In this document: positions 1-64,000 of the stretch, one piece after another
Layout: each line of letters begins with the position of its first letter
Numbering within the stretch: position 1 is the first letter of the stretch
Assembly: GCA_020063565.1 (NCBI GenBank)
Contig: JAICDB010000011.1
Coordinates: 1-64,000 of the forward strand
Source: Clostridiales bacterium
GTDB lineage: Bacteria; Bacillota; DSM-16504; Desulfitibacterales; JAICDB01
Length of the DNA: 64,000 nucleotides
Direction of reading: 5' to 3'
Notes under the pieces: generated by a model
Seen by the model: the letters and a program-made list of their open reading frames with translations, nothing else
Told to the model about the DNA's origin: nothing
Database searches by the model: none
Made by a program: the position numbers and the translations under genes

Positions 1-180
1 CTTAACTCAGCTTTACATGAGCATTTTAAGTTTTATTTGCCATCTGCTACCTTCTATTTCCATTTTTTAGGGAATCTTCATGTCCTATCTGACACTACCA
101 TAGGTTATGTTGTAAGTTTGACTTTAGAGACATTACTTAACAAAACATTTATAGACGGGGTTTATCAAAGTAAGGTATAA
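1..180 (+). CDS. C-terminal end of an unidentified gene entering from the left
   Basis: Frame 1 is open from the first base to a TAA at 178-180, giving 59 residues that end in NKTFIDGVYQSKV. The composition is hydrophobic and aromatic (FYLPSATFYFHFLG), which would suit a membrane protein. I do not recognise the family. A frame this long in AT-rich DNA, running straight into a promoter-like TATAAT at 176-181, favours the end of a real upstream gene, but chance cannot be excluded. Confidence 0.35.
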   Translation, partial: LNSALHEHFKFYLPSATFYFHFLGNLHVLSDTTIGYVVSLTLETLLNKTFIDGVYQSKV

Positions 181-230
181 TACTATCGGGTAAATTTTTC
201 TAAATTTTTTTGTAATAGGAGAAATGTCAA

Positions 231-755
231 TTGAAAAATTTAAAAACTTATTTCATTACAGGAATCGTTGTTTTATTACCCCTTGCTGCTTCTTTTTATG
301 TGCTTGCATATCTATTTAAAATTTTGGACGGTATGTCTGCAGACGTAATTAGTATTGCTCTAGGAAAACGGATTCCTGGCCTTGGAGTCGTTTTAACACT
401 ATTTATAGTTCTCCTGGTTGGTTTTTTAGCCACCAATATAATCGGCCGGACATTAATAGGGATTAGTGAGAAAATAATGTATCGTATTCCTATTGCAAGA
501 AGTATCTATAGGACTGTAAAACAGATTGTGGATTCCTTTTACCAGGGAGATAAAAAGTCCTTTAAAAAAGTTGTTCTTGTTGAATATCCCAGGAGAGATA
601 TGTATTCACTGGGTTTTCTTACTGGCGATACCAAAGGTGAAGCCCACTATAAAACAGGGGAGGAATTACTAAGCGTTTTTATACCTACTACTCCAAACCC
701 TACTTCAGGATACCTGCTTTTGGTTCCTCGAAGGGACGTAATTATATTAGAATGA
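231..755 (+). CDS. DUF502 family membrane protein, 3' end cut off by a repeat insertion
   Basis: A 174-residue protein with two N-terminal membrane segments (about residues 8-28 and 50-72) followed by a soluble domain with the DUF502 features RIPIARSIYRTVKQIVDSF and FIPTTPNPTSGYLLLVPR. The family's biochemical function is unknown. TTG at 231 is the start because AGGAGA lies about nine bases upstream and the nearby ATG at 224 is out of frame. The protein stops at IILE, just before the conserved C-terminal tail. A TGA at 753-755 sits at the edge of an interspersed repeat, and the missing tail (LKMIISGGVVVPP) reappears in the same frame about 100 bases downstream. The protein made here is therefore probably a truncated DUF502. 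Confidence 0.85.
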   Translation: MKNLKTYFITGIVVLLPLAASFYVLAYLFKILDGMSADVISIALGKRIPGLGVVLTLFIVLLVGFLATNIIGRTLIGISEKIMYRIPIARSIYRTVKQIVDSFYQGDKKSFKKVVLVEYPRRDMYSLGFLTGDTKGEAHYKTGEELLSVFIPTTPNPTSGYLLLVPRRDVIILE

Positions 756-855
756 TTGTTCGAAAAGGAGCACGATAGACACGAGAAGTTCAAGGCGGCG
801 CAGACTTTGAGCAGCGGAGCGTACATAAAAGTACGTGAGCAGCGGAGAAGTGATG
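755..855. repeat. Interspersed repeat family 1, copy 1 (5' half), inside the DUF502 gene
   Basis: It starts with TTGTTCGAAAAGGAGCACGA and matches the full-length copy at 34591-34748 through the AGCAGCGGAG segment, including a small CGTAC-loop-GTACG hairpin near 819-833. It then diverges into the remaining DUF502 tail. The 3' half, with its TTCGAAC terminus, is absent. TGAT occurs at both edges (753-756 and about 852-855) and may be a target duplication. Confidence 0.75.
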
Positions 856-944
856 GCCTTAAAATGATAATTTCAGGTGGGGTGGTTGTACCGCCTTACA
901 CACCAGGTGCTGAGTATCATGAAGTCAGTGTCTGCCGCGATTAA
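853..944 (+). pseudogene. Detached 3' end of the DUF502 gene
   Basis: In the same frame as the DUF502 gene at 231-755, this stretch encodes DGLKMIISGGVVVPPYTPG and a short tail ending in VSVCRD before TAA. The IISGGVVVP block is the usual C-terminal signature of DUF502 proteins, so it is the displaced end of the upstream gene. It would be translated only by readthrough of the TGA at 753-755, since it has no ribosome site of its own. Readthrough would insert about 32 repeat-encoded residues. Confidence 0.7.
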
Positions 945-982
945 TAACATAACTCTAAAATAACTCTTGAATTGTTATTTGG

Positions 983-1128
983 CTTGTTGTAAAATTAAAG
1001 CAACAAGCGACCATGAAGGTTGCGCACAACTCAGTTTTCACATTTTTAACGTAGGCCATGAAGGTCGTTGCGGTATGAAACCGGACTGCTCATGGTTTAT
1101 TTTATTTTCAGCAAAAGTTTGATATAAT
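983..1128 (+). promoter_or_regulatory. Structured intergenic leader with twin hairpins and an extended -10 promoter
   Basis: Most of the 480-base gap before cbiM holds inverted repeats. There is a 7-bp stem CTTGTTG/CAACAAG (983-1007). Two further hairpins share the same CC-ATGAA-GG top, at 1007-1023 (GCGACC/GGTTGC) and 1054-1066 (GGCC/GGTC). They are followed by TGATATAAT at 1120-1128, an extended -10 element without a good -35. The hairpins could belong to a regulatory RNA or an operator array. I cannot match them to a known riboswitch class. Confidence 0.4.
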
Positions 1129-1158
1129 GTCCTGAAAACCTTTAAGGAGGTGTAATCT

Positions 1159-1230
1159 TTGTATGTGAAGCAAATGCTTATTTTCGAAGAACGATTCTTT
1201 AATTCAAGACGTGATAAAATGTTGCGTTAA
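1159..1230 (+). CDS. Possible 23-residue leader peptide
   Basis: A near-perfect ribosome site, AAGGAGGTG at 1144-1152, precedes TTG at 1159. The frame gives 23 residues (MYVKQMLIFEERFF then NSRRDKMLR) and stops at TAA 1228-1230. It lies about 30 bases after an extended -10 promoter and upstream of the terminator before cbiM, so it could be a leader peptide or a free small protein. No family is recognised. The strong ribosome site is the only real argument for translation. Confidence 0.35.
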   Translation: MYVKQMLIFEERFFNSRRDKMLR

Positions 1231-1319
1231 AAATTTTCCAACCAGTGGGGTCAAAGGGTTTATTTATGTAGGCTCATAGGCTCAAAGAATTTTTGCTGTC
1301 AGAAACATGGAATTAACAC

Positions 1320-1376
1320 AGCCACGAAGGCTGAACACACTGTAGAAGTGGTGTATTAGCTTTTGGTGGCTTTTTT
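1320..1376 (+). terminator. Terminator / attenuator in front of cbiM
   Basis: The outer stem AGCCAC (from 1320) pairs with GTGGCT (to 1371) and runs into a T tract. An inner hairpin, ACACAC...GTGGTGT, lies within. It ends about 50 bases before the cbiM start, the position expected of a transcription-attenuation platform controlling the metal transporter. Confidence 0.55.
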
Positions 1377-1426
1377 ATTGCTTTCAAAATTATATATTTT
1401 CAAAATTATATAAAGGAGAGATACGT

Positions 1427-2479
1427 ATGCATATGGCAGACGCCTTGCTTTCACCGGGTGTGGGTGGAACCATGTGGGCAGCGACGGCAGGAGTCGCAGC
1501 TTATTCAATTAAAAAAGTTCAAAATGACATAGATGAGCAAAAAATACCTTTGATGGGGGTAATGGGTGCATTTGTATTTGCAGCCCAAATGATTAACTTT
1601 ACAATTCCCGCTACCGGATCCAGCGGGCATTTAGGAGGAGGTATGCTGCTCGCTATATTGCTGGGTCCTTATGCAGGCTTTCTTACCATGGCATCTATTT
1701 TAGTAATCCAAGCGTTATTTTTTGCGGATGGTGGTTTGCTTGCGTTGGGAAGCAATATTTTTAATCTTGGTTTTTATACATGCTTTATTGCATATCCTCT
1801 GATTTATAAAAGGATTATCCGCAAAGGGTACTCAACTGGCCGCATATTTACCGGGACATTATTAGCTTCTATTATAGGTCTTCAGCTTGGAGCGTTCAGT
1901 GTAGTTCTGCAAACGCTCTTTTCGGGTAAAACAGAGTTGCCCTTTGGTACGTTTGTAATGTTGATGCAGCCCATTCACCTTGCCATCGGAGTGGTAGAAG
2001 GTCTCGTCACTGCCGCTGTCGTTGGCTTCATTTGGAAGGCGCGCCCTGAAATTATTGAGAAAGCAGCGGCGGGTGAGGCGTTGGGCGGTATTTCAATCAA
2101 GAAGGTCCTTGCCGGGCTTGCCATTGTTGCAGTTATAACCGGTGGTATTTTCTCATGGTTTGCATCTGCATATCCTGATGGACTGGAATGGTCTATGTTA
2201 AATACTTCAGGTAAAGAGGAACTCGAGGCTCCGGACGGTATACATCAAACGCTGTCCTCTATTCAGGAGAAAATTGCGTTTTTGCCTGACTACAGCTTTA
2301 AGAACCAAGAACAGAAAGTAAGCGCTGATGCTCCAGAGACCGAAGAGGCATGGCCTGCTGTAAATGTCGGGACCAGTGTATCGGGACTGGTTGGCGGCGT
2401 AATGACTTTGCTTTTAGCTGCAATCACAGGTTTTAGTATATATGTGATTAAGAAAAGGGAAAAAGCAAGCGCTGTTTAG
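1427..2479 (+). CDS. cbiM: CbiM/NikM, Co2+ or Ni2+ ECF transporter substrate-binding membrane subunit, fused to a PDGLE domain
   Basis: A 350-residue integral membrane protein starting MHMADALLSPG. In this family His2 and the adjacent residues bind the metal, and the start is fixed because the N-terminus is a ligand. The body has the CbiM helices (for example IPATGSSGHLGGG and MQPIHLAIGVVEGLVTA). From about residue 225 a second part follows with two membrane helices around a PDGLEWSM motif, the PDGLE/CbiN-like domain, so no separate cbiN is needed. A good ribosome site (GGAGAG) precedes the ATG. Sequence alone does not separate cobalt from nickel. The corrinoid genes elsewhere in the window make cobalt attractive, but that is inference. 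Confidence 0.88.
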   Translation: MHMADALLSPGVGGTMWAATAGVAAYSIKKVQNDIDEQKIPLMGVMGAFVFAAQMINFTIPATGSSGHLGGGMLLAILLGPYAGFLTMASILVIQALFFADGGLLALGSNIFNLGFYTCFIAYPLIYKRIIRKGYSTGRIFTGTLLASIIGLQLGAFSVVLQTLFSGKTELPFGTFVMLMQPIHLAIGVVEGLVTAAVVGFIWKARPEIIEKAAAGEALGGISIKKVLAGLAIVAVITGGIFSWFASAYPDGLEWSMLNTSGKEELEAPDGIHQTLSSIQEKIAFLPDYSFKNQEQKVSADAPETEEAWPAVNVGTSVSGLVGGVMTLLLAAITGFSIYVIKKREKASAV

Positions 2480-2536
2480 AGGGAATGGAACAAGGCGGGG
2501 CTTTAAACGCCGCCATTACAATGTTAACAGGATTGG

Positions 2537-3358
2537 ATGATAGTCATGCCAAATCTAGTGGAATCATTATACAACATTAGAATACTTGATGAACTTGCAG
2601 AAAAAAGAACAATTATTCATAATATACATCCGCTCATGAAAGTCTTAACAACAGGCGTATATTTAATGGTGACTGTATCCTTTGGTAAGTATGAGTTAAG
2701 CGGTTTGTTGCCACTTATATTTTATCCCGTTGTTTTGATAACTCTGGCAGATATCCCCATAGTTCCGATTTTCAAAAGGGTACTTTTGGTTTTACCTTTG
2801 ATAATCGGCATAGGATTATTTAACCCTCTGTTTGATAAAAACCCAATGATTGTATTGCCATGGATTCAGATTTCAGGAGGTTGGATATCTTTTTTTTCAA
2901 TCCTGATTAAAGGCTTTTTAACAATACTGGCGGCACTTATTCTTATAGCTACCACAGGAATGACAAGAATTGCGTCGGCGCTTAGAATTATGAGGATACC
3001 CAGGTTGTTTATTATGCAACTTCTTCTAACATACAGATATATCTCTGTGCTGATTGAGGAAGTTGGCCGTGTGGTACGTGCCTATTCATTGCGTTCTCCG
3101 GGTGAAAAAGGCATCAGATTTAGCAACTGGGGTTCGTTAACAGGACAGTTGCTTATCAGGACATTAGAAAGAGCCCAACGTGTTTATCATTCGATGTGCT
3201 GCAGGGGATTTGCAGGAGAGTATAATGTTGGTAGAGAAAAAGGAATGGGGATTGGAGATATTGTATATTTTGTTGGATGGAGTTTATACTTTGTAATAAT
3301 ACGCTATTTCAATATTCCGGCCATGATAGGTTCATTAATGATGGGAGTAGGAAAATAA
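2537..3358 (+). CDS. cbiQ: CbiQ, ECF transporter transmembrane (T) subunit for Co/Ni
   Basis: A 273-residue membrane protein with several hydrophobic helices and the EcfT/CbiQ coupling region. The two short Arg-Gly motifs (VVRAYSLRSPG and MCCRGFAGEYN, about residues 177-230) contact the ATPase. The second gene of cbiMQO, it begins 57 bases after cbiM and ends one base before the cbiO ATG. Starts at 2537 or at Met4 (2546) are both possible, and ribosome-site strength does not decide. It energises metal uptake through CbiM by coupling CbiO. Confidence 0.88.
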   Translation: MIVMPNLVESLYNIRILDELAEKRTIIHNIHPLMKVLTTGVYLMVTVSFGKYELSGLLPLIFYPVVLITLADIPIVPIFKRVLLVLPLIIGIGLFNPLFDKNPMIVLPWIQISGGWISFFSILIKGFLTILAALILIATTGMTRIASALRIMRIPRLFIMQLLLTYRYISVLIEEVGRVVRAYSLRSPGEKGIRFSNWGSLTGQLLIRTLERAQRVYHSMCCRGFAGEYNVGREKGMGIGDIVYFVGWSLYFVIIRYFNIPAMIGSLMMGVGK

Positions 3359-3359
3359 G

Positions 3360-4112
3360 ATGAGTCATCATATTATACAAGTAAACAATTTAAAATATAA
3401 GTATCCTGACGGACGAGAGGCGTTGAATGGAGTTACCTTCCGAATAACACATGGAGAGTCCATAGGTATCGTAGGTGCAAATGGTGCAGGCAAGTCTACA
3501 TTATTAATGCATCTTGTTGGTGTGTTGTTTCCGGATGAAGGAGAAATTAGCGTAGGTGATGTGCCAGTAACTAAGAAAACATTGCCGGTGATACGGCAAA
3601 GAGTGGGGATGGTTTTCCAGGAGCCAGATGACCAGCTGTTTATGACAACTGTCTATGATGATGTAGCCTTTGGGCCACGTAACTATAAATTACCTGAGGA
3701 AGAGGTTGAGAAGAGGGTAAAAAGTTCACTTGATACTGTTGGAATTCTACACTTGAAGGACAGACCTCCGTACAAGCTTTCAGGTGGAGAAAAACGTGCG
3801 GCAGCTATTGCGACGGTGTTGGCCATGAATCCTGATATTCTTGTTATGGACGAACCTACATCTGCTCTTGACCCGAAATCAAGACGTCGTTTGATAATGC
3901 TTCTTCAAAGCTTTACCCATACAAAAATAATTGCAACTCATGATATGGACATGGTATTTGAGCTTTGCGAAAGAACAATTATTTTGCAGGATGGGAAGGT
4001 AATAACTGACGGGCCTACAGCGAAAATTCTTAGTAATGTGGAATTGATGGAAGAATGCGGGCTGGAGCTTCCCCTGGGTTTACAGGGCTGTCCGGTCTGC
4101 GGCACAAAATAA
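3360..4112 (+). CDS. cbiO: CbiO, ATPase of the Co/Ni ECF transporter
   Basis: A 250-residue ABC ATPase with Walker A GANGAGKSTLLMHLVG (about residues 37-52), Q-loop VFQEPDDQLF, signature LSGGEKRAAAIA, Walker B ILVMDEPTSALDP and switch His in ATHDMD. The EPDDQLF sequence after the Q-loop is typical of ECF-type ATPases. It starts one base after cbiQ stops and closes the operon. A C-terminal CPVC pair (residues 245-248) is not needed for ATPase function. The next promoter lies only about 25 bases downstream. Confidence 0.92.
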   Translation: MSHHIIQVNNLKYKYPDGREALNGVTFRITHGESIGIVGANGAGKSTLLMHLVGVLFPDEGEISVGDVPVTKKTLPVIRQRVGMVFQEPDDQLFMTTVYDDVAFGPRNYKLPEEEVEKRVKSSLDTVGILHLKDRPPYKLSGGEKRAAAIATVLAMNPDILVMDEPTSALDPKSRRRLIMLLQSFTHTKIIATHDMDMVFELCERTIILQDGKVITDGPTAKILSNVELMEECGLELPLGLQGCPVCGTK

Positions 4113-4135
4113 CCACAAAAATCTTTGTCTACCTC

Positions 4136-4164
4136 TTGTCAGCAGTAAATAATGATGGTATAAT
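4136..4164 (+). promoter_or_regulatory. Sigma-A type promoter for the T-box operon
   Basis: TTGTCA at 4136-4141 and TATAAT at 4159-4164 are separated by 17 bases. The RNA would start about 15-20 bases before the T-box leader, as expected. Confidence 0.7.
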
Positions 4165-4189
4165 TCTAGTCAAATTTATACCTTAAAAG

Positions 4190-4476
4190 CTGTGATGGAG
4201 AAAAGTAAGTTTACTGAAACCTTCCAGGGAGGAAGCGCCATCGACTGGAAGCGCTTCCAAAGGGAAAGTAAGCTGAAGTTCACTCCTGAGCTGCAGGCTG
4301 AAGCATGGCGCATTTTGCCAGTGTTGTAGGCTGGGCCGGTTTTCTCCCGCCGTTACTTGGGAGGGGTATCGGAAATTTAGTATTTCCCGTACCTTAATGA
4401 GTGGGCAAGTTATATTTGCCAAATAGGGTGGTACCGCGAAACCTTTCGTCCCTTTGGATGGAAGGTTTTTTTATTT
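4190..4476 (+). promoter_or_regulatory. T-box leader upstream of phenylacetate-CoA ligase, probable Phe (TTC) specifier
   Basis: The conserved T-box AGGGTGGTACCGCG is at 4425-4438, followed by a terminator stem (AACCTTTC...GGAAGGTT plus T tract, about 4439-4476). Stem I lies upstream. The region GAAG-TTC-ACTCCTGAG places TTC at 4279-4281 as the likely specifier codon, implying sensing of uncharged tRNA-Phe. When Phe is scarce, readthrough would express the ligase and ACT genes. The T-box call is secure. The specifier is my alignment by eye. Confidence 0.9.
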
Positions 4477-4502
4477 ATTTGAATAAAAAGGGAGGTTAAT
4501 TC

Positions 4503-5801
4503 ATGTACTGGAACGAAAAACATGAATGTATACCAAGGGAAGAACTTGAAGAGCTGCAGTTACAAAGATTAAAGGAAACGGTTGAAAGATGTTACTTTAA
4601 TGTTCCTCACTATCGCAAAGTGATGCAGGAGTTACAGCTGGAACCGGAGGATATCCAAAGTTTAGATGATTTAAAAAAGCTTCCATTTACTACAAAGCAG
4701 GATTTACGGGACAATTATCCTTATGGCATGTTTGCAGTACCTTTAAGTGAGGTTGTGAGAATTCATTCTTCTTCCGGAACCACAGGAAAACCTACTGTTG
4801 TGGGATACACGAGAGGCGATATAACAACCTGGTCTGAGCTAATGGCGCGTTCCCTTGTCTGTGGAGGTGCAGGCAGAGATGATGTGATTCACAATGCATA
4901 TGGCTACGGTCTTTTTACGGGAGGATTAGGAGTACATTATGGAGCGGAGCGTCTTGGCGCTTCTGTAATTCCCATCTCCGGAGGCAATACCAAAAGGCAG
5001 ATAATGATCATGAAGGATTATGGCAGTACAATCCTTACCTGTACACCTTCCTATGCACTTTATATTGCAGAGGTTATTAATGAACTGGGAATGAAACCGG
5101 AGGACTTGAAACTTAAAGTAGGTATTTTCGGTGCAGAGCCATGGTCCGAAAATATGCGGAAGGAGATAGAAGAAAAGCTTGGAATTTCTGCAATTGATAT
5201 CTATGGATTAAGTGAGATTATCGGTCCGGGCGTGGCAGTGGAATGCCAGGATAAATCGGGCTTGCACATCTGGGAAGATCATTTCCTGCCTGAAATAATT
5301 GACCCTGAAACAGGTGAAACACTACCGCCTGGAGAAGAAGGTGAGCTTGTCATTACCTCACTTACTAAAGAAGCCTTACCGGTACTAAGGTATCGAACAA
5401 GGGATATTGCCCGCTTGATTACGGAGCCGTGCCCGTGCGGAAGAACGGCTTATAAGGTTACGAGAATTGGTGGAAGAACGGATGATATGCTTATTATTCG
5501 AGGAGTAAATGTTTTTCCCTCTCAAATCGAGCATGTGCTTTTAGAAACAGGCTATGCTGAACCCCATTATCAGTTAATAGTGGATCGAAAAGGTACCATG
5601 GATACACTGACTGTTATGGTGGAAGTATCCGAAAATGTTTTTTCAGATGAAGTCAGGAAACTTGAACAGCTTGAATATACTATTAAAAATGAACTGGAGA
5701 CAACTTTAGGGATTAGTGTGGGGGTTAAACTCGTTGAACCGAAGACTATAGCCAGGAGCGAAGGAAAGGCTAAAAGAGTTATTGACAATAGAAAAGCGTA
5801 A
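4503..5801 (+). CDS. paaK: Phenylacetate-CoA ligase (AMP-forming)
   Basis: A 432-residue acyl-adenylate-forming enzyme of the PaaK type, the usual length. It carries the P-loop-like [18 protein letters not shown] (about residues 90-107), the adenylation motif [10 protein letters not shown] and the C-terminal-domain lysine region. It converts phenylacetate or a related arylacetate plus ATP and CoA to the thioester. Such enzymes often pair with indolepyruvate ferredoxin oxidoreductase in aromatic amino acid metabolism. The T-box and the following ACT gene suggest it serves aromatic amino acid salvage or synthesis rather than phenylacetate catabolism. The start has GGGAGG upstream. Confidence 0.9.
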
Positions 5802-5819
5802 AGGGGGTATGTAAAAACT

Positions 5820-6239
5820 ATGCTGAAACAACTTTCTGTTTTTCTGGAAAATAAGACCGGGAGATTAACGGCTGTTACCGAAATTTTAGCAGAATACAAT
5901 ATTAACATTAGAGCATTATCTCTGGCAGATACGTCTGACTTTGGAATTTTAAGGCTTATTGTAAATGAACCTAAAAAGGCATATGAGATTTTGAAAAAGG
6001 ATGGCTTTACAGTAAGAATTACAGATGTAATTGGCGTGGAAATGCCTGACAGGCCGGGGGGACTCAACGGGGTATTACAGGTTATGAAATCTGAAGGAAT
6101 TAATATTGAGTATTTATACGCCTTTTTAGGCACCAACGGGAGGGGAGCAGTGGTAATTTTCCGTGTTGAAAATATGGAAAAGGCAATGGAAATATTACAG
6201 GAAAAGGGAATACAGGTGCTTTCGCCAGCGGAATTATAA
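5820..6239 (+). CDS. Tandem ACT-domain protein
   Basis: 139 residues made of two ACT domains, about residues 3-70 (LSVFLENKTGRLTAVTEIL) and 72-139 (VEMPDRPGGLNGVLQVM). ACT domains bind small ligands, typically amino acids, and such stand-alone proteins often sit beside paaK and are predicted to sense aromatic amino acids. It follows the ligase by 18 bases in the same T-box transcription unit and ends before a terminator. The partner protein is unknown. Confidence 0.85.
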   Translation: MLKQLSVFLENKTGRLTAVTEILAEYNINIRALSLADTSDFGILRLIVNEPKKAYEILKKDGFTVRITDVIGVEMPDRPGGLNGVLQVMKSEGINIEYLYAFLGTNGRGAVVIFRVENMEKAMEILQEKGIQVLSPAEL

Positions 6240-6242
6240 TGA

Positions 6243-6282
6243 AAAACGCAGTGAACTTTTCGTTTGCTGCGTTTAATTTTTG
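6243..6282 (+). terminator. Rho-independent terminator after the paaK-ACT operon
   Basis: AAACGCAG pairs with CTGCGTTT, followed by AATTTTTG. It separates the T-box operon from the symporter gene. Confidence 0.7.
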
Positions 6283-6350
6283 TTTTACTACACTTAAGAA
6301 TTGGCATATTATTAAATTACCAGAGAATAAAAAATTGAGGAGATGGCGGA

Positions 6351-7751
6351 GTGTTGACACTTGTACATAGCATAAGTATTTTAGTTACACTTAGTTTTGT
6401 AGGTGCTGTGGGAATATATTCGGCAAGGCTTGTGAAAAGTGCTAAAGATTTTTCAGTGGGGGGCAGAAATCTCGGTACTCTACTTGTAGCAGGTGCTTTA
6501 GTGGGTTCTTTTATTGGCGGCACCTCAACTATCGGTACTGCGCAGATCGGTTATACTCTGGGAATTAGTGGCGTGTGGTTTACACTGGGTGCAGGAATAA
6601 GTTGTATTGTAATGGGAGTTTTTCTAGCAAAGCCCTTAAGGGAATCAGAAGTAGATACCATTCCAACCTTCTTAGAAGCTACGTATGGTAAGAGGGCGGC
6701 TACTTGGGTAACCTTCTTTACCTCAGTAGGAATGCTAATTCAAATTGCTGCTCAGGTCCTGGCATCTATCCCCTTAATTACCAGTATCTTTCCGCTAGAG
6801 CCATATATAGCTGCGGTAACTGTGATGATTCTTATTGTAAGTTATGTTATATTTGGAGGTGCTTGGGGAACTTCCCTTGTTGGACTTACAAAAACAATAC
6901 TTTTATATACATCACTTTTTGTGGCCGGGTGCATAAGTTTAAAATTATTTGGTGGAATAAATGGACTTCTAGATTCTTTTACTCCCCAGCCCTGGTTTAA
7001 TCTCTTTCCCCATGGAATATCTCAGGAACTGGCCTCCGGCTTTTCTGTTATTGTTGGTTTTACTTCAACACAGAGTTATTTGCAGGTAATATTTTCGGGA
7101 CGTGACGTGAAGGCATCCCGCAAAGGGGCTGTCCTGGCCGGACTTATTATACCTTTTATTGGCCTTGCCAGTGTATCTATCGGAATGTTCATGGCAATTC
7201 ACTATCCGGATATAAATCCAGCAGAGGCGCTCCCACTTTATGTTTTAAAGCATTTAAATCCCTGGTTGGGGGGAGTGGTACTTGCTACCCTCCTGGTTTC
7301 TCTTGTCATGACCGGTTCTGCTCTTGCCCTGGGTGTTAGCACTATTTGGAGCCAGAATATCTATAAGGAATTATTGCGGAGAGAAGCCAGTGATGGAGAG
7401 CTCCTCTGGGTTTCCAGGTTGATGGTTCTCCTGACAGCCCTTATCGTAATTGTTTTTGTTTTAGGTAATACCAACTCCTTAATTTTAAAGTGGGCATTCC
7501 TATCTATGGCTATCCGGGGAGTAACAGTCTTTTTACCTTTGTTTGGAGCAGTATTTTTTAAAAAATATATGGACCGGGGAGCAGGTACAATTGCAGTTAG
7601 CGTGGCTCCGACAGCTGCAGTGATCTGGGCTGTGCTGGGGTATGAAACAATTCAGCCTTTATATCTTGGCTTGATTTTAAGCTTTGTTATTCTTTTTGCA
7701 GGTTTTTTAAAAAAATATCACAAAAAGTTGGATAAAATGTGCAAGATTTGA
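6351..7751 (+). CDS. Sodium:solute symporter family protein
   Basis: A 466-residue SSS-family transporter with about 13 hydrophobic helices. Family features include KDFSVGGRNLG near residue 33, LVGSFIGGTSTIGTAQIGY (about 52-70) and the FGGAWGTSLVG loop (about 163-173). GTG at 6351 with GAGGAG upstream is the start. The substrate cannot be read from sequence. The preceding aromatic acid genes allow an aromatic or organic acid, but a terminator separates them and the link is weak. Confidence 0.85.
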   Translation: MLTLVHSISILVTLSFVGAVGIYSARLVKSAKDFSVGGRNLGTLLVAGALVGSFIGGTSTIGTAQIGYTLGISGVWFTLGAGISCIVMGVFLAKPLRESEVDTIPTFLEATYGKRAATWVTFFTSVGMLIQIAAQVLASIPLITSIFPLEPYIAAVTVMILIVSYVIFGGAWGTSLVGLTKTILLYTSLFVAGCISLKLFGGINGLLDSFTPQPWFNLFPHGISQELASGFSVIVGFTSTQSYLQVIFSGRDVKASRKGAVLAGLIIPFIGLASVSIGMFMAIHYPDINPAEALPLYVLKHLNPWLGGVVLATLLVSLVMTGSALALGVSTIWSQNIYKELLRREASDGELLWVSRLMVLLTALIVIVFVLGNTNSLILKWAFLSMAIRGVTVFLPLFGAVFFKKYMDRGAGTIAVSVAPTAAVIWAVLGYETIQPLYLGLILSFVILFAGFLKKYHKKLDKMCKI

Positions 7752-7801
7752 GATAAAAAAATTGTAGTATATTATAGAGCAGGTTAGGAGGAAGTGAGTG
7801 C

Positions 7802-8395
7802 GTGGACAGGCTAAGTGATGAAGCGTTAGTTGATCTGATTTTAAAAGGTGAAAAAACGGCCTTTGGGGTATTAATTAAACGCTATGAAAAGCAGATCTAC
7901 AGCCTGGCATATCGCCTGACCAATAATAAGGACGATGCTCAGGATTTTGCCCAGGAGGCATTTTTGAAGATATATAATAACCTGGATAAATATGATAAAG
8001 GCAGACCTTTTTTTCCCTGGATGTACAAGGTGGCATCCAATGTCTGTTACAGTGAGCTCAGGCAAAGTAAACCACAGGCTAATGAGGTTCCGCTGGAAAA
8101 GGTAATAGAGTTTTCACCTTTAATTCCGGATAAATCCACGCATCCAGAGGAATACTCTCAAACAAGGGAGGTTCAACGGCTGGTAAAGCAAGCCGTAGCC
8201 GAACTCCCGGAAAAATACAGGGTACCTTTGGTTTTAAAATACCTGGAAGACATGTCCTATAAGGAAATCTCCGAGATCATGGAAATTCCCGTTAGTACCA
8301 TAGAAACGCGGTTATATCGAGGCAGAGCCTTACTACAAAAAAGATTGTCGGTTACATTGGAAAGGGGGGAGCGCGATGAAGTTTCAGGAAAGTAA
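7802..8395 (+). CDS. ECF-family RNA polymerase sigma factor (SigW/RpoE-like)
   Basis: 197 residues with sigma region 2 (YEKQIYSLAYRLTNNKDDAQDFAQEAFLK split around residues 28-56; FPWMYKVASN near 73) and region 4 (LPEKYRVPLVLKYLEDMSY and EISEIMEIPVSTIETRLYRG) about residues 139-175. It starts at GTG 7802 and overlaps the downstream anti-sigma gene by 20 bases, the usual arrangement of a sigma/anti-sigma pair under translational coupling. The signal it answers is not evident. Confidence 0.92.
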   Translation: MDRLSDEALVDLILKGEKTAFGVLIKRYEKQIYSLAYRLTNNKDDAQDFAQEAFLKIYNNLDKYDKGRPFFPWMYKVASNVCYSELRQSKPQANEVPLEKVIEFSPLIPDKSTHPEEYSQTREVQRLVKQAVAELPEKYRVPLVLKYLEDMSYKEISEIMEIPVSTIETRLYRGRALLQKRLSVTLERGERDEVSGK

Positions 8396-10181
8396 ACAAA
8401 AAATATTCAGTTTTATAGATGGTGAGTTGTCTTCACATGAAGAGCGCACCCTCTACGGCCAGTTGTCTAATTCTCCTTCATTAATGACAGAATACAACCT
8501 GGCGAAGGATTTAGATGATTTACTGGAAGATGCCATTACCCATGTGGATCCTCCCGAGGATTTTGCAGAAAATGTGCTGAAATTAATTTCTGAAAGCGAG
8601 AATCCTGAAGGGAATGCCGATATAACAGTTCCCGAAGCTACCAGCCATAATAAACAATCCCTTAAGAAAGAGGCCCTGTGGCGAGGCTGGATCGGTCGGG
8701 CAGCAGGACTCGCACTGGCGGTTTTACTGGGAATTAGCGCATTTGCAGCAAATACCCTGCAACTTGCCGATAATTTCGGTACTGACGTAGAAAACCGGCA
8801 CAATCAGGAAATAATCATGGAGCCAACAGTGGTGCCTGGCAATGCGGTTCCTGAGGATGGTTCACAACCTGACAAAACGCAAAACAATCCGGAAAATGAA
8901 ACTTCCAATCCCGGCCAGGTAGTTGAAGATACTGCTAACCCACTTCCTTTTCCGGAAGGGGAACAGGGTACTGGTGAAAGCAACGCCCACTCAAACCAGA
9001 GAGATGACACTTCCAAAGAAGGCGCCCAAGAAAAAGATACTATGATAGCTTTTGAGAATAACTCCGGTAAGCAGCACAATGTTCTTCGGGAACAAGCTCC
9101 TTCTGAAGGTGAAGAGCAGCCTTCTTCTGAAAATACTGAGTCAGGAAATAGTGATGGTACGTTTGTGGTTATGGGGCATAACCCTACAAACAATATAACT
9201 ACTGATAAGGTATTTGAAACATTAAGTAATATTTCACAGCCTCTTTGGACGGCTAGCGGAGAAGTAATTTTTGCCGCACAGGGTGAAAAGGGCTATACAT
9301 GGTATAAGGGAAATCTTGATACTGAAAAGATCAATAAACTGGTGGGGCCCCTCAAGGTGGCAGGAAAGTGGTCTCTTGCTGTTAATAAAGTTGCATTTAC
9401 TGCTCCGGATGCAGATGGAATATCCTGTATTTGGACTGCAGATAGCAGTGGTAACATTGAAAATATGACACCGGCAGATGCTGAATCTGCCAGTGGAGAT
9501 AAAAACAATGGGAGATGGGCATTTAACCCTGTGTGGTCTGCCAGGGGAGAAATAGCTTATCTCACTGAAAGATTTGGTGATGTGGACATCATGGTGGTTG
9601 ATGCCCGGGGTAATGCACGCCGCCTGACAACTTCAAGGGAGAAGGAAAGCTACCCTGTTTGGTCTCCTGACGGTCAAAAAATAGCCTACTATCGCTACTG
9701 GTATGATAAGAAGACAGGAAAGCAAGTTGGGCAGGTATATGTTCAAAATGCTGATGGCAGCAACCTTCAGGCTGTTACCCCGTTAGTCGGTTCACAGAGT
9801 ATGGTGCCTGCATGGTCACCTGATGGAAAACTGCTTGCGATAAATGTTGCAGGTGACGTGAATGGAATCTGGCAAACCGGTATTGATAATTCCAACTGGA
9901 AACAGCTACGAGAAGAAGGTGCAGGACAGGTTATTTCCTGGTCTCCTGATGGTCAAAGCATTGCATTTAATGATTCTGAAGGCAAAATGCATGTCTTGAG
10001 AAGAAAGACTGCCCGTCAGGAAGCACAACTGCTGTCTATTCCTACTGAAGGATTGCCGCAAAGCTTCCAGGTATCATGGTCACCGGACGCAAACGAATTG
10101 CTTTTTGAAATGGTTAATCCTGAAACTTCACAAAGTGAAATCCTGAGAGCAACATTACCTAAAGCTGTAAGTGCATATTAA
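8376..10181 (+). CDS. Membrane anti-sigma factor with a C-terminal TolB-like beta-propeller
   Basis: 601 residues. The N-terminal part (1-75) resembles an anti-sigma domain (FSFIDGELSSHEERTLYGQL) but lacks the HxxxCxxC zinc motif. One membrane helix follows at about 108-130. An acidic, Ser/Pro/Asn-rich spacer (about 135-270) leads to a beta-propeller of PD40-type repeats, seen as WSPDGQKIAYY, WSPDGKLLAI, WSPDGQSIAF and WSPDANELLF. The propeller should lie outside the membrane and could sense a ligand or protein. It overlaps the sigma gene at its start, so it almost certainly controls that sigma. It ends at a strong terminator. Confidence 0.85.
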   Translation: MKFQESKQKIFSFIDGELSSHEERTLYGQLSNSPSLMTEYNLAKDLDDLLEDAITHVDPPEDFAENVLKLISESENPEGNADITVPEATSHNKQSLKKEALWRGWIGRAAGLALAVLLGISAFAANTLQLADNFGTDVENRHNQEIIMEPTVVPGNAVPEDGSQPDKTQNNPENETSNPGQVVEDTANPLPFPEGEQGTGESNAHSNQRDDTSKEGAQEKDTMIAFENNSGKQHNVLREQAPSEGEEQPSSENTESGNSDGTFVVMGHNPTNNITTDKVFETLSNISQPLWTASGEVIFAAQGEKGYTWYKGNLDTEKINKLVGPLKVAGKWSLAVNKVAFTAPDADGISCIWTADSSGNIENMTPADAESASGDKNNGRWAFNPVWSARGEIAYLTERFGDVDIMVVDARGNARRLTTSREKESYPVWSPDGQKIAYYRYWYDKKTGKQVGQVYVQNADGSNLQAVTPLVGSQSMVPAWSPDGKLLAINVAGDVNGIWQTGIDNSNWKQLREEGAGQVISWSPDGQSIAFNDSEGKMHVLRRKTARQEAQLLSIPTEGLPQSFQVSWSPDANELLFEMVNPETSQSEILRATLPKAVSAY

Positions 10182-10216
10182 GCTAGTGGGGCATTTATGC
10201 CCTGCTAGCTTTTTCT
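10182..10216 (+). terminator. Rho-independent terminator after the sigma/anti-sigma operon
   Basis: AGCTAG-T-GGGGCAT pairs with ATGCCC-TG-CTAGCT, followed by TTTTTC. It starts directly after the anti-sigma stop codon. Confidence 0.85.
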
Positions 10217-10416
10217 GCTATCATGGATAATTTTCCTAAATCTGGGCAGTTTTTAAAATGTAAAAAGAGCAAGCTTTCACAAGGAATTCTCTAGTAAATA
10301 TAGAATATTACAATAAATCGAGCAATATATATAAGCGAAACTTAATTCAGAGGGAGTTATAGTATAAATATTTAACATTTTTGGTAAATATAAAAATAAA
10401 TGAAAGGAAGATGCTG

Positions 10417-10839
10417 GTGAAAAAAGATGTGTTGGTGCGTGTGAGGGGTACTCAAACTAATGATCTGGGAGAGAAAGACACCATCGAGCTGGTAACTGAA
10501 GGTAAAATGTTTGTCAAAAACAAGTCCTACTACATTGTGTATAACGAATCGGCAGTATCAGGAATGGAAGGTACCACTACATCCCTTAAAGTAGAGCCAA
10601 CCAAAGTAACACTTAACAGAATGGGTTCCTCGGAACAGAAATCGACCTTTGAGAAGGGAGTTTACAATTCGGGTCATTATGTAACTCCTTATGGTACAAT
10701 GGCAATAGCTGTTAATCCAAGTAAAGTTGATGTTGACTTGACAGATGGTGGGGGAAGTATTAATCTAGAGTATGAATTAGAGATAGGACATGAAAAGGTA
10801 AGTGATAATCAATTGCTAATAACTGTTCGAGATCTTTAA
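10417..10839 (+). CDS. DUF1934 family beta-barrel protein (YwiB-like)
   Basis: 140 residues from GTG 10417 (MKKDVLVRVRGTQTND), chosen because GAAAGGAAG lies about seven bases upstream. An upstream in-frame start would add about 12 residues. DUF1934 proteins are small calycin-like beta-barrels of unknown function that typically precede argS in Bacillota, as here. Conserved pieces are the opening VRGTQ and the central PYGTMAIAVNP region (about residues 92-105). Confidence 0.85.
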   Translation: MKKDVLVRVRGTQTNDLGEKDTIELVTEGKMFVKNKSYYIVYNESAVSGMEGTTTSLKVEPTKVTLNRMGSSEQKSTFEKGVYNSGHYVTPYGTMAIAVNPSKVDVDLTDGGGSINLEYELEIGHEKVSDNQLLITVRDL

Positions 10840-10902
10840 TTTTTATAGCGCCAATAATTTTAAGGTTTGGCTTTTAAATTTTTAAAAATGCGCGATAGGG
10901 GG

Positions 10903-10931
10903 CGTTCGGGGGAGGTACCCTCGAACGCCAA
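10903..10931. repeat. Strong GC-rich hairpin between the DUF1934 gene and argS
   Basis: GGCGTTCG pairs with CGAACGCC around a GGG...CCC inner stem. The flanks share GCCAATAATTT (10849-10859 and 10928-10938), so the roughly 79-base segment may be an insertion or duplication. It could act as a terminator or processing site, but no T tract follows. Confidence 0.5.
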
Positions 10932-10973
10932 TAATTTGATTGCGTTAATGTGGTAAAAGGAGTTGGAAAAGTC

Positions 10974-12656
10974 GTGAGCAGTGTAAGTGAGATTCAGGGC
11001 AAAATAAAAGCTGCTTTGGTACAAGCCCTGGAAAAAAGCAAAAAAGAAAATGAATTGACATTTGAGACAGTTCCTGATTTTGTAGTTGAGGTTCCAAGGG
11101 AAAAGGAGCATGGTGACTTTGCGACTAATTTGGCAATGTTACTTGCCAAGCAGGCTAAGAAAGCCCCTAGAGAAATTGCTGGTATTCTGGAAAAATACCT
11201 AGATACAGAAGGAACCTGGATAAAAAAGACTGAAATTGCAGGACCCGGATTTATAAATTTTTATCTTAATCATGAATGGTTGTATGAAGTATTACCTAAA
11301 GTGCATAAAGAAGACGAAGATTTTGGAAAATGTGATATTGGGAAAGGTAAAAAGGTGCAAGTGGAATTTGTAAGTGCAAATCCTACGGGATTGCTGCATA
11401 TGGGAAATGCCAGGGGGGCAGCCTTAGGAGATTCTATAGCAAACCTTCTGGATGCAGCAGGGTTTGATGTACAGCGCGAGTATTACATAAATGATGCGGG
11501 AAATCAAATTCAAAACTTTGGTAAGTCACTGGAGGCCAGGTATTTACAAGCTCTGGGACATGATGTGCCATTCCCTGATGAGGGCTACCATGGTAAGGAT
11601 TTAATAGATACTGTGAAAAGATTTATCGATTTATATAATGATAAATATCTAGATACTTCGGAAGAGGTACGCCAGGAAGCTCTTATTCAATTTGCTCTGG
11701 AAGAAAAGCTCTCTCATATCAGGAAAGTTTTGAGTGATTTTGGTGTAAAATATGATGTTTGGTTTAGCGAGCAGTCATTGCATGACAGCGGTGAAGTTGA
11801 AGAGACTGTGAAAATTTTAAGAGAAGCAGGCTATGTTTATGAAAATGAAGGTGCATTATGGTTTAAATCAAGTGAATTTGGGGATGAAAAGGATGAGGTT
11901 TTAGTACGCTCAAATGGTACCCCTACCTATTTTGCAGCTGATATTGCATATCATAGAAATAAATTTCAGAGGGGTTTTAACTGGGTTATAAACTTGTGGG
12001 GTGCAGACCACCACGGCCATGTTGCCCGTATGAAGGGCGCCATGAAGGCCCTTGGTTATGACCCGGATAATCTTGAGATTGTTTTGATGCAGCTTGTAAG
12101 GTTGTTCCAGGGCGGAGAAATTTTAAGAATGTCCAAGAGAACCGGAACCTATGTTACACTGCAAGAGTTGATTGAGGAAGTGGGAGTGGACGCTGCCCGT
12201 TACTTCTTTGTAATGAGAAGTGCAGACAGTCATCTCGATTTTGATCTTGACCTGGCAAAATCACAGACCCAGGAAAATCCTGTCTTTTATGTCCAATATG
12301 CCCATGCACGTATATGTAGCATTTTAAGGCAGGCAGATGAGCTTGGAATTACAGTTCCTCAACCGCAAGAAGTTAATTTAAAGCTTCTCAATTCAAAGCC
12401 TGAATTGGAGCTTATCCGCAAAATAGCAGATCTAGAAGTTGTAGTTGAAGGTGCGGCTCAAAGCCTGGAACCACATCGCCTTACAAGGTATGCTCATGAA
12501 CTGGCAAGTCTCTTTCATAGTTTTTATACCTCTTGCAGGGTTCTTAATGATGATCGGGACCTTCAGGGAGCGCGCCTGGTAATTGTTAACACAACTAGAA
12601 TTGCACTTAGAAATGTATTAAAATTAATAGGAGTTACTGCACCAGAAAAAATGTAG
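10974..12656 (+). CDS. argS: Arginyl-tRNA synthetase
   Basis: 560 residues from GTG 10974 (MSSVSEIQGKIK), with AAAAGGAG ten bases upstream; an upstream GTG at 10950 has no ribosome site. It has the class I signatures SANPTGLLHMGNARG (HIGH equivalent) and RMSKRTG (KMSK), an N-terminal Add-1 domain (EHGDFATNLAMLL) and the C-terminal DALR anticodon-binding domain ending IALRNVLKLIGV. It charges tRNA-Arg. Length and motifs are normal. Confidence 0.97.
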   Translation: MSSVSEIQGKIKAALVQALEKSKKENELTFETVPDFVVEVPREKEHGDFATNLAMLLAKQAKKAPREIAGILEKYLDTEGTWIKKTEIAGPGFINFYLNHEWLYEVLPKVHKEDEDFGKCDIGKGKKVQVEFVSANPTGLLHMGNARGAALGDSIANLLDAAGFDVQREYYINDAGNQIQNFGKSLEARYLQALGHDVPFPDEGYHGKDLIDTVKRFIDLYNDKYLDTSEEVRQEALIQFALEEKLSHIRKVLSDFGVKYDVWFSEQSLHDSGEVEETVKILREAGYVYENEGALWFKSSEFGDEKDEVLVRSNGTPTYFAADIAYHRNKFQRGFNWVINLWGADHHGHVARMKGAMKALGYDPDNLEIVLMQLVRLFQGGEILRMSKRTGTYVTLQELIEEVGVDAARYFFVMRSADSHLDFDLDLAKSQTQENPVFYVQYAHARICSILRQADELGITVPQPQEVNLKLLNSKPELELIRKIADLEVVVEGAAQSLEPHRLTRYAHELASLFHSFYTSCRVLNDDRDLQGARLVIVNTTRIALRNVLKLIGVTAPEKM

Positions 12657-12739
12657 CTTTGGTTTCGGGTGATCCTGGAAGGGTGTTATAATCGCCCTAT
12701 TTTCAAGTTTAGCTTTCTTAGAGGTCTTAGCGTAATTAG

Positions 12740-14370
<1,631 letters not shown>

Positions 14371-14371
<1 letters not shown>

Positions 14372-15459
14372 TGTGGAAATCCCGCTTACTCTTTGAAGGT
14401 GAGAAAGAAATCTTTAACAACTTCATTGCTACCTGTGCTAAAGGACATATTTTGCAGTCCTGGGAATGGGGAGAAGTTAAAAGGCGTACCGGCTGGCAAC
14501 CTTTCCGGTTAGTGGTGGAAAATGACGCGGGAGATATAGTGGCAGCAATTTCCCTTTTAAAAAGGGAAATGCCATTTTTAAAAAGAGCTATTTTTTATGC
14601 GCCACGAGGACCGGTCCTCGATATTAAAAATGAAGAGCTATTTTCTTTCCTTATGAAAGAAGTAGAAAAAGTAGCACGAGATGAAAAGGTTGCCTTTTTA
14701 AAAATTGATCCGGATATTCCTATAGAAAATACCGAATTTAGAAATCTCTTACAAAAACAGGGTTTTGTTTCTGAAGGCAGTGGCAAAAATTTTGAGGGAA
14801 TTCAACCTAACTTTGTCATGAGGTTGGACATAACTCCTTCAGAAGAAGACCTGCTAAAGAGTTTTCACTCCAAAACACGCTATAACATTAGGCTTGCCAA
14901 AAAGCGGGGAGTTGAGATAAAAGAAGACTGTGAAAGGTCGGATTTAAAACCGTTTTATGAAATTCTAAAAATAACTGCAGAGCGGGATAAATTTTTAATT
15001 CGTTCCTACCCCTATTTTGAAACCCTGTGGGAGGAACTGGTGGAAAAGAGGTTAGCAAAACTATTTATGGCCTATTATAAAGGTCAGCCCATATCAGGTA
15101 CAATGGCATTTATAATGGGAGATAAGGCCTGGTATATTTACGGTGCTTCAGATAATGAGCATCGCAAGCATATGCCTAATTATCTCCTGCAGTGGCATAT
15201 GATACTCTGGGCTAAGTCTCAGGGGTGTACAATGTATGATTTCAGGGGAGTTTCAGGAGACCTTTCCCCGGAAAATCCACTTTATGGACTTTATAGATTT
15301 AAAAAGGGCTTTAATCCTGAACTTGTAGAATTTGTAGGCGAGTACAATTATATTTATTCTCCCTTTTATTATAGGTTCTGGAAAACAGCGGAACCAATCT
15401 ACGGTAAAACTGTTCGAAAGGCGTTGGCATTAAAGAAAAAAATAACCGGTAAGAAGTAA
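14371..15459 (+). CDS. FemAB-like aminoacyl-tRNA-dependent peptidoglycan ligase
   Basis: 362 residues with two GNAT-like halves as in FemX/FemA: residues about 1-150 (QSWEWGEVKRRTGW) and 150-345 (SFHSKTRYNIRLAKKRGVE, then DFRGVSGDLSPENPLYGLYR). These proteins add amino acids to the lipid II stem peptide to form interpeptide bridges. GTG at 14371 overlaps the pyrG stop by one base. The next gene is alanine racemase, which fits a role in the wall. The bridge amino acid is not predictable. Confidence 0.85.
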
Positions 15460-15500
15460 AAAGTACCCCATGATTGAATGAAGTATGAGGAGAGAAGATT

Positions 15501-16694
15501 ATGCTCGAAACACCTCTGGCCCCGGCATGGATTCAAATTGATTCCGGGGCCATTGTACATAATTTCTTAAAGTTAAAGGAAAGGCTTAAAAAAAATACCA
15601 GGATTTTAGCCGTAGTTAAAGCTGACGCGTACGGCTGCGGGGCAGAAGAAATGGCCAGGGTTTTGTTGGATGCAGGGGCGGATATGCTTGGTGTTACTTC
15701 CCTTACTGAAGCGCTGGAATTGAGAAGGACCGGTATTGCTGCTCCTATACTGGTATTTGCCCCGCTTTTACCGGAAAGTATGCAAGCTGCCCTGGAAAAT
15801 GATTTGACGGTAAGTGTAGGTAGACCCGGGGAGTTAAAGGAACTGGCCATTGCAGCAAAAAATATCCAGAAAAAAGCTACTATTCATTTAAAAATTGAAA
15901 CGGGCATGGGACGAACCGGCTTCTTCCCGGAGGAGCTTTCTGATGTTACCAGTATTCTAAAAGGGGAAAGTTTATTGGAGCTTGAGGGAGTATATACTCA
16001 CTTTGCCAGGGCGGGTAACGCTGGCTATACTAAAAAACAATTTACAAAGTTTATAAATTGTGTGGAATATCTGGAGAGATTGGGAGTAAATGTACCTTTC
16101 AAACACTGCGCAAACAGTACTGCGGCAGTATCATATCCTGAGATGCAGCTTGATATGGTAAGGGTGGGTACTTTGTTATACGGCCAAAAACCTGCTTCCT
16201 TACAAAAAAATTTGGATATTAAGGACCCATGGCGGGTTTATGCCCGTATCCTTACAGTTAGAAAGATTCCCAAGGGACATTATATAGGATATGGCGGGGA
16301 ATTTAGAACAAAAAGGGAATCAACAATAGCAGTTATTCCGATAGGATTTGCAGACGGTTATGCAACTGTCCCCGAGGCCAGGCCGAAGGATTTCATAGAT
16401 TTGTTGAAGAAAGTTGCAAAGGATGTTTTAGCGTATTTGGGAAAAGGTCCTCAAGCTGCCGCTGTTTCTATACGGAATAAAAGGGTACCGGTAGTTGGAA
16501 GAATAGGTATGCAGCTATCAATGATAGATGTTACGGAAATCCCGAATGTTAGAGTTGGTGAAGAAGTCAAATTAGCTATGCGACGTATAACAGCTTCCTC
16601 AAAATTACCGAGAGTATATGTTAAAGATGGAAAGCCTTACAAGGTACGTTACTTGGAAGGTAAACTGGAGGATATGGCTGCTCTTAGCAAATAA
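15501..16694 (+). CDS. alr: Alanine racemase
   Basis: 397 residues, a fold-type III PLP enzyme. The PLP lysine lies in VVKADAYGCG (residues 37-46). The second-base tyrosine region is GYGGEF (about 257) and the substrate-binding stretch is RIGMQLSMIDVT (about 334-345). It makes D-alanine for peptidoglycan. An insertion near residues 300-320 (KKVAKDVLAYLGKGPQAAA) makes it slightly longer than usual. It lies between the FemAB-like gene and sppA. Confidence 0.95.
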   Translation: MLETPLAPAWIQIDSGAIVHNFLKLKERLKKNTRILAVVKADAYGCGAEEMARVLLDAGADMLGVTSLTEALELRRTGIAAPILVFAPLLPESMQAALENDLTVSVGRPGELKELAIAAKNIQKKATIHLKIETGMGRTGFFPEELSDVTSILKGESLLELEGVYTHFARAGNAGYTKKQFTKFINCVEYLERLGVNVPFKHCANSTAAVSYPEMQLDMVRVGTLLYGQKPASLQKNLDIKDPWRVYARILTVRKIPKGHYIGYGGEFRTKRESTIAVIPIGFADGYATVPEARPKDFIDLLKKVAKDVLAYLGKGPQAAAVSIRNKRVPVVGRIGMQLSMIDVTEIPNVRVGEEVKLAMRRITASSKLPRVYVKDGKPYKVRYLEGKLEDMAALSK

Positions 16695-16712
16695 TGAAAA
16701 GGGGATGAATAA

Positions 16713-17600
16713 ATGTCAAAAAAGGTTATTACAGGGGCTTTTTTGCTGTTATTAGCTTTTGTAGTTATATTTTCCTTTGTAGGAACAAACAGATTTTATG
16801 ATCGTGGTCAAAGAAATGAACCGGGCCAAGCAATAGCCCTTATTCATATTGAAGGTCCAATAACAGGAGGAGCTTCTTCTAAATTTTTAGAAGCAAGGGC
16901 AGGTTCCATGTCAATTATGGAACAATTGAAAAGTGCCAGGGAGGATAATGATGTAAAAGCAGTGCTTTTAAGAATTAATAGCCCGGGAGGTAGTGCAGCT
17001 GCTTCTCAGGAAATAGCTGCTGAGATTGATAAGATAAAGGAAGCCGGTAAAATTGTTGTAGCATCTATGGGTGATATTGCGGCATCCGGAGGTTACTGGA
17101 TAGCGGCACGGGCAGATAAAATTATGGCAAACGCAGCGACAATGACGGGCAGTATCGGGGTAATAATGCAACAAACCGATTTAACGAAGTTATATGAGAA
17201 AATCGGCATAGATATAAATGTCATAAAAAGCGGTAAATATAAAGATATTGGTTCTTCGGCCAGGGAAATGTCACCTGAGGAAAGGGAAATATTGCAGTCC
17301 ATGGTAAATGATATATTTGAACAATTTGTTCAGGTTGTTGCTGAGGGAAGGAATCTACCGGAAGATGAAGTTAGAAAAATTGCCGATGGGCGTATTTTTA
17401 CCGGAAAGCAGGCAAAGGAATTAGGGCTTGTCGATAGACTGGGAAACTTTTATGATGCAGTGCAATTTACGGCAGATCTTGCAGCTATAGAAGGAGAGCC
17501 TGAAATAAAGGTATATACTGCGCCAGGTCCCTTTGGCGATTTTTTTAATATCTTTTCATTAAAGGGTATTTTGAAGAAAAATTTTGTAGAAATATATTAA
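16713..17600 (+). CDS. sppA: Signal peptide peptidase SppA (36K type)
   Basis: 295 residues with one N-terminal membrane anchor (about residues 4-24) and a ClpP-like peptidase domain. The nucleophile lies in MGDIAASGGYWIAA and the general-base lysine in KSGKYKDIGS, the Ser-Lys dyad of this family. It digests released signal peptides at the membrane. Start ATG 16713 follows GGGGATG. The YIP1 gene starts 15 bases later, so they are probably cotranscribed. Confidence 0.93.
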   Translation: MSKKVITGAFLLLLAFVVIFSFVGTNRFYDRGQRNEPGQAIALIHIEGPITGGASSKFLEARAGSMSIMEQLKSAREDNDVKAVLLRINSPGGSAAASQEIAAEIDKIKEAGKIVVASMGDIAASGGYWIAARADKIMANAATMTGSIGVIMQQTDLTKLYEKIGIDINVIKSGKYKDIGSSAREMSPEEREILQSMVNDIFEQFVQVVAEGRNLPEDEVRKIADGRIFTGKQAKELGLVDRLGNFYDAVQFTADLAAIEGEPEIKVYTAPGPFGDFFNIFSLKGILKKNFVEIY

Positions 17601-17615
17601 GGGGAGGGGTTTAAA

Positions 17616-18287
17616 GTGAGTGATGAAAAAGAGCTAACCTATCTAGACGCACTGTATGGTATGGTAACGAACCCGTTTCCAACATTAAAAAAAGTTACCG
17701 ATAGGGAAAAATTAAGCTGGTCACTTCTTACTTTTTTTGGAGTCCAACTATTTTCTCTTGTTTTAAGTTTTAATTTAACTAGAAGTTCCTCGCTGCCGGA
17801 AAACCTCCCCAGGGAAATTCCTCCTCATCTTGTACCTCCTCTTATGAAGTTTATGGAAGGCTTTACCTTTATTGGAGGCATAATAGGTATACTCATGGGA
17901 GTAGTATTGTGGTTTGTTGCTTCGGGAGTATTAGCGTTAATAGCACAATTTTTTGGGGGGAGCGGAAATGGTAAAAGGCTTTTTATTGCCCTGGGATTTA
18001 CATCTGTGCCTGTAATTTTTAGCTCACTGTTCAATTTTATTTTTAGAGTAACAGGTGTAACTACTTTGCTGGGTTTCTTGACAGGTCTGGCAGTTTTCAT
18101 CTGGACAATTTTCCTTGATGTACTGGCAGTTAAAGCTACTCAGGGGTTAAATACAGCTAAGGCTTTGGCGGTAGTTTTATTACCGGGTCTCATGGTTGTT
18201 GGGGTAGTTGCCTTCATCATTTTTATCTTTATTTTTTCTTTAATTCCCCTTTTTCAACAGTTTCCGGCAAAATTTCCTATAATATAA
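17616..18287 (+). CDS. YIP1 family membrane protein
   Basis: 223 residues with five predicted membrane helices and the N-terminal signature YGMVTNPFPTLKKV of YIP1-domain proteins. Their bacterial function is unclear. GTG 17616 is preceded by GGGGAGGGG. It ends the alr-sppA group. A tail of hydrophobic residues, FIIFIFIFSLIPLFQQF, closes the protein. Confidence 0.8.
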   Translation: MSDEKELTYLDALYGMVTNPFPTLKKVTDREKLSWSLLTFFGVQLFSLVLSFNLTRSSSLPENLPREIPPHLVPPLMKFMEGFTFIGGIIGILMGVVLWFVASGVLALIAQFFGGSGNGKRLFIALGFTSVPVIFSSLFNFIFRVTGVTTLLGFLTGLAVFIWTIFLDVLAVKATQGLNTAKALAVVLLPGLMVVGVVAFIIFIFIFSLIPLFQQFPAKFPII

Positions 18288-18300
18288 TAAAAGCTTACTA

Positions 18301-18329
18301 GAAGGAAATTCTCTATTTTTGTGGAAATA
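18301..18329 (+). promoter_or_regulatory. Possible sigma-H promoter for spo0F
   Basis: GAAGGAAAT (18301-18309) fits the RNAGGAWWW -35 consensus. After 11 bases GTGGAAATA (18321-18329) fits RNNGAATWW with one mismatch. spo0F is sigma-H dependent in Bacillus subtilis, so the placement about 35 bases before the start is sensible. This is pattern matching, not proof. Confidence 0.4.
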
Positions 18330-18363
18330 ATTTCTTGTAGATGGCGCTAAAGGGGGAAAACTA

Positions 18364-18729
18364 ATGGATAGTCACCATGAAAAAACACCTAAAGTTATGA
18401 TTGTTGATGATCAACTTGGAGTAAGAATGTTGCTTGAAGAAACATTTAAAAGTGAAGATTGCTGTGTTTTAACTGCTCAAGATGGCTTAAAAGCGTTGGA
18501 ACTTCTGGAGAAGGAACAGCCTGCTGCCATATTTATAGATTATAAAATGCCGACAATGAATGGTTTAGAAGTTGCCAAGAAAATAAAAGAGAAAGGATAT
18601 AAATGTAAAATTGTATTAATGACTGCTTATGGTGAAATTGCAAATCTCAACCATGCTGAAGTAAATGATTACCTGATCAAACCCTTTGATATTCAAAAAG
18701 CAAGGGATATTTTACATAGTATTTTATAA
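18364..18729 (+). CDS. spo0F: Spo0F-like single-domain response regulator
   Basis: 121 residues, only a receiver domain: acidic pair in MIVDDQLGVR, phosphoacceptor Asp in FIDYKMP (about residue 60), Thr in LMTAYGE and Lys in LIKPFD. It has no output domain. The neighbouring fba gene is the classic spo0F context in Bacillota. It relays phosphate in the sporulation phosphorelay. A CheY-like role is the alternative, but context favours Spo0F. Confidence 0.85.
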   Translation: MDSHHEKTPKVMIVDDQLGVRMLLEETFKSEDCCVLTAQDGLKALELLEKEQPAAIFIDYKMPTMNGLEVAKKIKEKGYKCKIVLMTAYGEIANLNHAEVNDYLIKPFDIQKARDILHSIL

Positions 18730-18750
18730 TTTGTATGGAGCCTTTAAGTG

Positions 18751-18790
18751 AGTGTTCGAAAGGAGCGCCAACTTTTCGAACATCATCTTT
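18751..18790. repeat. Interspersed repeat family 1, copy 2 (internally deleted)
   Basis: Only the two ends remain: GTGTTCGAAAGGAGCG joined to ACTTTTCGAACATC. It can fold as a single hairpin and lies 3' to spo0F. Confidence 0.75.
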
Positions 18791-18815
18791 AAGCCTTAGG
18801 GAAAGGAAGGATTAA

Positions 18816-19490
18816 ATGATAGTACCCACTTCAACAGTAGTAGCGCTCCACTGTCCAGCTTGTGGTAAAATGGAATTAAACAGCTTATCTTTGTTTGAAT
18901 TTAGTGGTTCTTCCTCTGCAGTTAAAAAGTGTTCTTGTGGTGAAGATTTGATAAATATTTATTCTAAAGATAGAAAAGTTTTCTGGTTACAATTTTATTG
19001 TGTGATGTGTGATTCCCACCATGTTAGCAGACTGAAAAGACAGGAACTCTGGTCTCCATGTACGGGGAAAGGTTTTGAAATATACTGTGATGAAACTACC
19101 CTGGAAGTGGGTTATATAGGAACTAAGGGCTGGGTACAGGAAAAAATTATGCATCAGCCCCAATCAATATCAGACGTAGCCAAGGAGATGGGTTTTACAG
19201 AGTATTTTACAAACCCTGAAGTAATGTATGAAATTTTAGAACAGCTTTATCATATGGCTGAAAACGGTAACCTCTTTTGCAGTTGCGGGAACCATAATTT
19301 GGAAATAGAGATTTTTCCCGAAAACTTAGAAATAATGTGTGAAGATTGTGGTTCCAGGGGAAAAATAATGGCAGAAACTGAAGATGATTTGAAAGAGATG
19401 CTTTCATTTTCAAGGATAAAATTAACCAATAAAAAAATTTTTTGTCCTAACGATACCAACCTCAAAAAGGGAAGTTTTAAGAAAAAGTAA
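18816..19490 (+). CDS. Zinc-ribbon protein of unknown function
   Basis: 224 residues with three Cys groups: CPACGK plus CSCGED (about residues 11-46), CVMCDSHH (about 64-71), and CSCGNH plus CEDCGS (about 155-187). These suggest two or three zinc ribbons. The centre, QSISDVAKEMGFTEYF, looks like a helical segment. I do not recognise the family name. It lies between spo0F and fba and has the ribosome site GGAAAGGAAGG. Metal-dependent nucleic acid or protein binding is only a guess. Confidence 0.7.
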   Translation: MIVPTSTVVALHCPACGKMELNSLSLFEFSGSSSAVKKCSCGEDLINIYSKDRKVFWLQFYCVMCDSHHVSRLKRQELWSPCTGKGFEIYCDETTLEVGYIGTKGWVQEKIMHQPQSISDVAKEMGFTEYFTNPEVMYEILEQLYHMAENGNLFCSCGNHNLEIEIFPENLEIMCEDCGSRGKIMAETEDDLKEMLSFSRIKLTNKKIFCPNDTNLKKGSFKKK

Positions 19491-19516
19491 AACATCATAT
19501 TAAGGAGGAGTTTTTT

Positions 19517-20371
19517 GTGCCACTAGTACCATTAAAAGACCTTTTGACGCAAGCGGAAAAGGGAGGATATGCTGTAGGTGCTTTCAATTGTAACAATATG
19601 GAGATTGTGCAGTCCATAATTGCCGCTGCAGAAGCAGAAAAATCTCCGGTTGTAATTCAAGCAAGTCAGGGAGCTATTAAATATGCAGGGTTAGAGTACA
19701 TAACAGCACTGGTTAAGGTAGCTGCAGAAAATACCCATGTTCCAGTTGCACTGCATTTAGACCATGGCACCAGCTTTGAACAAACCATGCGTTGTATCCG
19801 CTATGGTTTTACTTCTGTAATGATTGACGGCTCCAAATTACCCCTGGAAGAAAACATTGCTCTTACCAACAAGGTACTTGATGTTGCAAGGGCAGTAGGT
19901 GTTTCTGTGGAGGCTGAACTGGGTAAAATTGGGGGAACAGAAGATGATATAACTGTAGAAGCATGGGAAGCATCTCTGACTGACCCTGAAGAAGCCAAGA
20001 CATTTGTTGAAAGTACAGGTGTAGATGCACTTGCAATTGCCATAGGGACTGCACATGGGCAGTATAAAGGCGAACCGAAGCTTGATTTTGAAAGGCTCAA
20101 AAAAGTTCGTTCCCTGGTCAATATTCCGATAGTATTGCATGGATCTTCAGGTGTTCCTGAAGAAGCTATTAAAGAAGCTATCTCCCTGGGGGTACGCAAG
20201 GTCAATATTGATACAAACATCAGGGAGGCATTTGTACGAGGAGCTCGTGCTGTAATGGAAGAAAAACCGCAGGAAATTGACCCGAGAAAAATTCTTGGAC
20301 CTGCTCGAGAAGAAATGACGGAAACCATCAGAGAAAAAATTCGCATATTCGGTTCCAACGATAAAATATAA
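19517..20371 (+). CDS. fba: Class II fructose-1,6-bisphosphate aldolase
   Basis: 284 residues with metal-binding His in VALHLDHGTSFEQ, YGFTSVMIDGS, catalytic-site AIGTAHGQY and VLHGSSGVPEE. It interconverts fructose-1,6-bisphosphate with DHAP and glyceraldehyde-3-phosphate. GTG at 19517 follows AAGGAGGAG. Its position after spo0F and before a transaldolase-like gene is typical for Bacillota. A terminator follows. Confidence 0.95.
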   Translation: MPLVPLKDLLTQAEKGGYAVGAFNCNNMEIVQSIIAAAEAEKSPVVIQASQGAIKYAGLEYITALVKVAAENTHVPVALHLDHGTSFEQTMRCIRYGFTSVMIDGSKLPLEENIALTNKVLDVARAVGVSVEAELGKIGGTEDDITVEAWEASLTDPEEAKTFVESTGVDALAIAIGTAHGQYKGEPKLDFERLKKVRSLVNIPIVLHGSSGVPEEAIKEAISLGVRKVNIDTNIREAFVRGARAVMEEKPQEIDPRKILGPAREEMTETIREKIRIFGSNDKI

Positions 20372-20394
20372 AATTGTATATTTTGCATACTATA

Positions 20395-20434
20395 GGAGTG
20401 CCCTAGAAAGACTAGTTTTAGGGTGCTCTTATTT
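20395..20434 (+). terminator. Terminator after fba
   Basis: GAGTGCCCTA pairs with TAGGGTGCTC around AGAAAGACTAGTTT, followed by TTATTT. Confidence 0.75.
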
Positions 20435-20545
20435 CTATAGTAGATGTGTGTTTAAATAATGCAAATTTAAGGAAGGATATTTGCCGTGTCTCAAAGAATA
20501 TCTATTGGTGTGTATAAAATTAAATTATTTCATGATGTGATTTAT

Positions 20546-20570
20546 CTCCCGCATTGCGGGAGTCTTATTT
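20546..20570 (+). terminator. Second terminator-like hairpin between fba and fsa
   Basis: CTCCCGC-ATT-GCGGGAG with a TCTTATTT tail, ending 21 bases before the fsa start. It may be a terminator or an attenuator for fsa. Confidence 0.5.
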
Positions 20571-20591
20571 GACACTTCAGGAGGTGAAAAA

Positions 20592-21239
20592 ATGAGGCTT
20601 TTTTTAGACACTGCTAACATTAATGAAATTAAAAAGGCAAATGATCTGGGAGTAATTGCCGGGGTAACTACCAATCCGACCCTTGTTGCAAGAGAAGGGC
20701 GCAATTTTGAAGAACTGGTAAAAGAAATATCTTCCATAGTAGATGGACCTATAAGCGCTGAGGTTATAAGCCTGAATACAGAAGGGATGGTGGAAGAAGC
20801 ACAAAATTTGAGCAAAATCCATGAAAATATAGTAATAAAAATCCCTATGACTGCAGAAGGCTTGAAGGCTGTTAAAATATTAAGCTCGCAAAATATCAAA
20901 ACAAATGTAACCCTTATTTTTACAGCAAACCAGGCATTACTTGCCGCCAGAGCAGGCGCTACATATGTCAGTCCCTTTGTAGGACGCCTCGAAGATATCG
21001 GTGTTAACGGAATGGAAGTAGTGGCTGAATGTGTGCAGATTTTTGCACAACATGGTCTTTCAACTGAAATTATTGCTGCTAGTATCCGAAATCCCATGCA
21101 TGTGACCCAAGCGGCCCTTGTGGGGGCTGATATTGCAACTGTGCCGTATAAGGTGCTGGAAGGTATGATGAAGCACCATTTAACTGATAAAGGGATAGAG
21201 CTTTTCTTAGCTGACTGGGAAAAGGTTAAAGATAAGTAA
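20592..21239 (+). CDS. fsa: Transaldolase / fructose-6-phosphate aldolase family protein
   Basis: 215 residues, the short (type 3) transaldolase form. It has [26 protein letters not shown], the Schiff-base lysine region [14 protein letters not shown], and [15 protein letters not shown]. It acts in the non-oxidative pentose phosphate pathway as transaldolase or as fructose-6-phosphate aldolase, and sequence alone does not decide. The ribosome site is AGGAGGTG. It sits between fba and glpX. Confidence 0.93.
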
Positions 21240-21249
21240 AAACTTTTTA

Positions 21250-21288
21250 GAGGATGTTCAAAAGGAGCGACTTTTCGAACATCCTCAT
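21250..21288. repeat. Interspersed repeat family 1, copy 3 (minimal hairpin)
   Basis: GAGGATGTTC and GAACATCCTC form a 10-bp perfect stem around AAAAGGAGCGACTTTTC. It lies between fsa and glpX and probably forms a stem in the transcript. Confidence 0.8.
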
Positions 21289-21314
21289 ATAGAAAATTAG
21301 GGGAGGAGCTATTT

Positions 21315-22295
21315 ATGGAACGGGAACTGGCACTTGAATTTGTAAGGGTGACAGAAGCGGCAGCTCTTGCTTCCGCCCGTTGGATGGGGAGAGGGGACAA
21401 GATAGCTGCTGATGATGCAGCAGTACGTGCCATGAGGGCTGTTTTTGATACTGTGCATATTGATGGTACTGTTGTAATTGGAGAAGGAGAAATGGATGAA
21501 GCCCCTATGTTGTATATAGGAGAAAAAGTAGGGGATGGAAGTGCAGGTGCACCGGAAGTTGATGTGGCAGTTGATCCTTTAGAAGGTACCAATATTGTGG
21601 CAAAGGGAACAACTGGAGCAATTGCAGTACTGGCAGTGGCACCAAAAGATTGCCTTTTACATGCTCCCGATATGTATATGGATAAAATAGCAGTCGGTCC
21701 CGGCGCAAAGGGTGCGGTTAATCTCGATGCTCCTGTTGAAGAAAACCTCAACAATGTGGCAAAAGCATTAGGAAAAGATATTGAAGATTTGACAGTTGTG
21801 ATTTTAGATAGACCTCGCCACCAGGAAAAGATAGCTGCAATTAGAAAAGCAGGCGCCAGAATTCGTCTGATATCCGATGGAGACGTTTCGCCTGCTGTAG
21901 CGGCCGCCTTTGATGATTCGGGTGTTGATATGATGATGGGTATTGGAGGGGCCCCCGAAGGTGTACTGGCTGCAGCAGCTCTCTATTGCCTGGGTGGTGA
22001 ACTTCAGGGGAGACTTGTTCCGGAAGATGATGCTGAAATAGAAAGAATTAAAAAAATGGGGCTACAAGAAGTAGATAAACTTTTAACAATGGATGATTTA
22101 GTATGTGGCGAGGATGTTATTTTTGCGGCCACCGGAATTACAGACAGTAGTTTGCTGAGAGGTGTACGTTTTAATTCTCAAGGCGCTTCCACCCATTCCC
22201 TTGTCATGAGGGCTAAAACTGGAACTGTCCGATTTGTAGAAGCACGGCATCGCTTCGATAAAAAACCCTTTATGGATGAAATTAGGGGAAAGTAA
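21315..22295 (+). CDS. glpX: Class II fructose-1,6-bisphosphatase
   Basis: 326 residues, GlpX type, with the metal-site sequence [16 protein letters not shown] (about residues 55-70), [11 protein letters not shown] (about 86-96) and [13 protein letters not shown]. It hydrolyses fructose-1,6-bisphosphate for gluconeogenesis, complementing the fba aldolase two genes upstream. The start has GGGGAGGAG upstream. Length and motifs are normal. Confidence 0.95.
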
Positions 22296-22308
22296 AAATT
22301 GTAAAATG

Positions 22309-22379
22309 TTGACTTTTTAGCAAAATAAGTGGTATACTATCCTTAAGATATACAAGCCTTCTCTATGATAGAGAAGGCT
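22309..22379 (+). promoter_or_regulatory. Promoter and leader hairpin of rho
   Basis: TTGACT (22309-22314) and TATACT (22333-22338) with an 18-base spacer lead into a perfect 10-bp hairpin AGCCTTCTCT-ATGAT-AGAGAAGGCT (22355-22379). No T run follows. About 145 bases of leader then precede rho. Rho autoregulation through its leader is known in other bacteria; here it is only possible. Confidence 0.6.
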
Positions 22380-22525
22380 GCTTTATGCCTTCCCACTAAC
22401 GCCTTCGCACTCTTCTTTAACACCTGTATTATATTCTCTGAATATCCATTATTTTTAGAGTTTATAATCTTAATAAATAGTTAACTAAGTGGTTTATATT
22501 TATATATAATTATTGGAGGTAAAAA

Positions 22526-23791
22526 ATGACAATTGCAGATTTAGAAGAAAAAACAATGCAGCAGCTTTATGCTATTGCAAGGGAATTAAACTTAACGGGA
22601 TATTCGCAACTTCGCAAAAAAGAACTGATATTTGAAATCTTAAAGGCACAAACGGAAAAAGACGGGCATCTCTTTGCGGAAGGAACCCTGGAGATATTAC
22701 CTGATGGTTACGGTTTCTTAAGACCCTTCGGATATGTTCCCAGCTCTGATGATATTTATGTATCGCCTTCTCAAATACGCCGTTTCGATATGCGGACAGG
22801 TGACAGGGTAGCAGGAATGGTAAGACCGCCAAAGGAAGGGGAACGGTATTTTGCTCTTTTAAGGGTTGAAACAATTAATGGATTGGATCCTGAGTTATCA
22901 CCAAAAAGACTTTATTTCGACGCACTCACCCCCCTTTATCCCGATGAAAGAATAACTTTAGAATCAAAAGTGGGAGGAGCATCCAGTCGAATTATAGACC
23001 TTATTTCCCCCATTGGAAAAGGGCAGAGGGGGCTTATAGTTGCTCCCCCAAAGGCTGGAAAAACCATCTTACTCACTAAAATAGCAAACAGTATTGCCAG
23101 TAACCAGTCTGATATAAAACTCATAATACTTCTTATTGATGAAAGGCCGGAAGAAGTAACAGATATTGAACGTTCAGTAGATGCCGAGGTAGTAGCATCT
23201 ACCTTTGATGAACCGCCTGAAAGCCACGTCAAGGTAGCTGATATGGTTCTAGAGAAGGCTAAAAGATTAGTTGAACACGGAAAGGACGTTGTAATTCTTT
23301 TAGATAGTATTACAAGGCTGGCGAGAGCGCATAACCTTATTGTACCCCCCAGCGGCAGAACCCTTTCCGGGGGAGTGGATCCAGCTTCACTGCATAGACC
23401 AAAACGTTTCTTTGGCGCTGCCAGGAAAGTTGAAGAAGGTGGTAGCCTTACTATTCTCGCGACAGCTTTAATTGAAACGGGTAGTAGAATGGATGATGTT
23501 ATTTTCGAAGAATTTAAGGGAACAGGTAATATGGAATTAATTCTTGATAGAAAAATGGCAGAAAGAAGGATTTTTCCCGCTATAGATGTCAAACGTTCCG
23601 GTACAAGAAGGGAAGAACTTTTACTTTCCAAAGAAGAATTGGAACTAGTTTGGAATTTGCGGAAGATAACAAACAATATGGCATCGTCTGAAGTCACAGA
23701 AATGCTTTTGGAGGCAATAGAGAAGACCAAAACTAATTCAGACCTTTTAAGGGCTTTGCCGCATTTCTTTCCTAAAGAAAATAGAATTTAG
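22526..23791 (+). CDS. rho: Transcription termination factor Rho
   Basis: 421 residues: N-terminal helix bundle ([19 protein letters not shown]), cold-shock-like RNA-binding domain with [10 protein letters not shown] (about residues 65-75), and a RecA-type ATPase. The ATPase has Walker [12 protein letters not shown], Walker [15 protein letters not shown] and Q-loop [13 protein letters not shown]. It forms a hexameric RNA helicase ending transcription. Length is normal. A terminator follows. Confidence 0.96.
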
Positions 23792-23792
23792 A

Positions 23793-23825
23793 AAAAGTGC
23801 TGAATTTTTTTTCAGCGCTTTTTTA
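23793..23825 (+). terminator. Rho-independent terminator after rho
   Basis: AAGTGCTGAA pairs with TTCAGCGCTT around a T loop, followed by TTTTAT. Confidence 0.85.
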
Positions 23826-23925
23826 TATGATTTCAAAATATGGACAAAAAATGTATATTTTTGATAAATAAAGGCTAAAATAACGTTTGAGTATCCCAAT
23901 TAGAAGGAAATTCCAAAAATAACAG

Positions 23926-23946
23926 AGAATGTTCGAGCATCCTCTA
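23926..23946. repeat. Interspersed repeat family 1, copy 4 (smallest remnant)
   Basis: Only GAGAATGTTCGAGCATCCTC, the two fused ends of the repeat, remains in the 180-base gap between rho and the M23 peptidase gene. Nothing else was recognised in this gap. Confidence 0.55.
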
Positions 23947-23971
23947 AAAGTAACCGAAATGAGGTGAGAAT

Positions 23972-24877
23972 ATGGCTCGCCAGAAAAAAGTTAAGAGGAG
24001 TTTAGTATGGCTTATGCTTTTTGCCGTGCTTCTCCTGGTGAGTCCTGTTGAGGCAGGAGAAATTACTAATCCCGCAGAAATGGTAATGTCTGGGAATATA
24101 GATCCTGTTTTAACTGCCAGATTAAATTCCCAAACAACCCTTTACCAGGTTGAGCCTGGAGATACACTATGGGGAATAGCCCGTAAATATCAGGTAGATT
24201 GGGAACTTATCTGGGCTATGAATGATTTAAGGGATACCTATTTAACTTCTGGACAAATACTGGTGCTTCCCACTAATGAAGAGGAAATACAGCAAGAAGT
24301 ATATCGTGTAAGACCCGGGGATACTTTGTCCTATATTGCTAGAGAATTTAATGTATCATTAAGGGATTTAATAGCAAAAAATAATATTAAAGACCCAAAC
24401 ATGTTATATGTTGGCCAAAAAATTACTATACCACAGGCATCTCAATATGGAGTTCCCGTATTTAAAGAAATTAAACGTCAGATAGTAAGCAGGGGAGATG
24501 CTATTAATCTTTTCTGGCCTGTGACTGGCCAGATTACTTCTCCCTTTGGGCCACGAGGAAGAGGATTTCACCATGGCCTGGATATTGCTGCGCCGACAGG
24601 AACCGTTATAAAGGCGGCAGATGACGGAGAAGTAATCTTTTCTGGCTGGAAAAACGGAGTATATGGTTATACTGTTATAGTGGATCATAAAAACGGCACC
24701 AAAACAATGTATAGCCATAATAGCGCTAACCTTGTCAAAAAAGGCGAGTGGGTCTCTGCGGGACAAGCAATTGCTAGAATTGGAGCAACCGGTAATGCTA
24801 CAGGTCCCCACGTTCACTTTGGAGTTTATAAAAATGATAAACTGGTTGATCCGGAAAAATATTTAAGTAAAAGATAG
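23972..24877 (+). CDS. Secreted LysM-M23 peptidoglycan endopeptidase
   Basis: 301 residues. A signal peptide (about 1-29, ending SPVEAG) is followed by two LysM domains (about 56-101, VEPGDTLWGIARKY; and 109-153, VRPGDTLSYIAREF). The C-terminal zinc M23 peptidase domain has HHGLDIAAPTGT and GPHVHFG carrying the metal ligands. It binds and cleaves cell-wall peptides outside the membrane; roles in growth or spore development are both possible. It ends with a terminator. Confidence 0.92.
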   Translation: MARQKKVKRSLVWLMLFAVLLLVSPVEAGEITNPAEMVMSGNIDPVLTARLNSQTTLYQVEPGDTLWGIARKYQVDWELIWAMNDLRDTYLTSGQILVLPTNEEEIQQEVYRVRPGDTLSYIAREFNVSLRDLIAKNNIKDPNMLYVGQKITIPQASQYGVPVFKEIKRQIVSRGDAINLFWPVTGQITSPFGPRGRGFHHGLDIAAPTGTVIKAADDGEVIFSGWKNGVYGYTVIVDHKNGTKTMYSHNSANLVKKGEWVSAGQAIARIGATGNATGPHVHFGVYKNDKLVDPEKYLSKR

Positions 24878-24890
24878 TATTTGTAGATAG

Positions 24891-24916
24891 CCGCCCTTTT
24901 ACAGGGTGGTTTTTTC
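24891..24916 (+). terminator. Terminator after the M23 peptidase gene
   Basis: CCGCCCT pairs with AGGGTGG (one G-T pair), followed by TTTTTT. Confidence 0.8.
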
Positions 24917-24982
24917 TACTTGACAGCTTTAGCAGTGAGATATAATATGAAACAGAATGCAAGATTGAAAGGAAATGAATAA

Positions 24983-26242
24983 ATGCCCGGACTTTTATTT
25001 GCCAATAAAAACGGAGAGCTTTTTGATCTTCCAGGTGTTGCAGCAGTGGCGCGGTGGGGAAACCAGTGGGTGGATATCACAGATGAAGACTTAATTCCCC
25101 TTCCTGAAGGCGCTACCCTTACACTTATCCCGGAACGATACCCAATAGGTATTAGTGAGGAAACAGGGGAATTTGTAACATTTAAAGAAAGTCCTTATGA
25201 TGGAGAGGAAATTTGGGCAGTGGGCGCATTGCTGCCGCAAGGATATACAAGGACTCTTTTACCCGGCTTTGTTGCCCAAAAAAATTCAGCGCCCCTTCCC
25301 CTTCTCGGTTATACGGCAGTTGCTATAGTAGGTAATGAATATTATGTTGCTGCAATTCCAACTGCTGAGGATAAGAAATGGAATCCGAAATATTATAATA
25401 CTCCCGTACTTGAAGAACTGGTGGAAGATACTTTACAGAGTTTCTCTAACAACCGGATCATAGCTCAACTGGCAAAATGTTCTCTGGAATATGGCTGTTT
25501 TACGGCACAAAATATTTTTTATGGCCGCTGGGAAGGTGGAATCCCTGTCTCACCGGCTTGTAATGCCAACTGCCTGGGATGTATTTCTTTACAGCCCTCT
25601 GAATGCTGCCCTTCGCCCCAAAATAGAATAGATTTTATACCTAGTGTTGAAGAGGTAAGTGAAGTGGCAATTAAGCACTTAGAAAATGCGGAAGATGCCA
25701 TAGTAAGCTTTGGACAGGGCTGTGAGGGTGAACCAACACTACAGGGAGATCTTTTGATAAAGGCAGTGGACAGTATCAGAAGTAAAACAGGTAGGGGAAC
25801 CATCAACCTCAACACAAACGGCAGCAGGCCGGAAATTATAGAGGCCCTAGCCAAGGAAGGTCTGCAATCCATTAGGGTTAGCATAATCAGTCCGGAAAAA
25901 GATAATTATGATGCATACTACAGACCTAGTGGTTACCAGGTTTCCCATGCAAAAAGAGCTCTTCGGGCGGCAGGTGAGAACGGAGTATATACCTCCATAA
26001 ATCTTTTAACTATTCCCGGATTTACCGACAGTGAACTGGAAGTGAAAAACCTGATCCGATTTCTTAAAGAAACAGGAGTCTGCCAGGTCCAGTTTAGAAA
26101 CTTGAATATTGATCCGGATTATTTTTTTAAGGCGTTGCCTGACGGAAATGGCGAGTTGTTAGGAATACCCCGATTGGTAGACATCTTACAACAGGAATTA
26201 CCACATTTAAAAATCGGCAGTTATACACTTCCTGTGAAATGA
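24983..26242 (+). CDS. Radical SAM protein with an N-terminal extension, function unknown
   Basis: 419 residues. The radical SAM core begins near residue 190 with SPACNANCLGCISLQ, a CxxxCxxC cluster motif. It continues with GQGCEGEPTLQ (the GGEP-equivalent), TINLNTNGSRPEI and SIRVSIISPEKDNYDAYYRP. About 185 residues before it are not a family I recognise. Further cysteines (ECCPSP) lie just after the cluster motif. Its substrate is unknown. It stands between the peptidase and rpmE and ends at a family 1 repeat. Confidence 0.8.
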   Translation: MPGLLFANKNGELFDLPGVAAVARWGNQWVDITDEDLIPLPEGATLTLIPERYPIGISEETGEFVTFKESPYDGEEIWAVGALLPQGYTRTLLPGFVAQKNSAPLPLLGYTAVAIVGNEYYVAAIPTAEDKKWNPKYYNTPVLEELVEDTLQSFSNNRIIAQLAKCSLEYGCFTAQNIFYGRWEGGIPVSPACNANCLGCISLQPSECCPSPQNRIDFIPSVEEVSEVAIKHLENAEDAIVSFGQGCEGEPTLQGDLLIKAVDSIRSKTGRGTINLNTNGSRPEIIEALAKEGLQSIRVSIISPEKDNYDAYYRPSGYQVSHAKRALRAAGENGVYTSINLLTIPGFTDSELEVKNLIRFLKETGVCQVQFRNLNIDPDYFFKALPDGNGELLGIPRLVDILQQELPHLKIGSYTLPVK

Positions 26243-26284
26243 GTGTTCGAAAAGGAGCACGGATTTTTCAAACATCCGCGTTAA
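26241..26284. repeat. Interspersed repeat family 1, copy 5 (internally deleted)
   Basis: GAGTGTTCGAAAAGGAGCAC followed by a diverged right end (TTTTTCAAACATCCGCG). It begins at the stop codon of the radical SAM gene. Confidence 0.75.
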
Positions 26285-26292
26285 ATAAATAT

Positions 26293-26322
26293 TTGCAAAT
26301 ACAGCTTCATCTGTGATATAAT
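26293..26322 (+). promoter_or_regulatory. Promoter of rpmE
   Basis: TTGCAA (26293-26298) and TATAAT (26317-26322) are separated by 18 bases. The transcript would carry a leader of about 70 bases before rpmE. Confidence 0.55.
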
Positions 26323-26397
26323 TTTATTTAGTTTTGAGAAGCTAAAATTATCTTTTAACTTTTAAAATATAAGCATTACGGAAAGAGGTGGCATAAG

Positions 26398-26601
26398 ATG
26401 AAAAAAGACATTCACCCTAAGTATGAGAAAACAACAATTACTTGTGCGTGTGGTAATGAAATAGAAACCCGCTCAACTAAAAAAGACATTAGAGTAGAAG
26501 TTTGTTCAAGCTGTCATCCATTCTACACCGGAAGTAAGCAGCGTATAGTACAAAAAGACGGCAGAATAGAAAAATTCAAGAAAAAGTACGGCTTGGAGTA
26601 A
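26398..26601 (+). CDS. rpmE: Ribosomal protein bL31, zinc-binding form
   Basis: 67 residues starting [19 protein letters not shown]. It keeps the CxC and [10 protein letters not shown] cysteines of the zinc-containing (C+) L31 type, as opposed to the zinc-free YtjA/RpmE2 type. It is a component of the large ribosomal subunit. The ribosome site is AAAGAGGTGG, and a terminator follows. Confidence 0.97.
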
Positions 26602-26606
26602 TTTAA

Positions 26607-26633
26607 AAGCAGGGCATAAGCCTTGCTTTTTTT
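26607..26633 (+). terminator. Terminator after rpmE
   Basis: AAGCAGGGC-ATAA-GCCTTGCTT followed by TTTTT. Confidence 0.85.
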
Positions 26634-26683
26634 ATGATTTTCTTTGAAAATATGATACAATAATATTTTAGGGGGTGGGAGTA

Positions 26684-27562
26684 ATGCCTAAAGACTGCTT
26701 CCAATATGGGGGTCAGGCTGTTATAGAAGGTGTTATGATGCGGGGACCTAAAGAACTGGCAGTAGCAGTTAGAAAGCAGGCCGGTAATATAGTAATAGAT
26801 AGAAGGCCTATTAAATCACTAGCGGAAAAACTGCCATTTTTCAAGCTGCCATTTTTAAGAGGAGTCCTTGCACTGATCGAAGCACTTGTGATAGGTATTC
26901 AGGCCTTAACTTATTCAGCAAGTCAGGCTGCCGATGAAGAAGAGGAAGAGCTGACAGCAAAAGAAATTTTCTTAACTATAACAGTTGCCTTTGGTTTGGC
27001 AATATTATTGTTTGTTGTAATACCAACAGGTGCAGCTCATTTTTTAGAATGGATGACTCCTTTCTGGCAAAATATAGTGGAAGGTACTTTAAGGATAGCA
27101 ATATTCTTAGGCTATATTGTTGCCATTTCAAGGATGAAGGATATCCAGCGAGTATTCCAGTATCATGGAGCAGAACATAAGGTTATTCACACCTATGAAG
27201 CTGGAGAAGAGTTAACAGTTGAAAATAGCCGTAAGTACTCCACTCTTCACCCTCGGTGCGGAACAGCATTTCTATTTATGGTTTTAATTTTAACAATAAT
27301 TTTGTTTTCATTTTTAAACACACCTTATTTGTGGTGGCGTATTTTATCCAGGGTGCTATTAATGCCGATTATTGCAGGAATAGCCTACGAACTCATTAAA
27401 ATATCAGGCAAGTATTCTCAGAAAACAGCAATCAGCATTCTTATAAAACCGGGATTATGGCTTCAAAAATTAACTACCCGTGAACCTGACGATAAACAAC
27501 TGGAAGTAGCAATTGAAGCGCTGAGAGCAGTTCTAAGTGATTACAGTAAACATCCTAAATAA
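26684..27562 (+). CDS. DUF1385 family membrane protein (YqhQ-like)
   Basis: 292 residues from ATG 26684, which has GGGGGTGGG upstream; a GTG three codons earlier is less likely. The family signature [16 protein letters not shown] is at the N-terminus and [13 protein letters not shown] near residue 165. Four to five membrane helices are seen. Function is unknown. In Bacillota the family is often placed beside prfA/prmC, as here. Confidence 0.88.
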
Positions 27563-27597
27563 GGTTTCAGTGGGGTAAAATAGTTAGGGGTGAGATT

Positions 27598-28668
27598 ATG
27601 TTTGATAAACTTGAAAGCATCGAGGAAAGATATGATGAATTAGGTCAAATGCTTGCAGATCCTGAAGTGATTAATGATCAGAAGAAATTTCAGCAAACTG
27701 CCAAAAATCATGCCGACCTCCAAGAAATAGTAGAGACTTACCGTTATTATAAAAAAGTAAAAAATGATTTGGAAGAGGCAAAAAGCCTTCTGGAAGAAGA
27801 TAATATAGATGATGATCTCAGGGAAATGGCAGAAATGGAACAGGAAGAACTTTCAGAGAAAATTGAAGACCTTCAGGAAAAATTAAAAATTCTGCTTCTG
27901 CCTAAGGATCCTAATGATGAGAAAAACGTTATTATGGAGATTCGTGCCGGTGCGGGTGGTGAAGAAGCGGCACTTTTTGCAGGTGATCTCTTTAGAATGT
28001 ATTCCCGTTATGCGGAAAATCAAGGTTGGAAAATTGAATTAATGAACAGCCACCCGACTGACACAGGTGGTTTTAAGGAAATTATCTTTACTGTTGAAGG
28101 TCAAGGTGCTTTCAGTAAACTGAAGTTTGAAAGTGGTGTGCATAGGGTTCAAAGGGTACCCGCAACTGAATCATCAGGAAGAATTCATACATCGACAGCC
28201 ACAGTGGCTGTTCTTCCTGAAGCAGAGGAAGTTGATGTGGAAATAGACCCCAATGATTTAAGGATAGATGTTTTTTGTTCCAGCGGCCCGGGTGGGCAAT
28301 CGGTTAATACTACCCAGTCAGCAGTTAGGGTTACCCACATACCTACCGGTATAGTGGTTTCATGTCAGGATGAAAAGTCTCAGCATAAAAATAAAGCTAA
28401 GGCACTTAAAGTTTTAAGGTCACGCTTGCATGATAAAATGCTGCGTGAACAGCAGGAAGAAGTGGCAGGTGCTCGCAAGCTCCAGGTTGGAACAGGTGAT
28501 CGCAGTGAAAGAATTCGCACCTATAATTTCCCGCAGGGCAGGGTTACTGATCACCGTATTGGCCTTACACTTCACAAACTGGAAGCAGTTCTTCAGGGAG
28601 AACTTGATGAATTGATTGAAAGCCTACGGACTGAAGAACAAGCAGAAAAATTAAAAGAAGTTGAGTAG
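27598..28668 (+). CDS. prfA: Peptide chain release factor 1
   Basis: 356 residues. The GGQ loop [18 protein letters not shown] (about residues 225-242) positions the catalytic glutamine, and the codon-recognition domain with the PAT-equivalent [11 protein letters not shown] lies around 187-197. It releases peptides at UAA and UAG. It is followed two bases later by prmC, the methyltransferase that modifies its GGQ glutamine, so the pair works together. Confidence 0.97.
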
Positions 28669-28670
28669 TT

Positions 28671-29537
28671 ATGAGGAAAGATACAATATCCGCTGCCATT
28701 ACAAAAGCAGCGGATATACTACATAAAGCAGGTATACAGGAAGGGCGACGCGAAGCAGGTATTTTGATGGAATTTTGCCTGGGAATTTCCAGAGAGAAAA
28801 TGTTAATGGAATTACAGGAGATATTGCCTCAAGATGCGGCAAATAAGTATTTTGATTTGGTCAAGAGAAGAAGTCAAAACTACCCACTCCAGTATATAAC
28901 AGGCCAACAGGAATTTATGGGACTTCCCTTTAAGGTTAATCCCAATGTGCTGATACCCCGGCGGGAAACAGAAGAGCTGGTTGAAAAGGTTTTGCAATCT
29001 GATATTAAAGCGGGGGCAAATGTAGCGGATGTTGGGACGGGGAGCGGCGCCATTGCGGTAAGCTTAGCTAGATTTAGACCTGACTTACGGGTTTTTGCCA
29101 CAGATATTGATCCCCAAGCGCTTGCGGTTGCACGTGAAAATGCAGGAAAATTAGATGTTAAAATAGAATTTTTTCAGGGCGATTTGCTTAAACCTCTTAT
29201 TTTGCATAATATAAAGCTAGACGTTATAGTTTCAAATCCCCCCTATATATCGCAAGGCGAAATGGAAACCTTAATGCCCGAGGTGAAGTATGAACCCCGG
29301 CATGCCCTAGAGGGCGGAAAGGATGGTTTAAAATACTATCGCAGGATAGCGTTCCAAAGTTCGCAGGCGCTTGCCAAGGGTGGAAGGATTTTTTTAGAGA
29401 TTGGCATGACCCAGTCGGCTGAAGTGACGGCAATATTACGAACTGCAGGATTTCAGGAAATGCAGGTGATAAAAGACTACCAGAAAAGGGATCGCATTGT
29501 TTCTGCAGTTTTTGGGGGGTTAGATAATGACACATAA
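28671..29537 (+). CDS. prmC: Release factor glutamine methyltransferase
   Basis: 288 residues. The N-terminal helical domain is followed by a SAM-binding fold with VADVGTGSGAIAVSLA (about residues 118-133) and the catalytic NPPY motif in VSNPPYISQ. It methylates the GGQ glutamine of RF1/RF2. It starts two bases after prfA and overlaps the next gene by 11 bases. Confidence 0.95.
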   Translation: MRKDTISAAITKAADILHKAGIQEGRREAGILMEFCLGISREKMLMELQEILPQDAANKYFDLVKRRSQNYPLQYITGQQEFMGLPFKVNPNVLIPRRETEELVEKVLQSDIKAGANVADVGTGSGAIAVSLARFRPDLRVFATDIDPQALAVARENAGKLDVKIEFFQGDLLKPLILHNIKLDVIVSNPPYISQGEMETLMPEVKYEPRHALEGGKDGLKYYRRIAFQSSQALAKGGRIFLEIGMTQSAEVTAILRTAGFQEMQVIKDYQKRDRIVSAVFGGLDNDT

Positions 29538-30117
29538 AGAAACAATAACAGCGGCAGAAAAAGTACCAAAAAATAAGGCTTTCTTGTTATGGGAGCTTTT
29601 TAAAACCTTTTTTATTTTGGGGGGATTTACCATTGGAGGAGGAATAGTAATGGTCCCCTTAATAGAAAAGGAACTGGTTAAAAAAAAGGGCTGGATTAAG
29701 GCTGAAGAATTTATAGATATGATGGCCCTGATCCAATCCGTACCTGGAGTTATGACCGTTAATAGCGCCATTATTGTTGGCTACAGGCTTGCGGGACCGT
29801 CTGGGGCTATGCTCTCGGTGCTGGGCGGTGCACTGCCTTCTTTCGTTGTCATATTAGTAATAGCCAGTTTTTTTGTGCGTTTTAATCAGTACCCCATTAT
29901 TCAAAAATTTTTGCTGGGGGCGCGCCCTGGCGTGGTGGCATTGCTCATCTATGCTGCCATTTCCCTTGGAAAAAAGGGGATCAGGGATAAAAAAGGTATT
30001 CTAATCTTTGTATCAGGTCTTTTAGCATTATATTTTTTAAACATTCATCCTATAATAGTAATTATAGTTTCAGGTTTTTTAGGTTATATAATATATCATG
30101 AAGGAAGAGTAAAATGA
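29527..30117 (+). CDS. Chromate transporter half-protein, first subunit
   Basis: 196 residues, a CHR-family half-size protein. FFILGGFTIGGGIVMVPLIEKELV and ALIQSVPGVMTVNSAIIVGYRLAG match the conserved N-half pattern (the first split at residues 24-47). About six hydrophobic helices are seen. It overlaps prmC by 11 bases and its partner half by four, so the two should be made together and form a heterodimer. Chromate is the family's namesake. The physiological substrate may be another anion such as sulfate. Confidence 0.88.
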   Translation: MTHKETITAAEKVPKNKAFLLWELFKTFFILGGFTIGGGIVMVPLIEKELVKKKGWIKAEEFIDMMALIQSVPGVMTVNSAIIVGYRLAGPSGAMLSVLGGALPSFVVILVIASFFVRFNQYPIIQKFLLGARPGVVALLIYAAISLGKKGIRDKKGILIFVSGLLALYFLNIHPIIVIIVSGFLGYIIYHEGRVK

Positions 30118-30635
30118 AATTATTGGTAAGTATGTTTTTAACTTTTGCAAAAATTGGGGCCTTTAGCTTTGGTGGCGGTTATGCAATGATACCCCTCATG
30201 AAAAAAGAAGTGGTGTCGCTCCATGGTTGGCTCACCATACAAGAGATGATTGATATAATTGCAATATCTCAGATGACTCCCGGGCCTATAGCAATAAATC
30301 TTGCAACCTTTGTTGGCTATAAGATAGCAGATTTCCCCGGCGCCCTAGCAGCTACCGTTGGGGTTATTACACCCTCGCTGATAATAATTACCGTAATAGC
30401 CCGTTTCTTTTTTAAATTTCAGAATGAAAGTAAAATGCAGTGGGTATTGGGTGGAATACGACCTGTGGTCGTGGCGCTTGTGGCTTTTGCGGCACTTGTG
30501 ATAGGTAATACCGCACTTCATGATGTTAAAGGTTATTTAATAACAGCAATTGCCTTTATAGCTGTATTTATTTTTAAAATTCATCCTATCTTAGTTATTA
30601 TTTCTTCAGGAATATTGGGTATTATGCTATATTAG
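30114..30635 (+). CDS. Chromate transporter half-protein, second subunit
   Basis: 173 residues, homologous to the preceding half, with FGGGYAMIPLMKKEVV and AISQMTPGPIAINLATFVG (conserved P-G-P and Asn). Short CHR pairs arranged head to tail are common and are predicted to assemble with opposite topology. The ATG overlaps the first half's stop (ATGA). Confidence 0.88.
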   Translation: MKLLVSMFLTFAKIGAFSFGGGYAMIPLMKKEVVSLHGWLTIQEMIDIIAISQMTPGPIAINLATFVGYKIADFPGALAATVGVITPSLIIITVIARFFFKFQNESKMQWVLGGIRPVVVALVAFAALVIGNTALHDVKGYLITAIAFIAVFIFKIHPILVIISSGILGIMLY

Positions 30636-30754
30636 CTGAGGATGATAAGCTCAATATAAAAACTATTCCAGTATCTACAATAATGGTGCCGAATATGGAG
30701 GAGATGGCTCATTATCTAGTTGGTGTTTTAAACGCCAACTTTCTTTCTGATTAA
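30632..30754 (+). pseudogene. Possible gene fragment between the chromate transporter and tsaC genes
   Basis: A frame offset from the chromate gene is open from within its stop region to TAA 30752-30754. It reads LAEDDKLNIKTIPVSTIMVP then a further 20 residues ending NANFLSD. The protein-like composition suggests the 3' end of a deleted gene. There is no family match and no good start. It carries a hairpin, GTTGGTG/CGCCAAC (30719-30739), followed by a pyrimidine-rich run, possibly the terminator of the chromate operon. Confidence 0.3.
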
Positions 30755-30766
30755 AGGAGTGAAACT

Positions 30767-31825
30767 ATGTTAACCCGTTATATAAAGGTTAATAGCTTAA
30801 ACCTTGAACCGGAAAAGATCGAGGAAACGGCGAAAATTTTAAAAGAGGGTGGTTTGGTAGCCTTTCCGACTGAAACTGTTTATGGCCTTGGAGCAGATGC
30901 CTTTAACCCGCAGGCAGTTAGAAATATCTTTAAAGCCAAGGGCAGACCGCAAGACAATCCTCTCATAATACATATCTGGAGCAATGAACAGTTGGACAAG
31001 CTTGTAAAAAATATTCCTCAAAAAGCACATGTTCTCATGAATAATTTCTGGCCGGGTCCTTTGACTGTTGTTCTACCTAAAAAAGAAGGGGTTATGAGTG
31101 AGGCTACCTCAGGTTTGGATACTGTAGGAGTACGAATGCCGGATCATCCCGTTGCTTTAAAACTTTTCCAAAGGTCCGGGGTAGCGGTTGCTGCACCAAG
31201 TGCAAACATTTCAGGGAAACCAAGTCCAACAGGTGGATTACATGTTTTAAAGGATTTAGCAGGTAAAATAGATGTAGTGCTGGATGGAGGTAGTGCAAAA
31301 GTAGGAGTGGAATCAACAGTAGTAGATTGTACAGGAGAAATACCTGTGATTTTACGGCCGGGAGGGGTGACAAAGGAAGAAATGGAAGAAGTGGTAGGGG
31401 AAGTTTTACTGGATCCTGCACTTCACAGAAAAACCTTTAAGCCAAAGTCACCCGGTATGAAATATAGCCATTATGCACCGGATGGCATAATGTATCTAGT
31501 TGTGGGAAAGAGTATTAAATCCCTCGCAGAAAAACTGGCTGATATTTCTATGAAACGTTACCAGGCAGGATATAAGGTTGCTCTTTTAGCTTTTGAAGAT
31601 ACCCTAGCTTTAATAGGAGAGAAACCCTACATCAAGCTTTCCCTTGGCTCTAGAGATAATTTATCAATTACTGCTGCAAAAATTTATGGGCTTTTAAGGC
31701 AGTGCGACCGCCTGAAAATAGACTTTATAATAGCTGAAGGTTGCCCGCGTAAAGGAATGGGACTTGCTGTTATGAATCGTTTGGAAAAAGCTTCTGGTGG
31801 AAAGATTATCCGCTTACAAGACTAA
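30767..31825 (+). CDS. tsaC: L-threonylcarbamoyladenylate synthase (Sua5 type)
   Basis: 352 residues. The N-terminal YrdC domain (about 1-210) has GGLVAFPTETVYGLGADA, KGRPQDNPLIIHI and AAPSANISGKPSPTG. A linker and C-terminal Sua5 domain (about 240-352) are seen in SPGMKYSHYAPD and MGLAVMNRLEKAS. It makes threonylcarbamoyl-AMP for the t6A37 modification of tRNAs. The protein is YwlC-like, close to prfA/prmC as in Bacillus. Confidence 0.95.
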   Translation: MLTRYIKVNSLNLEPEKIEETAKILKEGGLVAFPTETVYGLGADAFNPQAVRNIFKAKGRPQDNPLIIHIWSNEQLDKLVKNIPQKAHVLMNNFWPGPLTVVLPKKEGVMSEATSGLDTVGVRMPDHPVALKLFQRSGVAVAAPSANISGKPSPTGGLHVLKDLAGKIDVVLDGGSAKVGVESTVVDCTGEIPVILRPGGVTKEEMEEVVGEVLLDPALHRKTFKPKSPGMKYSHYAPDGIMYLVVGKSIKSLAEKLADISMKRYQAGYKVALLAFEDTLALIGEKPYIKLSLGSRDNLSITAAKIYGLLRQCDRLKIDFIIAEGCPRKGMGLAVMNRLEKASGGKIIRLQD

Positions 31826-31828
31826 AAG

Positions 31829-31912
31829 TGCATGTTCGAAAAGGAGCACGAGAGACACGAGAAGTTCAAGGCGGGAAGTAGATTTCGCGCGGACTTTTCG
31901 AACAGCTTCTAA
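31829..31912. repeat. Interspersed repeat family 1, copy 6 (middle deleted)
   Basis: It matches the full copy at 34591 from TGTTCGAAAAGGAGCACGAG through AAGTTCAAGGCGG, then jumps to AAGTAGATTTCGCGCGGAC and the TTTTCGAAC terminus. The rest of the 190-base gap before the ZIP gene holds nothing recognised. Confidence 0.85.
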
Positions 31913-32017
31913 AAATAGTTATCAATTTGTGTGTTCTAGCCTTTTAACTTTAGTAATAGACTTTTAGCAAGGATAAAAAACACTTTTTGAATATTCTCTT
32001 AAAAGTGGTGAAAATAG

Positions 32018-32746
32018 ATGCTAGAAGTCCTATTACTAAGCGCCTTAGCAGGATTGGCAACTTGTTTGGGTGGAATAATAGTACTGCTTTTAGGTAAACC
32101 TACTGAAAAATCACTTGCCATATTTTTGGGGCTTGCTGTTGGAATAATGGTGGCTGTAGTTGTATTAGACCTGCTTCCTTCAGCGTGGAAGTATAGTAAC
32201 TTTTACACAACCGCAGCGGGTTTCTGCCTGGGCATAGCAGTCTTGGGTTTAATTGACTTAGTATTAAGTGTCTTGCGTCCTGCCTGTACCGGTGCCAGAA
32301 ATAATCGTTATCTCTTAAATATGGGCTATTTAATAGCTATGGGGATTGCACTCCATGATCTCCCGGAAGGGATTGCTATAGCTGCAGGATATGAGGCTCA
32401 ACAAAGCCTGGGCTGGTTAATTGCACTTGCAATAGGATTACATAATATTCCGGAGGGAATGGCTACAGCAGCGCCTTTAAGAATGGGTGGAATGTCGCAG
32501 GTGGGGATAATAGTAGTAATAGGGTTGGTAAGCATCTTTACCCCCCTGGGAACCATTATTGGTGTAGTATTAACAAAAATTTCTCCGCAGTTAATTGCTC
32601 TTCTCCTGGCCATGGCAGGAGGAGCTATGATATATATTGTACGTTTTGAATTAATACCTGAATCCAGAAGAAGACATCCCAATTATGCTCGTTTGGGGGC
32701 AGTTATAGGTTTTGCAATAATTTTGTCTTTACAAGCGATTCATTGA
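32018..32746 (+). CDS. ZIP family divalent metal transporter
   Basis: 242 residues with about eight helices and the paired ZIP motifs. GIALHDLPEGIAIAAGYE (about residues 110-127) and AIGLHNIPEGMATAAPL (about 138-154) supply the H-x3-E metal ligands. Substrates are typically zinc or iron. The neighbouring MntP exporter and this importer-type protein face each other as metal-homeostasis genes. ATG 32018 follows AAAGTGG. Confidence 0.9.
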   Translation: MLEVLLLSALAGLATCLGGIIVLLLGKPTEKSLAIFLGLAVGIMVAVVVLDLLPSAWKYSNFYTTAAGFCLGIAVLGLIDLVLSVLRPACTGARNNRYLLNMGYLIAMGIALHDLPEGIAIAAGYEAQQSLGWLIALAIGLHNIPEGMATAAPLRMGGMSQVGIIVVIGLVSIFTPLGTIIGVVLTKISPQLIALLLAMAGGAMIYIVRFELIPESRRRHPNYARLGAVIGFAIILSLQAIH

Positions 32747-32806
32747 TTATTTATTTAATTCATGGGCCAAGCTAACTATGAACCTAAGGTTATCGGAGGA
32801 GTTATT

Positions 32807-33403
32807 ATGAATTTTATTACAGTTTTTCTAGTAGCAGTAGCGCTGGGTACAGATGCCATGTCCATGGCAATTGGCTTGGGACTTTCCGGCGCACGCTGGA
32901 AAAGAGCGCTTATCATAGCCCTAGTTGTTGCTGCATTTCATATTGTCATGCCGCTAATCGGACTTTCAGTTGGCTCCTTACTGGGAAAAATAGTTGGTAA
33001 GTTTGCAAGTATAATTGGAGCACTTATACTTGCTCTCCTGGGAGGGCACATGATTTGGGATACTATTAAACCGGAAGTAAAGGGTAGACCTTCGGTACCT
33101 ATTGCCCGTAAACTGTTAGGAGATACTAAGGGCAAGAAATCTATGCATGTTGTGACAGGTCTTACAGGAATTTTACTGGTAGCTGGCAGTGTAAGTTTAG
33201 ATGCCCTGACAGTAGGGTTTGGCCTGGGTACATTGAAGGCAAATCTATTTTTAACGGTTATAACAATGGGAGCTATAGCAGGTATTATGACCCTGATAGG
33301 ATTTCTTTTCGGAACCCGCCTGGGAAAATGGTTGGGTGAGAAGGCACAGCTAATTGGAGGAATCGTATTGATAGGTATAGGAATTAAAATGCTATTTGTA
33401 TAA
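32807..33403 (+). CDS. mntP: Putative manganese efflux pump MntP
   Basis: 198 residues from ATG 32807, which has GGAGGAG seven bases upstream; an in-frame ATG 45 bases earlier lacks a site. Six helices are arranged as two DUF204-type halves, each with a key acidic motif: GTDAMSMAIGLGL and GSVSLDALTVGFGLG. It exports Mn2+ in characterised relatives. In Bacillus the gene (ywlD) also sits near ywlC and ywlE, as here. Confidence 0.92.
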   Translation: MNFITVFLVAVALGTDAMSMAIGLGLSGARWKRALIIALVVAAFHIVMPLIGLSVGSLLGKIVGKFASIIGALILALLGGHMIWDTIKPEVKGRPSVPIARKLLGDTKGKKSMHVVTGLTGILLVAGSVSLDALTVGFGLGTLKANLFLTVITMGAIAGIMTLIGFLFGTRLGKWLGEKAQLIGGIVLIGIGIKMLFV

Positions 33404-33436
33404 CTTGGATATTACTTGGTTAGGGAGGGGATAGCT

Positions 33437-34129
33437 TTGAAAAAAATACTTTTTGTCTGCACGGGCAATACTTGCCGGAGCAGTATGGCCCAGGCCATAG
33501 CACAAAAGATAATTTCCGAGAAGAATATTTCGGACAAGCTGCAGGTTGCTTCCGCGGGAATGGCTGCAGTGCCGGGCATGAAGGCTGCTGATAATGCTAT
33601 TCGGGCAGTTAATGAAAGGGGAATAGATTTAAACGAACACAGGGCACAACAATTGACTGAGGAAATGATAAAAGAAGCAGATCTTGTACTAACCATGACC
33701 AGAAATCACAAGCAACAGGTTTTGAGTATGGTACCGGAAGCTCAGGATAAGGTATTTACAGTTAAAGAATATGCTTCTGAGTCTGATGTTGATGGTTCCA
33801 ACAGTGAATTAACAGCTGTTGCTGCCAGACTTGAGGAAAAAGAGAGAGAATTTTTCTCTAAACGCGGTCAGGAACTGGAAGCTTTATACCAAAAGAGAGA
33901 TGAACTGGAGAAAAAGCTCAAAGAGATTGAAACAAAAATTCAGGACTGGCACCTGCAATTTTATGATTACACAAAGGAAGAAAGGACCCAGCTGAAAAAA
34001 GCTGAAAGAAAAATTATGGATTTGGATATTCAAGACCCCTACGGCCAGCCTCTGGAAAGTTATAAGGCATGCGCAGAGGAACTTGAGGGATTGCTTGAGA
34101 AAATTATAGAGAAATTTAGCAATGAATAA
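33437..34129 (+). CDS. ywlE: Low-molecular-weight protein phosphatase (YwlE-like) with an inserted coiled coil
   Basis: 230 residues from TTG 33437 (GGGAGGGG upstream). The N-terminal half is a LMW phosphatase: P-loop VCTGNTCRSSMAQ (residues 7-19), VASAGMAAVPG, LVLTMTRNHK and VFTVKEYA. Normal relatives go almost directly from KEYA to the DPYG loop bearing the general acid. Here about 80 residues of charged helix (EELEK-type heptads, residues 118-198) intervene before DIQDPYGQPLESYKACAEEL. The Thr in the P-loop is typical of arginine phosphatases. The insert could mediate oligomerisation or partner binding. Confidence 0.88.
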   Translation: MKKILFVCTGNTCRSSMAQAIAQKIISEKNISDKLQVASAGMAAVPGMKAADNAIRAVNERGIDLNEHRAQQLTEEMIKEADLVLTMTRNHKQQVLSMVPEAQDKVFTVKEYASESDVDGSNSELTAVAARLEEKEREFFSKRGQELEALYQKRDELEKKLKEIETKIQDWHLQFYDYTKEERTQLKKAERKIMDLDIQDPYGQPLESYKACAEELEGLLEKIIEKFSNE

Positions 34130-34194
34130 CTGTAAAAAGTAGGTTTTTCCACCGGATGACCTATGGCCACACATTTTTATATGACGTATTAGTT

Positions 34195-34247
34195 AGGAGG
34201 CGCCTCAACGCCTATATTTTAAGGCTTGAGGCGCCTCCTTTATTTTT
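34195..34247. terminator. Strong hairpin terminator before the DsrC-Hdr-Flx operon
   Basis: A long stem AGGAGGCGCCTCAA...TTGAGGCGCCTCCT encloses an inner GCCT/AGGC stem, followed by TTATTTTT. It isolates the redox operon from the phosphatase gene. Confidence 0.85.
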
Positions 34248-34302
34248 AGGCATATAACTTGCTCTTATAGTAAGTAAAGAAAATTACTGGGAGGAATCTA
34301 GC

Positions 34303-34590
34303 ATGGTGGGGATAGATAAGGAAGGTTATTTAAAAAATCAAGCTGATTGGACTGAAGAAGTTGCCGCAAGAATAGCCAACCGTGAGGGTATCGATAATTT
34401 AACTGAAAAACACTGGCAAATAATTTATTATATCAGGGATTATTATAACGATTTTAACACCGTGCCACCATTACACAAAATCTCTGAAAAATCCGGCTTA
34501 AATGCATTAGAGATCAGCAGGCTTTTCCCAAAGGAAAATATTAGAAGTGCCTATCGTGTTGCAGGTTTGCCTCGTTTAGAGAGGTTTTAA
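34303..34590 (+). CDS. DsrC/TusE-like protein lacking both redox cysteines
   Basis: 95 residues with the family fold: DWTEEVAARIANREGIDNLT, EKHWQIIYYIRDYY, SRLFP and a C-terminal VAGLPRLERF. DsrC carries thiols or persulfides on two C-terminal cysteines (C-x10-C around AGLPKPTGCV). Here the first is Tyr in SAYRVAGLP and the last is replaced by the ERF ending. No Cys occurs anywhere. It cannot be a DsrC-type thiol carrier and may be a structural or regulatory partner of the second DsrC-like protein. The ATG has GGGAGG upstream. First gene of the operon. Confidence 0.85.
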   Translation: MVGIDKEGYLKNQADWTEEVAARIANREGIDNLTEKHWQIIYYIRDYYNDFNTVPPLHKISEKSGLNALEISRLFPKENIRSAYRVAGLPRLERF

Positions 34591-34748
34591 AGAGTGTTCG
34601 AAAAGGAGCACGAGAGACACGAGAAGTTCAAGGCGGCGCAGGATTCGAGCAGCGGAGCGTACTATAGAAGGTACGTGAGCAGCGCAGGAGCCAAGCCAAC
34701 GCAGAAATTCGAAGTGGATTTCGCGCGGACTTTTCGAACATCCTCTTT
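34591..34748. repeat. Interspersed repeat family 1, copy 7 (full length)
   Basis: About 158 bases from AGAGTGTTCGAAAAGGAG to CTTTTCGAACATCCTCTTT, beginning at the stop of the first DsrC-like gene. The ends form an inverted repeat built on GTTCGAA. A central hairpin CGTAC-TATAGAAG-GTACG sits between two AGCAGCG motifs. One frame is open throughout (MFEKEHERHEKFKAAQ...), but it recurs in nongenic places and is not a gene. Confidence 0.85.
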
Positions 34749-34777
34749 TAAAAAAATTTTAAAGGGAGGTCTAATAA

Positions 34778-35113
34778 ATGCTGCCTTCAAGCTTGATAAG
34801 AAGACGTTATCTGGCTAAGGGTCCCCGGTGTATTAAAGATGAAAAAATATGGGATGAACTGGTAAATGATGTTCTCACAAAACTGGAAAACATTACAACT
34901 GTTACTTCTGAGCACCATCAAGTTATGAGTTGTGTAAGGAAATATTATCTTGACAAAGAAAGGGCCCCTACCGTAAGGGAAATTTGTTCAGCAACCGGTT
35001 TTTCACTGGATAAGTTCTTTGATCTTTTTCCTGATTGGCCTCACACTTTATTTAACATTGATTGTATTGTTTGTACAGTTCTCGGAATTCCGTACTGGAA
35101 TTGTATAGAGTAG
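34778..35113 (+). CDS. Divergent DsrC-like protein with a C-terminal cysteine pair
   Basis: 111 residues. The middle resembles DsrC (SEHHQVMSCVRKYYLDKERAP, then DLFPDWP) and it ends CIVCTVLGIPYWNCIE. The C-x2-LGIP-x2-x-C spacing (nine residues between cysteines) mimics the C-x10-C arm of DsrC around AGLP, so this is the probable redox-active carrier of the pair. An extra Cys three residues earlier could form a CxxC. The start has GGGAGG. It lies 14 bases before the DsrK/HdrD-like gene, its likely reductase. Confidence 0.75.
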   Translation: MLPSSLIRRRYLAKGPRCIKDEKIWDELVNDVLTKLENITTVTSEHHQVMSCVRKYYLDKERAPTVREICSATGFSLDKFFDLFPDWPHTLFNIDCIVCTVLGIPYWNCIE

Positions 35114-35126
35114 AGGAGGAGTGAGA

Positions 35127-36353
35127 ATGAGTGTAATTTTTTCACACAATATGAATCACCAGTTTAAAACAGAAATTGCAGAAGTTTTTACTACTTTGCA
35201 GGATAAGTTGGATTTTGCTAATTGTCTTGCGTGCGGTATGTGTACGGCAGCTTGCCCGTATTCCGATGTACATGATGAGATGGATCCCCGCAAGTTTGTC
35301 CGGATGTGTCTTTTAGGGCTTAAGGATGAGGTCTTTAATGATAATTTTATCTGGAAATGCAACATGTGCGGTAGGTGCACAATGCTCTGTCCAATGCAGG
35401 TTGATATAGCCGGACTTGTAAGAACTCTGCGGGGGAATTTCGGTCTTACAGCTCCTGGAACATTGCAGGATGTGGTTGAAAATCAGGTTAAAACAGGTAA
35501 CCAGATGGAGGTTACAAAGGAAGATTATCTGGAGACTCTGGAGTGGATGGAAGAGGAGCTCCAGGAAGAAATAGATGACCCCGGTGCAAAAATACCTGTA
35601 GACAAGGTGGGGGCTGATTTTCTCTTCCTCTGGGATCCCAGGGAGATAAAATATTACCCTTTAGATGTTCAGAGTATAGCCAAAATTATGCATGCTGCCG
35701 GTGCCAACTGGACTTGCAGCAGTGAATACTGGGATGCTACCCATTATGGGCTTTTTAATGGAGATGACAAGGTTTCAAAAATACTTCTAAAAAGGATAGC
35801 GGAACAGGTTAAAAGGTTAAAAGTTAAATATGTTGTTGTTACGGAGTGCGGCCATGCTACCCATGCCCAGAGGTGGGGGAAAAATGTCTGGCTTACTTCA
35901 AAAGAAGGTAATTACCCTGTATTTAATTTTGTACAAAAAGAAGCGGAATGGATAAAAAAAGGGATCATTAAAGTTGATCCCACCCGTAATCCTGAACCCG
36001 TAACCTTCCATGATCCCTGTAATATGGTCAGAAAGGAAGGAATTGTTGAAGAACCAAGATACTGCCTTCAAAAAACTGTAATTGATTTTAGAGAAATGTG
36101 GCCCAACAGGGAGTTTAATTACTGTTGCGGCGGTGGTGGCGGCCTCCTGGCAATGGGTTCGGAAATATACCCCTACCGTTTGGAAAAAGGCAGTTTAAAG
36201 GCCGAACAGATTAAAAGAACCAGCGCCAAAATTGTTGTTACCCCCTGCCATAACTGCTTTGACCAGTTAAGTGACATTATCAAGCATTTTAAATTAGATG
36301 TCAAAGTAAAACATATCCACCACATGGTAAGCAATGCTTTAGTGCTGGATTAA
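35127..36353 (+). CDS. DsrK/HdrD-like iron-sulfur protein (heterodisulfide reductase catalytic subunit)
   Basis: 408 residues from ATG 35127 (GAGGAGGAG upstream). The N-terminal ferredoxin part has CLACGMCTAACP and CNMCGRCTMLCP (two 4Fe-4S clusters, HdrC-like). The C-terminal CCG domains appear as HDPCNMVRKEG, YCCGGGGG and TPCHNCFDQL (HdrB-like, for the non-cubane clusters that cleave disulfides). The two parts are fused as in HdrD/DsrK. Two DsrC-like genes directly before it favour a DsrC-type disulfide or trisulfide substrate over CoM-S-S-CoB. No membrane helix, so a cytoplasmic complex. Confidence 0.85.
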   Translation: MSVIFSHNMNHQFKTEIAEVFTTLQDKLDFANCLACGMCTAACPYSDVHDEMDPRKFVRMCLLGLKDEVFNDNFIWKCNMCGRCTMLCPMQVDIAGLVRTLRGNFGLTAPGTLQDVVENQVKTGNQMEVTKEDYLETLEWMEEELQEEIDDPGAKIPVDKVGADFLFLWDPREIKYYPLDVQSIAKIMHAAGANWTCSSEYWDATHYGLFNGDDKVSKILLKRIAEQVKRLKVKYVVVTECGHATHAQRWGKNVWLTSKEGNYPVFNFVQKEAEWIKKGIIKVDPTRNPEPVTFHDPCNMVRKEGIVEEPRYCLQKTVIDFREMWPNREFNYCCGGGGGLLAMGSEIYPYRLEKGSLKAEQIKRTSAKIVVTPCHNCFDQLSDIIKHFKLDVKVKHIHHMVSNALVLD

Positions 36354-36369
36354 AAAGGAGTGATTTAAG

Positions 36370-39300
36370 ATGGATGAAAATATTGAAAAATATTTAAATG
36401 TTGTTCCCGGTGGGGAAACAGTTAACAATTATAAGGCAAGGATTTGCGGTTCTGTGGCTGTTGTAGGAGGGGGAATAGCCGGTATCCAGTCGGCGCTGGA
36501 TTTGGCTGAAATGGGATATAAAGTCTATTTAGTTGAAAAGTCGCCGGCTATAGGCGGTACCATGCCGGCTCTGGACAAAACCTTTCCTACTAACGATTGC
36601 TCTATGTGCATACTTTCGCCAAAACTTGTTGAGTGCGGTAGGCATCTCAATATTGAAATACTCACCAACAGCCAGATAGTGGAGTTAGACGGTTTGCCCG
36701 GAAATTTCAAAATTAAGGTTAAGAAAGAACCGAGGTATATAGATATTGATAAATGTACCGGATGTGGCGAATGTGCTAAAGCTTGCCCGGTAGAAATCAC
36801 TAACGATTTTGAGAAAGGTTTGTCCAATGCCAAAGCAATTTTTAAACCGTATGCGCAAAGCTTTCCTAATGCGTATGCAATTTGTAAAGAGGGTATAGCT
36901 CCCTGTAAAGCTGAATGTCCGGCAGGGGTTAACGCCCAGGGTTATGTGGCGCTAACTAGAGCTAAAAAGTTTAAGGAAGCTGCCCAAATAGTATTTGAAG
37001 ATTTACTGTTACCAGGAACTCTAGGAAGAATCTGCCCTCATCCATGCGAAAGTGAATGCAGTCGCGCTCAGGCTGAAGGAGCTGTCTCCATTGCAAGCAT
37101 AAAGAGATTTCTGGCTGATAGCCAACCGCGACCTCGACTGGACATAAAAGAATTTAAGGATGATAAGATTGCAATTATAGGTTCTGGACCGGCGGGACTG
37201 ACATGTGCTTTTGAGTTGCTGAAAAAAGGTTATAAGGCAACAATTTATGAAGCACTGCCTGTTGCCGGAGGCATGCTTGCAGTTGGAATTCCCGACTATC
37301 GATTGCCTAGAAAGATATTGGATAAGGAAATATCTTATCTGACCTTACACGGAGTAGAAATTAAACTGAATACAGAATTCGGAAAGGATATTACTTTGGA
37401 AGAACTTAAAAAGGAAGGTTACAAAGCTATATTCCTGGCTACAGGGGCACATAAAAATCGCATGTTAGGAATTCCGGGTGAAAATCTTCCTGGTGTTCTT
37501 GCCGGAGTGGATTTCCTGAGGCAAGTTAATCTCGGTGAAAAAGTAGACTTAGGAGAAGCGGTGGCAGTTATTGGTGGTGGGGATGTGGCAATGGATGCCG
37601 CCAGAAGTGCCCTTCGTTTGGGAGCTAAGAATGTAACTATCTATTACCGCAGGTCGCGGAAAGAAATGCCTGCCCGCATAGAAGAAATCGAGGCTGCCCA
37701 AGCCGAAGGAATTCGGTTTAAGTTTCTTGCTTCTCCCACTAAAGTTGATAAAAGTGATGATAAGTTACGCATGGAATGTGTAGAAATGGAACTTGCAGAA
37801 CCTGATGAAACCGGTAGAAGAAAGCCGGTTCCCAAAAAAGATTCCAAATTTGTGGAGGAAATAGATACCATTATAACTGCTATTGGTCAGCAACCCACCA
37901 TAGACTGTCTGCCAGCTGATATTGAGCTAAATGAATATCAAAGTGTTGACTGCGATGCAACGACATTTCAAACATCGGTACCAGGAGTTTTTGCCGGTGG
38001 TGAAGTAAGGACCGGTCCCGGGATAGCTGTAGAAGCTGTCAGGGAAGGTAAGGAGGCTGCTGAATCCATTGTTCGCTATTTGGAAGGCAAGGATTTAAAA
38101 GCTAATAGGAATAAAAAACAAAAGGTTACCGAAAAACCTGTCATAAATAGTGAAATACCTGAGGTTAAGAGGGTTTCTAAAAAAGAATTGCCTGTGGAAG
38201 AAAGGATAAAAGACTTTTCGGAAGTGGAACTGGGAATTACGGAAGAGGAAGCAGTAAGGGAAGCAGAACGCTGCCTGAACTGTGGTCCCTGTTCCGAATG
38301 CCGTCAATGTGAGGTTGTCTGTGAAGCGGACTGTATTGATCACTTCCAGGAGGAAGAAATTTTAGAAATTACTGCCGGAGCAGTTCTTCTAGCACCCGGA
38401 TTTAAGGAATTTCCTGCTGAAAAATTGAAAAGCTACGGTTTTGGGAAATACCCCAATGTAGTTACCAGTTCCCAGTTTGAAAGAATATTAAGCGCATCCG
38501 GTCCCTTTGGTGGGCATCTTGTAAGGCCGTCTGACAATAAAGAGCCTCAAAAAATTGCCTGGATACAATGTGTTGGTTCAAGAAATTTACAAGAAGGTAG
38601 AGATTATTGTTCAAATGTTTGCTGTATGTATGCCATCAAGGAGGCTGTTATTGCCAAGGAACATAGTACTCAAACTTTAGATACAAGTATCTTTTACATG
38701 GATATGCGCTGTCATGGTAAAGATTTTGAAAAGTATTATGAAAGAGCAAAAGGGCAGGGTGTAAATTTTATACGCTCCAGAATTTTTAACGTAGAAGAAG
38801 GAGAAAACAATACCTTGTACATTCGCTATGCCCTGGAAGACGGATCAATAAAAACAGAACAGTTTGACATGGTTGTTCTTTCCGTTGGTTTAACTCCTCC
38901 TGAAGGAGCGGAAGATTTAATTGATACTTTACAAATAGAAGCAAATAAATACGGCTTTGCGAAGACAGAGTCTCTGGTTCCAATAGAGACATCAAGGGAT
39001 GGTATTTATGCCGTAGGTGCTTTCAGTGGTCCCAAGGATATTCCGGAGACTGTCACAGAAGCCAGTGCTGCTGCCATCCAAGCGGCCGGTTTACTAACAG
39101 ACGCTAAAAATACCCTTATAGAATCCAAAACTTATCCTCCGGAAAGAGATGTTGTAGGCCAAAAACCGCGTATTGGAGTTTTCATTTGCCATTGCGGTAT
39201 CAATATAGGCAGTGTGGTTAATGTCAAAGAGGTCTGTGAATACGTCAAGACTTTAGATAATGTGGTTTACGTTGAAGACAATATGTATACCTGTTCCCAA

Positions 39301-40818
39301 GATACCCAAATCAGAATTAAAGAGATAATTGAAGAACAGGGGTTAAACAGGGTCGTAGTTGCATCTTGCAGCCCCAGAACACATGAACCTCTCTTTAAAG
39401 AGACCTTAAAAGAAGCCGGCCTCAATGAGTTCTTGTTTGAAATGGCTAATATTAGAGACCAGTGCTCGTGGGTGCACATGAATGAGCCAAAAGCTGCTAC
39501 TGAAAAGGCCAAGGACCTGGTCAAAATGGCAGTAGCAAAGGCGAGATTTTTACAACCTATCAAGACTACTACTGTACCCATGACGCAAAAAGCTCTTGTG
39601 ATAGGCGGCGGCGTAAGCGGTATGACTGCAGCTTTAAGTATAGCCTCTCAGGGTTACCCTGTCTATTTGATAGAGAAAGAAAAAGCACTGGGCGGCATGG
39701 CTAACCGGATGGCCTTCAATCATCAAGGAGAACCCATTAAGAAATTTGTAGAGAATTTAAAAGAAGAAGTGATGGAGGATCCTTTGATTGAGGTTCATTT
39801 AAATGAGGAAATTACAGATATTAAAGGTTTTATCGGTAACTTCCAAACTACTTTAGAGAGCGGTAAAACATTAGAGCATGGTGTAGTTTTAATAGCAACG
39901 GGAGCAAAGGAATTTAAACCACAGGAATATCTCTATGGATCTAATGAGAAAGTAAAAACCTATTTGGAATTGGAGGAAACTATCTCCAACCAGCCTGCAA
40001 CCCTAAAAGGCTGCAATAATCTAGTATTAATTAACTGTGTCGGTTCTCGAAATGAGGAACATCCCTACTGCAGCAAAGTTTGCTGTAACCAGTCAGTTCA
40101 ACTGGCATTAAAAGCAAAGGAAATTAATCCGGGTTTAAATGTTTATGTATTATACCGTGACATGCGAACCTATGGTTATGCAGAGGAATTTTACCTTGAG
40201 GCACGCAGAAAAGGTGTAATCTTTATCAGATATGACCTTCATCAAAAACCGGAAGTCATACAAACCGGGGAAGGCTTGCAGGTAAAAGTTAAAGACCATG
40301 TCCTGGATGATACATTAGTAATAAAATCTGACCTGGTAGGATTAGCTGCAGCTACCGTAGCCAATCGGGAAAATGAAAAATTAGCAAAATTTTTGAAAGT
40401 ACCCATTAACGAAGACGGCTTCTTCCTGGAAGCTCATATGAAATTACGACCTGTTGATTTTAGTACGGATGGTGTGTTCTTATGCGGACTGGCACACAGT
40501 CCGAAACCGCTAGCTGAAGCAATCGTTCAAGGAAAGGCGGCTGCTGCCAGGGCATGTACTGTTCTTAATAAAGAAGAAATTATTGCAGGTGGTTTAACTG
40601 CTGAAGTGGATACAAGTATTTGCAGTGGATGTGGTACTTGTGAAAGTATCTGTCCTGCAAAGGCTATCGAAATCGATAATGGGGAAAAAGTAGCTAAGGT
40701 AAATGAAGCGCTCTGTAAAGGCTGCGGCGCCTGTGCAGCTTCTTGCAGATCACATGCTATCGATGTAAAAGGGTTTGAGAGTTCGCAAATTGTAGCCATG
40801 TTAGAGGAAATAGGATAA
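36370..40818 (+). CDS. hdrA: HdrA with an inserted GltD/NfnB-like NAD(P)H module and a second HdrA unit
   Basis: 1482 residues, much larger than the usual 650. Order: HdrA-type flavin domain (VVGGGIAGIQSALDLA, residue 30 on; NDCSMCILSPKLVECG) and ferredoxin CTGCGECAKACP (about 129). A GltD-like block follows (CKAECPAGVNAQGY near 177; IIGSGPAGLTCAFELLKKG at 267; VIGGGDVAMDAARSALRLGA at 399; TAIGQQP near 506). Next come CLNCGPCSECRQCEVVC (634) and the rest of the first HdrA. Then a full second HdrA (FICHCGINIG at 937, VIGGGVSGMTAALSIA at 1077) and two C-terminal 4Fe-4S motifs (1417 and 1448). At least three FAD sites and many clusters are predicted. It is likely the bifurcating core of the Hdr-Flx complex. 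Confidence 0.88.
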   Translation: MDENIEKYLNVVPGGETVNNYKARICGSVAVVGGGIAGIQSALDLAEMGYKVYLVEKSPAIGGTMPALDKTFPTNDCSMCILSPKLVECGRHLNIEILTNSQIVELDGLPGNFKIKVKKEPRYIDIDKCTGCGECAKACPVEITNDFEKGLSNAKAIFKPYAQSFPNAYAICKEGIAPCKAECPAGVNAQGYVALTRAKKFKEAAQIVFEDLLLPGTLGRICPHPCESECSRAQAEGAVSIASIKRFLADSQPRPRLDIKEFKDDKIAIIGSGPAGLTCAFELLKKGYKATIYEALPVAGGMLAVGIPDYRLPRKILDKEISYLTLHGVEIKLNTEFGKDITLEELKKEGYKAIFLATGAHKNRMLGIPGENLPGVLAGVDFLRQVNLGEKVDLGEAVAVIGGGDVAMDAARSALRLGAKNVTIYYRRSRKEMPARIEEIEAAQAEGIRFKFLASPTKVDKSDDKLRMECVEMELAEPDETGRRKPVPKKDSKFVEEIDTIITAIGQQPTIDCLPADIELNEYQSVDCDATTFQTSVPGVFAGGEVRTGPGIAVEAVREGKEAAESIVRYLEGKDLKANRNKKQKVTEKPVINSEIPEVKRVSKKELPVEERIKDFSEVELGITEEEAVREAERCLNCGPCSECRQCEVVCEADCIDHFQEEEILEITAGAVLLAPGFKEFPAEKLKSYGFGKYPNVVTSSQFERILSASGPFGGHLVRPSDNKEPQKIAWIQCVGSRNLQEGRDYCSNVCCMYAIKEAVIAKEHSTQTLDTSIFYMDMRCHGKDFEKYYERAKGQGVNFIRSRIFNVEEGENNTLYIRYALEDGSIKTEQFDMVVLSVGLTPPEGAEDLIDTLQIEANKYGFAKTESLVPIETSRDGIYAVGAFSGPKDIPETVTEASAAAIQAAGLLTDAKNTLIESKTYPPERDVVGQKPRIGVFICHCGINIGSVVNVKEVCEYVKTLDNVVYVEDNMYTCSQDTQIRIKEIIEEQGLNRVVVASCSPRTHEPLFKETLKEAGLNEFLFEMANIRDQCSWVHMNEPKAATEKAKDLVKMAVAKARFLQPIKTTTVPMTQKALVIGGGVSGMTAALSIASQGYPVYLIEKEKALGGMANRMAFNHQGEPIKKFVENLKEEVMEDPLIEVHLNEEITDIKGFIGNFQTTLESGKTLEHGVVLIATGAKEFKPQEYLYGSNEKVKTYLELEETISNQPATLKGCNNLVLINCVGSRNEEHPYCSKVCCNQSVQLALKAKEINPGLNVYVLYRDMRTYGYAEEFYLEARRKGVIFIRYDLHQKPEVIQTGEGLQVKVKDHVLDDTLVIKSDLVGLAAATVANRENEKLAKFLKVPINEDGFFLEAHMKLRPVDFSTDGVFLCGLAHSPKPLAEAIVQGKAAAARACTVLNKEEIIAGGLTAEVDTSICSGCGTCESICPAKAIEIDNGEKVAKVNEALCKGCGACAASCRSHAIDVKGFESSQIVAMLEEIG

Positions 40819-40832
40819 GTGGGGTGAGCTAA

Positions 40833-41240
40833 GTGGATAGAAAAATAATAGCTTTCTTATGTAACTGGTGCAGCTATGCGGGAGCGGATCTGGCGGGAGT
40901 CAGCCGCTTCCAGTATCCCGCTAATTTAAGAATAGTTAGGGTTCCCTGTTCAGGGCGTGTGGACCCGCTGTTTATTTTCACTGCTTTAAAAAATGCTGAT
41001 GGAGTTTTAGTGGCAGGTTGTCATCCCGGGGACTGTCATTATACCAGTGGCAATTTGGTAGCCAGGAGAAAGTTTGCACTTACCAAGAGTCTCTTAGAAT
41101 TCATTGGAATTGAAGATGGCAGGGTACAGTTTGACTGGATTTCAGCTGCTGAAGGAAATCGTTTTGCTGAAACGGCAACAAAGGTAGTGGAAGATGTAGA
41201 AAAACTAGAAGAATGGGATAGATGGGGTGGGGAGAAATGA
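40833..41240 (+). CDS. FlxD/MvhD-like 2Fe-2S electron-transfer subunit
   Basis: 135 residues of the MvhD family: FLCNWCSYAGADLAGVSR, VPCSGRVDPLFIF and AGCHPGDCHYTSGN supply the cysteines. MvhD passes electrons between hydrogenase or Flx and HdrA. No hydrogenase genes follow, but Flx-type subunits do, so FlxD is the better name. GTG start at 40833. The next gene overlaps its stop by four bases. Confidence 0.9.
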   Translation: MDRKIIAFLCNWCSYAGADLAGVSRFQYPANLRIVRVPCSGRVDPLFIFTALKNADGVLVAGCHPGDCHYTSGNLVARRKFALTKSLLEFIGIEDGRVQFDWISAAEGNRFAETATKVVEDVEKLEEWDRWGGEK

Positions 41241-42067
41241 GTGTGCTAAATGATATAAAGCTGAAAGCAAAAGAACTGCTGGAAAAAGGAGATGTTGATG
41301 TAGTTATCGGGTATGCCAAAGGCACTTTGAACGGTAAGTGTACCCCGTATTTTGTACGAAATGCGAATGATGTTGAGAATCTTGTGTGGGAAAACGGCTG
41401 TGATATTAATTTGGCTAATTACCTCTTAAAAATTTCAGATAAAGCTGCCGTAATTGCCAAGGGCTGCGATACCAGGTCCATTGTAAATCTTGTTAAGGAA
41501 AATCAACTGGACAGGGAAAGGGTAGTGATAATAGGTGCAAGCTGCCCCAGTACCGAATCCTGTCAAAAGTGCAACCATCCCGATCCTGTTATTGCTGATG
41601 TATTTCTGCAGGGGGAAACTAAAGTGAACAATGATGATTTTTCAGATCTAGAAAGTTTCAGTAAGCTTCCGAGCGAGGAAAGAAGGAATTACATCTATAA
41701 AGAAGTTTCGAAATGCATCAGGTGCTATGCATGTCGTAATGTATGTCCGGCATGCTACTGCAAGGAATGTTTTGTGGAAGAAAACTTACCTGCCTGGATT
41801 GGAAAAACAACGAATACTTCAGATAATATGATCTTTCACTTAACTCGCGCTATCCATGTAGCAGGGAGATGTGTCGGTTGCGGGGAATGCGTAAGAGCCT
41901 GTCCAATGGGGGTTGACCTTTCAATTTTAAATAGAAAAATTATGAAGGATGTCAAGGAGCTGTTTAACGTAGAATCGGGGTTGGATTTGGATACTAAGCT
42001 TCCGCTGAACGACTATAAGGAAGATGATCCTCAGTACTTCCTGATAGGGGGTGAAAAGTGTGAGTAA
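41237..42067 (+). CDS. Iron-sulfur subunit of the Flx module (FrhB/AsrA-related ferredoxin protein)
   Basis: 276 residues from ATG 41237 (ATGA overlap with flxD). The N-terminal part (DVDVVIGYAKGTLNGKCTP) resembles FrhB-type proteins, with CDTRSIVNLV and SCPSTESCQKC. The C-terminal half has CIRCYACRNVCPACYCKEC and CVGCGECVRACP, two 4Fe-4S motifs. In Flx operons two such Fe-S proteins connect the NAD(P)H-oxidising FlxA to FlxD and HdrA. Whether this one is FlxB or FlxC cannot be fixed by eye. Confidence 0.8.
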   Translation: MSVLNDIKLKAKELLEKGDVDVVIGYAKGTLNGKCTPYFVRNANDVENLVWENGCDINLANYLLKISDKAAVIAKGCDTRSIVNLVKENQLDRERVVIIGASCPSTESCQKCNHPDPVIADVFLQGETKVNNDDFSDLESFSKLPSEERRNYIYKEVSKCIRCYACRNVCPACYCKECFVEENLPAWIGKTTNTSDNMIFHLTRAIHVAGRCVGCGECVRACPMGVDLSILNRKIMKDVKELFNVESGLDLDTKLPLNDYKEDDPQYFLIGGEKCE

Positions 42068-43073
42068 ATATATCATGTTTGGAGAAGAGTTGCTCCAATG
42101 GTTGCAAAATCTTGCGAAAGAGAGTAAGGTTTTAGCTCCTGTAAAAGAGGAATACGGTTATACTTTTGCAGAGTGGGATAAAAAAAGTTTACCTGGCGAT
42201 GATTACCGAAATACACTAAAACCTCCAAAAGACCTTTTCTTTCCACAGCATGAAACACTGCTAAAATATGAGAAAATTAAAGGAGAAAACCCCCTGGTAG
42301 AAGTACCTGATATACCGGAAGATAAAAGGGTAATTTTTGGGATACGGCCGTGTGATGCTAGCAGTTTGGTATTACTGGATAATATATTTATGGGAGAAGA
42401 TTATGTAGACCCTTACTACGAAGCTCGCCGCTCAAATACGTTAATCGTCAGTCTGGTTTGCCGTACACGGGGTAAAAGCTGCTTCTGTGAAGATTTATTT
42501 TCCACCAAGGGTTCAGATATTTTAATAATAAAAGTAGATGGAAATTATCTGGTAGAAATTTTGACTTACCGGGGTGAGGCTGCTTTTAAAGGGATTGGGA
42601 GCAAAGAAGCTGATGAAAAAATTGTTAAGAAAGCTGATAAACTGAAAAGAACACAGGAAGAAGTTCTTGATAAAGACATCTTTGAAAAACTGAGAACTAT
42701 TTATGACAATCCGATTTGGAAACAGTTGCAAGAAAAATGTGTTAACTGTGGAGTCTGTACCTTTTTATGTCCTACCTGTCACTGTTTTGATATTACGGAT
42801 GATAAAAGAGGCAAAAAGGTTAGAAGCTGGGACTCTTGTATGTTTGCATCATTCACAAAACAGGCTTCCGGGCATAACCCGCGTCCCACAGGGACTGAAC
42901 GTTTAAGGCAAAGAATAATGCACAAGTTTTATTACTTTCCGGAAAAATACCATGATATTGCCTGTGTAGGGTGTGGTCGCTGTGTAGAAAAATGCCCCGT
43001 TAACTTAGATATCAGACAGGTTATAGAAAAGATTAGGGGGTGTCTTGATGAAAAATCCTTATCAGCCATATGA
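42060..43073 (+). CDS. Iron-sulfur subunit of the Flx module, anaerobic sulfite reductase A-like
   Basis: 337 residues from GTG 42060, preferred over GTG 42051 because GGGGG then has normal spacing. AsrA/HydB-type features: VIFGIRPCDASSLVLLDNIF, CRTRGKSCFCEDLF, CVNCGVCTFLCPTCHCFD (about residue 229) and CVGCGRCVEKCPVNLD (about 307). It carries two 4Fe-4S clusters. Both ends overlap neighbours, so it is translationally coupled in the operon between the other Fe-S protein and FlxA. Confidence 0.85.
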   Translation: MSKYIMFGEELLQWLQNLAKESKVLAPVKEEYGYTFAEWDKKSLPGDDYRNTLKPPKDLFFPQHETLLKYEKIKGENPLVEVPDIPEDKRVIFGIRPCDASSLVLLDNIFMGEDYVDPYYEARRSNTLIVSLVCRTRGKSCFCEDLFSTKGSDILIIKVDGNYLVEILTYRGEAAFKGIGSKEADEKIVKKADKLKRTQEEVLDKDIFEKLRTIYDNPIWKQLQEKCVNCGVCTFLCPTCHCFDITDDKRGKKVRSWDSCMFASFTKQASGHNPRPTGTERLRQRIMHKFYYFPEKYHDIACVGCGRCVEKCPVNLDIRQVIEKIRGCLDEKSLSAI

Positions 43074-43890
43074 GATGAAGGTTGAAGAAATAATTACTGA
43101 AAGCCCTGAAAAGGATCTCAAGACTTTTTATTTAAGCTTTGTTACAGATCAGGATGCTGATAATTTTAATTACATTCCCGGACAATTTGCAGAAATTAGT
43201 ATTTTAGGCATCGGGGAAGCACCTTTTGGTATAGCATCTGCACCATGTGAAAAAGGAATGTTATCTTTTTCGGTAAAAAAAGTGGGTTCTTTAACAGGCG
43301 CCCTTCATGAGTTAGAAAAGGGAGATATAGTAGGGGTAAGAGGACCCCTGGGAAACGGTTGGCCCATTAATCAATTAAAAGGCAAGGATTTAGTTGTAAT
43401 TGGCGGTGGCTTTGCCTTTACAACCCTCAGGTCTTTAGTCAAATATATTATAGAGCCTAAAAACCGTCAGGACTTTGGTAATGTGGATATAGTTTACGGT
43501 AATAGAAATCCGGGGCAAATTCTCTATAAAAAAGAGCTAATTGAAGATTGGATGAATAGAGATGATATAAATATTTATTTGACCATAGATAAACCCTCTG
43601 AAGGATGGAAATATCAAGTAGGTTTTGTACCACAAGTTACTGAAAAAGTAATTAAACCATCTCAAAATGCAATTGCACTTGTGTGCGGACCGCCGGTGAT
43701 GATAAAATTTACCTTACCGGTCCTCAAAAAATTAGGGTTTACCAGTGACAGGATTTATACATCTTTAGAGATGAAAATGAAATGCGGTATTGGAATGTGT
43801 GGGCGCTGTAATATTGGCAGTAAATATGTATGTAAGGATGGTCCGGTCTTCAGTATGGCAGAACTGGAAAAGTTACCTTCGGAATATTAG
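43048..43890 (+). CDS. FlxA-like FAD/NAD(P)H-binding oxidoreductase (AsrB family)
   Basis: 280 residues from ATG 43048, overlapping the previous gene by 26 bases. The ferredoxin-NADP reductase fold shows FAD motif FGIASAPCEKG, NAD(P) domain VVIGGGFAFTTLRSLV and CGPPVMIKFTLPVL. The C-terminal 2Fe-2S ligands lie in MKMKCGIGMCGRCNIGSKYVC. It oxidises NAD(P)H and feeds electrons to the Flx Fe-S proteins. It is the last gene of the redox operon. The complex could bifurcate NADH electrons to ferredoxin and the DsrC-like carrier. Confidence 0.88.
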   Translation: MKNPYQPYEMKVEEIITESPEKDLKTFYLSFVTDQDADNFNYIPGQFAEISILGIGEAPFGIASAPCEKGMLSFSVKKVGSLTGALHELEKGDIVGVRGPLGNGWPINQLKGKDLVVIGGGFAFTTLRSLVKYIIEPKNRQDFGNVDIVYGNRNPGQILYKKELIEDWMNRDDINIYLTIDKPSEGWKYQVGFVPQVTEKVIKPSQNAIALVCGPPVMIKFTLPVLKKLGFTSDRIYTSLEMKMKCGIGMCGRCNIGSKYVCKDGPVFSMAELEKLPSEY

Positions 43891-44113
43891 TATTAATTGC
43901 CAAAGATAGAGTATTAGCCCACAACCCGGCAGGTGCCATTTATTGTGCCCATTGTTATTTTTCTAAAAAGTTAGATTAACTAATGAATTTCACATTCCTA
44001 ACAGGGAGTTCAATAAGGATGAAAAAGGTGTTTTTAACAAATTTATCTACATCTAAGCGACCAAAGAACTTGATATAAGGATACATTTTTATAAAAAAGT
44101 TTGAATTTTCCTG

Positions 44114-44142
44114 TTGTTTTTCACCCTGAAAAATGTTACTAT
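44114..44142 (+). promoter_or_regulatory. Likely promoter of the riboswitch-controlled corrinoid operon
   Basis: TTGTTT (44114-44119) and TACTAT (44137-44142) with 17 bases between, about 20 bases before the first cobalamin aptamer. The 220 bases upstream hold no clear gene. Confidence 0.45.
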
Positions 44143-44159
44143 AGTGAAAAATTAATATT

Positions 44160-44420
44160 TTATGAAGCAAGTGGTACTTTATAGGAAGTACTAAAAGGGA
44201 ATCCGGTTAGAATCCGGAGCGGTCCCGCCACTGTAAGGGGAAGCTTTCTTGCATTTGGCCACTGCCCAGCACTTAATTTGGCTGTAACTTTGTGTTTACT
44301 TATTACTCGCAACTACAGGTGAAAGTATTGAGTGAACCAATAAGTTAGATTAGATTAAGTGCTGGGTGGGAAGGCGCAAGGATAAGCTGTGAACCCGAGC
44401 CAGGAAACCTGCTTGTTTCT
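44160..44420 (+). promoter_or_regulatory. Cobalamin riboswitch 1 with an enlarged peripheral arm
   Basis: Core motifs are GGGAATCCGG, CCGGAGCGGTCCCGCCACTG, GGGAAGGCGCAAGG, GTGAACCCGAGCC and the B12 box AGCCAGGAAACCTGC (44399-44413). The aptamer matches the one at 63540 except that a peripheral hairpin (CCGAG-loop-CTCGG there) is replaced by a 102-base palindromic element at 44265-44366. A terminator follows at 44477. It should switch off the downstream surface-protein operon when cobalamin is plentiful. Confidence 0.95.
44265..44366. mobile_element. Palindromic element family 2, copy A, inside riboswitch 1
   Basis: 102 bases with 13-base perfect terminal inverted repeats CCCAGCACTTAAT / ATTAAGTGCTGGG and no coding capacity. 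Ends and length match copy B at 54166-54268, which has CCCGGCACTTAGT ends. The internal CTGYAGTT region of B is weakly similar to the reverse complement of A. It forms the tip of a riboswitch arm. Confidence 0.6.
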
Positions 44421-44476
44421 AGTTACCGTTTACACCCACGGTAGATGGGGAAGGATGGTGTTGATAAGCCTATTTA

Positions 44477-44525
44477 AACCCTTTTTATTCCCTTCTCTGG
44501 GTGGTAAAAAGGGTTGTTTATTTAA
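44477..44525 (+). terminator. Expression-platform terminator of cobalamin riboswitch 1
   Basis: AACCCTTTTTA pairs with TAAAAAGGGTT, followed by GTTTATTTA. The same design follows the riboswitch at 63540. Confidence 0.8.
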
Positions 44526-44535
44526 AATTGAAAAG

Positions 44536-44676
44536 TCAGAATAGGTGCTTTACCCCGAGGGGTAAGGCTTAAATGAATCCGGTGAAAATCCGGAGCGAAA
44601 CTGTGAGGGATAGCAGCATTCAAAAAAAGGAGAATGAACTTGAGTCTGCAGAGATTCCCGAGCCAGTAAACAGCCT
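44536..44676 (+). promoter_or_regulatory. Cobalamin riboswitch 2 (compact variant)
   Basis: A second, shorter aptamer lies 10 bases after the first terminator: AATAGGTGCTTTACC, TGAATCCGGTGAAAATCCGG, GCGAAACTGTGAGGGATAGC and the variant B12 box CCGAGCCAGTAAACAGCC (44658-44675). It lacks the GGGAAGGCG arm of riboswitch 1, so it looks like the compact Cbl-II type. The class call is inference. Confidence 0.85.
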
Positions 44677-44733
44677 ATTCAAACCACAGCTTTTTATTTA
44701 GGAGGTGGTTTGAGTAGGCTGTTTTTGTTTTAA
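44669..44733 (+). terminator. Terminator overlapping the B12 box of riboswitch 2
   Basis: AACAGCCTATTCAAACCAC pairs with GTGGTTTGAGTAGGCTGTT (one mismatch), followed by TTTGTTTT. Its left arm is the end of the B12 box, so ligand binding and terminator formation are directly linked. Confidence 0.85.
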
Positions 44734-44781
44734 AAAACTTTGAGAGCTTAAAAGTCACATTGGGTTAGGGGGGAGTAAGAA

Positions 44782-47700
44782 ATGAATTTATTTATTAGTA
44801 CATATAAGGATTTTGTTACTAAGGCACTATTAGTAACTTTATTAACTATAGTTTTATTTGCAGTTCCATTATTTATTGAAGGATTGAATGATGAAAAGGC
44901 ATTGGCAGTTGTGGGTAGTGTTTATAACGACTTGGCAACTCAAGCAGTACGTAACAACTATGATTTATACAAAAATGGAACAAGTTTTAGTGCATATGAC
45001 GCATATATATTAAGTGCAGCAGGAGCAGATATAGAGACATGGACATACGATGGTTCGAATGTAAAGGCAGATGTAATAGCCTTAATGGATGAAACAATAG
45101 CAGATCCTGATGAAAAGACAACCGACTGGCTTGGAAATGAAGTATATGCAAAATCAGCTTCAAGAGTAGCGCGAGAATATCTTGCGGCAGAGAGCTGGGG
45201 AGAAACTGATAGAGCTGAAAACTTGCTGAACATTATAATAAACAGGCAGACAGCAAGTGGAGACGGTTCAATAGACGGGAATGCATTTAGCGATTTGGCT
45301 GCCTTTGAGGCACTGGGTAGAGCCGGAGTTATAGACCGGATAGATACATCGAAAGCCATAAGTTATATATTGGCCAATCAAGACACAAACACAGGAGCAT
45401 GGACATCTTCCTGGAATGACTTCATGGCAACAGCCCAGGCAGTAAGAACGCTGGAATATCTGAAAAGTTATGCCGGCGAACAGGCGACAGAAGTACAGGC
45501 AGCAATTGATAGTGGACTGGCATATATGAAAAGTATGCAGCAACCAAACGGCAGTTTGCAAAAAGGTGCAGGCGGCCAATGGCCGGATGACCCGGTTATA
45601 GACACGGCAGAAGCGATATATACCCTGGATCTATTGGGAATAGACCCTGCAACATGGGAAAGCGAAGCAGGAAAAACTCCGGTGGATTACATGCTGGAAG
45701 AAGCATTAAATGACGACAGGACATTTGGAAGCACAGGGAATCTAATGGATAACACATGGGCAATAGATGCTTATCTTAAGTTAGGCGCAAGTATTGATGC
45801 CGGTGCCATACTGGGAATAAAGGTAACGCCTGAGAGTGCTGAAATCATTGAAGGTGAAACTCAGCAATATACGGCAATAGCATATCAGTTTAACGGAACC
45901 ACTACAGATATCAGTAATAGTGCCAGCTGGAGCACGGGAGATACCGGAATTGCCACAGTAAATGATACTGGACTGGTAACAGGAGTAAGTTCAGGAGAAA
46001 CGGTTGTTACCGCAATATATCAGGGTATTAACGGTAGTGGCAACGTTAATGTTACCGGTGAGAGTAACGGTGGAGATATCCCGGAACCAAATTCTATTAC
46101 TGTGGAGATTGAAGTAATAGGAAAAAATAATGACGTATTATTTGGACCCGATGATGTAACCATTTATGAGACTGATGAGTATGGCTTTACTGCTTTGGGA
46201 GCACTAGACGCTACAGGATTGCACTGGGAATTTTCAGATGACTGGGATTATTTTATAGAAAAAATTGGAGAATACAGAAACCAAGGTCTTAATGGATGGA
46301 TGTATAAAGTAAATGATGAAGTACCTACTGTACTTGCTCATCGAAAAACAGTTAGAGATGGAGATGAAATAATTTGGTGGTACAGTACGGATGAAGATGA
46401 AATGCCAGGTGTTGAAACTAGTGATGATTCGGAAGATATAATTGACGATCCTGATGCAAACGACTCTGAAGTTGCAGACGCTGTAAATGAATTAGTAGAT
46501 AATTTAGATGAATTAGATGATATTGATGAACTTATTAGTTCTGCTGGAGAAGCTGCTGGGCTTTTAGAAAAAGCCTTAGCTAGAATAGAATCGGAAGAAG
46601 CAATTACAATAATTGCAGACAACAGTACCAGACTCTTGGAAGCTTTGTCCGATTCTATAGAAAAGGCAGCAGATGAAGAAACTAGAACAAACCTAAAAGA
46701 AACTACTATTAATGTGGTGGATACTGTATTAAAAATAATGGAAAAGCTAGTTGATGAATCTAAACTGGATGATGTAACTAACAAATTAATTGAATCAGCA
46801 AGTGAACTAGCTAGCGGATTAAGCAAAAACGATGCTGCAGTAATAAAAGCAGAAGCAGTTAAAGTAGCAGAAAAGGCAATTGAGAAAGCCGGTACTGACA
46901 GATTAGAGGAAGATGAAATAACGGTTGAAGGTAACAAAGCTAAAGCAGAGGTTAATCTTGAACGCCTTGTTGAAAAAATTACTAAGGTAATTAATAAAGC
47001 AGAAGAAATGGACTATAAACTCAGGGAAAATGCAATTGAATCAAATAAAGTATTGCAAAAGAAGGTTGCTGTAGAAGTTCCTGTTACAAATGACGTAGAT
47101 GAAATAGAAACAAATATTCCATCAGGAGTAATAAGTACATTAGCGGAAAATGAAATAGATATGGTAGAAATAAGATCAGAAATTGCAGATTTTGGAATTA
47201 CCAGCAATACCTTTGGTGAATCAGCAAAGGGCAAAGATATTTCTCTGAGTGCCAAAAGGGTAAACAGACAAGATTTGCCGGAGGCAGTACGAAATGAGAT
47301 ACCGGACAATAGTACGGTAGTTGACTTAAATGCGGCAGTAGGTGGAGAAAAGGTTAATAAGTTTAATGAGCCTGTAGAAGTGGCAGTAGCCTATACATTA
47401 AAAGAAGATGATGATCCCGAAACTATTTCAGTATTTTTACTTAAAGAAGATGGCACCATTGAGCCTGTTGGCGGTAAATATGACCCCATAACAGGCAAAG
47501 TAAGATTTAAAACCAATCATTTCAGTAAATATTTCGCTAAAGCTGCAATTAAAGAATTTGCTGATCTGGATAAATATCCGTGGGCAGAAGAAGAAATCCA
47601 AATCCTTGCAGGAAAAGGAATAATAAACGGCAGAAGCAAAGGTAGCTTTGAGCCTGCTGCAGACATTACCAGGGCGGAATTCTCTGCGCTTCTGGTACGG

Positions 47701-48093
47701 ATGTTGAAGTTAGATGGAAACGATATAGAAATACCTTTTAAGGACGTGGTAAGTGATGCCTGGTACTCGGATGAAGTAGCTGCAGCTTATGCAAGTAAAA
47801 TAGTTAACGGCAAAAGTGCTACAGAGTTTGACCCTAATGGAAAGATAACGAGACAGGAAGTGGCTGTAATGATAACAAGGGTTTTAAATAAAGAAGGTTA
47901 CAAAGAAGCACAAGAATCAGAACTGGATGTATTCAGCGATGCAAGTGAAATCGCTCCCTGGGCAAAGGCGGGAGTAGCCATGGCTGTTCGGGAAGAAATC
48001 GTAAACGGCATGGGAGATGGTACTTTTGCTCCTCAAGCTAATGCCAGTAGAGCGCAGGCTGCGGTAATACTGTATAGATTGTTTATTAAGTAG
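44782..48093 (+). CDS. S-layer-anchored transcobalamin-like protein (toroid + Big2 + DUF4430 + SLH)
   Basis: 1103 residues. A signal/anchor segment (about 12-35) is followed by an alpha/alpha-toroid of prenyltransferase-type repeats (about 60-345; SYILANQDTNTGAWTSSWND, YMKSMQQPNGSL). Next come a Big2 domain (about 350-425), a DUF4430 domain (about 438-545; GLNGWMYKVNDEVP, VRDGDEIIWWYS), an acidic helical region (about 560-780), a beta-rich part (to about 925) and three SLH repeats binding the wall. Toroid plus DUF4430 is the layout of human transcobalamin and intrinsic factor. Directly behind tandem cobalamin riboswitches, it is predicted to bind corrinoids at the cell surface. Confidence 0.85.
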   Translation: MNLFISTYKDFVTKALLVTLLTIVLFAVPLFIEGLNDEKALAVVGSVYNDLATQAVRNNYDLYKNGTSFSAYDAYILSAAGADIETWTYDGSNVKADVIALMDETIADPDEKTTDWLGNEVYAKSASRVAREYLAAESWGETDRAENLLNIIINRQTASGDGSIDGNAFSDLAAFEALGRAGVIDRIDTSKAISYILANQDTNTGAWTSSWNDFMATAQAVRTLEYLKSYAGEQATEVQAAIDSGLAYMKSMQQPNGSLQKGAGGQWPDDPVIDTAEAIYTLDLLGIDPATWESEAGKTPVDYMLEEALNDDRTFGSTGNLMDNTWAIDAYLKLGASIDAGAILGIKVTPESAEIIEGETQQYTAIAYQFNGTTTDISNSASWSTGDTGIATVNDTGLVTGVSSGETVVTAIYQGINGSGNVNVTGESNGGDIPEPNSITVEIEVIGKNNDVLFGPDDVTIYETDEYGFTALGALDATGLHWEFSDDWDYFIEKIGEYRNQGLNGWMYKVNDEVPTVLAHRKTVRDGDEIIWWYSTDEDEMPGVETSDDSEDIIDDPDANDSEVADAVNELVDNLDELDDIDELISSAGEAAGLLEKALARIESEEAITIIADNSTRLLEALSDSIEKAADEETRTNLKETTINVVDTVLKIMEKLVDESKLDDVTNKLIESASELASGLSKNDAAVIKAEAVKVAEKAIEKAGTDRLEEDEITVEGNKAKAEVNLERLVEKITKVINKAEEMDYKLRENAIESNKVLQKKVAVEVPVTNDVDEIETNIPSGVISTLAENEIDMVEIRSEIADFGITSNTFGESAKGKDISLSAKRVNRQDLPEAVRNEIPDNSTVVDLNAAVGGEKVNKFNEPVEVAVAYTLKEDDDPETISVFLLKEDGTIEPVGGKYDPITGKVRFKTNHFSKYFAKAAIKEFADLDKYPWAEEEIQILAGKGIINGRSKGSFEPAADITRAEFSALLVRMLKLDGNDIEIPFKDVVSDAWYSDEVAAAYASKIVNGKSATEFDPNGKITRQEVAVMITRVLNKEGYKEAQESELDVFSDASEIAPWAKAGVAMAVREEIVNGMGDGTFAPQANASRAQAAVILYRLFIK

Positions 48094-48118
48094 TTAGTTT
48101 TAACATGTCAGTATAATA

Positions 48119-48165
48119 CACTGTCGGTCTGATTAATGTCAACCGGCAGTGCATGTCTATTTTTC
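48119..48165 (+). terminator. Hairpin after the large surface-protein gene
   Basis: CACTGTCGGT pairs with ACCGGCAGTG, then CATGTCTATTTTT. It may reduce rather than end transcription into the ECF genes, since no promoter is obvious downstream. Confidence 0.6.
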
Positions 48166-48183
48166 AAAATATGGAGGTTAATT

Positions 48184-49176
48184 ATGAATATTAAGAAGTT
48201 TTACTACCTGGTATTAATAACATTCTTGGTTATGATGGCCATAACCGGATGCGGTGGTCAGACAGAAACAGAACCAAATGCAGCAGATGTTTCCCACTCT
48301 GAAGGAAAAACTGCTTTTACAGGAAAAGTTAAATTGTTGGTAACGAAAGATTTTGGCAGTGAAACTTTATTTGAAAAGAAAGTAGAAATTAAAGAAGACC
48401 GGACTGTTATAGATTTATTAAAGGCTAACTTAGAAATAACCACCAAATGGGATGGTGATTTTGTTAACGGAATCAACGGTTTGGAGTCCGAAAACGGAGG
48501 GGTCTCGGGTAACAGGTTTGACTGGTTTTATTATATTAACGGTATCTGTGCTGATGTAGGGGCTGCCGGTTATGAATTGAACCCGGGAGATATTGTCTGG
48601 TGGGATTATCATGCCTGGAAGAGCATGGGATCTGCAAATTCGGCGGTTATCGGCTGTTTTCCTGAACCGTTTATCCACGGTTACCGGGGAAATGTTGGAA
48701 CTACTACTATTATCACTTCTGAGGAGAACAACAGCCTGGCAAATGATGTACAAAAAGCTTTAGAGAAGAATGGAGTTACTTCTATAGAGAGCAAGACATT
48801 GAACGAAGATTTTCTTCAAAACAGGCAGGGTCCAACAATTGTAATGGGAGAATGGAGTGAACTTAAAGAGTTAACTTATCTGGAAAAGTTAAACAAGGCG
48901 TACAAAAAGACGGGTACCAATGTTCATTTTACTGATAAAGGCTTGGAATTATTGGATTACAGCGGGAAAGCGGCCAGAACCGTTACCGAAAGTGCCGGAG
49001 TTATAGTTTCTACCGGAGCGGGATTGGGGGATGAGAGCCCTCTGTGGCTAATTGTCGGTAATAACCGGGAAGGTTTGGAACAAGCTGTAGAAGTACTTGT
49101 TGAAAATCCGGACAAAATTTCAAAGGCTTATGGGGTAGCGGTGGTTTCCGGGGAAATTGTCAGACTGCCTATATAA
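48184..49176 (+). CDS. DUF4430 lipoprotein, putative corrinoid-binding partner
   Basis: 330 residues from ATG 48184, preceded by ATGGAGG; an earlier in-frame start has no ribosome site. A lipobox, MMAITGCGG, gives Cys22 as the lipid-modified residue. The DUF4430 domain (about 45-145) shows RFDWFYYINGICADVGAAG and LNPGDIVWWDYHAW. The rest (145-330) is an alpha/beta domain of unknown family (TIVMGEWSEL, PLWLIVGNN). Membrane-tethered next to EcfT, it could hand corrinoid from the surface protein to the ECF importer. It resembles the isolated beta-domain of transcobalamin. Confidence 0.83.
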   Translation: MNIKKFYYLVLITFLVMMAITGCGGQTETEPNAADVSHSEGKTAFTGKVKLLVTKDFGSETLFEKKVEIKEDRTVIDLLKANLEITTKWDGDFVNGINGLESENGGVSGNRFDWFYYINGICADVGAAGYELNPGDIVWWDYHAWKSMGSANSAVIGCFPEPFIHGYRGNVGTTTIITSEENNSLANDVQKALEKNGVTSIESKTLNEDFLQNRQGPTIVMGEWSELKELTYLEKLNKAYKKTGTNVHFTDKGLELLDYSGKAARTVTESAGVIVSTGAGLGDESPLWLIVGNNREGLEQAVEVLVENPDKISKAYGVAVVSGEIVRLPI

Positions 49177-49197
49177 TAAAAAGGACGGGGATAGGTA

Positions 49198-50112
49198 ATG
49201 CTTGTATATCGAGAGAAAGATAACCTTATTCATAAACTTCACCCGTTTACACTTATATTCTATATTGGCATAGTTTTTCTTTTATCTCTGGTTTTTAACC
49301 ACCCAATTTACCTGCTGGGGTTATTTTTGGCAGTTGGAGCGGTTATTATTGCTGGCGGCCATTTTTCGGAATGGAAGGTCTACCTGAAGTTCAGTGTAAC
49401 CATGATCATAATAATTATGGTTATTAATGCCATTTTTGTACAGGCCGGAGATACCGTACTACTTGTAGGACCCAGGGTTCCGGTGCTGGGGAAGATAGTA
49501 ATTACCTTGGAGGCACTGGCATTCGGGGCAGGAATGGGTATACGACTTTTAGTTATGATAAGCATCTTTTGCCTTTATACTTATGCAGTGCATCCGGATA
49601 AAGCATTAAAGCTGTTCAGCAGATTGGGCAACAAATCTGTACTGGTTATTACTCTTTCTACCCGCTTGTTTCCCCTCATGGTAAGGGACTTTCAGAGAAT
49701 TACCGAAGTACAGCGCTGCCGGGGGGTAAAGTTGGATACGGGAAGATGGTGGGAGCGTGCCAAAAACCTGCTTCCTGTAATCAGCGTGCTTTTATTGTCC
49801 TGCCTTGAACGTTCTCTGCAGCTGGCCGAATCAATGCATGCCAGGGGTTACGGTAGCGGGAGCAGGTCTTATTACAGTAGGGAATTATGGCGCCCTCGAG
49901 ATTATCTCATTCTATCTGCGTTGATTATTGGTTTGATAAGCGGGCTCTGGGCTGCCTTAAAGGGCTGGTCGACATACAGCTATTACCCCAGGCTGACTTT
50001 ATTTAACCCGGGAGAGTTGAAAACAGCAGTTATAGTAGTAATAACACTGGCAGTTCCTGCTATTTTAAACTGGGGGTGGAAGAAATGGCCTTTATTAAGA
50101 TCAAAAATTTGA
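49198..50112 (+). CDS. ecfT: ECF transporter T component
   Basis: 304 residues, an integral membrane protein with five to six helices. The two coupling motifs are VQRCRGVKLD (about residue 174) and MHARGYGSGSR (about 217), which bind the ATPase grooves. It couples ATP hydrolysis to movement of the S component. The ATPase gene overlaps its 3' end by 28 bases. Its place between DUF4430 and toroid genes under cobalamin riboswitches points to a dedicated corrinoid ECF system. Confidence 0.9.
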   Translation: MLVYREKDNLIHKLHPFTLIFYIGIVFLLSLVFNHPIYLLGLFLAVGAVIIAGGHFSEWKVYLKFSVTMIIIIMVINAIFVQAGDTVLLVGPRVPVLGKIVITLEALAFGAGMGIRLLVMISIFCLYTYAVHPDKALKLFSRLGNKSVLVITLSTRLFPLMVRDFQRITEVQRCRGVKLDTGRWWERAKNLLPVISVLLLSCLERSLQLAESMHARGYGSGSRSYYSRELWRPRDYLILSALIIGLISGLWAALKGWSTYSYYPRLTLFNPGELKTAVIVVITLAVPAILNWGWKKWPLLRSKI

Positions 50113-51782
50113 CATATTATTACCCTGACAACAAAAATCCGGCTCTTGATAGCATAAGTCTGGAGATTCCAGAGGGACAGTTTGTACTTGTGGTCGGGGG
50201 GTCCGGAAGCGGAAAATCTACCTTAATCCGTGCCATAGCAGGTTTGGTTCCTGATTTTTATGGCGGAACTTATGGCGGAAAGGTTTATCTAGATAATAAG
50301 GAGATTAAGCAGCTGGACAGACGCAGTCTTGTGCAGCAGGTAGGGATGGTTTTTCAGGATCCCGAGAGCCAGCTGGTAATGACTAACGTGGAGCAGGAAG
50401 TAGCCTTCGGTCTGGAGAATTTAGGCTTATCTAATAGTTTAATGAAACGGAGGGTAATGGAGGTTACCAGTGCCATGGCATTATCTGACTATTTTCACAG
50501 TTTTACCCCGGAACTTTCAGGCGGGCAAAAGCAAAAAGTGGCACTGGCATCTGTTCTGGCAATGCAGCCCGATATATTACTCCTGGATGAGCCTACTTCT
50601 CAGCTTGATCCAATTGCCGGCGAAGAGATCCTTACCATGATAAGGCGTCTAAATGAAGAAAACGGTATTACGGTAGTTCTGATTGAGCAGCGCCTGGAAA
50701 GATGCTTTCACCTGGCTGACAGGGTACTGGTTATGGATAAGGGAAAAATTATTTTTGATCACCATGCGCCTGATACAATATCCCGCTGGGCGGTAAAAAA
50801 TAACACCTCCTTTATTCCGCCACTGGCCAAATTATTTGCAGGAGTGGGTTTTTCTGAAGTTCCTACAACTGTTAAGCAGGGAAGGGAAATTCTAAAATCC
50901 TACTACCCGTTATTAAACTTTAGTACTGAGACACCAACACGTGCTGAGAAAACAAAAAAATCTCAAAAATCCTCTGGCGAAACTATTATTGATATTCAGA
51001 ATCTCTGGTTTACTTATCCTAATGGTCAAGAAGCATTAAAAAATATCAATCTTAAAATTATTTCCGGGGATTTTGTAGTAATTATGGGGGAAAATGGAGC
51101 CGGAAAAACTACCCTGATGAAAAACATAAATGGCTTGCTTAAACCCGGCAGGGGGCGGGTTAAGGTATTAAATCGGGATACCAAAAAATTATCTGTAGAA
51201 GAACTGGCTTCCACTGTGGGGAATTTATCCCAGGACCCCAATGATTATTTATTCTTACCTACCGTAGGAGAAGAACTGTTCTTTACTTTAAAAAATTTAG
51301 GCTTAACAGATGACGGGAATTGTGAAGAAATCCTGGACAGACTGCAGTTAACCCCTTATGTAGACTCTAACCCGCGGGATTTAAGTACGGGGGAACGCCA
51401 AAGGGTGGCTCTGGCGTCCGTTTTGGCGGCAAAACCCAAATTACTCCTTCTGGATGAGCCTACCCGTGGACTTGATTACCGTCTTAAGGAGGAACTGGGT
51501 GATATACTATTGCAACTGCAAAGGGAAGGAATAGCTATTCTAGTTATTACCCATGATGTGGAATTTGCTGCTGAATATGCCGATGATATTGTCTTGATGG
51601 CAGAAGGAAGCATTATTGCCAGGGGAAACAAGTATGAAATGCTATCCGGTTCTACCTTTTATTCTCCCCAGATCAGCAAGTTGTTCAATAATATTGCTGA
51701 TAATGTAGTAACTTTAAATCAGGGTAAGGAAATATTGAGCAAGATAATGGAATTGAGTAAAGATGAAGCTCTTTCCGTATAA
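50085..51782 (+). CDS. ECF transporter ATPase, two ABC domains in one chain
   Basis: 565 residues from ATG 50085 (GGGGGTGGAAG upstream). Domain 1: GGSGSGKSTLIRAIAG, VFQDPESQLVM, LSGGQKQKVALAS and LLLDEPTSQLDP. Domain 2 (from about residue 305): GENGAGKTTLMKNING, LSQDPNDYLFL, LSTGERQRVALAS and LLLDEPTRGLDY. Both nucleotide sites have Walker A, signature and Walker B. It is EcfA1-EcfA2 fused, as in several dedicated ECF systems. It drives import with the adjacent EcfT and S component. Confidence 0.92.
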   Translation: MAFIKIKNLTYYYPDNKNPALDSISLEIPEGQFVLVVGGSGSGKSTLIRAIAGLVPDFYGGTYGGKVYLDNKEIKQLDRRSLVQQVGMVFQDPESQLVMTNVEQEVAFGLENLGLSNSLMKRRVMEVTSAMALSDYFHSFTPELSGGQKQKVALASVLAMQPDILLLDEPTSQLDPIAGEEILTMIRRLNEENGITVVLIEQRLERCFHLADRVLVMDKGKIIFDHHAPDTISRWAVKNNTSFIPPLAKLFAGVGFSEVPTTVKQGREILKSYYPLLNFSTETPTRAEKTKKSQKSSGETIIDIQNLWFTYPNGQEALKNINLKIISGDFVVIMGENGAGKTTLMKNINGLLKPGRGRVKVLNRDTKKLSVEELASTVGNLSQDPNDYLFLPTVGEELFFTLKNLGLTDDGNCEEILDRLQLTPYVDSNPRDLSTGERQRVALASVLAAKPKLLLLDEPTRGLDYRLKEELGDILLQLQREGIAILVITHDVEFAAEYADDIVLMAEGSIIARGNKYEMLSGSTFYSPQISKLFNNIADNVVTLNQGKEILSKIMELSKDEALSV

Positions 51783-51870
51783 GTATAAATTAGTGATAGG
51801 ATGTTATTTATGGATAAGCTCAGCATCTTAATGATAGCTACACTAAGAAATTATAAGGAGGAAAATCTTG

Positions 51871-53394
51871 ATGAGGAAGAGAAAAATTCTAATTTGCCTG
51901 AGTTTAGCCTTATTGTTTGTGTTTATTTTTACCGGTACTTCCTTTGCAAATGACTCCTATCCTGACCAGAAAGTATCTCAAAGCATAAAAAAAGCGGTAA
52001 GCTACCTGCATAAATATCAGAATGAAGATGGTGGTTTTAGCAGCAAAAAAGGGGGCCCGAGCAGCAGGGCTTTAACAAGCTGGGTGGTTATGGCTATTGT
52101 AGCTGCGGGAGAAGATGTTACCGGTAGTGCATGGGAACCTTCCGGTAAAAATCCCATTGATTATCTGAAAAATTGTAACAAAGAACTGGAAGAAACCTGT
52201 GATTATGCACGTTTGTTATTGAGCTTAACTGCCGCAAAGCAGGGGACAATGTATAGGGGAATTGATTTGGCTGCGAAAATAGCTTCTTTTCAGCAGGAAA
52301 GCGGCCAGTTTTTCCAGCCTGCCTGGAATGAGCACGGGATGATTAATTCCCACATGTGGTCTATTTTAGCGCTTGCTTCGGCCGGATATGATATTCCTGA
52401 TAAAGATAAGGCTAAAAAGTGGTTGCTGAAGCATCAAAATGAAGACGGTGGTTTTGGCTGGGTTGAAGGAACATATAGCGACACGGATGACACTGGTGTG
52501 GCCATTCAAGCTCTTGTTATGCTGGGAGAGGATCCTGCAACTTCCTCAGCTATTAAAAAAGCTCTTAAATATTTAAAAGACTGTCAGCAGAAAGATGGAG
52601 GGTTTAGCTGTGGCAATGACTGGATGGGAAATGAGTCCAACAGTGCTTCGGATGCCTGGGTACTGCAGGGACTCTTTGCAGCAGGTGAAAACCCTGTAAG
52701 TGAAAAATGGTCGGTAAACGGAAAAAATCCGGTATCTCACCTTTTAAGCTTGCAAAACAGTGACGGCTCTTTTTACTGGAAAGAAGGGGTAACTTCCTCA
52801 CCAGTTAAAATGACTGCTTTTGCCATCATGGCTTTAGCCGGGAAACCTCACCCCGTGAATATTGATTATTGCGGTAAAAGCATGTTTTCCGATTTGTCTT
52901 CTTCTCACTGGGCTTATGCTTCCATTGTGAAATTGGTCAACGCCAAAGTATTGAGCGGGTACCCGGATGGGACCTTTAAGCCGGATAAATCCGTAACCAG
53001 GGCTGAGTTTACAAAATTTATGGTTTGCGGTCTTGGTTTAGAAAATGTGGTAAGTTATTCTGCAGGAAAGTTTCCGGATATACCGCAAGGACACTGGGCT
53101 CGTAAATATATTTCAATAGCAGTAGATAAGGAATATGTCGAAGGACGTCCGGGTGGAAGATTTGATCCAAACGGAAAAATAACCGGAGCAGAACTGGCTA
53201 CCATGCTGGTGAGGGCTTTACCGCCGGAGAAAAAGTCCCAAATGACAGAAGGACCCTACTGGTATTCGGGCAATGTGAAACTCGCCAGAGAGAACGGCCT
53301 TTTATATCCCGGCTTTCAGGCCGGAGAAAATGCCACCAGAGCACAGTGTGCATACAGTATAGTACGTTTGAAAAATCTGAGGGATAGTATATGA
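51871..53394 (+). CDS. S-layer-anchored alpha/alpha-toroid protein (transcobalamin alpha-domain-like)
   Basis: 507 residues, start ATG 51871 (AAGGAGG upstream). A signal peptide (about 1-27, TGTSFAN) is followed by a toroid of prenyltransferase/squalene-cyclase-type repeats (about 38-325) seen as YLHKYQNEDGGFS, WLLKHQNEDGGFG, YLKDCQQKDGGFS and LLSLQNSDGSF. Three SLH repeats follow (about 333-505; the first, YPDGTFKPDKSVTRAEF, is clear and the third weaker). No enzymatic DxDD motif of cyclases is apparent, so binding is more likely than catalysis. It lacks DUF4430, which is supplied separately by the lipoprotein three genes upstream. Confidence 0.85.
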   Translation: MRKRKILICLSLALLFVFIFTGTSFANDSYPDQKVSQSIKKAVSYLHKYQNEDGGFSSKKGGPSSRALTSWVVMAIVAAGEDVTGSAWEPSGKNPIDYLKNCNKELEETCDYARLLLSLTAAKQGTMYRGIDLAAKIASFQQESGQFFQPAWNEHGMINSHMWSILALASAGYDIPDKDKAKKWLLKHQNEDGGFGWVEGTYSDTDDTGVAIQALVMLGEDPATSSAIKKALKYLKDCQQKDGGFSCGNDWMGNESNSASDAWVLQGLFAAGENPVSEKWSVNGKNPVSHLLSLQNSDGSFYWKEGVTSSPVKMTAFAIMALAGKPHPVNIDYCGKSMFSDLSSSHWAYASIVKLVNAKVLSGYPDGTFKPDKSVTRAEFTKFMVCGLGLENVVSYSAGKFPDIPQGHWARKYISIAVDKEYVEGRPGGRFDPNGKITGAELATMLVRALPPEKKSQMTEGPYWYSGNVKLARENGLLYPGFQAGENATRAQCAYSIVRLKNLRDSI

Positions 53395-54116
53395 AGAATA
53401 AGCCTATTGTAGTTGTAATAAGTGTTATCGTACTGCTGCTCATTGTCAGCATAGTTCCTGAGAACCCTCTCTATAACATTAACTGGGCGGTCTTTTCAGC
53501 TCTTTTTATTAGTCTGGCAATGCTGGCATTTTTCTGGCGTTTTGAAAGAAAGGGCATAAATTCCAAAGAAGTTACCCTTATTGCAACACTGGCCTCCCTG
53601 GCCGCCATTTCCAGGGTACCCTTTGCTGTAATAATGAGCCTTCAGCCTACTACTTTTATGGTTATGATTACCGGGTACGTATTTGGGCCGCAGACCGGCT
53701 TTCTAGTGGGAGCGGTAGCTGCCCTTGTATCCAACTTTTTTATAGGGCAGGGACCATGGACACCCTGGCAAATGTTCTGCTGGGGAATGTGCGGTGTAGC
53801 GGCGGCGCTGCTGGCAAAAAAATACAAGGGTTTTAAATTAACTCCATTTGCGATTCTCGGAGGGGTTTGCGGTTACCTCTTTGGCTGGATCATGAACATC
53901 TGGCACTGGGTAGGGTTCGTTTATCCTTTAACTTGGAAAACTTTTTTAGCAACATATGCTGCCAGTTTTCCCTTTGATACTCTGCATGCCCTGGGAAATG
54001 TAGTATTTTCAATTGTGTTTGGGAAGTCGTTTTACCAGGTTTTGCTGCGGTTTAGGAAGAAGATTACACCAACTGTTTTGATAACTAAGATCGTTACCGG
54101 TACTCATAAGCAATAA
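53391..54116 (+). CDS. ECF transporter S component, probably corrinoid-specific
   Basis: 241 residues with six or seven helices. SLQPTTFMVMITGYVFGP, LVGAVAALVSNFFIGQGPW and TPWQMFCWGMCGVAAALL fit the S-component group that includes predicted and proven cobalamin (CbrT-type) carriers. Its ATG overlaps the stop of the toroid gene (ATGA). With EcfT and the double ATPase it completes an importer. Corrinoid specificity is inferred from riboswitch control, the DUF4430/toroid proteins and the cbiZ gene that follows, not from residues I can name. Confidence 0.82.
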   Translation: MKNKPIVVVISVIVLLLIVSIVPENPLYNINWAVFSALFISLAMLAFFWRFERKGINSKEVTLIATLASLAAISRVPFAVIMSLQPTTFMVMITGYVFGPQTGFLVGAVAALVSNFFIGQGPWTPWQMFCWGMCGVAAALLAKKYKGFKLTPFAILGGVCGYLFGWIMNIWHWVGFVYPLTWKTFLATYAASFPFDTLHALGNVVFSIVFGKSFYQVLLRFRKKITPTVLITKIVTGTHKQ

Positions 54117-54132
54117 ATTTCTTAGGAAAAAT

Positions 54133-54340
54133 ATTTCAAGGCGGCGAAGGCTTTGAGCAGCGGAGCCCGGCACTTAGTCCGATGATTGATTTTTATTATA
54201 CCATTAGCTGCAGTTCGACTGATAAATTAATTGTAATTATGTGGCTAACAGCTAAACTAAGTGCCGGGTGAGCAGCACAGAAGCCGAGCTAACGCAGAAA
54301 TTCGAAGTGGATTGCGCGCGGACTTTTCGAACATCCTTTT
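54133..54340. repeat. Interspersed repeat family 1, copy 8, carrying an inserted element
   Basis: Starts at TTTCAAGGCGGCGAAGG (5' end missing) and ends with GGACTTTTCGAACATCCTTTT. The GTAC hairpin of the full copy is replaced by a 103-base palindromic element (54166-54268); AGCAGCGGAG stands on its left and AGCAGCACAG on its right. It fills the gap between the S-component gene and cbiZ. Confidence 0.8.
54166..54268. mobile_element. Palindromic element family 2, copy B
   Basis: 103 bases bounded by CCCGGCACTTAGT / ACTAAGTGCCGGG (13-base inverted ends), noncoding, and sitting exactly where the host repeat normally has a small hairpin. Termini and size match copy A inside cobalamin riboswitch 1. 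Confidence 0.6.
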
Positions 54341-54371
54341 AAAGATTAGTGGTGAAGAGGAGGAAACAAGT

Positions 54372-55487
54372 TTGATGATTTTTGAAACTGCTGCCGGAGA
54401 CCAGGTTCATCGCTATAATAAATCTATTGTTGTTCTCTTTAAAGGCAAAAGAAAAGTTCTCAGTACTTCTTATATAAACGGAGGATATAGAGAGGACTTA
54501 ACAGCAGTTTTTAATCATGACTGCAATCCTGGAGCCGGAATGGCATGCAAGTTAAAAGCTCCTACGTACGCTGAACATATGACGCTAATTGCAGAAGAGT
54601 TGGGCCTTGATCCTGAATATACAGCCGGAATTACTACAGCCGCTTCCATGGATAAAGTAGCTATTAAAGTTGAGAGGTATAAGGATATAACAGTTACAGC
54701 TATTGTTACCGGAGGAGTAGAAGTAAATGGTGGTAGAGTTGGAGATCCCGCTTCATATGATGAGAGAGACGGCAAGATCCGGACTAAACATGGAACTATT
54801 AATATTATATTGGAGATCAATGCTAACCTTTCTGCTTTTACCCTTACCAGAGCATTAGTTACCTGTACGGAAGCTAAAACTGCTGCCCTACAGGAGTTAA
54901 TGGCAGGTAGTAATTACTCAACGGGAATAGCTACGGGCTCAGGTACTGACGGTACAATAATAATCAGCAACGTCGATTCACCTGCTCATTTAACCGATGC
55001 CGGAAAGCATTCTAAACTTGGAGAATTAATTGGAAAAGCAGTAAAAGGCGCTGTTAAGGAGGCCTTATACAAACAAACGGGTCTTAGTCCGGAATATCAA
55101 CACAGTATACTGAAAAGGTTCAAAAGATACGGTGTAAATGAAGAAAGTCTCTGGCGAAAGTATTTGCAAATGGAAGAAAACAATAGAGTAGATAAGCCTA
55201 ATTTTATTCATAATCTTCATGTTCTAGATGGAAAAGACAGCTTGGTAACATTTACCTCTTTGTATATTCATCTCCTGGACCAGTTGGAATGGCAGTTATT
55301 AAATAAGGAAGAGGTAAAGGAAGCTGCAGAGGTTATTCTGGCAAGCATGCAAAAAGCATTAGGTTTAAATGAAGATAATCTCCAACTTCCGCAACCGTCT
55401 GAAGCACAATTTCCTGAGCAGTTGATTGATTGTTTTGAAAAGCTTATAGCCCGGGTGGCGGGAGGATTTTCATATATAAAAACTTAA
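54372..55487 (+). CDS. cbiZ: Adenosylcobinamide amidohydrolase CbiZ, with a C-terminal extension
   Basis: 371 residues from TTG 54372 (or ATG 54375); GAGGAGGA lies eight bases upstream, so the longer frame running back into the repeat is not used. The CbiZ domain occupies about residues 1-225: VLSTSYINGGYREDL, TAIVTGGVEVNGGRVGDPAS and SGTDGTIIISN. CbiZ removes the aminopropanol side chain of adenosylcobinamide or pseudocobalamin so the ring can be rebuilt, an archaeal-type salvage step. About 140 further helical residues of unknown role follow. Last gene of the corrinoid cluster. Confidence 0.88.
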   Translation: MMIFETAAGDQVHRYNKSIVVLFKGKRKVLSTSYINGGYREDLTAVFNHDCNPGAGMACKLKAPTYAEHMTLIAEELGLDPEYTAGITTAASMDKVAIKVERYKDITVTAIVTGGVEVNGGRVGDPASYDERDGKIRTKHGTINIILEINANLSAFTLTRALVTCTEAKTAALQELMAGSNYSTGIATGSGTDGTIIISNVDSPAHLTDAGKHSKLGELIGKAVKGAVKEALYKQTGLSPEYQHSILKRFKRYGVNEESLWRKYLQMEENNRVDKPNFIHNLHVLDGKDSLVTFTSLYIHLLDQLEWQLLNKEEVKEAAEVILASMQKALGLNEDNLQLPQPSEAQFPEQLIDCFEKLIARVAGGFSYIKT

Positions 55488-55490
55488 ACA

Positions 55491-55912
55491 ATGAGATACC
55501 CCAAAAATTTGACAAGCTTTCTGAATTTTCATTATAGAAAAATTATTAATTTTAGAAGGTATTTGCTACTAGGAAGCGAATACTAACATTATGGTCATAT
55601 GCCCAAATATATTAAATGTATCTACGAGAAAATTAAAAAATATTTTTAAACTTAATCATCCGTATGACGCGAATAATATAAAGATTGCAATAGAAAGCGG
55701 GAAAGTTAATAATGCCGTAATTGTTGGTGGGGGGCTAATCGGCTTGGAAGTTGCCGAAGACAGCAATGGAGGTTAAGGAAAGATTGGATAAAAAATGCAT
55801 CCCATGAGGGAAGATGCAGTAAAGAAGTTTCTGGAAAGAGCTGAAGGGACCTGGGATGTGATACAGACACTAATCAGCGGTGGGAAAATTAAAGGTTTAC
55901 ATGCATACATTG
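55491..55912 (+). pseudogene. Collapsed duplicate of the 58.7-61.1 kb region (three joined fragments)
   Basis: 55491-55759 matches 58721-58989 (leader and first 56 codons of the reductase gene, few mismatches). 55760-55795 matches about 59859-59895 (inside the same gene). 55796-55894 matches 61014-61112 (3' end of the radical SAM gene). Two internal deletions at 1-2-base microhomologies produced it. The remaining reading frame (MVICPNILNV..., 61 residues) ends at the first junction and is not functional. Similarity continues weakly to about 55973. Confidence 0.88.
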
Positions 55913-55978
55913 TAAGTTGTCCTATTTTAGTGTAAAATAATGGTAGAAATTAACATAAGTGAATCGAGGGATTTATAT

Positions 55979-56281
55979 ATGTCTAAATCCTCTAAAATTC
56001 CTCAGTGGTTAGAAAAATTTTTCTGGGATGTCAAAGTGGAAGAATTAGATTTACAAAAGCATAGGATCTTTATTATAGAAAGGCTATTAAATGAAGGAAA
56101 TCACCGGTCTTTGGAATGGATTTTTAAAAACTATTCTCAAGAGACTATTCAAGAAGCCGTAATGACCAGCCGGGGACTTTCTTTGAAAACTGCCAGGTGC
56201 TGGCAAAATTATTTTGGGCTAAGAGAGGATGAAATGCGGTGTTTTGGAGTACTCTTGACAGACCTCGGCAGATTTTATTAA
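55979..56281 (+). CDS. DUF6922-like antitoxin partner of the AbiEii toxin
   Basis: 100 residues from ATG 55979, with GAGGG ten bases upstream; an earlier in-frame ATG at 55940 has no site. Helical protein containing WLEKFFWDVKVEELDLQKH and TARCWQNYFGLREDEMRCF. Such short proteins accompany AbiEii-type nucleotidyltransferases and are presumed antitoxins. The toxin gene starts within its last 43 bases. The family name is from memory of the pattern and should be treated as probable. Confidence 0.65.
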   Translation: MSKSSKIPQWLEKFFWDVKVEELDLQKHRIFIIERLLNEGNHRSLEWIFKNYSQETIQEAVMTSRGLSLKTARCWQNYFGLREDEMRCFGVLLTDLGRFY

Positions 56282-56877
56282 GAAAAATAGTAGAAAATAC
56301 GCCGGTTCCAAATAGTTATTTAGCGGGAGGAACGGGATTGGCTCTGATGTTTGGTCATCGAGAGTCAGTTGATTTTGATTGGTTTACGCCAAATCAATTT
56401 GATAACGAAGATTTATACCGCAGGCTTGCACAGATAGGTAAAGTAATGATTACTGAAACTAAAAAAGGGACATTTCATGGATTTGTAGATGATATACAAG
56501 TCACGTGGCTATGGTATCCTAATCCGCTTATAGAACCTTTAGTCAAAGTAAAAGATATGCCCGGTTTGAGTTTGGCTTCTGTAATGGATATAGGACTCAT
56601 GAAATGGGTTGCAGTCAGTCAGCGAGGAGCTCGAAAAGACTTTATAGATCTTTATATGATTTGTCAAAAAGGAATTAATCTGGAATCCATGTTAGCTTTT
56701 TTACCTGAAAAATATCCGGAAGCTAAGATTAACTATTATCATATGATAAAAAGTCTCTCTTATTTTGAAGATGCTGAACGAGAAATTATGCCTATTATGA
56801 AGATTGACATAGATTGGGAAAAAATTAAAGATTATTTTCTGCAAGTTCAAAAAAAATTATTGGGTAAATTTTGTTAA
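56239..56877 (+). CDS. AbiEii/AbiGii family nucleotidyltransferase toxin
   Basis: 212 residues from GTG 56239 (AGAGAGGA upstream), overlapping its partner by 43 bases. The nucleotidyltransferase motif is present: YLAGGTGLALMFGHRESVDF followed by DWF, the GG-T...D-x-D pattern that binds metal and NTP. AbiE toxins modify tRNA or other targets and give abortive infection or plasmid stability. A remnant of a second copy of this gene lies at 61172-61220, so the cassette was once duplicated. Confidence 0.82.
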   Translation: MFWSTLDRPRQILLRKIVENTPVPNSYLAGGTGLALMFGHRESVDFDWFTPNQFDNEDLYRRLAQIGKVMITETKKGTFHGFVDDIQVTWLWYPNPLIEPLVKVKDMPGLSLASVMDIGLMKWVAVSQRGARKDFIDLYMICQKGINLESMLAFLPEKYPEAKINYYHMIKSLSYFEDAEREIMPIMKIDIDWEKIKDYFLQVQKKLLGKFC

Positions 56878-56935
56878 AATACAAACATTATGCAAAGTAT
56901 ACTTAAAATAATAATTGTAAGTATTTTTTTAAAAC

Positions 56936-56959
56936 CGTTATACTTAATTAAGTATAACG
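56936..56959. promoter_or_regulatory. Perfect 24-base palindrome, probable ModE operator
   Basis: The half-site CGTTATACTTAA is followed by its exact reverse complement. It resembles the known ModE box (CGTTATAT-N-ATATAACG). It lies 40 bases before the ABC permease start, and a ModE-like gene closes the operon. Confidence 0.7.
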
Positions 56960-56998
56960 AAATCTTATCTAATTGGAATAATTCCTGTAATAATTTTT

Positions 56999-57703
56999 TT
57001 GATGCTATGGGAAATAATAGCACGTTTAGATTTGATACCTGGTGAATTATTTTTTCCCCCTTTTTCCGCCATTATCAAGGAATTCTACTATTTAACGGTT
57101 AGCGGGGTACTGGTGGAGAACTTTGTAAGTAGTCTGATACGTGTTCTCATAGGTTTTTCTGCAGGTTCTATAGCCGGGATAATAGTAGGGACCGTAATGG
57201 GCTGGAAGGATGTTATCGACAGGGCATTAAACCCCATAATCAGCCTGCTTTATCCCATCCCCGCTCTCGGCTGGCTGCCTCTTTTGATGCTCTGGTATGG
57301 AATCAGTGAAATGTTACCTATTATTATAGTATTTATTTGTTCCTTTTTTCCTGTTCTTTATAATACGATTACCGGCATCAAGAATGTAGATAGAGACTAT
57401 ATTAGGGCAGCCAGAACGCTGGGTGCTTCAGAGATCATGATTCTGACAACAGTGGTCATGCCGCTGGCGCTACCCAATATTTTTACCGGGCTGAGGTTGG
57501 AGGCAGGGATGGCGTGGCGGGTGATAATAGCAGCTGAAATGGTAGCCATTCCCACGGGAATCGGGGCTTTAATGGTCAAGGCCGAAAGCTTGATTCGGAT
57601 AGATATCATTATAGTTTGTCTGATAGTATTATCGCTAATGTGTTTTTCCTTTGAAAAATTTTTCACATATCTGGAAATGAAAATAACCGGGCAGTGGAGG
57701 TAA
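56999..57703 (+). CDS. ABC transporter permease, NitT/TauT type, probably molybdate/tungstate-linked
   Basis: 234 residues from TTG 56999. Membrane helices and the EAA loop (YIRAARTLGASEIMILTTVV then MPLALPN, about residues 132-158) are typical of SsuC/TauC permeases. In the same frame, 56948-56998 also encodes family-like sequence (LIGIIPVIIFL) but contains no ATG, GTG or TTG, and no ribosome site precedes 56999, so the 5' end looks damaged. No periplasmic binding-protein gene is present. The substrate is inferred from the ModE-like operator and regulator. Confidence 0.82.
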   Translation: MMLWEIIARLDLIPGELFFPPFSAIIKEFYYLTVSGVLVENFVSSLIRVLIGFSAGSIAGIIVGTVMGWKDVIDRALNPIISLLYPIPALGWLPLLMLWYGISEMLPIIIVFICSFFPVLYNTITGIKNVDRDYIRAARTLGASEIMILTTVVMPLALPNIFTGLRLEAGMAWRVIIAAEMVAIPTGIGALMVKAESLIRIDIIIVCLIVLSLMCFSFEKFFTYLEMKITGQWR

Positions 57704-57707
57704 AAGT

Positions 57708-58394
57708 ATGCCGTTTATAAAACTGAAAAACGTAAGTAATTATATATGCCGGAACGTAAATTTGCAGGTATTTGATAGGGAGTTACTTGTATTATTTGGA
57801 CCAAATGGTGCTGGAAAAACTACACTGCTTAATATTATAGCAGGTCTTGTTGAATATAACGGAGAAGTATACTTCGATAGTACTTGCGTAGATGAAATTC
57901 CCGCCAGCGAAAGAGGCGTGGGCTATGTTTTTCAGAATTTAATTTTGTTTCCGCATCTTAATGTTGCTTCCAATATAGCTTTCGGTTTACGAGCACGGAA
58001 AGAACCGCCAGACCGAATCAAAGCCAGGATCAACGAACTGCTGGAAATGATGAAAATAAAACACCTTGTATCCCGTTATCCTAAAAATTTAAGCGGCGGT
58101 GAAAAACAGCGGGTTGCTCTGGCCAGGGCATTGGCTTCTTCTCCCAAAATTTTGCTTTTAGATGAACCGCTTAGTAGCCTGGATTTCCAGACGGCACAAA
58201 ATTTAAGGGTGGAGCTTAAGCAACTTCAAAAAAAACTAGGAATCACGACCGTCTATGTGTGTCATAATATGAAAGAAGCTGAAGAAATGGCCGATAGAAT
58301 AGCTGTAATTAAGGAAGGTCGGATAGAAGAGATAGGAACAGAAATTAAGTGGGGGAATAAAAGTGAAACTTTGTTACAAAATCTGGTTGGATAA
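57708..58394 (+). CDS. ABC transporter ATPase (ModC/WtpC/SsuB-like)
   Basis: 228 residues: Walker A GPNGAGKTTLLNIIAG, Q-loop VFQNLILFPHLNV, signature LSGGEKQRVALARALA, Walker B ILLLDEPLSSLD and switch His in VCHNMKEAEEMAD. The FPHLNVASNIAFGL stretch is common in molybdate/tungstate and related importers. It starts four bases after the permease gene and overlaps the ModE-like gene by 32 bases. It lacks the C-terminal TOBE domain found in longer ModC proteins. Confidence 0.88.
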   Translation: MPFIKLKNVSNYICRNVNLQVFDRELLVLFGPNGAGKTTLLNIIAGLVEYNGEVYFDSTCVDEIPASERGVGYVFQNLILFPHLNVASNIAFGLRARKEPPDRIKARINELLEMMKIKHLVSRYPKNLSGGEKQRVALARALASSPKILLLDEPLSSLDFQTAQNLRVELKQLQKKLGITTVYVCHNMKEAEEMADRIAVIKEGRIEEIGTEIKWGNKSETLLQNLVG

Positions 58395-58698
58395 TAACGG
58401 GAAAGCATTTGGTGAAGGTCCTTACGACCTTCTCAAACGTGTTGACAGACTTGGTTCGCTCAGCAAGGCTGCCAGGGAAATCAATATGTCGTATAACCAG
58501 GCGTGGAAGCTTATAAACATGCTGGAAAAGAGGCTGGGGTTCAAGCTTTTACAGCGCGAAGTAGGAGGGAGCCAGGGCGGAGGTTCTTTTCTTACAGAGG
58601 AAGCCCGGGAGTTAATGGATAAGTATGGTAAGTTCAGCAGAGAAAGTGAAGAAGCATTGAATAAACTTTATCAAAAGTATTTTTTAAACGATATATAA
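58363..58698 (+). CDS. ModE-like DNA-binding regulator (N-terminal domain only)
   Basis: 111 residues from GTG 58363. The winged-helix domain of ModE/LysR type has GPYDLLKRVDRLGSLSKAAR, EINMSYNQAWKLINMLEKRL and GGSQGGGSFLTEEARELMD; the GG-S-GGG loop is characteristic of ModE N-domains. The molybdate-binding MOP domains are absent, so it may sense metal indirectly or need a partner. It probably binds the palindrome at 56936-56959 and regulates its own operon. Confidence 0.85.
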   Translation: MKLCYKIWLDNNGKAFGEGPYDLLKRVDRLGSLSKAAREINMSYNQAWKLINMLEKRLGFKLLQREVGGSQGGGSFLTEEARELMDKYGKFSRESEEALNKLYQKYFLNDI

Positions 58699-58820
58699 AA
58701 ACTAATAGGGAAAATAAAAAATGAGATACCCCAAAAATTTGACAAGCTTTCTGAATTTTCATTATAGAAAATTTATTAATTTTAGAAGGTATTTGCTACT
58801 AGGGAGCGAATACTAACATT

Positions 58821-60161
58821 ATGGTCATATGCCCAAATATATTAAATGTGTCTACGAGAAAATTAAAAAATATTTTTAAACTTAATCATCCGTATGACGC
58901 GAATAATATAAAGATTGCAATAGAAAGCGGGAAAGTTAAAAATGCCGTAATTGTTGGTGGGGGGCTAATCGGCTTGGAAGTTGCCGAAGCCTTGGTAAAA
59001 TCAGAAATTAAAGTTACAATTGTAGAAATGTTAGACAGATTACTTCCCAAGATGCTGGACAGGGAAATGTCTATACTTCTAATGAGAAATATGGAGGCAA
59101 ATGGTATAGATGTTTCAGTATGTAATAAGGTACTAGGCTTTGAAGGCGATGATCAAGGAAATCTTCAAGCTGTAGTGACGGAGAAGGGAACTATTGACGC
59201 TCAACTGGCGTTAATAGCGGTAGGGGTCAAGCCTAACACCAAATTGGCGGAAGACGCAGGGCTTGAAATAAGTGAAAACGGAGCAATTAAAGTGAATGAA
59301 TATTTACAGACAAGTAATCCGGATATCTATGCAGGCGGAGATTGTATTGACAATGTTAACTTAGTACTAAACAGGAGAGTATATCTTCCTCTGGGTGACC
59401 TTGCCAATATTCATGGTAGGGTAATTGCAAACAATATAGCAGGAAAACGGGAGAAATTTCCAGGTGTATTGGGAACAAGCATTTGTAAGGTTTTTGATTT
59501 TAATGCCGGCGCTATTGGGCTGACAGAAGAAATGGCAAGGGAAAACGATTATGAAGTGGTAACAGCAGTTGTACCAGGCCCTGATAAAGCTCATTTTTAC
59601 CCAACAGCTAAAGGCATTTTTATTAAATTAGTTGGAGATAAGAAAACCGGGAAGATTTTGGGAGCTCAGATTATTGGCCCGGGAGATGTGGCCAAACGCA
59701 TTAACATGCTCAGTGTAGGCATGTTTCATGGTATAACGGCACAAACTTTGGCAAAAATGGACCTTGCTTACGCTCCGCCTTTTGCCCCGGCCATGGATAA
59801 TTTAATAACTGCTGCTAACGTACTGCAGAATAAGATAGATGGCATAGCCAAATCCTTGACAGCAATGGAGGTTAAGGAAAGATTGGATAAAAAAATGGAT
59901 TTTATTTTGCTTGATGTTCGTAGCCCCAAAGAGGTGGAAAGTATTTCTCTGCCTTACGAGAACGTTGTAAATATACCTTTGGGGGTGTTAAGAGATAGAT
60001 ACCATGAATTACCAATGGGTAAGGAAATAGTAATCTTTTGCAAAGTAAGTTTAAGGGGTTACGAAGCACAAAAAATACTGGAAGAAAAAGGTTTTACAAA
60101 TGTAAAATTTATGGATGGAGGCATTATAAGTTGGCCTTTTCAGTGTATTGTGAACAATTAA
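58821..60161 (+). CDS. CoA-disulfide reductase-rhodanese protein lacking its FAD-binding N-terminus
   Basis: 446 residues, beginning where relatives are already past the first Rossmann domain. It has the NAD(H) domain (KNAVIVGGGLIGLEVAEAL, about 40-58), the second FAD contact (NPDIYAGGDCID), a dimerisation domain (about 215-345) and a C-terminal rhodanese domain (FILLDVRSPKEVESI, active-site Cys in IVIFCKVSLRGYEA). The roughly 110 N-terminal residues with GxGxxG and the catalytic Cys are missing, and the upstream DNA does not encode them. The same truncated start is copied at 55591. It is probably a decaying gene, possibly still making a soluble rhodanese-bearing protein. Confidence 0.8.
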   Translation: MVICPNILNVSTRKLKNIFKLNHPYDANNIKIAIESGKVKNAVIVGGGLIGLEVAEALVKSEIKVTIVEMLDRLLPKMLDREMSILLMRNMEANGIDVSVCNKVLGFEGDDQGNLQAVVTEKGTIDAQLALIAVGVKPNTKLAEDAGLEISENGAIKVNEYLQTSNPDIYAGGDCIDNVNLVLNRRVYLPLGDLANIHGRVIANNIAGKREKFPGVLGTSICKVFDFNAGAIGLTEEMARENDYEVVTAVVPGPDKAHFYPTAKGIFIKLVGDKKTGKILGAQIIGPGDVAKRINMLSVGMFHGITAQTLAKMDLAYAPPFAPAMDNLITAANVLQNKIDGIAKSLTAMEVKERLDKKMDFILLDVRSPKEVESISLPYENVVNIPLGVLRDRYHELPMGKEIVIFCKVSLRGYEAQKILEEKGFTNVKFMDGGIISWPFQCIVNN

Positions 60162-60220
60162 ACTAAAAGAACGGTGTCAGGTTACTTTTCTTGTGCCCGT
60201 TATAGAAGGGGGTTAGCGGG

Positions 60221-61147
60221 ATGACGAAAATTTTTGGTCCCGTTCCGTCCAGACGTCTGGGCCGGAGTTTGGGCATCAACAACATACCGCCCAAAATTTG
60301 TTCGTATTCTTGTGCTTACTGCCAGCTAGGACCGACAAAACAGATGCAAGTAGAACGCACTGCTTTTTTTAAACCCGAAGATATTTTATTTGAAGTAAAT
60401 GAAAAAGTTAAAAGGGCAAAAGAGGTTGGGGCAAATATTGATTACCTTACCTTTGTTGCAGATGGGGAGCCCACTTTGGACATCAATATTGGAAAAGAGA
60501 TTGAACTTCTAAAAAACCTTGGCTATAAAATTGCTGTAATTACCAATGCTTCATTGCTCTGGCGCCAGGATGTGCGGGAAGAATTATCTAAAGCCGACTG
60601 GGTATCGATTAAGGTAGATTCTATTGGAGAAAAAAATTGGCGTAAAATTAACTGCCCTCACCGATCATTAACTTTAAATGATGTTTTTGATGGGATAAGG
60701 ATTTTTGCAAAAAGTTATCAGGGCGAATTAGTGACAGAAACAATGCTTGTTAAAAGCATTAATGATACAATAGATTGTCTAAAAGAAATTGCCGAATTTT
60801 TATCGGAATTAAAACCATTTAAAGCTTATATTTCAATTCCAATAAGACCACCTGCTCTGAGATGGGTAACGTGTCCCGGCGAAGAAGTAATCAATCAAGC
60901 TTATCAGATTTTTGCTGAAGGGATTAATAACGTTGAATATCTGATAGGTTATGAAGGCAGTGCTTTCTCTTTTACAGGAAATATTGAAGAGGATCTATTA
61001 AGTATTACCTCTGTGCATCCCATGAGGGAAGATGCAGTAAAGAAGTTTCTGGAAAGAGCTGAAGGGACCTGGGATGTGATACAGACACTAATCAGCGGTG
61101 GGAAAATTAAAGAAGCTGTCCTATTTTTGTTTAAAATTGTGGTATAA
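60221..61147 (+). CDS. Radical SAM protein (COG0731-like), 3' end altered
   Basis: 308 residues: MTKIFGPVPSRRLGRSLGIN, cluster motif CSYSCAYC (CxxxCxxC, about residues 27-34), FVADGEPTLD and AVITNASLL. This group is seen near metal or wybutosine-type genes, but its function is unknown. Relatives end in a conserved basic/aromatic tail; here the end reads KIKEAVLFLFKIVV. That same point is a breakpoint of the duplicated block, so the C-terminus was probably changed by rearrangement. Confidence 0.82.
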   Translation: MTKIFGPVPSRRLGRSLGINNIPPKICSYSCAYCQLGPTKQMQVERTAFFKPEDILFEVNEKVKRAKEVGANIDYLTFVADGEPTLDINIGKEIELLKNLGYKIAVITNASLLWRQDVREELSKADWVSIKVDSIGEKNWRKINCPHRSLTLNDVFDGIRIFAKSYQGELVTETMLVKSINDTIDCLKEIAEFLSELKPFKAYISIPIRPPALRWVTCPGEEVINQAYQIFAEGINNVEYLIGYEGSAFSFTGNIEEDLLSITSVHPMREDAVKKFLERAEGTWDVIQTLISGGKIKEAVLFLFKIVV

Positions 61148-61220
61148 ATTGGTAGAAGTTAATTAAGGGATTTCTAGATAACATACAGGTAACGTGGCTA
61201 TGATGTCTTAATCCGCTTCT
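61148..61220 (+). pseudogene. Remnant of a second AbiEii cassette
   Basis: 61164-61177 (AATTAAGGGATTT) resembles the leader of the toxin/antitoxin pair near 55960-55973. 61178-61220 (CTAGATAACATACAGGTAAC, then GTGGCTATGATG and TTAATCCGCTTCT) matches the toxin codons at about 56486-56530 (VDDIQVTWLWYPNPL). About 510 bases between are deleted. Confidence 0.75.
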
Positions 61221-61239
61221 AAATTTGGGAGGGATAGAA

Positions 61240-61668
61240 ATGACTTCTGACCTAGATAAACTAGCAGAAGAAATTGAGAAAGAAATCTGGGTTGATATTA
61301 GTGAAACAGTTATTGAGCACGCTCGAAACCCAAGAAATTTGGGGAATATTAAAGACGCAGACGGTTATGCTGACCTGACAGGCCAATGCGGCGATGCGAT
61401 GCAGATTTGGATCAAGGTGGATGATTATAAGATAAAGGAGATTACCTTTTGGACTGATGGATGCGGTACTACACTTGCTTCCGGAAGCATGGTTACTGAG
61501 TTGGCCAAGGGGAAAGCTGTTAATGAGGCTCTCCAAATAACTCCACTGAATGTTCTTGATGCTTTAGGCGGACTGCCGGAGGAAAGCGTGCATTGTGCTT
61601 TCCTGGCGGTAAATACTTTGCATGAGGCTATAAAAGACTATCGAAAAAGACAGAGCGGGACTGAGTAG
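61240..61668 (+). CDS. IscU/NifU-like iron-sulfur scaffold protein
   Basis: 142 residues from ATG 61240 (GGGAGGG upstream); an in-frame ATG five codons earlier lacks spacing. The three scaffold cysteines are in TGQCGDAMQIWI, TDGCGTTLASGSM and HCAFLAVNTLHEA. It assembles transient Fe-S clusters. The N-terminal DLDKLAEEIEKEIWVDIS is an extra helical extension. No cysteine desulfurase gene is adjacent. It stands immediately after the rearranged block. Confidence 0.88.
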   Translation: MTSDLDKLAEEIEKEIWVDISETVIEHARNPRNLGNIKDADGYADLTGQCGDAMQIWIKVDDYKIKEITFWTDGCGTTLASGSMVTELAKGKAVNEALQITPLNVLDALGGLPEESVHCAFLAVNTLHEAIKDYRKRQSGTE

Positions 61669-61718
61669 GCTTTAGAACCAAAAAGAATAATTAGCTATGA
61701 ACCGGATACACTAGGAAC

Positions 61719-62327
61719 ATGGAACTAACAACCTTCATTTTCAACACTGTTATGACTGTGGTTTATATCTTTTTTGCACAGAGAATTTTAGATCGGATGC
61801 GGCTCACGGATTTGCAGGCTATGGCGGTGCTTCTTATTGCATTGGTCGGCACCTTTATAGACATTCCTTTAATCCGTAACGGGATTACGGTGACTCTTAA
61901 TCCGGGTGGGCTAATGCTGCTGGCAATAGCTGTCTACGTAACCTTGAAGGCCGATACCCTATGGGAAAAGCTGAGGGTGTTGTTTACAGCCCTGGGTACT
62001 GCAGTGGGTATGTATTATCTTCCCCTTGCTTTTCCTTCAGAACCCGGTTTAGACTTATTATATCTAAATGGTGTTATAGCGGGACTTATTGCCTATTTGC
62101 TGGGGAGGTCACGACGGGCAGCATTTGCCGGAGCAGTCTTTGCAGTTTTTTTGTTGGACTTATTGGACTTTACGCACTTGGTACGATATGGGGCATTTGC
62201 CTGGTGGAGCGTTGGCGGCGCTGGACTATTCGATTCCATGGTTGTTGCCGGATTTACAGGTGCATTGATAGCTGAAGTTATCGGTGAGATTAGAGAGCGC
62301 TGGTCCCAAAGGAGGGTACTGGAGTGA
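61719..62327 (+). CDS. DUF1614-like membrane protein
   Basis: 202 residues with five to six membrane helices. Features are FIDIPLIRNG, VTLNPGGLMLLAIAVYV and GAGLFDSMVVAGFTGALIAE, fitting DUF1614. Function is unknown. It overlaps the SpoIIP gene by four bases, so the two are coupled, and a role in spore development is a fair inference. Confidence 0.75.
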   Translation: MELTTFIFNTVMTVVYIFFAQRILDRMRLTDLQAMAVLLIALVGTFIDIPLIRNGITVTLNPGGLMLLAIAVYVTLKADTLWEKLRVLFTALGTAVGMYYLPLAFPSEPGLDLLYLNGVIAGLIAYLLGRSRRAAFAGAVFAVFLLDLLDFTHLVRYGAFAWWSVGGAGLFDSMVVAGFTGALIAEVIGEIRERWSQRRVLE

Positions 62328-63451
62328 AAGGAGTGAGCAAAAGGTTTTACTCAATTGTCGTTTTAATGATTCTAATTATCTTCTTTTCAGGGCCGGCCTG
62401 TGACTCTGCTACTGATGGTAACAGTTACTTTACCTTGCTTGATAAAACAGGTAAAGTACTGATGTGTACGTCCCGCCGGATTTATGCAGGTGATATCTTT
62501 TTAAATGAGGATAACATGGTTTATAAAGTAATGCAGGTTAAAGGAAAAAAGGCTTATGCGGAATATATAGAAACTGTTGACCTTAATCTCTGTCTCACGC
62601 AGTCCCCACATGAAAAAGTTAAAGAGATAGTGATGGCTGTAGCAAATACTGATGATGAAAAAAGACCGGTAGCCATCTATCATAGCCATTCAGATGAATC
62701 ATTTCAGCCAACTGATGGTACTTCAAGTATACCTCGGAAGGGTAGTATTTTTGAGGTAGGAGAGGCTCTGGCTGAATCCTTAGAAAAACAAGGAGTTCAG
62801 GTGGTTCATTCTACTAGAACTCACGATCCTCATGACGCCCGTGCCTACAGCCGCTCCCGCAGGACGGCGCTGGCCCTGCTCCGGGAGCACCGGCCGGTAG
62901 CTCTCCTAGATGTACACCGGGATGCTACTCCGCCGGAAACCTATCTGAAGGAGGTAGAGGGAAAAAAGGTTGCCCGGATAATGTTAGTGGTGGGAAGATA
63001 CAATCCCCGCAAAAAAACAAACGATAGTTTCGCAAAGGAAATTAAGGCGGCGGTGGATAAGAGGTATCCAGGGCTAATTAAAGGTATTTTTTACGCTAGA
63101 GGGACCTATAATCAGGATTTGGCTCCACGTAGTATTTTAATGGAAGTTGGTACACATACACTAGCGAGGGAACTTGCAGAAGAAGCGGTTAGGATGTTTG
63201 CGCTGGCGGCGGCTCCGGTTATTCAACCTTATGCTACTGCTGAGAAGAGACCGGATGTTGTCAGAAAGCACATCAAAAATACACTGCTGGTTTCTCTGTA
63301 TTTTATAATAATAGCATTGCTTGGAGCTGTAGGTTTGCTAGTGTTAAACGGACGCGACCCACGAAATATGGTACACTACTTGAAAGACTTAATGAAAAAA
63401 ATATATACAATGGCCATTAACGTGATAGATTATAACAAGAAAAAAACGTAA
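62324..63451 (+). CDS. spoIIP: Stage II sporulation protein P (cell-wall hydrolase)
   Basis: 375 residues, GTG start overlapping the previous stop. An N-terminal membrane segment (about 8-25) is followed by a SpoIIP amidase domain with VAIYHSHSDESFQPTDG (metal His/Glu), STRTHDPHDARAYSRSR, LLDVHRDATP and RSILMEVGTHT. Unusually it also has a C-terminal membrane helix (about 326-347) and a basic tail. SpoIIP degrades peptidoglycan with SpoIID during engulfment. It supports an endospore-forming host. A second copy elsewhere would be normal. Confidence 0.88.
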   Translation: MKGVSKRFYSIVVLMILIIFFSGPACDSATDGNSYFTLLDKTGKVLMCTSRRIYAGDIFLNEDNMVYKVMQVKGKKAYAEYIETVDLNLCLTQSPHEKVKEIVMAVANTDDEKRPVAIYHSHSDESFQPTDGTSSIPRKGSIFEVGEALAESLEKQGVQVVHSTRTHDPHDARAYSRSRRTALALLREHRPVALLDVHRDATPPETYLKEVEGKKVARIMLVVGRYNPRKKTNDSFAKEIKAAVDKRYPGLIKGIFYARGTYNQDLAPRSILMEVGTHTLARELAEEAVRMFALAAAPVIQPYATAEKRPDVVRKHIKNTLLVSLYFIIIALLGAVGLLVLNGRDPRNMVHYLKDLMKKIYTMAINVIDYNKKKT

Positions 63452-63539
63452 GGCTAGAAACTGGTATATCTATACCTAAATTTTCTATTGCAATAGCTTG
63501 CCAATGCTTGTAAACTTATAATACAAAGTGAATTAATGT

Positions 63540-63730
63540 AAATAAACAAGTGGTACTCTTTCAACCTCTTAGGAGTACGAAAAGGGAATCCGGTGTAAAT
63601 CCGGAGCGGTCCCGCCACTGTGAGGGGGAGCCCCTTGCAAGAAGCCACCGAGCAACTACTCGGGAAGGCGCAAGGTAAGGCAGTGAACCCGAGCCAGGAA
63701 ACCTGCTTGTTTATTCAGCCATTTGCACCC
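63540..63730 (+). promoter_or_regulatory. Cobalamin riboswitch 3, upstream of the nrdD-like gene
   Basis: GGGAATCCGG, CCGGAGCGGTCCCGCCACTG, GGGAAGGCGCAAGG, GTGAACCCGAGCC and the B12 box AGCCAGGAAACCTGC (63692-63706) make a full class I aptamer, closely similar to riboswitch 1 but with a short CCGAG/CTCGG arm. It should repress a B12-independent reductase when cobalamin is present. Confidence 0.95.
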
Positions 63731-63771
63731 ACGGTCGATGGGAGGATGGTATGTTGCTACATGGGCAACTA

Positions 63772-63816
63772 TACCCTTTTTGTGCCTTCCGGGTGCAAAA
63801 AGGGTTTTTTATTTTA
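63772..63816 (+). terminator. Expression-platform terminator of cobalamin riboswitch 3
   Basis: ACCCTTTTTG pairs with CAAAAAGGGT, followed by TTTTTATTTT, 20 bases before the nrdD-like start. Confidence 0.85.
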
Positions 63817-63837
63817 AGAACCGGGAGGGAGTACAAA

Positions 63838-64000
63838 ATGCTCAAAATAATTATTAAAAGGGATGGCAGAACAGTCGCTTTTAATGAGGAGAAAATAACC
63901 AAATCCTATATCCTCTATCGCAAGCAGCGTGCGGAGATGCGCCAGTTCAGCAGTTTTTTGGTGGATGCGGAAAAAATGGTTAATGAATATGTGGGTGGCA
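63838..64000 (+). CDS. nrdD: Anaerobic ribonucleoside-triphosphate reductase (NrdD-like), 5' part, with a shortened ATP-cone
   Basis: 54 codons before the window ends. The first 20 residues, MLKIIIKRDGRTVAFNEEKI, are the start of an ATP-cone. Instead of the remaining 65-70 residues of the cone, the sequence passes at once to YILYRKQRAEMRQFSSFLVD, the segment that normally follows it. Class III fits best (MVNEYVGG leading toward the DW...ENSN region), but class II shares the YRKQR segment. Control by a cobalamin riboswitch favours a B12-independent enzyme. GGGAGGGAG is the ribosome site. Confidence 0.7.
   Translation, partial: MLKIIIKRDGRTVAFNEEKITKSYILYRKQRAEMRQFSSFLVDAEKMVNEYVGG

Follow-up and report, generated by a model that had tools for sequence, protein, structure and literature searches.

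The animal B12 carriers, haptocorrin, transcobalamin and intrinsic factor, are soluble, secreted proteins in which an N-terminal alpha/alpha barrel is followed in the same chain by a C-terminal DUF4430 beta-domain, and their partner is an endocytic receptor. How corrinoids are gathered at the surface of Gram-positive-type anaerobes is, to our knowledge, poorly known. In Bacteroides, BtuG and BtuH capture corrinoids at the cell surface ahead of a membrane importer; these proteins and BtuJ have different folds and serve a TonB-dependent outer-membrane route. BtuJ is a surface B12-binding lipoprotein that also captures corrinoids ahead of the importer, a scheme similar to the one proposed here, and belongs to DUF4465, not DUF4430, according to the available part of its description (PMC12751083). 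Among ECF transporters, the ECF-CbrT of Lactobacillus delbrueckii transports both cobalamin (Cbl) and cobinamide in experiments, and the available part of that report states that CbrT binds both compounds and predicts that it uses a single ECF module in common with other S components (PMC5997447). In Lacticaseibacillus rhamnosus, a protein is named 'Additional lipoprotein component of putative cobalamin ECF transporter', and a separate entry of the same paper, as far as its text is available, describes a DUF4430 protein encoded near rtpR (PMC9963975); we infer that both entries refer to one gene. A small DUF4430 protein is on this reading already linked by annotation to a putative cobalamin ECF transporter; the annotation, in the available part of the paper, concerns the small protein only and does not mention a toroid partner, a transcobalamin-like fold or a mechanism. 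The available part of PMC4285132 describes a different corrinoid operon, which is FepBCD-like. Bacterial toroid-DUF4430 corrinoid binders do not appear in the available parts of PMC11477304, PMC2667541, PMC4751268 and PMC10327494, and we found neither such binders nor transcobalamin-like capture in the open-licence PMC literature; an earlier prediction is possible.

Here we analysed a gene cluster in a window of 64,000 nucleotides (the whole stretch of DNA under analysis) from a Clostridiales bacterium. We read it, with a probability of about 0.85, as an operon with which a Gram-positive-type cell captures and imports corrinoids under the control of cobalamin riboswitches, and which encodes toroid-DUF4430 surface capture proteins (Table 1). 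The preliminary description, which had taken the cluster for such a capture and import system, was largely right. It had placed a DUF4430 lipoprotein, EcfT, a fused EcfA, a toroid-SLH protein, an S component and CbiZ downstream of a wall-anchored protein, and domain profiles matched all of them, at or close to the positions given. For the wall-anchored protein itself, the DUF4430 domain and the SLH repeats (5.1e-41, in three stretches) were found as described, whereas the toroid gave no Pfam call at E≤0.01 and was recognised through a family-profile match to squalene-hopene cyclase (2.3e-30, among the best 60 of 76 matches in the PDB) and an AlphaFold model. The domain list had also lacked the Big_2 Ig-like domain, which is absent from several homologues in which the toroid directly abuts DUF4430. 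The C-terminal part of the lipoprotein (about residues 150-330) had no Pfam match. The two DUF4430 genes of the cluster are the only copies found in the host genome, which is incomplete (80.8% complete).

Table 1. Features of the cluster, with positions in the window and the matches that identify them.
Feature	Position	Strand	Evidence
Cobalamin riboswitch aptamer 1	44152..44430	+	RF00174, 105.8 bits, E 1.8e-25
Cobalamin riboswitch aptamer 2, more divergent	44526..44692	+	RF00174, 59.0 bits
Wall-anchored transcobalamin-like protein	44782..48093	+	N-terminal hydrophobic segment, toroid, Big_2, DUF4430, linker, 3 SLH
Alpha/alpha toroid of the wall-anchored protein (= alpha-domain of B12 carriers)	44905..45780	+	AlphaFold model residues 1-292, 12 helices
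Big_2 Ig-like domain, between toroid and DUF4430	45814..46023	+	PF02368 5.8e-10
DUF4430 (beta-domain) of the wall-anchored protein	46087..46389	+	PF14478 7.5e-11; model residues 395-495
DUF4430 lipoprotein	48184..49176	+	PF14478 7e-15; ITGC lipobox read from translation
EcfT	49198..50112	+	PF02361 6.6e-17
Fused EcfA-EcfA'	50085..51782	+	TIGR04520 2.7e-124 / TIGR04521, two stretches
Separate toroid-SLH surface protein	51871..53394	+	PF00432 3.7e-17, PF13243 4.8e-16, PF00395 4.3e-27
ECF S component, CbrT family	53391..54116	+	PF12822 1.6e-10; 6FNP E 2.4e-15
CbiZ, adenosylcobinamide amidohydrolase	54261..55487	+	PF01955 9.5e-58, profile 2-191 of 191

The two cobalamin aptamers reported earlier upstream of the wall-anchored protein gene were both recovered on the strand of the operon, with scores above the RF00174 gathering score of 31.5, which places the operon in a cobalamin-riboswitch regulon. 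A hairpin with a T-rich tail lies 3' of aptamer 1 at about 44477-44522, and it was absent from the output of the pattern scan. A terminator-like stem of 20 bp (44668-44687 paired with 44705-44724; fold z -6.28) comes after aptamer 2; it has bases in common with the closing helix of the aptamer and was likewise absent from the pattern scan, whose loops were 3-8 only. In the same genome, cobalamin riboswitches also stand 5' of cobalt-importer and corrinoid-synthesis genes.

We asked how the toroid-DUF4430 part of the wall-anchored protein compares with the animal carriers. An AlphaFold model of this part (window positions 44905-46446; pLDDT 91.5) and a second model, of a homologue (L143) that is 52% identical and has no Ig domain, were compared with 350,542 PDB chains by Foldseek. 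The best match of the first model was haptocorrin (4KKI, E 5.8e-9), the next were transcobalamin (8IXT and 8IXU), and the top 14 included 7QBF, 2BB5 and 7QBE as well as intrinsic factor (3KQ4 and 2PMV). The carrier alignments spanned 519-533 columns, which, judged by length, is enough to cover both domains. For the L143 model, ranks 1 to 15 were held by mammalian B12 carriers only (E 5.2e-11 to 6.7e-8), and the next match was at 4.6e-5. The superposition on transcobalamin suggested in the preliminary description held in that the carriers are the top matches, with alignments of sufficient length for both domains, but not for the chain as a whole, over which the rmsd to the carriers was 18.5-20.7 Å for the first model and 20.3-21.7 Å for the second. 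In both apo models the relative placement of the domains differs from that in the closed holo carriers, whose closed clamp is not reproduced, and stretches with pLDDT below 50 lie between the toroid and DUF4430.

The claimed kinship of DUF4430 with the C-terminal domain of the carriers is supported by structure and print but not by sequence profile. Among the matches of the L143 model, the transcobalamin beta-domain on its own (5NO0) stood at rank 47, with E 2.1e-3, a TM score of 0.65 on the target and 3.2 Å, and PMC4350170, in its available part, assigns DUF4430 to the C-terminal end of TCN proteins. The link rests on these two sources because a search of the PDB with the DUF4430 sequence profile gave no transcobalamin at E≤10; PDB searches with single sequences and with profiles returned the toroid (as squalene-hopene cyclase) and Big_2, with no transcobalamin among the matches listed. 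The wall-anchored protein has both domains of the animal carriers, in the same order and in one chain, and it carries three SLH repeats where the animal proteins are soluble. The bacterial members are fixed to the wall through SLH repeats or held at the membrane, many have the inserted Ig domain, and the halves can sit on separate chains, all unlike haptocorrin, transcobalamin and intrinsic factor, and their genes adjoin an ECF importer. The wall-anchored protein was not classed with the soluble carriers, and it may work like a wall-fixed one.

The S component had only one convincing match in the PDB, CbrT (6FNP), over residues 59-224, and the single other match at E≤10 was unrelated (0.17). 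The three parts of ECF-CbrT, a CbrT-type S component, EcfT and two ATPase domains, are all present in the operon, which, unlike ECF-CbrT, has its own EcfT and fused EcfA together with putative extracellular capture proteins. The proposal of a dedicated corrinoid ECF importer is therefore favoured by the sequence match, which indicates no other S-component specificity. The ligand captured at the surface could instead be a corrinoid precursor or related compound, such as cobinamide, a lower-ligand base or a cobalt complex, and not a complete cobamide, which we consider unlikely. CbiZ acts on adenosylcobinamide-type compounds, and its presence in the cluster, by family name and this activity, speaks for a precursor, as do the riboswitches that precede the cobalt-importer and corrinoid-synthesis genes of this genome. 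However, CbrT binds Cbl as well as cobinamide, and the fold resembles proteins that hold whole cobalamin; precursor capture is a question of range more than of a separate system.

We examined 299 genomes of the phylum, 90 of which, including that of the window, have DUF4430. Among the matches listed, 148 DUF4430 places in 85 other genomes could be compared (the two rows of the window genome were excluded). A listed cobalamin riboswitch was found on the same strand within 6 kb upstream of 106 of the 148 places and within 6 kb downstream of 9, and the opposite strand had none up to 6 kb away in either direction, a bias greater than chance would give. At least one DUF4430 gene among the matches listed had an upstream riboswitch within this distance in 60 of the 85 genomes; 42 of the 148 places had none, some of them near contig ends. 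The expectation that DUF4430 loci elsewhere in the phylum stand beside cobalamin riboswitches was thereby supported. Co-occurrence at the level of the genome was dropped as evidence, and only local adjacency was used, because 59 of 60 DUF4430-negative genomes also carry a cobalamin riboswitch (81 of 89 DUF4430 genomes do).

In ECF transporters the S component is taken as the substrate-binding protein, and the importer could work through it alone, the toroid and DUF4430 proteins having another role at the surface, such as protein or sugar binding or S-layer architecture. We regard this as quite improbable, since no other PDB entry matches the two domains and their order as well as the mammalian B12 carriers do, and since the S component and DUF4430 occur together. 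An S-component profile (A2, E≤1e-15) matched 82 of 89 other DUF4430 genomes (48/50 and 34/39) and 1 of 60 DUF4430-negative genomes; 23 of the 82 had supplied rows of the profile, and without them the count is 59 of 66. Of 80 loci collected by their S component alone (the best 80 of at least 579 confirmed stretches), 73 contained DUF4430. This second set is not independent of the first, of 85 DUF4430 loci: for 5 of the 80, identical stretches of 500 bases recur in the first set. The 85 DUF4430 loci, together with the window, were also the source of the domain profiles.

In the 85 DUF4430 loci and the 80 S-component loci (the best 80 of at least 579), respectively, DUF4430, toroid, S component and EcfT occurred together in 58 and 55, toroid and DUF4430 were present only as separate chains in 12 and 11, and CbiZ was found in 6 and 4. 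CbiZ is thus an optional extra of the locus. The occurrence of fused and split forms in one operon, which had seemed striking, is real here but not peculiar to this operon, being common in the family. Among the 85 DUF4430 loci, 15 had no toroid, and four (L056, L082, L090 and L094) had no toroid, S component or EcfT; for three of these four (genomes G053, G140 and G169, the exception being G187), an A2-type S component is encoded elsewhere in the genome. The DUF4430 genes of L056, L090 and L094 adjoin dnaB, ychF and holA. The lipobox pattern was matched by only 25 of 72 short DUF4430 proteins. In one locus (L117) the order is riboswitch, DUF4430, S component and PduO, and in another (L060) DUF4430 adjoins a CbrT relative (6FNP, E 5.3e-21). 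From the CbrT match we would guess that the genomes of L060 and L088 are lactobacilli-like. The few neighbours scanned included a nickel-pincer isomerase in both loci, and an SDR dehydrogenase and a biotin-type protein in L060. In L. delbrueckii, nrdJ and pduO adjoin cbrS-cbrT, according to the available part of PMC5997447; neither was among the few neighbours scanned in L060 and L088.

That the separate toroid protein is an enzyme of the terpene cyclase or prenyltransferase type, as its PF00432 and PF13243 matches and its DTDD sequence, which we take to resemble the DxDD acid motif of class II cyclases, might suggest, is very improbable and was rejected: D204, D206 and T208 are kept in 96%, 92% and 94% of the separate-toroid alignment, but the full DxDD[TS] occurs in only 28 of 75 separate and 8 of 108 fused toroid proteins (both locus sets pooled), and the protein combines a single toroid with SLH repeats and is encoded within a riboswitch-controlled importer operon. 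The parts of the idea of corrinoid capture and import that were open to refutation were put to three tests, fold, S-component specificity and riboswitch adjacency, and none was refuted.

We propose that the cobalamin riboswitches would control the operon, and that the surface proteins, with their toroid and DUF4430 beta-domain, would hold a corrinoid between the two domains, presumably by closing as a clamp. The wall-anchored protein would be kept in the wall by its SLH repeats. The toroid-SLH protein and the DUF4430 lipoprotein would correspond to these two domains, each on its own chain, and may pair around a corrinoid nearer the membrane. The ligand would then be handed to the CbrT-type S component and taken up by the dedicated ECF transporter with EcfT and the fused EcfA. 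Inside the cell, CbiZ would cleave the corrinoid, which could then be rebuilt. A broader conclusion, to which we give even odds, is that prokaryotes have transcobalamins of their own, a widespread family of toroid-DUF4430 proteins, tethered to wall or membrane, that forms an animal-type two-domain corrinoid clamp, fused or in two chains, and feeds an ECF importer.

These data provide a candidate function for DUF4430 proteins and the neighbouring toroid-SLH proteins. If the proposed system is true, ECF transport would gain an extracellular capture stage, and the architecture of intrinsic factor and transcobalamin would be present in prokaryotes, which raises the question of the origin of the animal carriers. 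If prokaryotes do have transcobalamins, the animal B12 carriers would descend from bacterial machinery or share an ancestor with it.

Every part listed in the preliminary description, namely the riboswitches, surface proteins, EcfT, EcfA, S component and CbiZ, was found. The contig that bears them is 131,895 bases long, in a genome of 2.36 Mb that is 80.8% complete, and every operon gene is on the + strand between 44782 and 55487. A search of the source genome (80.8% complete) found two copies only of DUF4430, both in this operon. Pfam gave no match for the C-terminal half (48634-49173) of the lipoprotein that bears DUF4430, and a profile of this half found matches in 25 of the 86 loci searched, the window counted. 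An AbiEii-like nucleotidyltransferase gene (55940-56877), with a DUF6922 protein gene directly upstream of it, lies 3' of the operon.

Features of the operon and of the riboswitch-preceded corrinoid genes elsewhere in the source genome (L126 and L127, stretches outside the window; C10, contig label)
Feature	Position	Strand	Length	Details
Cobalamin aptamer 1	44152-44430			RF00174, 105.8 bits
Cobalamin aptamer 2	44526-44692			RF00174, 59.0 bits
44782 product		+	1103 aa	Big_2, DUF4430, three SLH repeats
DUF4430 lipoprotein	within 44782-55487	+		
EcfT	within 44782-55487	+		
Fused EcfA	within 44782-55487	+		
Toroid-SLH protein	within 44782-55487	+		
S component	within 44782-55487	+		
CbiZ	within 44782-55487	+		
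CbiJ-CbiM-CbiQ genes and corrinoid synthesis cluster	L126:7489-10091 and L127:8510-19000			behind riboswitches C10:66505 and C10:108028

In the 44782 product, Pfam alone did not call the toroid at the N-terminus, which was recovered with a 33-sequence profile (squalene-hopene cyclase, 2.3e-30). An AlphaFold model of 44905-46446 (mean pLDDT 91.5, pTM 0.76) showed twelve helices, then an Ig domain, then a beta-domain. When models were searched with Foldseek against 350,542 PDB chains, the first match of the window model was haptocorrin 4KKI (5.8e-9), followed by transcobalamin 8IXT and 8IXU at ranks 2-3; 7QBF, 2BB5, 7QBE and intrinsic factor (3KQ4, 2PMV) were also in the top 14. The remaining six were Leptospira LigA segments and Big_2-CBM56 entries, which are expected because of the Ig domain. 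As a second, partly independent test, we modelled a homologue from a Syntrophomonadaceae MAG (locus L143) that is 52% identical and has no Ig domain (pLDDT 90.4, pTM 0.70). Its ranks 1-15 were all transcobalamin, haptocorrin or intrinsic factor, at 5.2e-11 to 6.7e-8, and rank 16 fell to 4.6e-5; the isolated transcobalamin beta-domain 5NO0 came at rank 47 (TM 0.65 on target). The alignments spanned 519-533 columns for the window model and 429-454 for L143, implying that both domains were covered. The carriers ranked first, but over the whole chain the rmsd on carrier structures was 18.5-21.7 A, with low-confidence stretches between the domains. These models suggest that the bacterial proteins and the mammalian carriers share two domains in one order, the relative placement of which is not fixed by the models. 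The DUF4430 profile did not match transcobalamin among the PDB sequences at E<=10. A passage of PMC4350170 places DUF4430 at the C-terminus of TCN proteins, and its occurrence in animal carriers is, by that passage, already in print.

The sole convincing PDB match of the S component was 6FNP, CbrT of Lactobacillus delbrueckii (2.4e-15), to which it is a predicted homologue; S components for riboflavin, thiamine or folate were absent at E<=10 from the same search. The riboflavin and folate S-component models of Pfam and NCBIfam gave matches weaker than, or as ambiguous as, that of the general ECF model. Transport of both cobalamin and cobinamide by ECF-CbrT is reported in a passage of PMC5997447. 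The closest named relatives of the window's S component among the matches listed came from Desulfallas, Syntrophomonadaceae and similar records, from which the phylum is taken to be Bacillota. At another locus (L060) a CbrT relative (6FNP, 5.3e-21) adjoins a small DUF4430 gene, and at L117 a riboswitch is followed in turn by DUF4430, an S component and a PduO adenosyltransferase.

In a sample of 299 genomes of the phylum, 90 contained DUF4430, the source genome included. Among the matches listed, from 85 other genomes, 106 of 148 DUF4430 places follow a same-strand cobalamin riboswitch within 6 kb and 42 have none within 6 kb upstream; a same-strand riboswitch lies within 6 kb downstream at 9 of the 148, one on the opposite strand within 6 kb at none, and by genome 60 of the 85 have the upstream arrangement. 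These counts bear out the expected association in other genomes. Co-occurrence at the level of whole genomes was discarded as evidence, because 59 of 60 DUF4430-negative genomes (a control from 209 negatives) also have the riboswitch. The S-component profile A2 (CbrT type) had matches at E<=1e-15 in 82 of the 89 further genomes with DUF4430 (48/50 and 34/39) versus 1 of the 60 negatives; when the 23 genomes that had contributed A2 rows were set aside, the count was 59 of 66. This control strengthens the tie between DUF4430 and the S component and leaves the predicted binding step unaffected.

The operon order of the window was seen again in many of the 85 DUF4430 loci of a first set. A second set comprised the best 80 of at least 579 loci found by S component alone in named genomes, and 5 of the 80 overlap the first set. 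Of these 80 loci, 73 have DUF4430, 72 have a short gene for it and 72 have EcfT; toroid and DUF4430 are fused in one protein in 48, and the toroid is separate in 34; a B12-box-like sequence (<=2 mismatches, + strand) occurred in 39 of 80, many contigs being short. Some records carry the labels, as given, of Chloroflexota, Thermoplasmatota, Armatimonadetes or Deltaproteobacteria MAGs. DUF4430, toroid, S component and EcfT occurred jointly in 58/85 and 55/80 loci. A crude SLH-like motif was present in 82 of 108 fused proteins, and 25 of 72 short DUF4430 proteins passed a lipobox pattern; many others have, by eye, a single hydrophobic stretch at the N-terminus. The alternation of fused and split forms remarked on in the window proved to be a family-wide feature, with toroid and DUF4430 on separate chains only in 12/85 and 11/80 loci, which speaks for joint action of the two domains. 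Four of the 85 loci (L056, L082, L090, L094) have a DUF4430 gene with no toroid, S component or EcfT nearby; those of L056, L090 and L094 adjoin dnaB, ychF or holA genes, and in three of the four genomes an A2-type S component is encoded at another place. DUF4430 may have another role at these loci.

Aptamer 2 is followed by a 20-bp terminator-like stem (together 44526-44730), the 5' arm of which is made of bases from the 3' strand of the aptamer closing helix. The two helices share these bases and are therefore mutually exclusive, as would be consistent with a switch of the ON type, which is uncommon in uptake operons. A separate hairpin comes after aptamer 1, and the pair may be a tandem of opposite sense.

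Corrinoid synthesis genes (CobB, CbiD, CbiL, CbiG, CbiJ and CobQ in the cluster, among genes scanned) and a cobalt importer are also preceded by cobalamin riboswitches in the source genome, so the organism probably both makes and imports corrinoids. Another such riboswitch precedes a ThiC-family protein (L007:1765-3183, outside the window) that scored 599.8 with the ThiC model, above its cut-off of 410, and a marginally higher 600.5 bits with BzaB, a B12 lower-ligand protein, below the cut-off of 700. A third riboswitch, at the end of the window (63531-63724, 119.9 bits), precedes NrdD, an anaerobic ribonucleotide reductase that does not depend on B12; the region continues at L126:3751-5775. 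Elsewhere in the genome, another small ECF S component and an unassigned 257-aa neighbour lie behind a cobalamin riboswitch (L005:2710-3228), and riboswitch C3:104033-104306 is followed by two genes, one for the small subunit of acetolactate synthase and one for a symporter of the SNF type (L008:1501-3274).

A small lipoprotein tied to a cobalamin ECF transporter is already in annotation, according to a passage of PMC9963975; no publication on a bacterial transcobalamin-like capture system was found in the open-licence literature searched. We propose that scarcity of corrinoid would relieve the riboswitch, at least at aptamer 1, as in the ordinary OFF type. Corrinoids would then probably be picked up by the wall-held toroid-DUF4430 proteins, whose binding is predicted, and a second station may consist of the split halves, of which one is attached to the wall and the other is held at the membrane by a lipid anchor. 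Import would probably proceed through the CbrT-type S component, EcfT and the fused EcfA. CbiZ, present in only 6/85 and 4/80 loci and therefore accessory, would probably cleave the imported corrinoid for rebuilding. Given the corrinoid synthesis genes, the cobalt importer and the ThiC/BzaB-like protein, the cell might fit its own lower ligand onto the corrinoids it imports.
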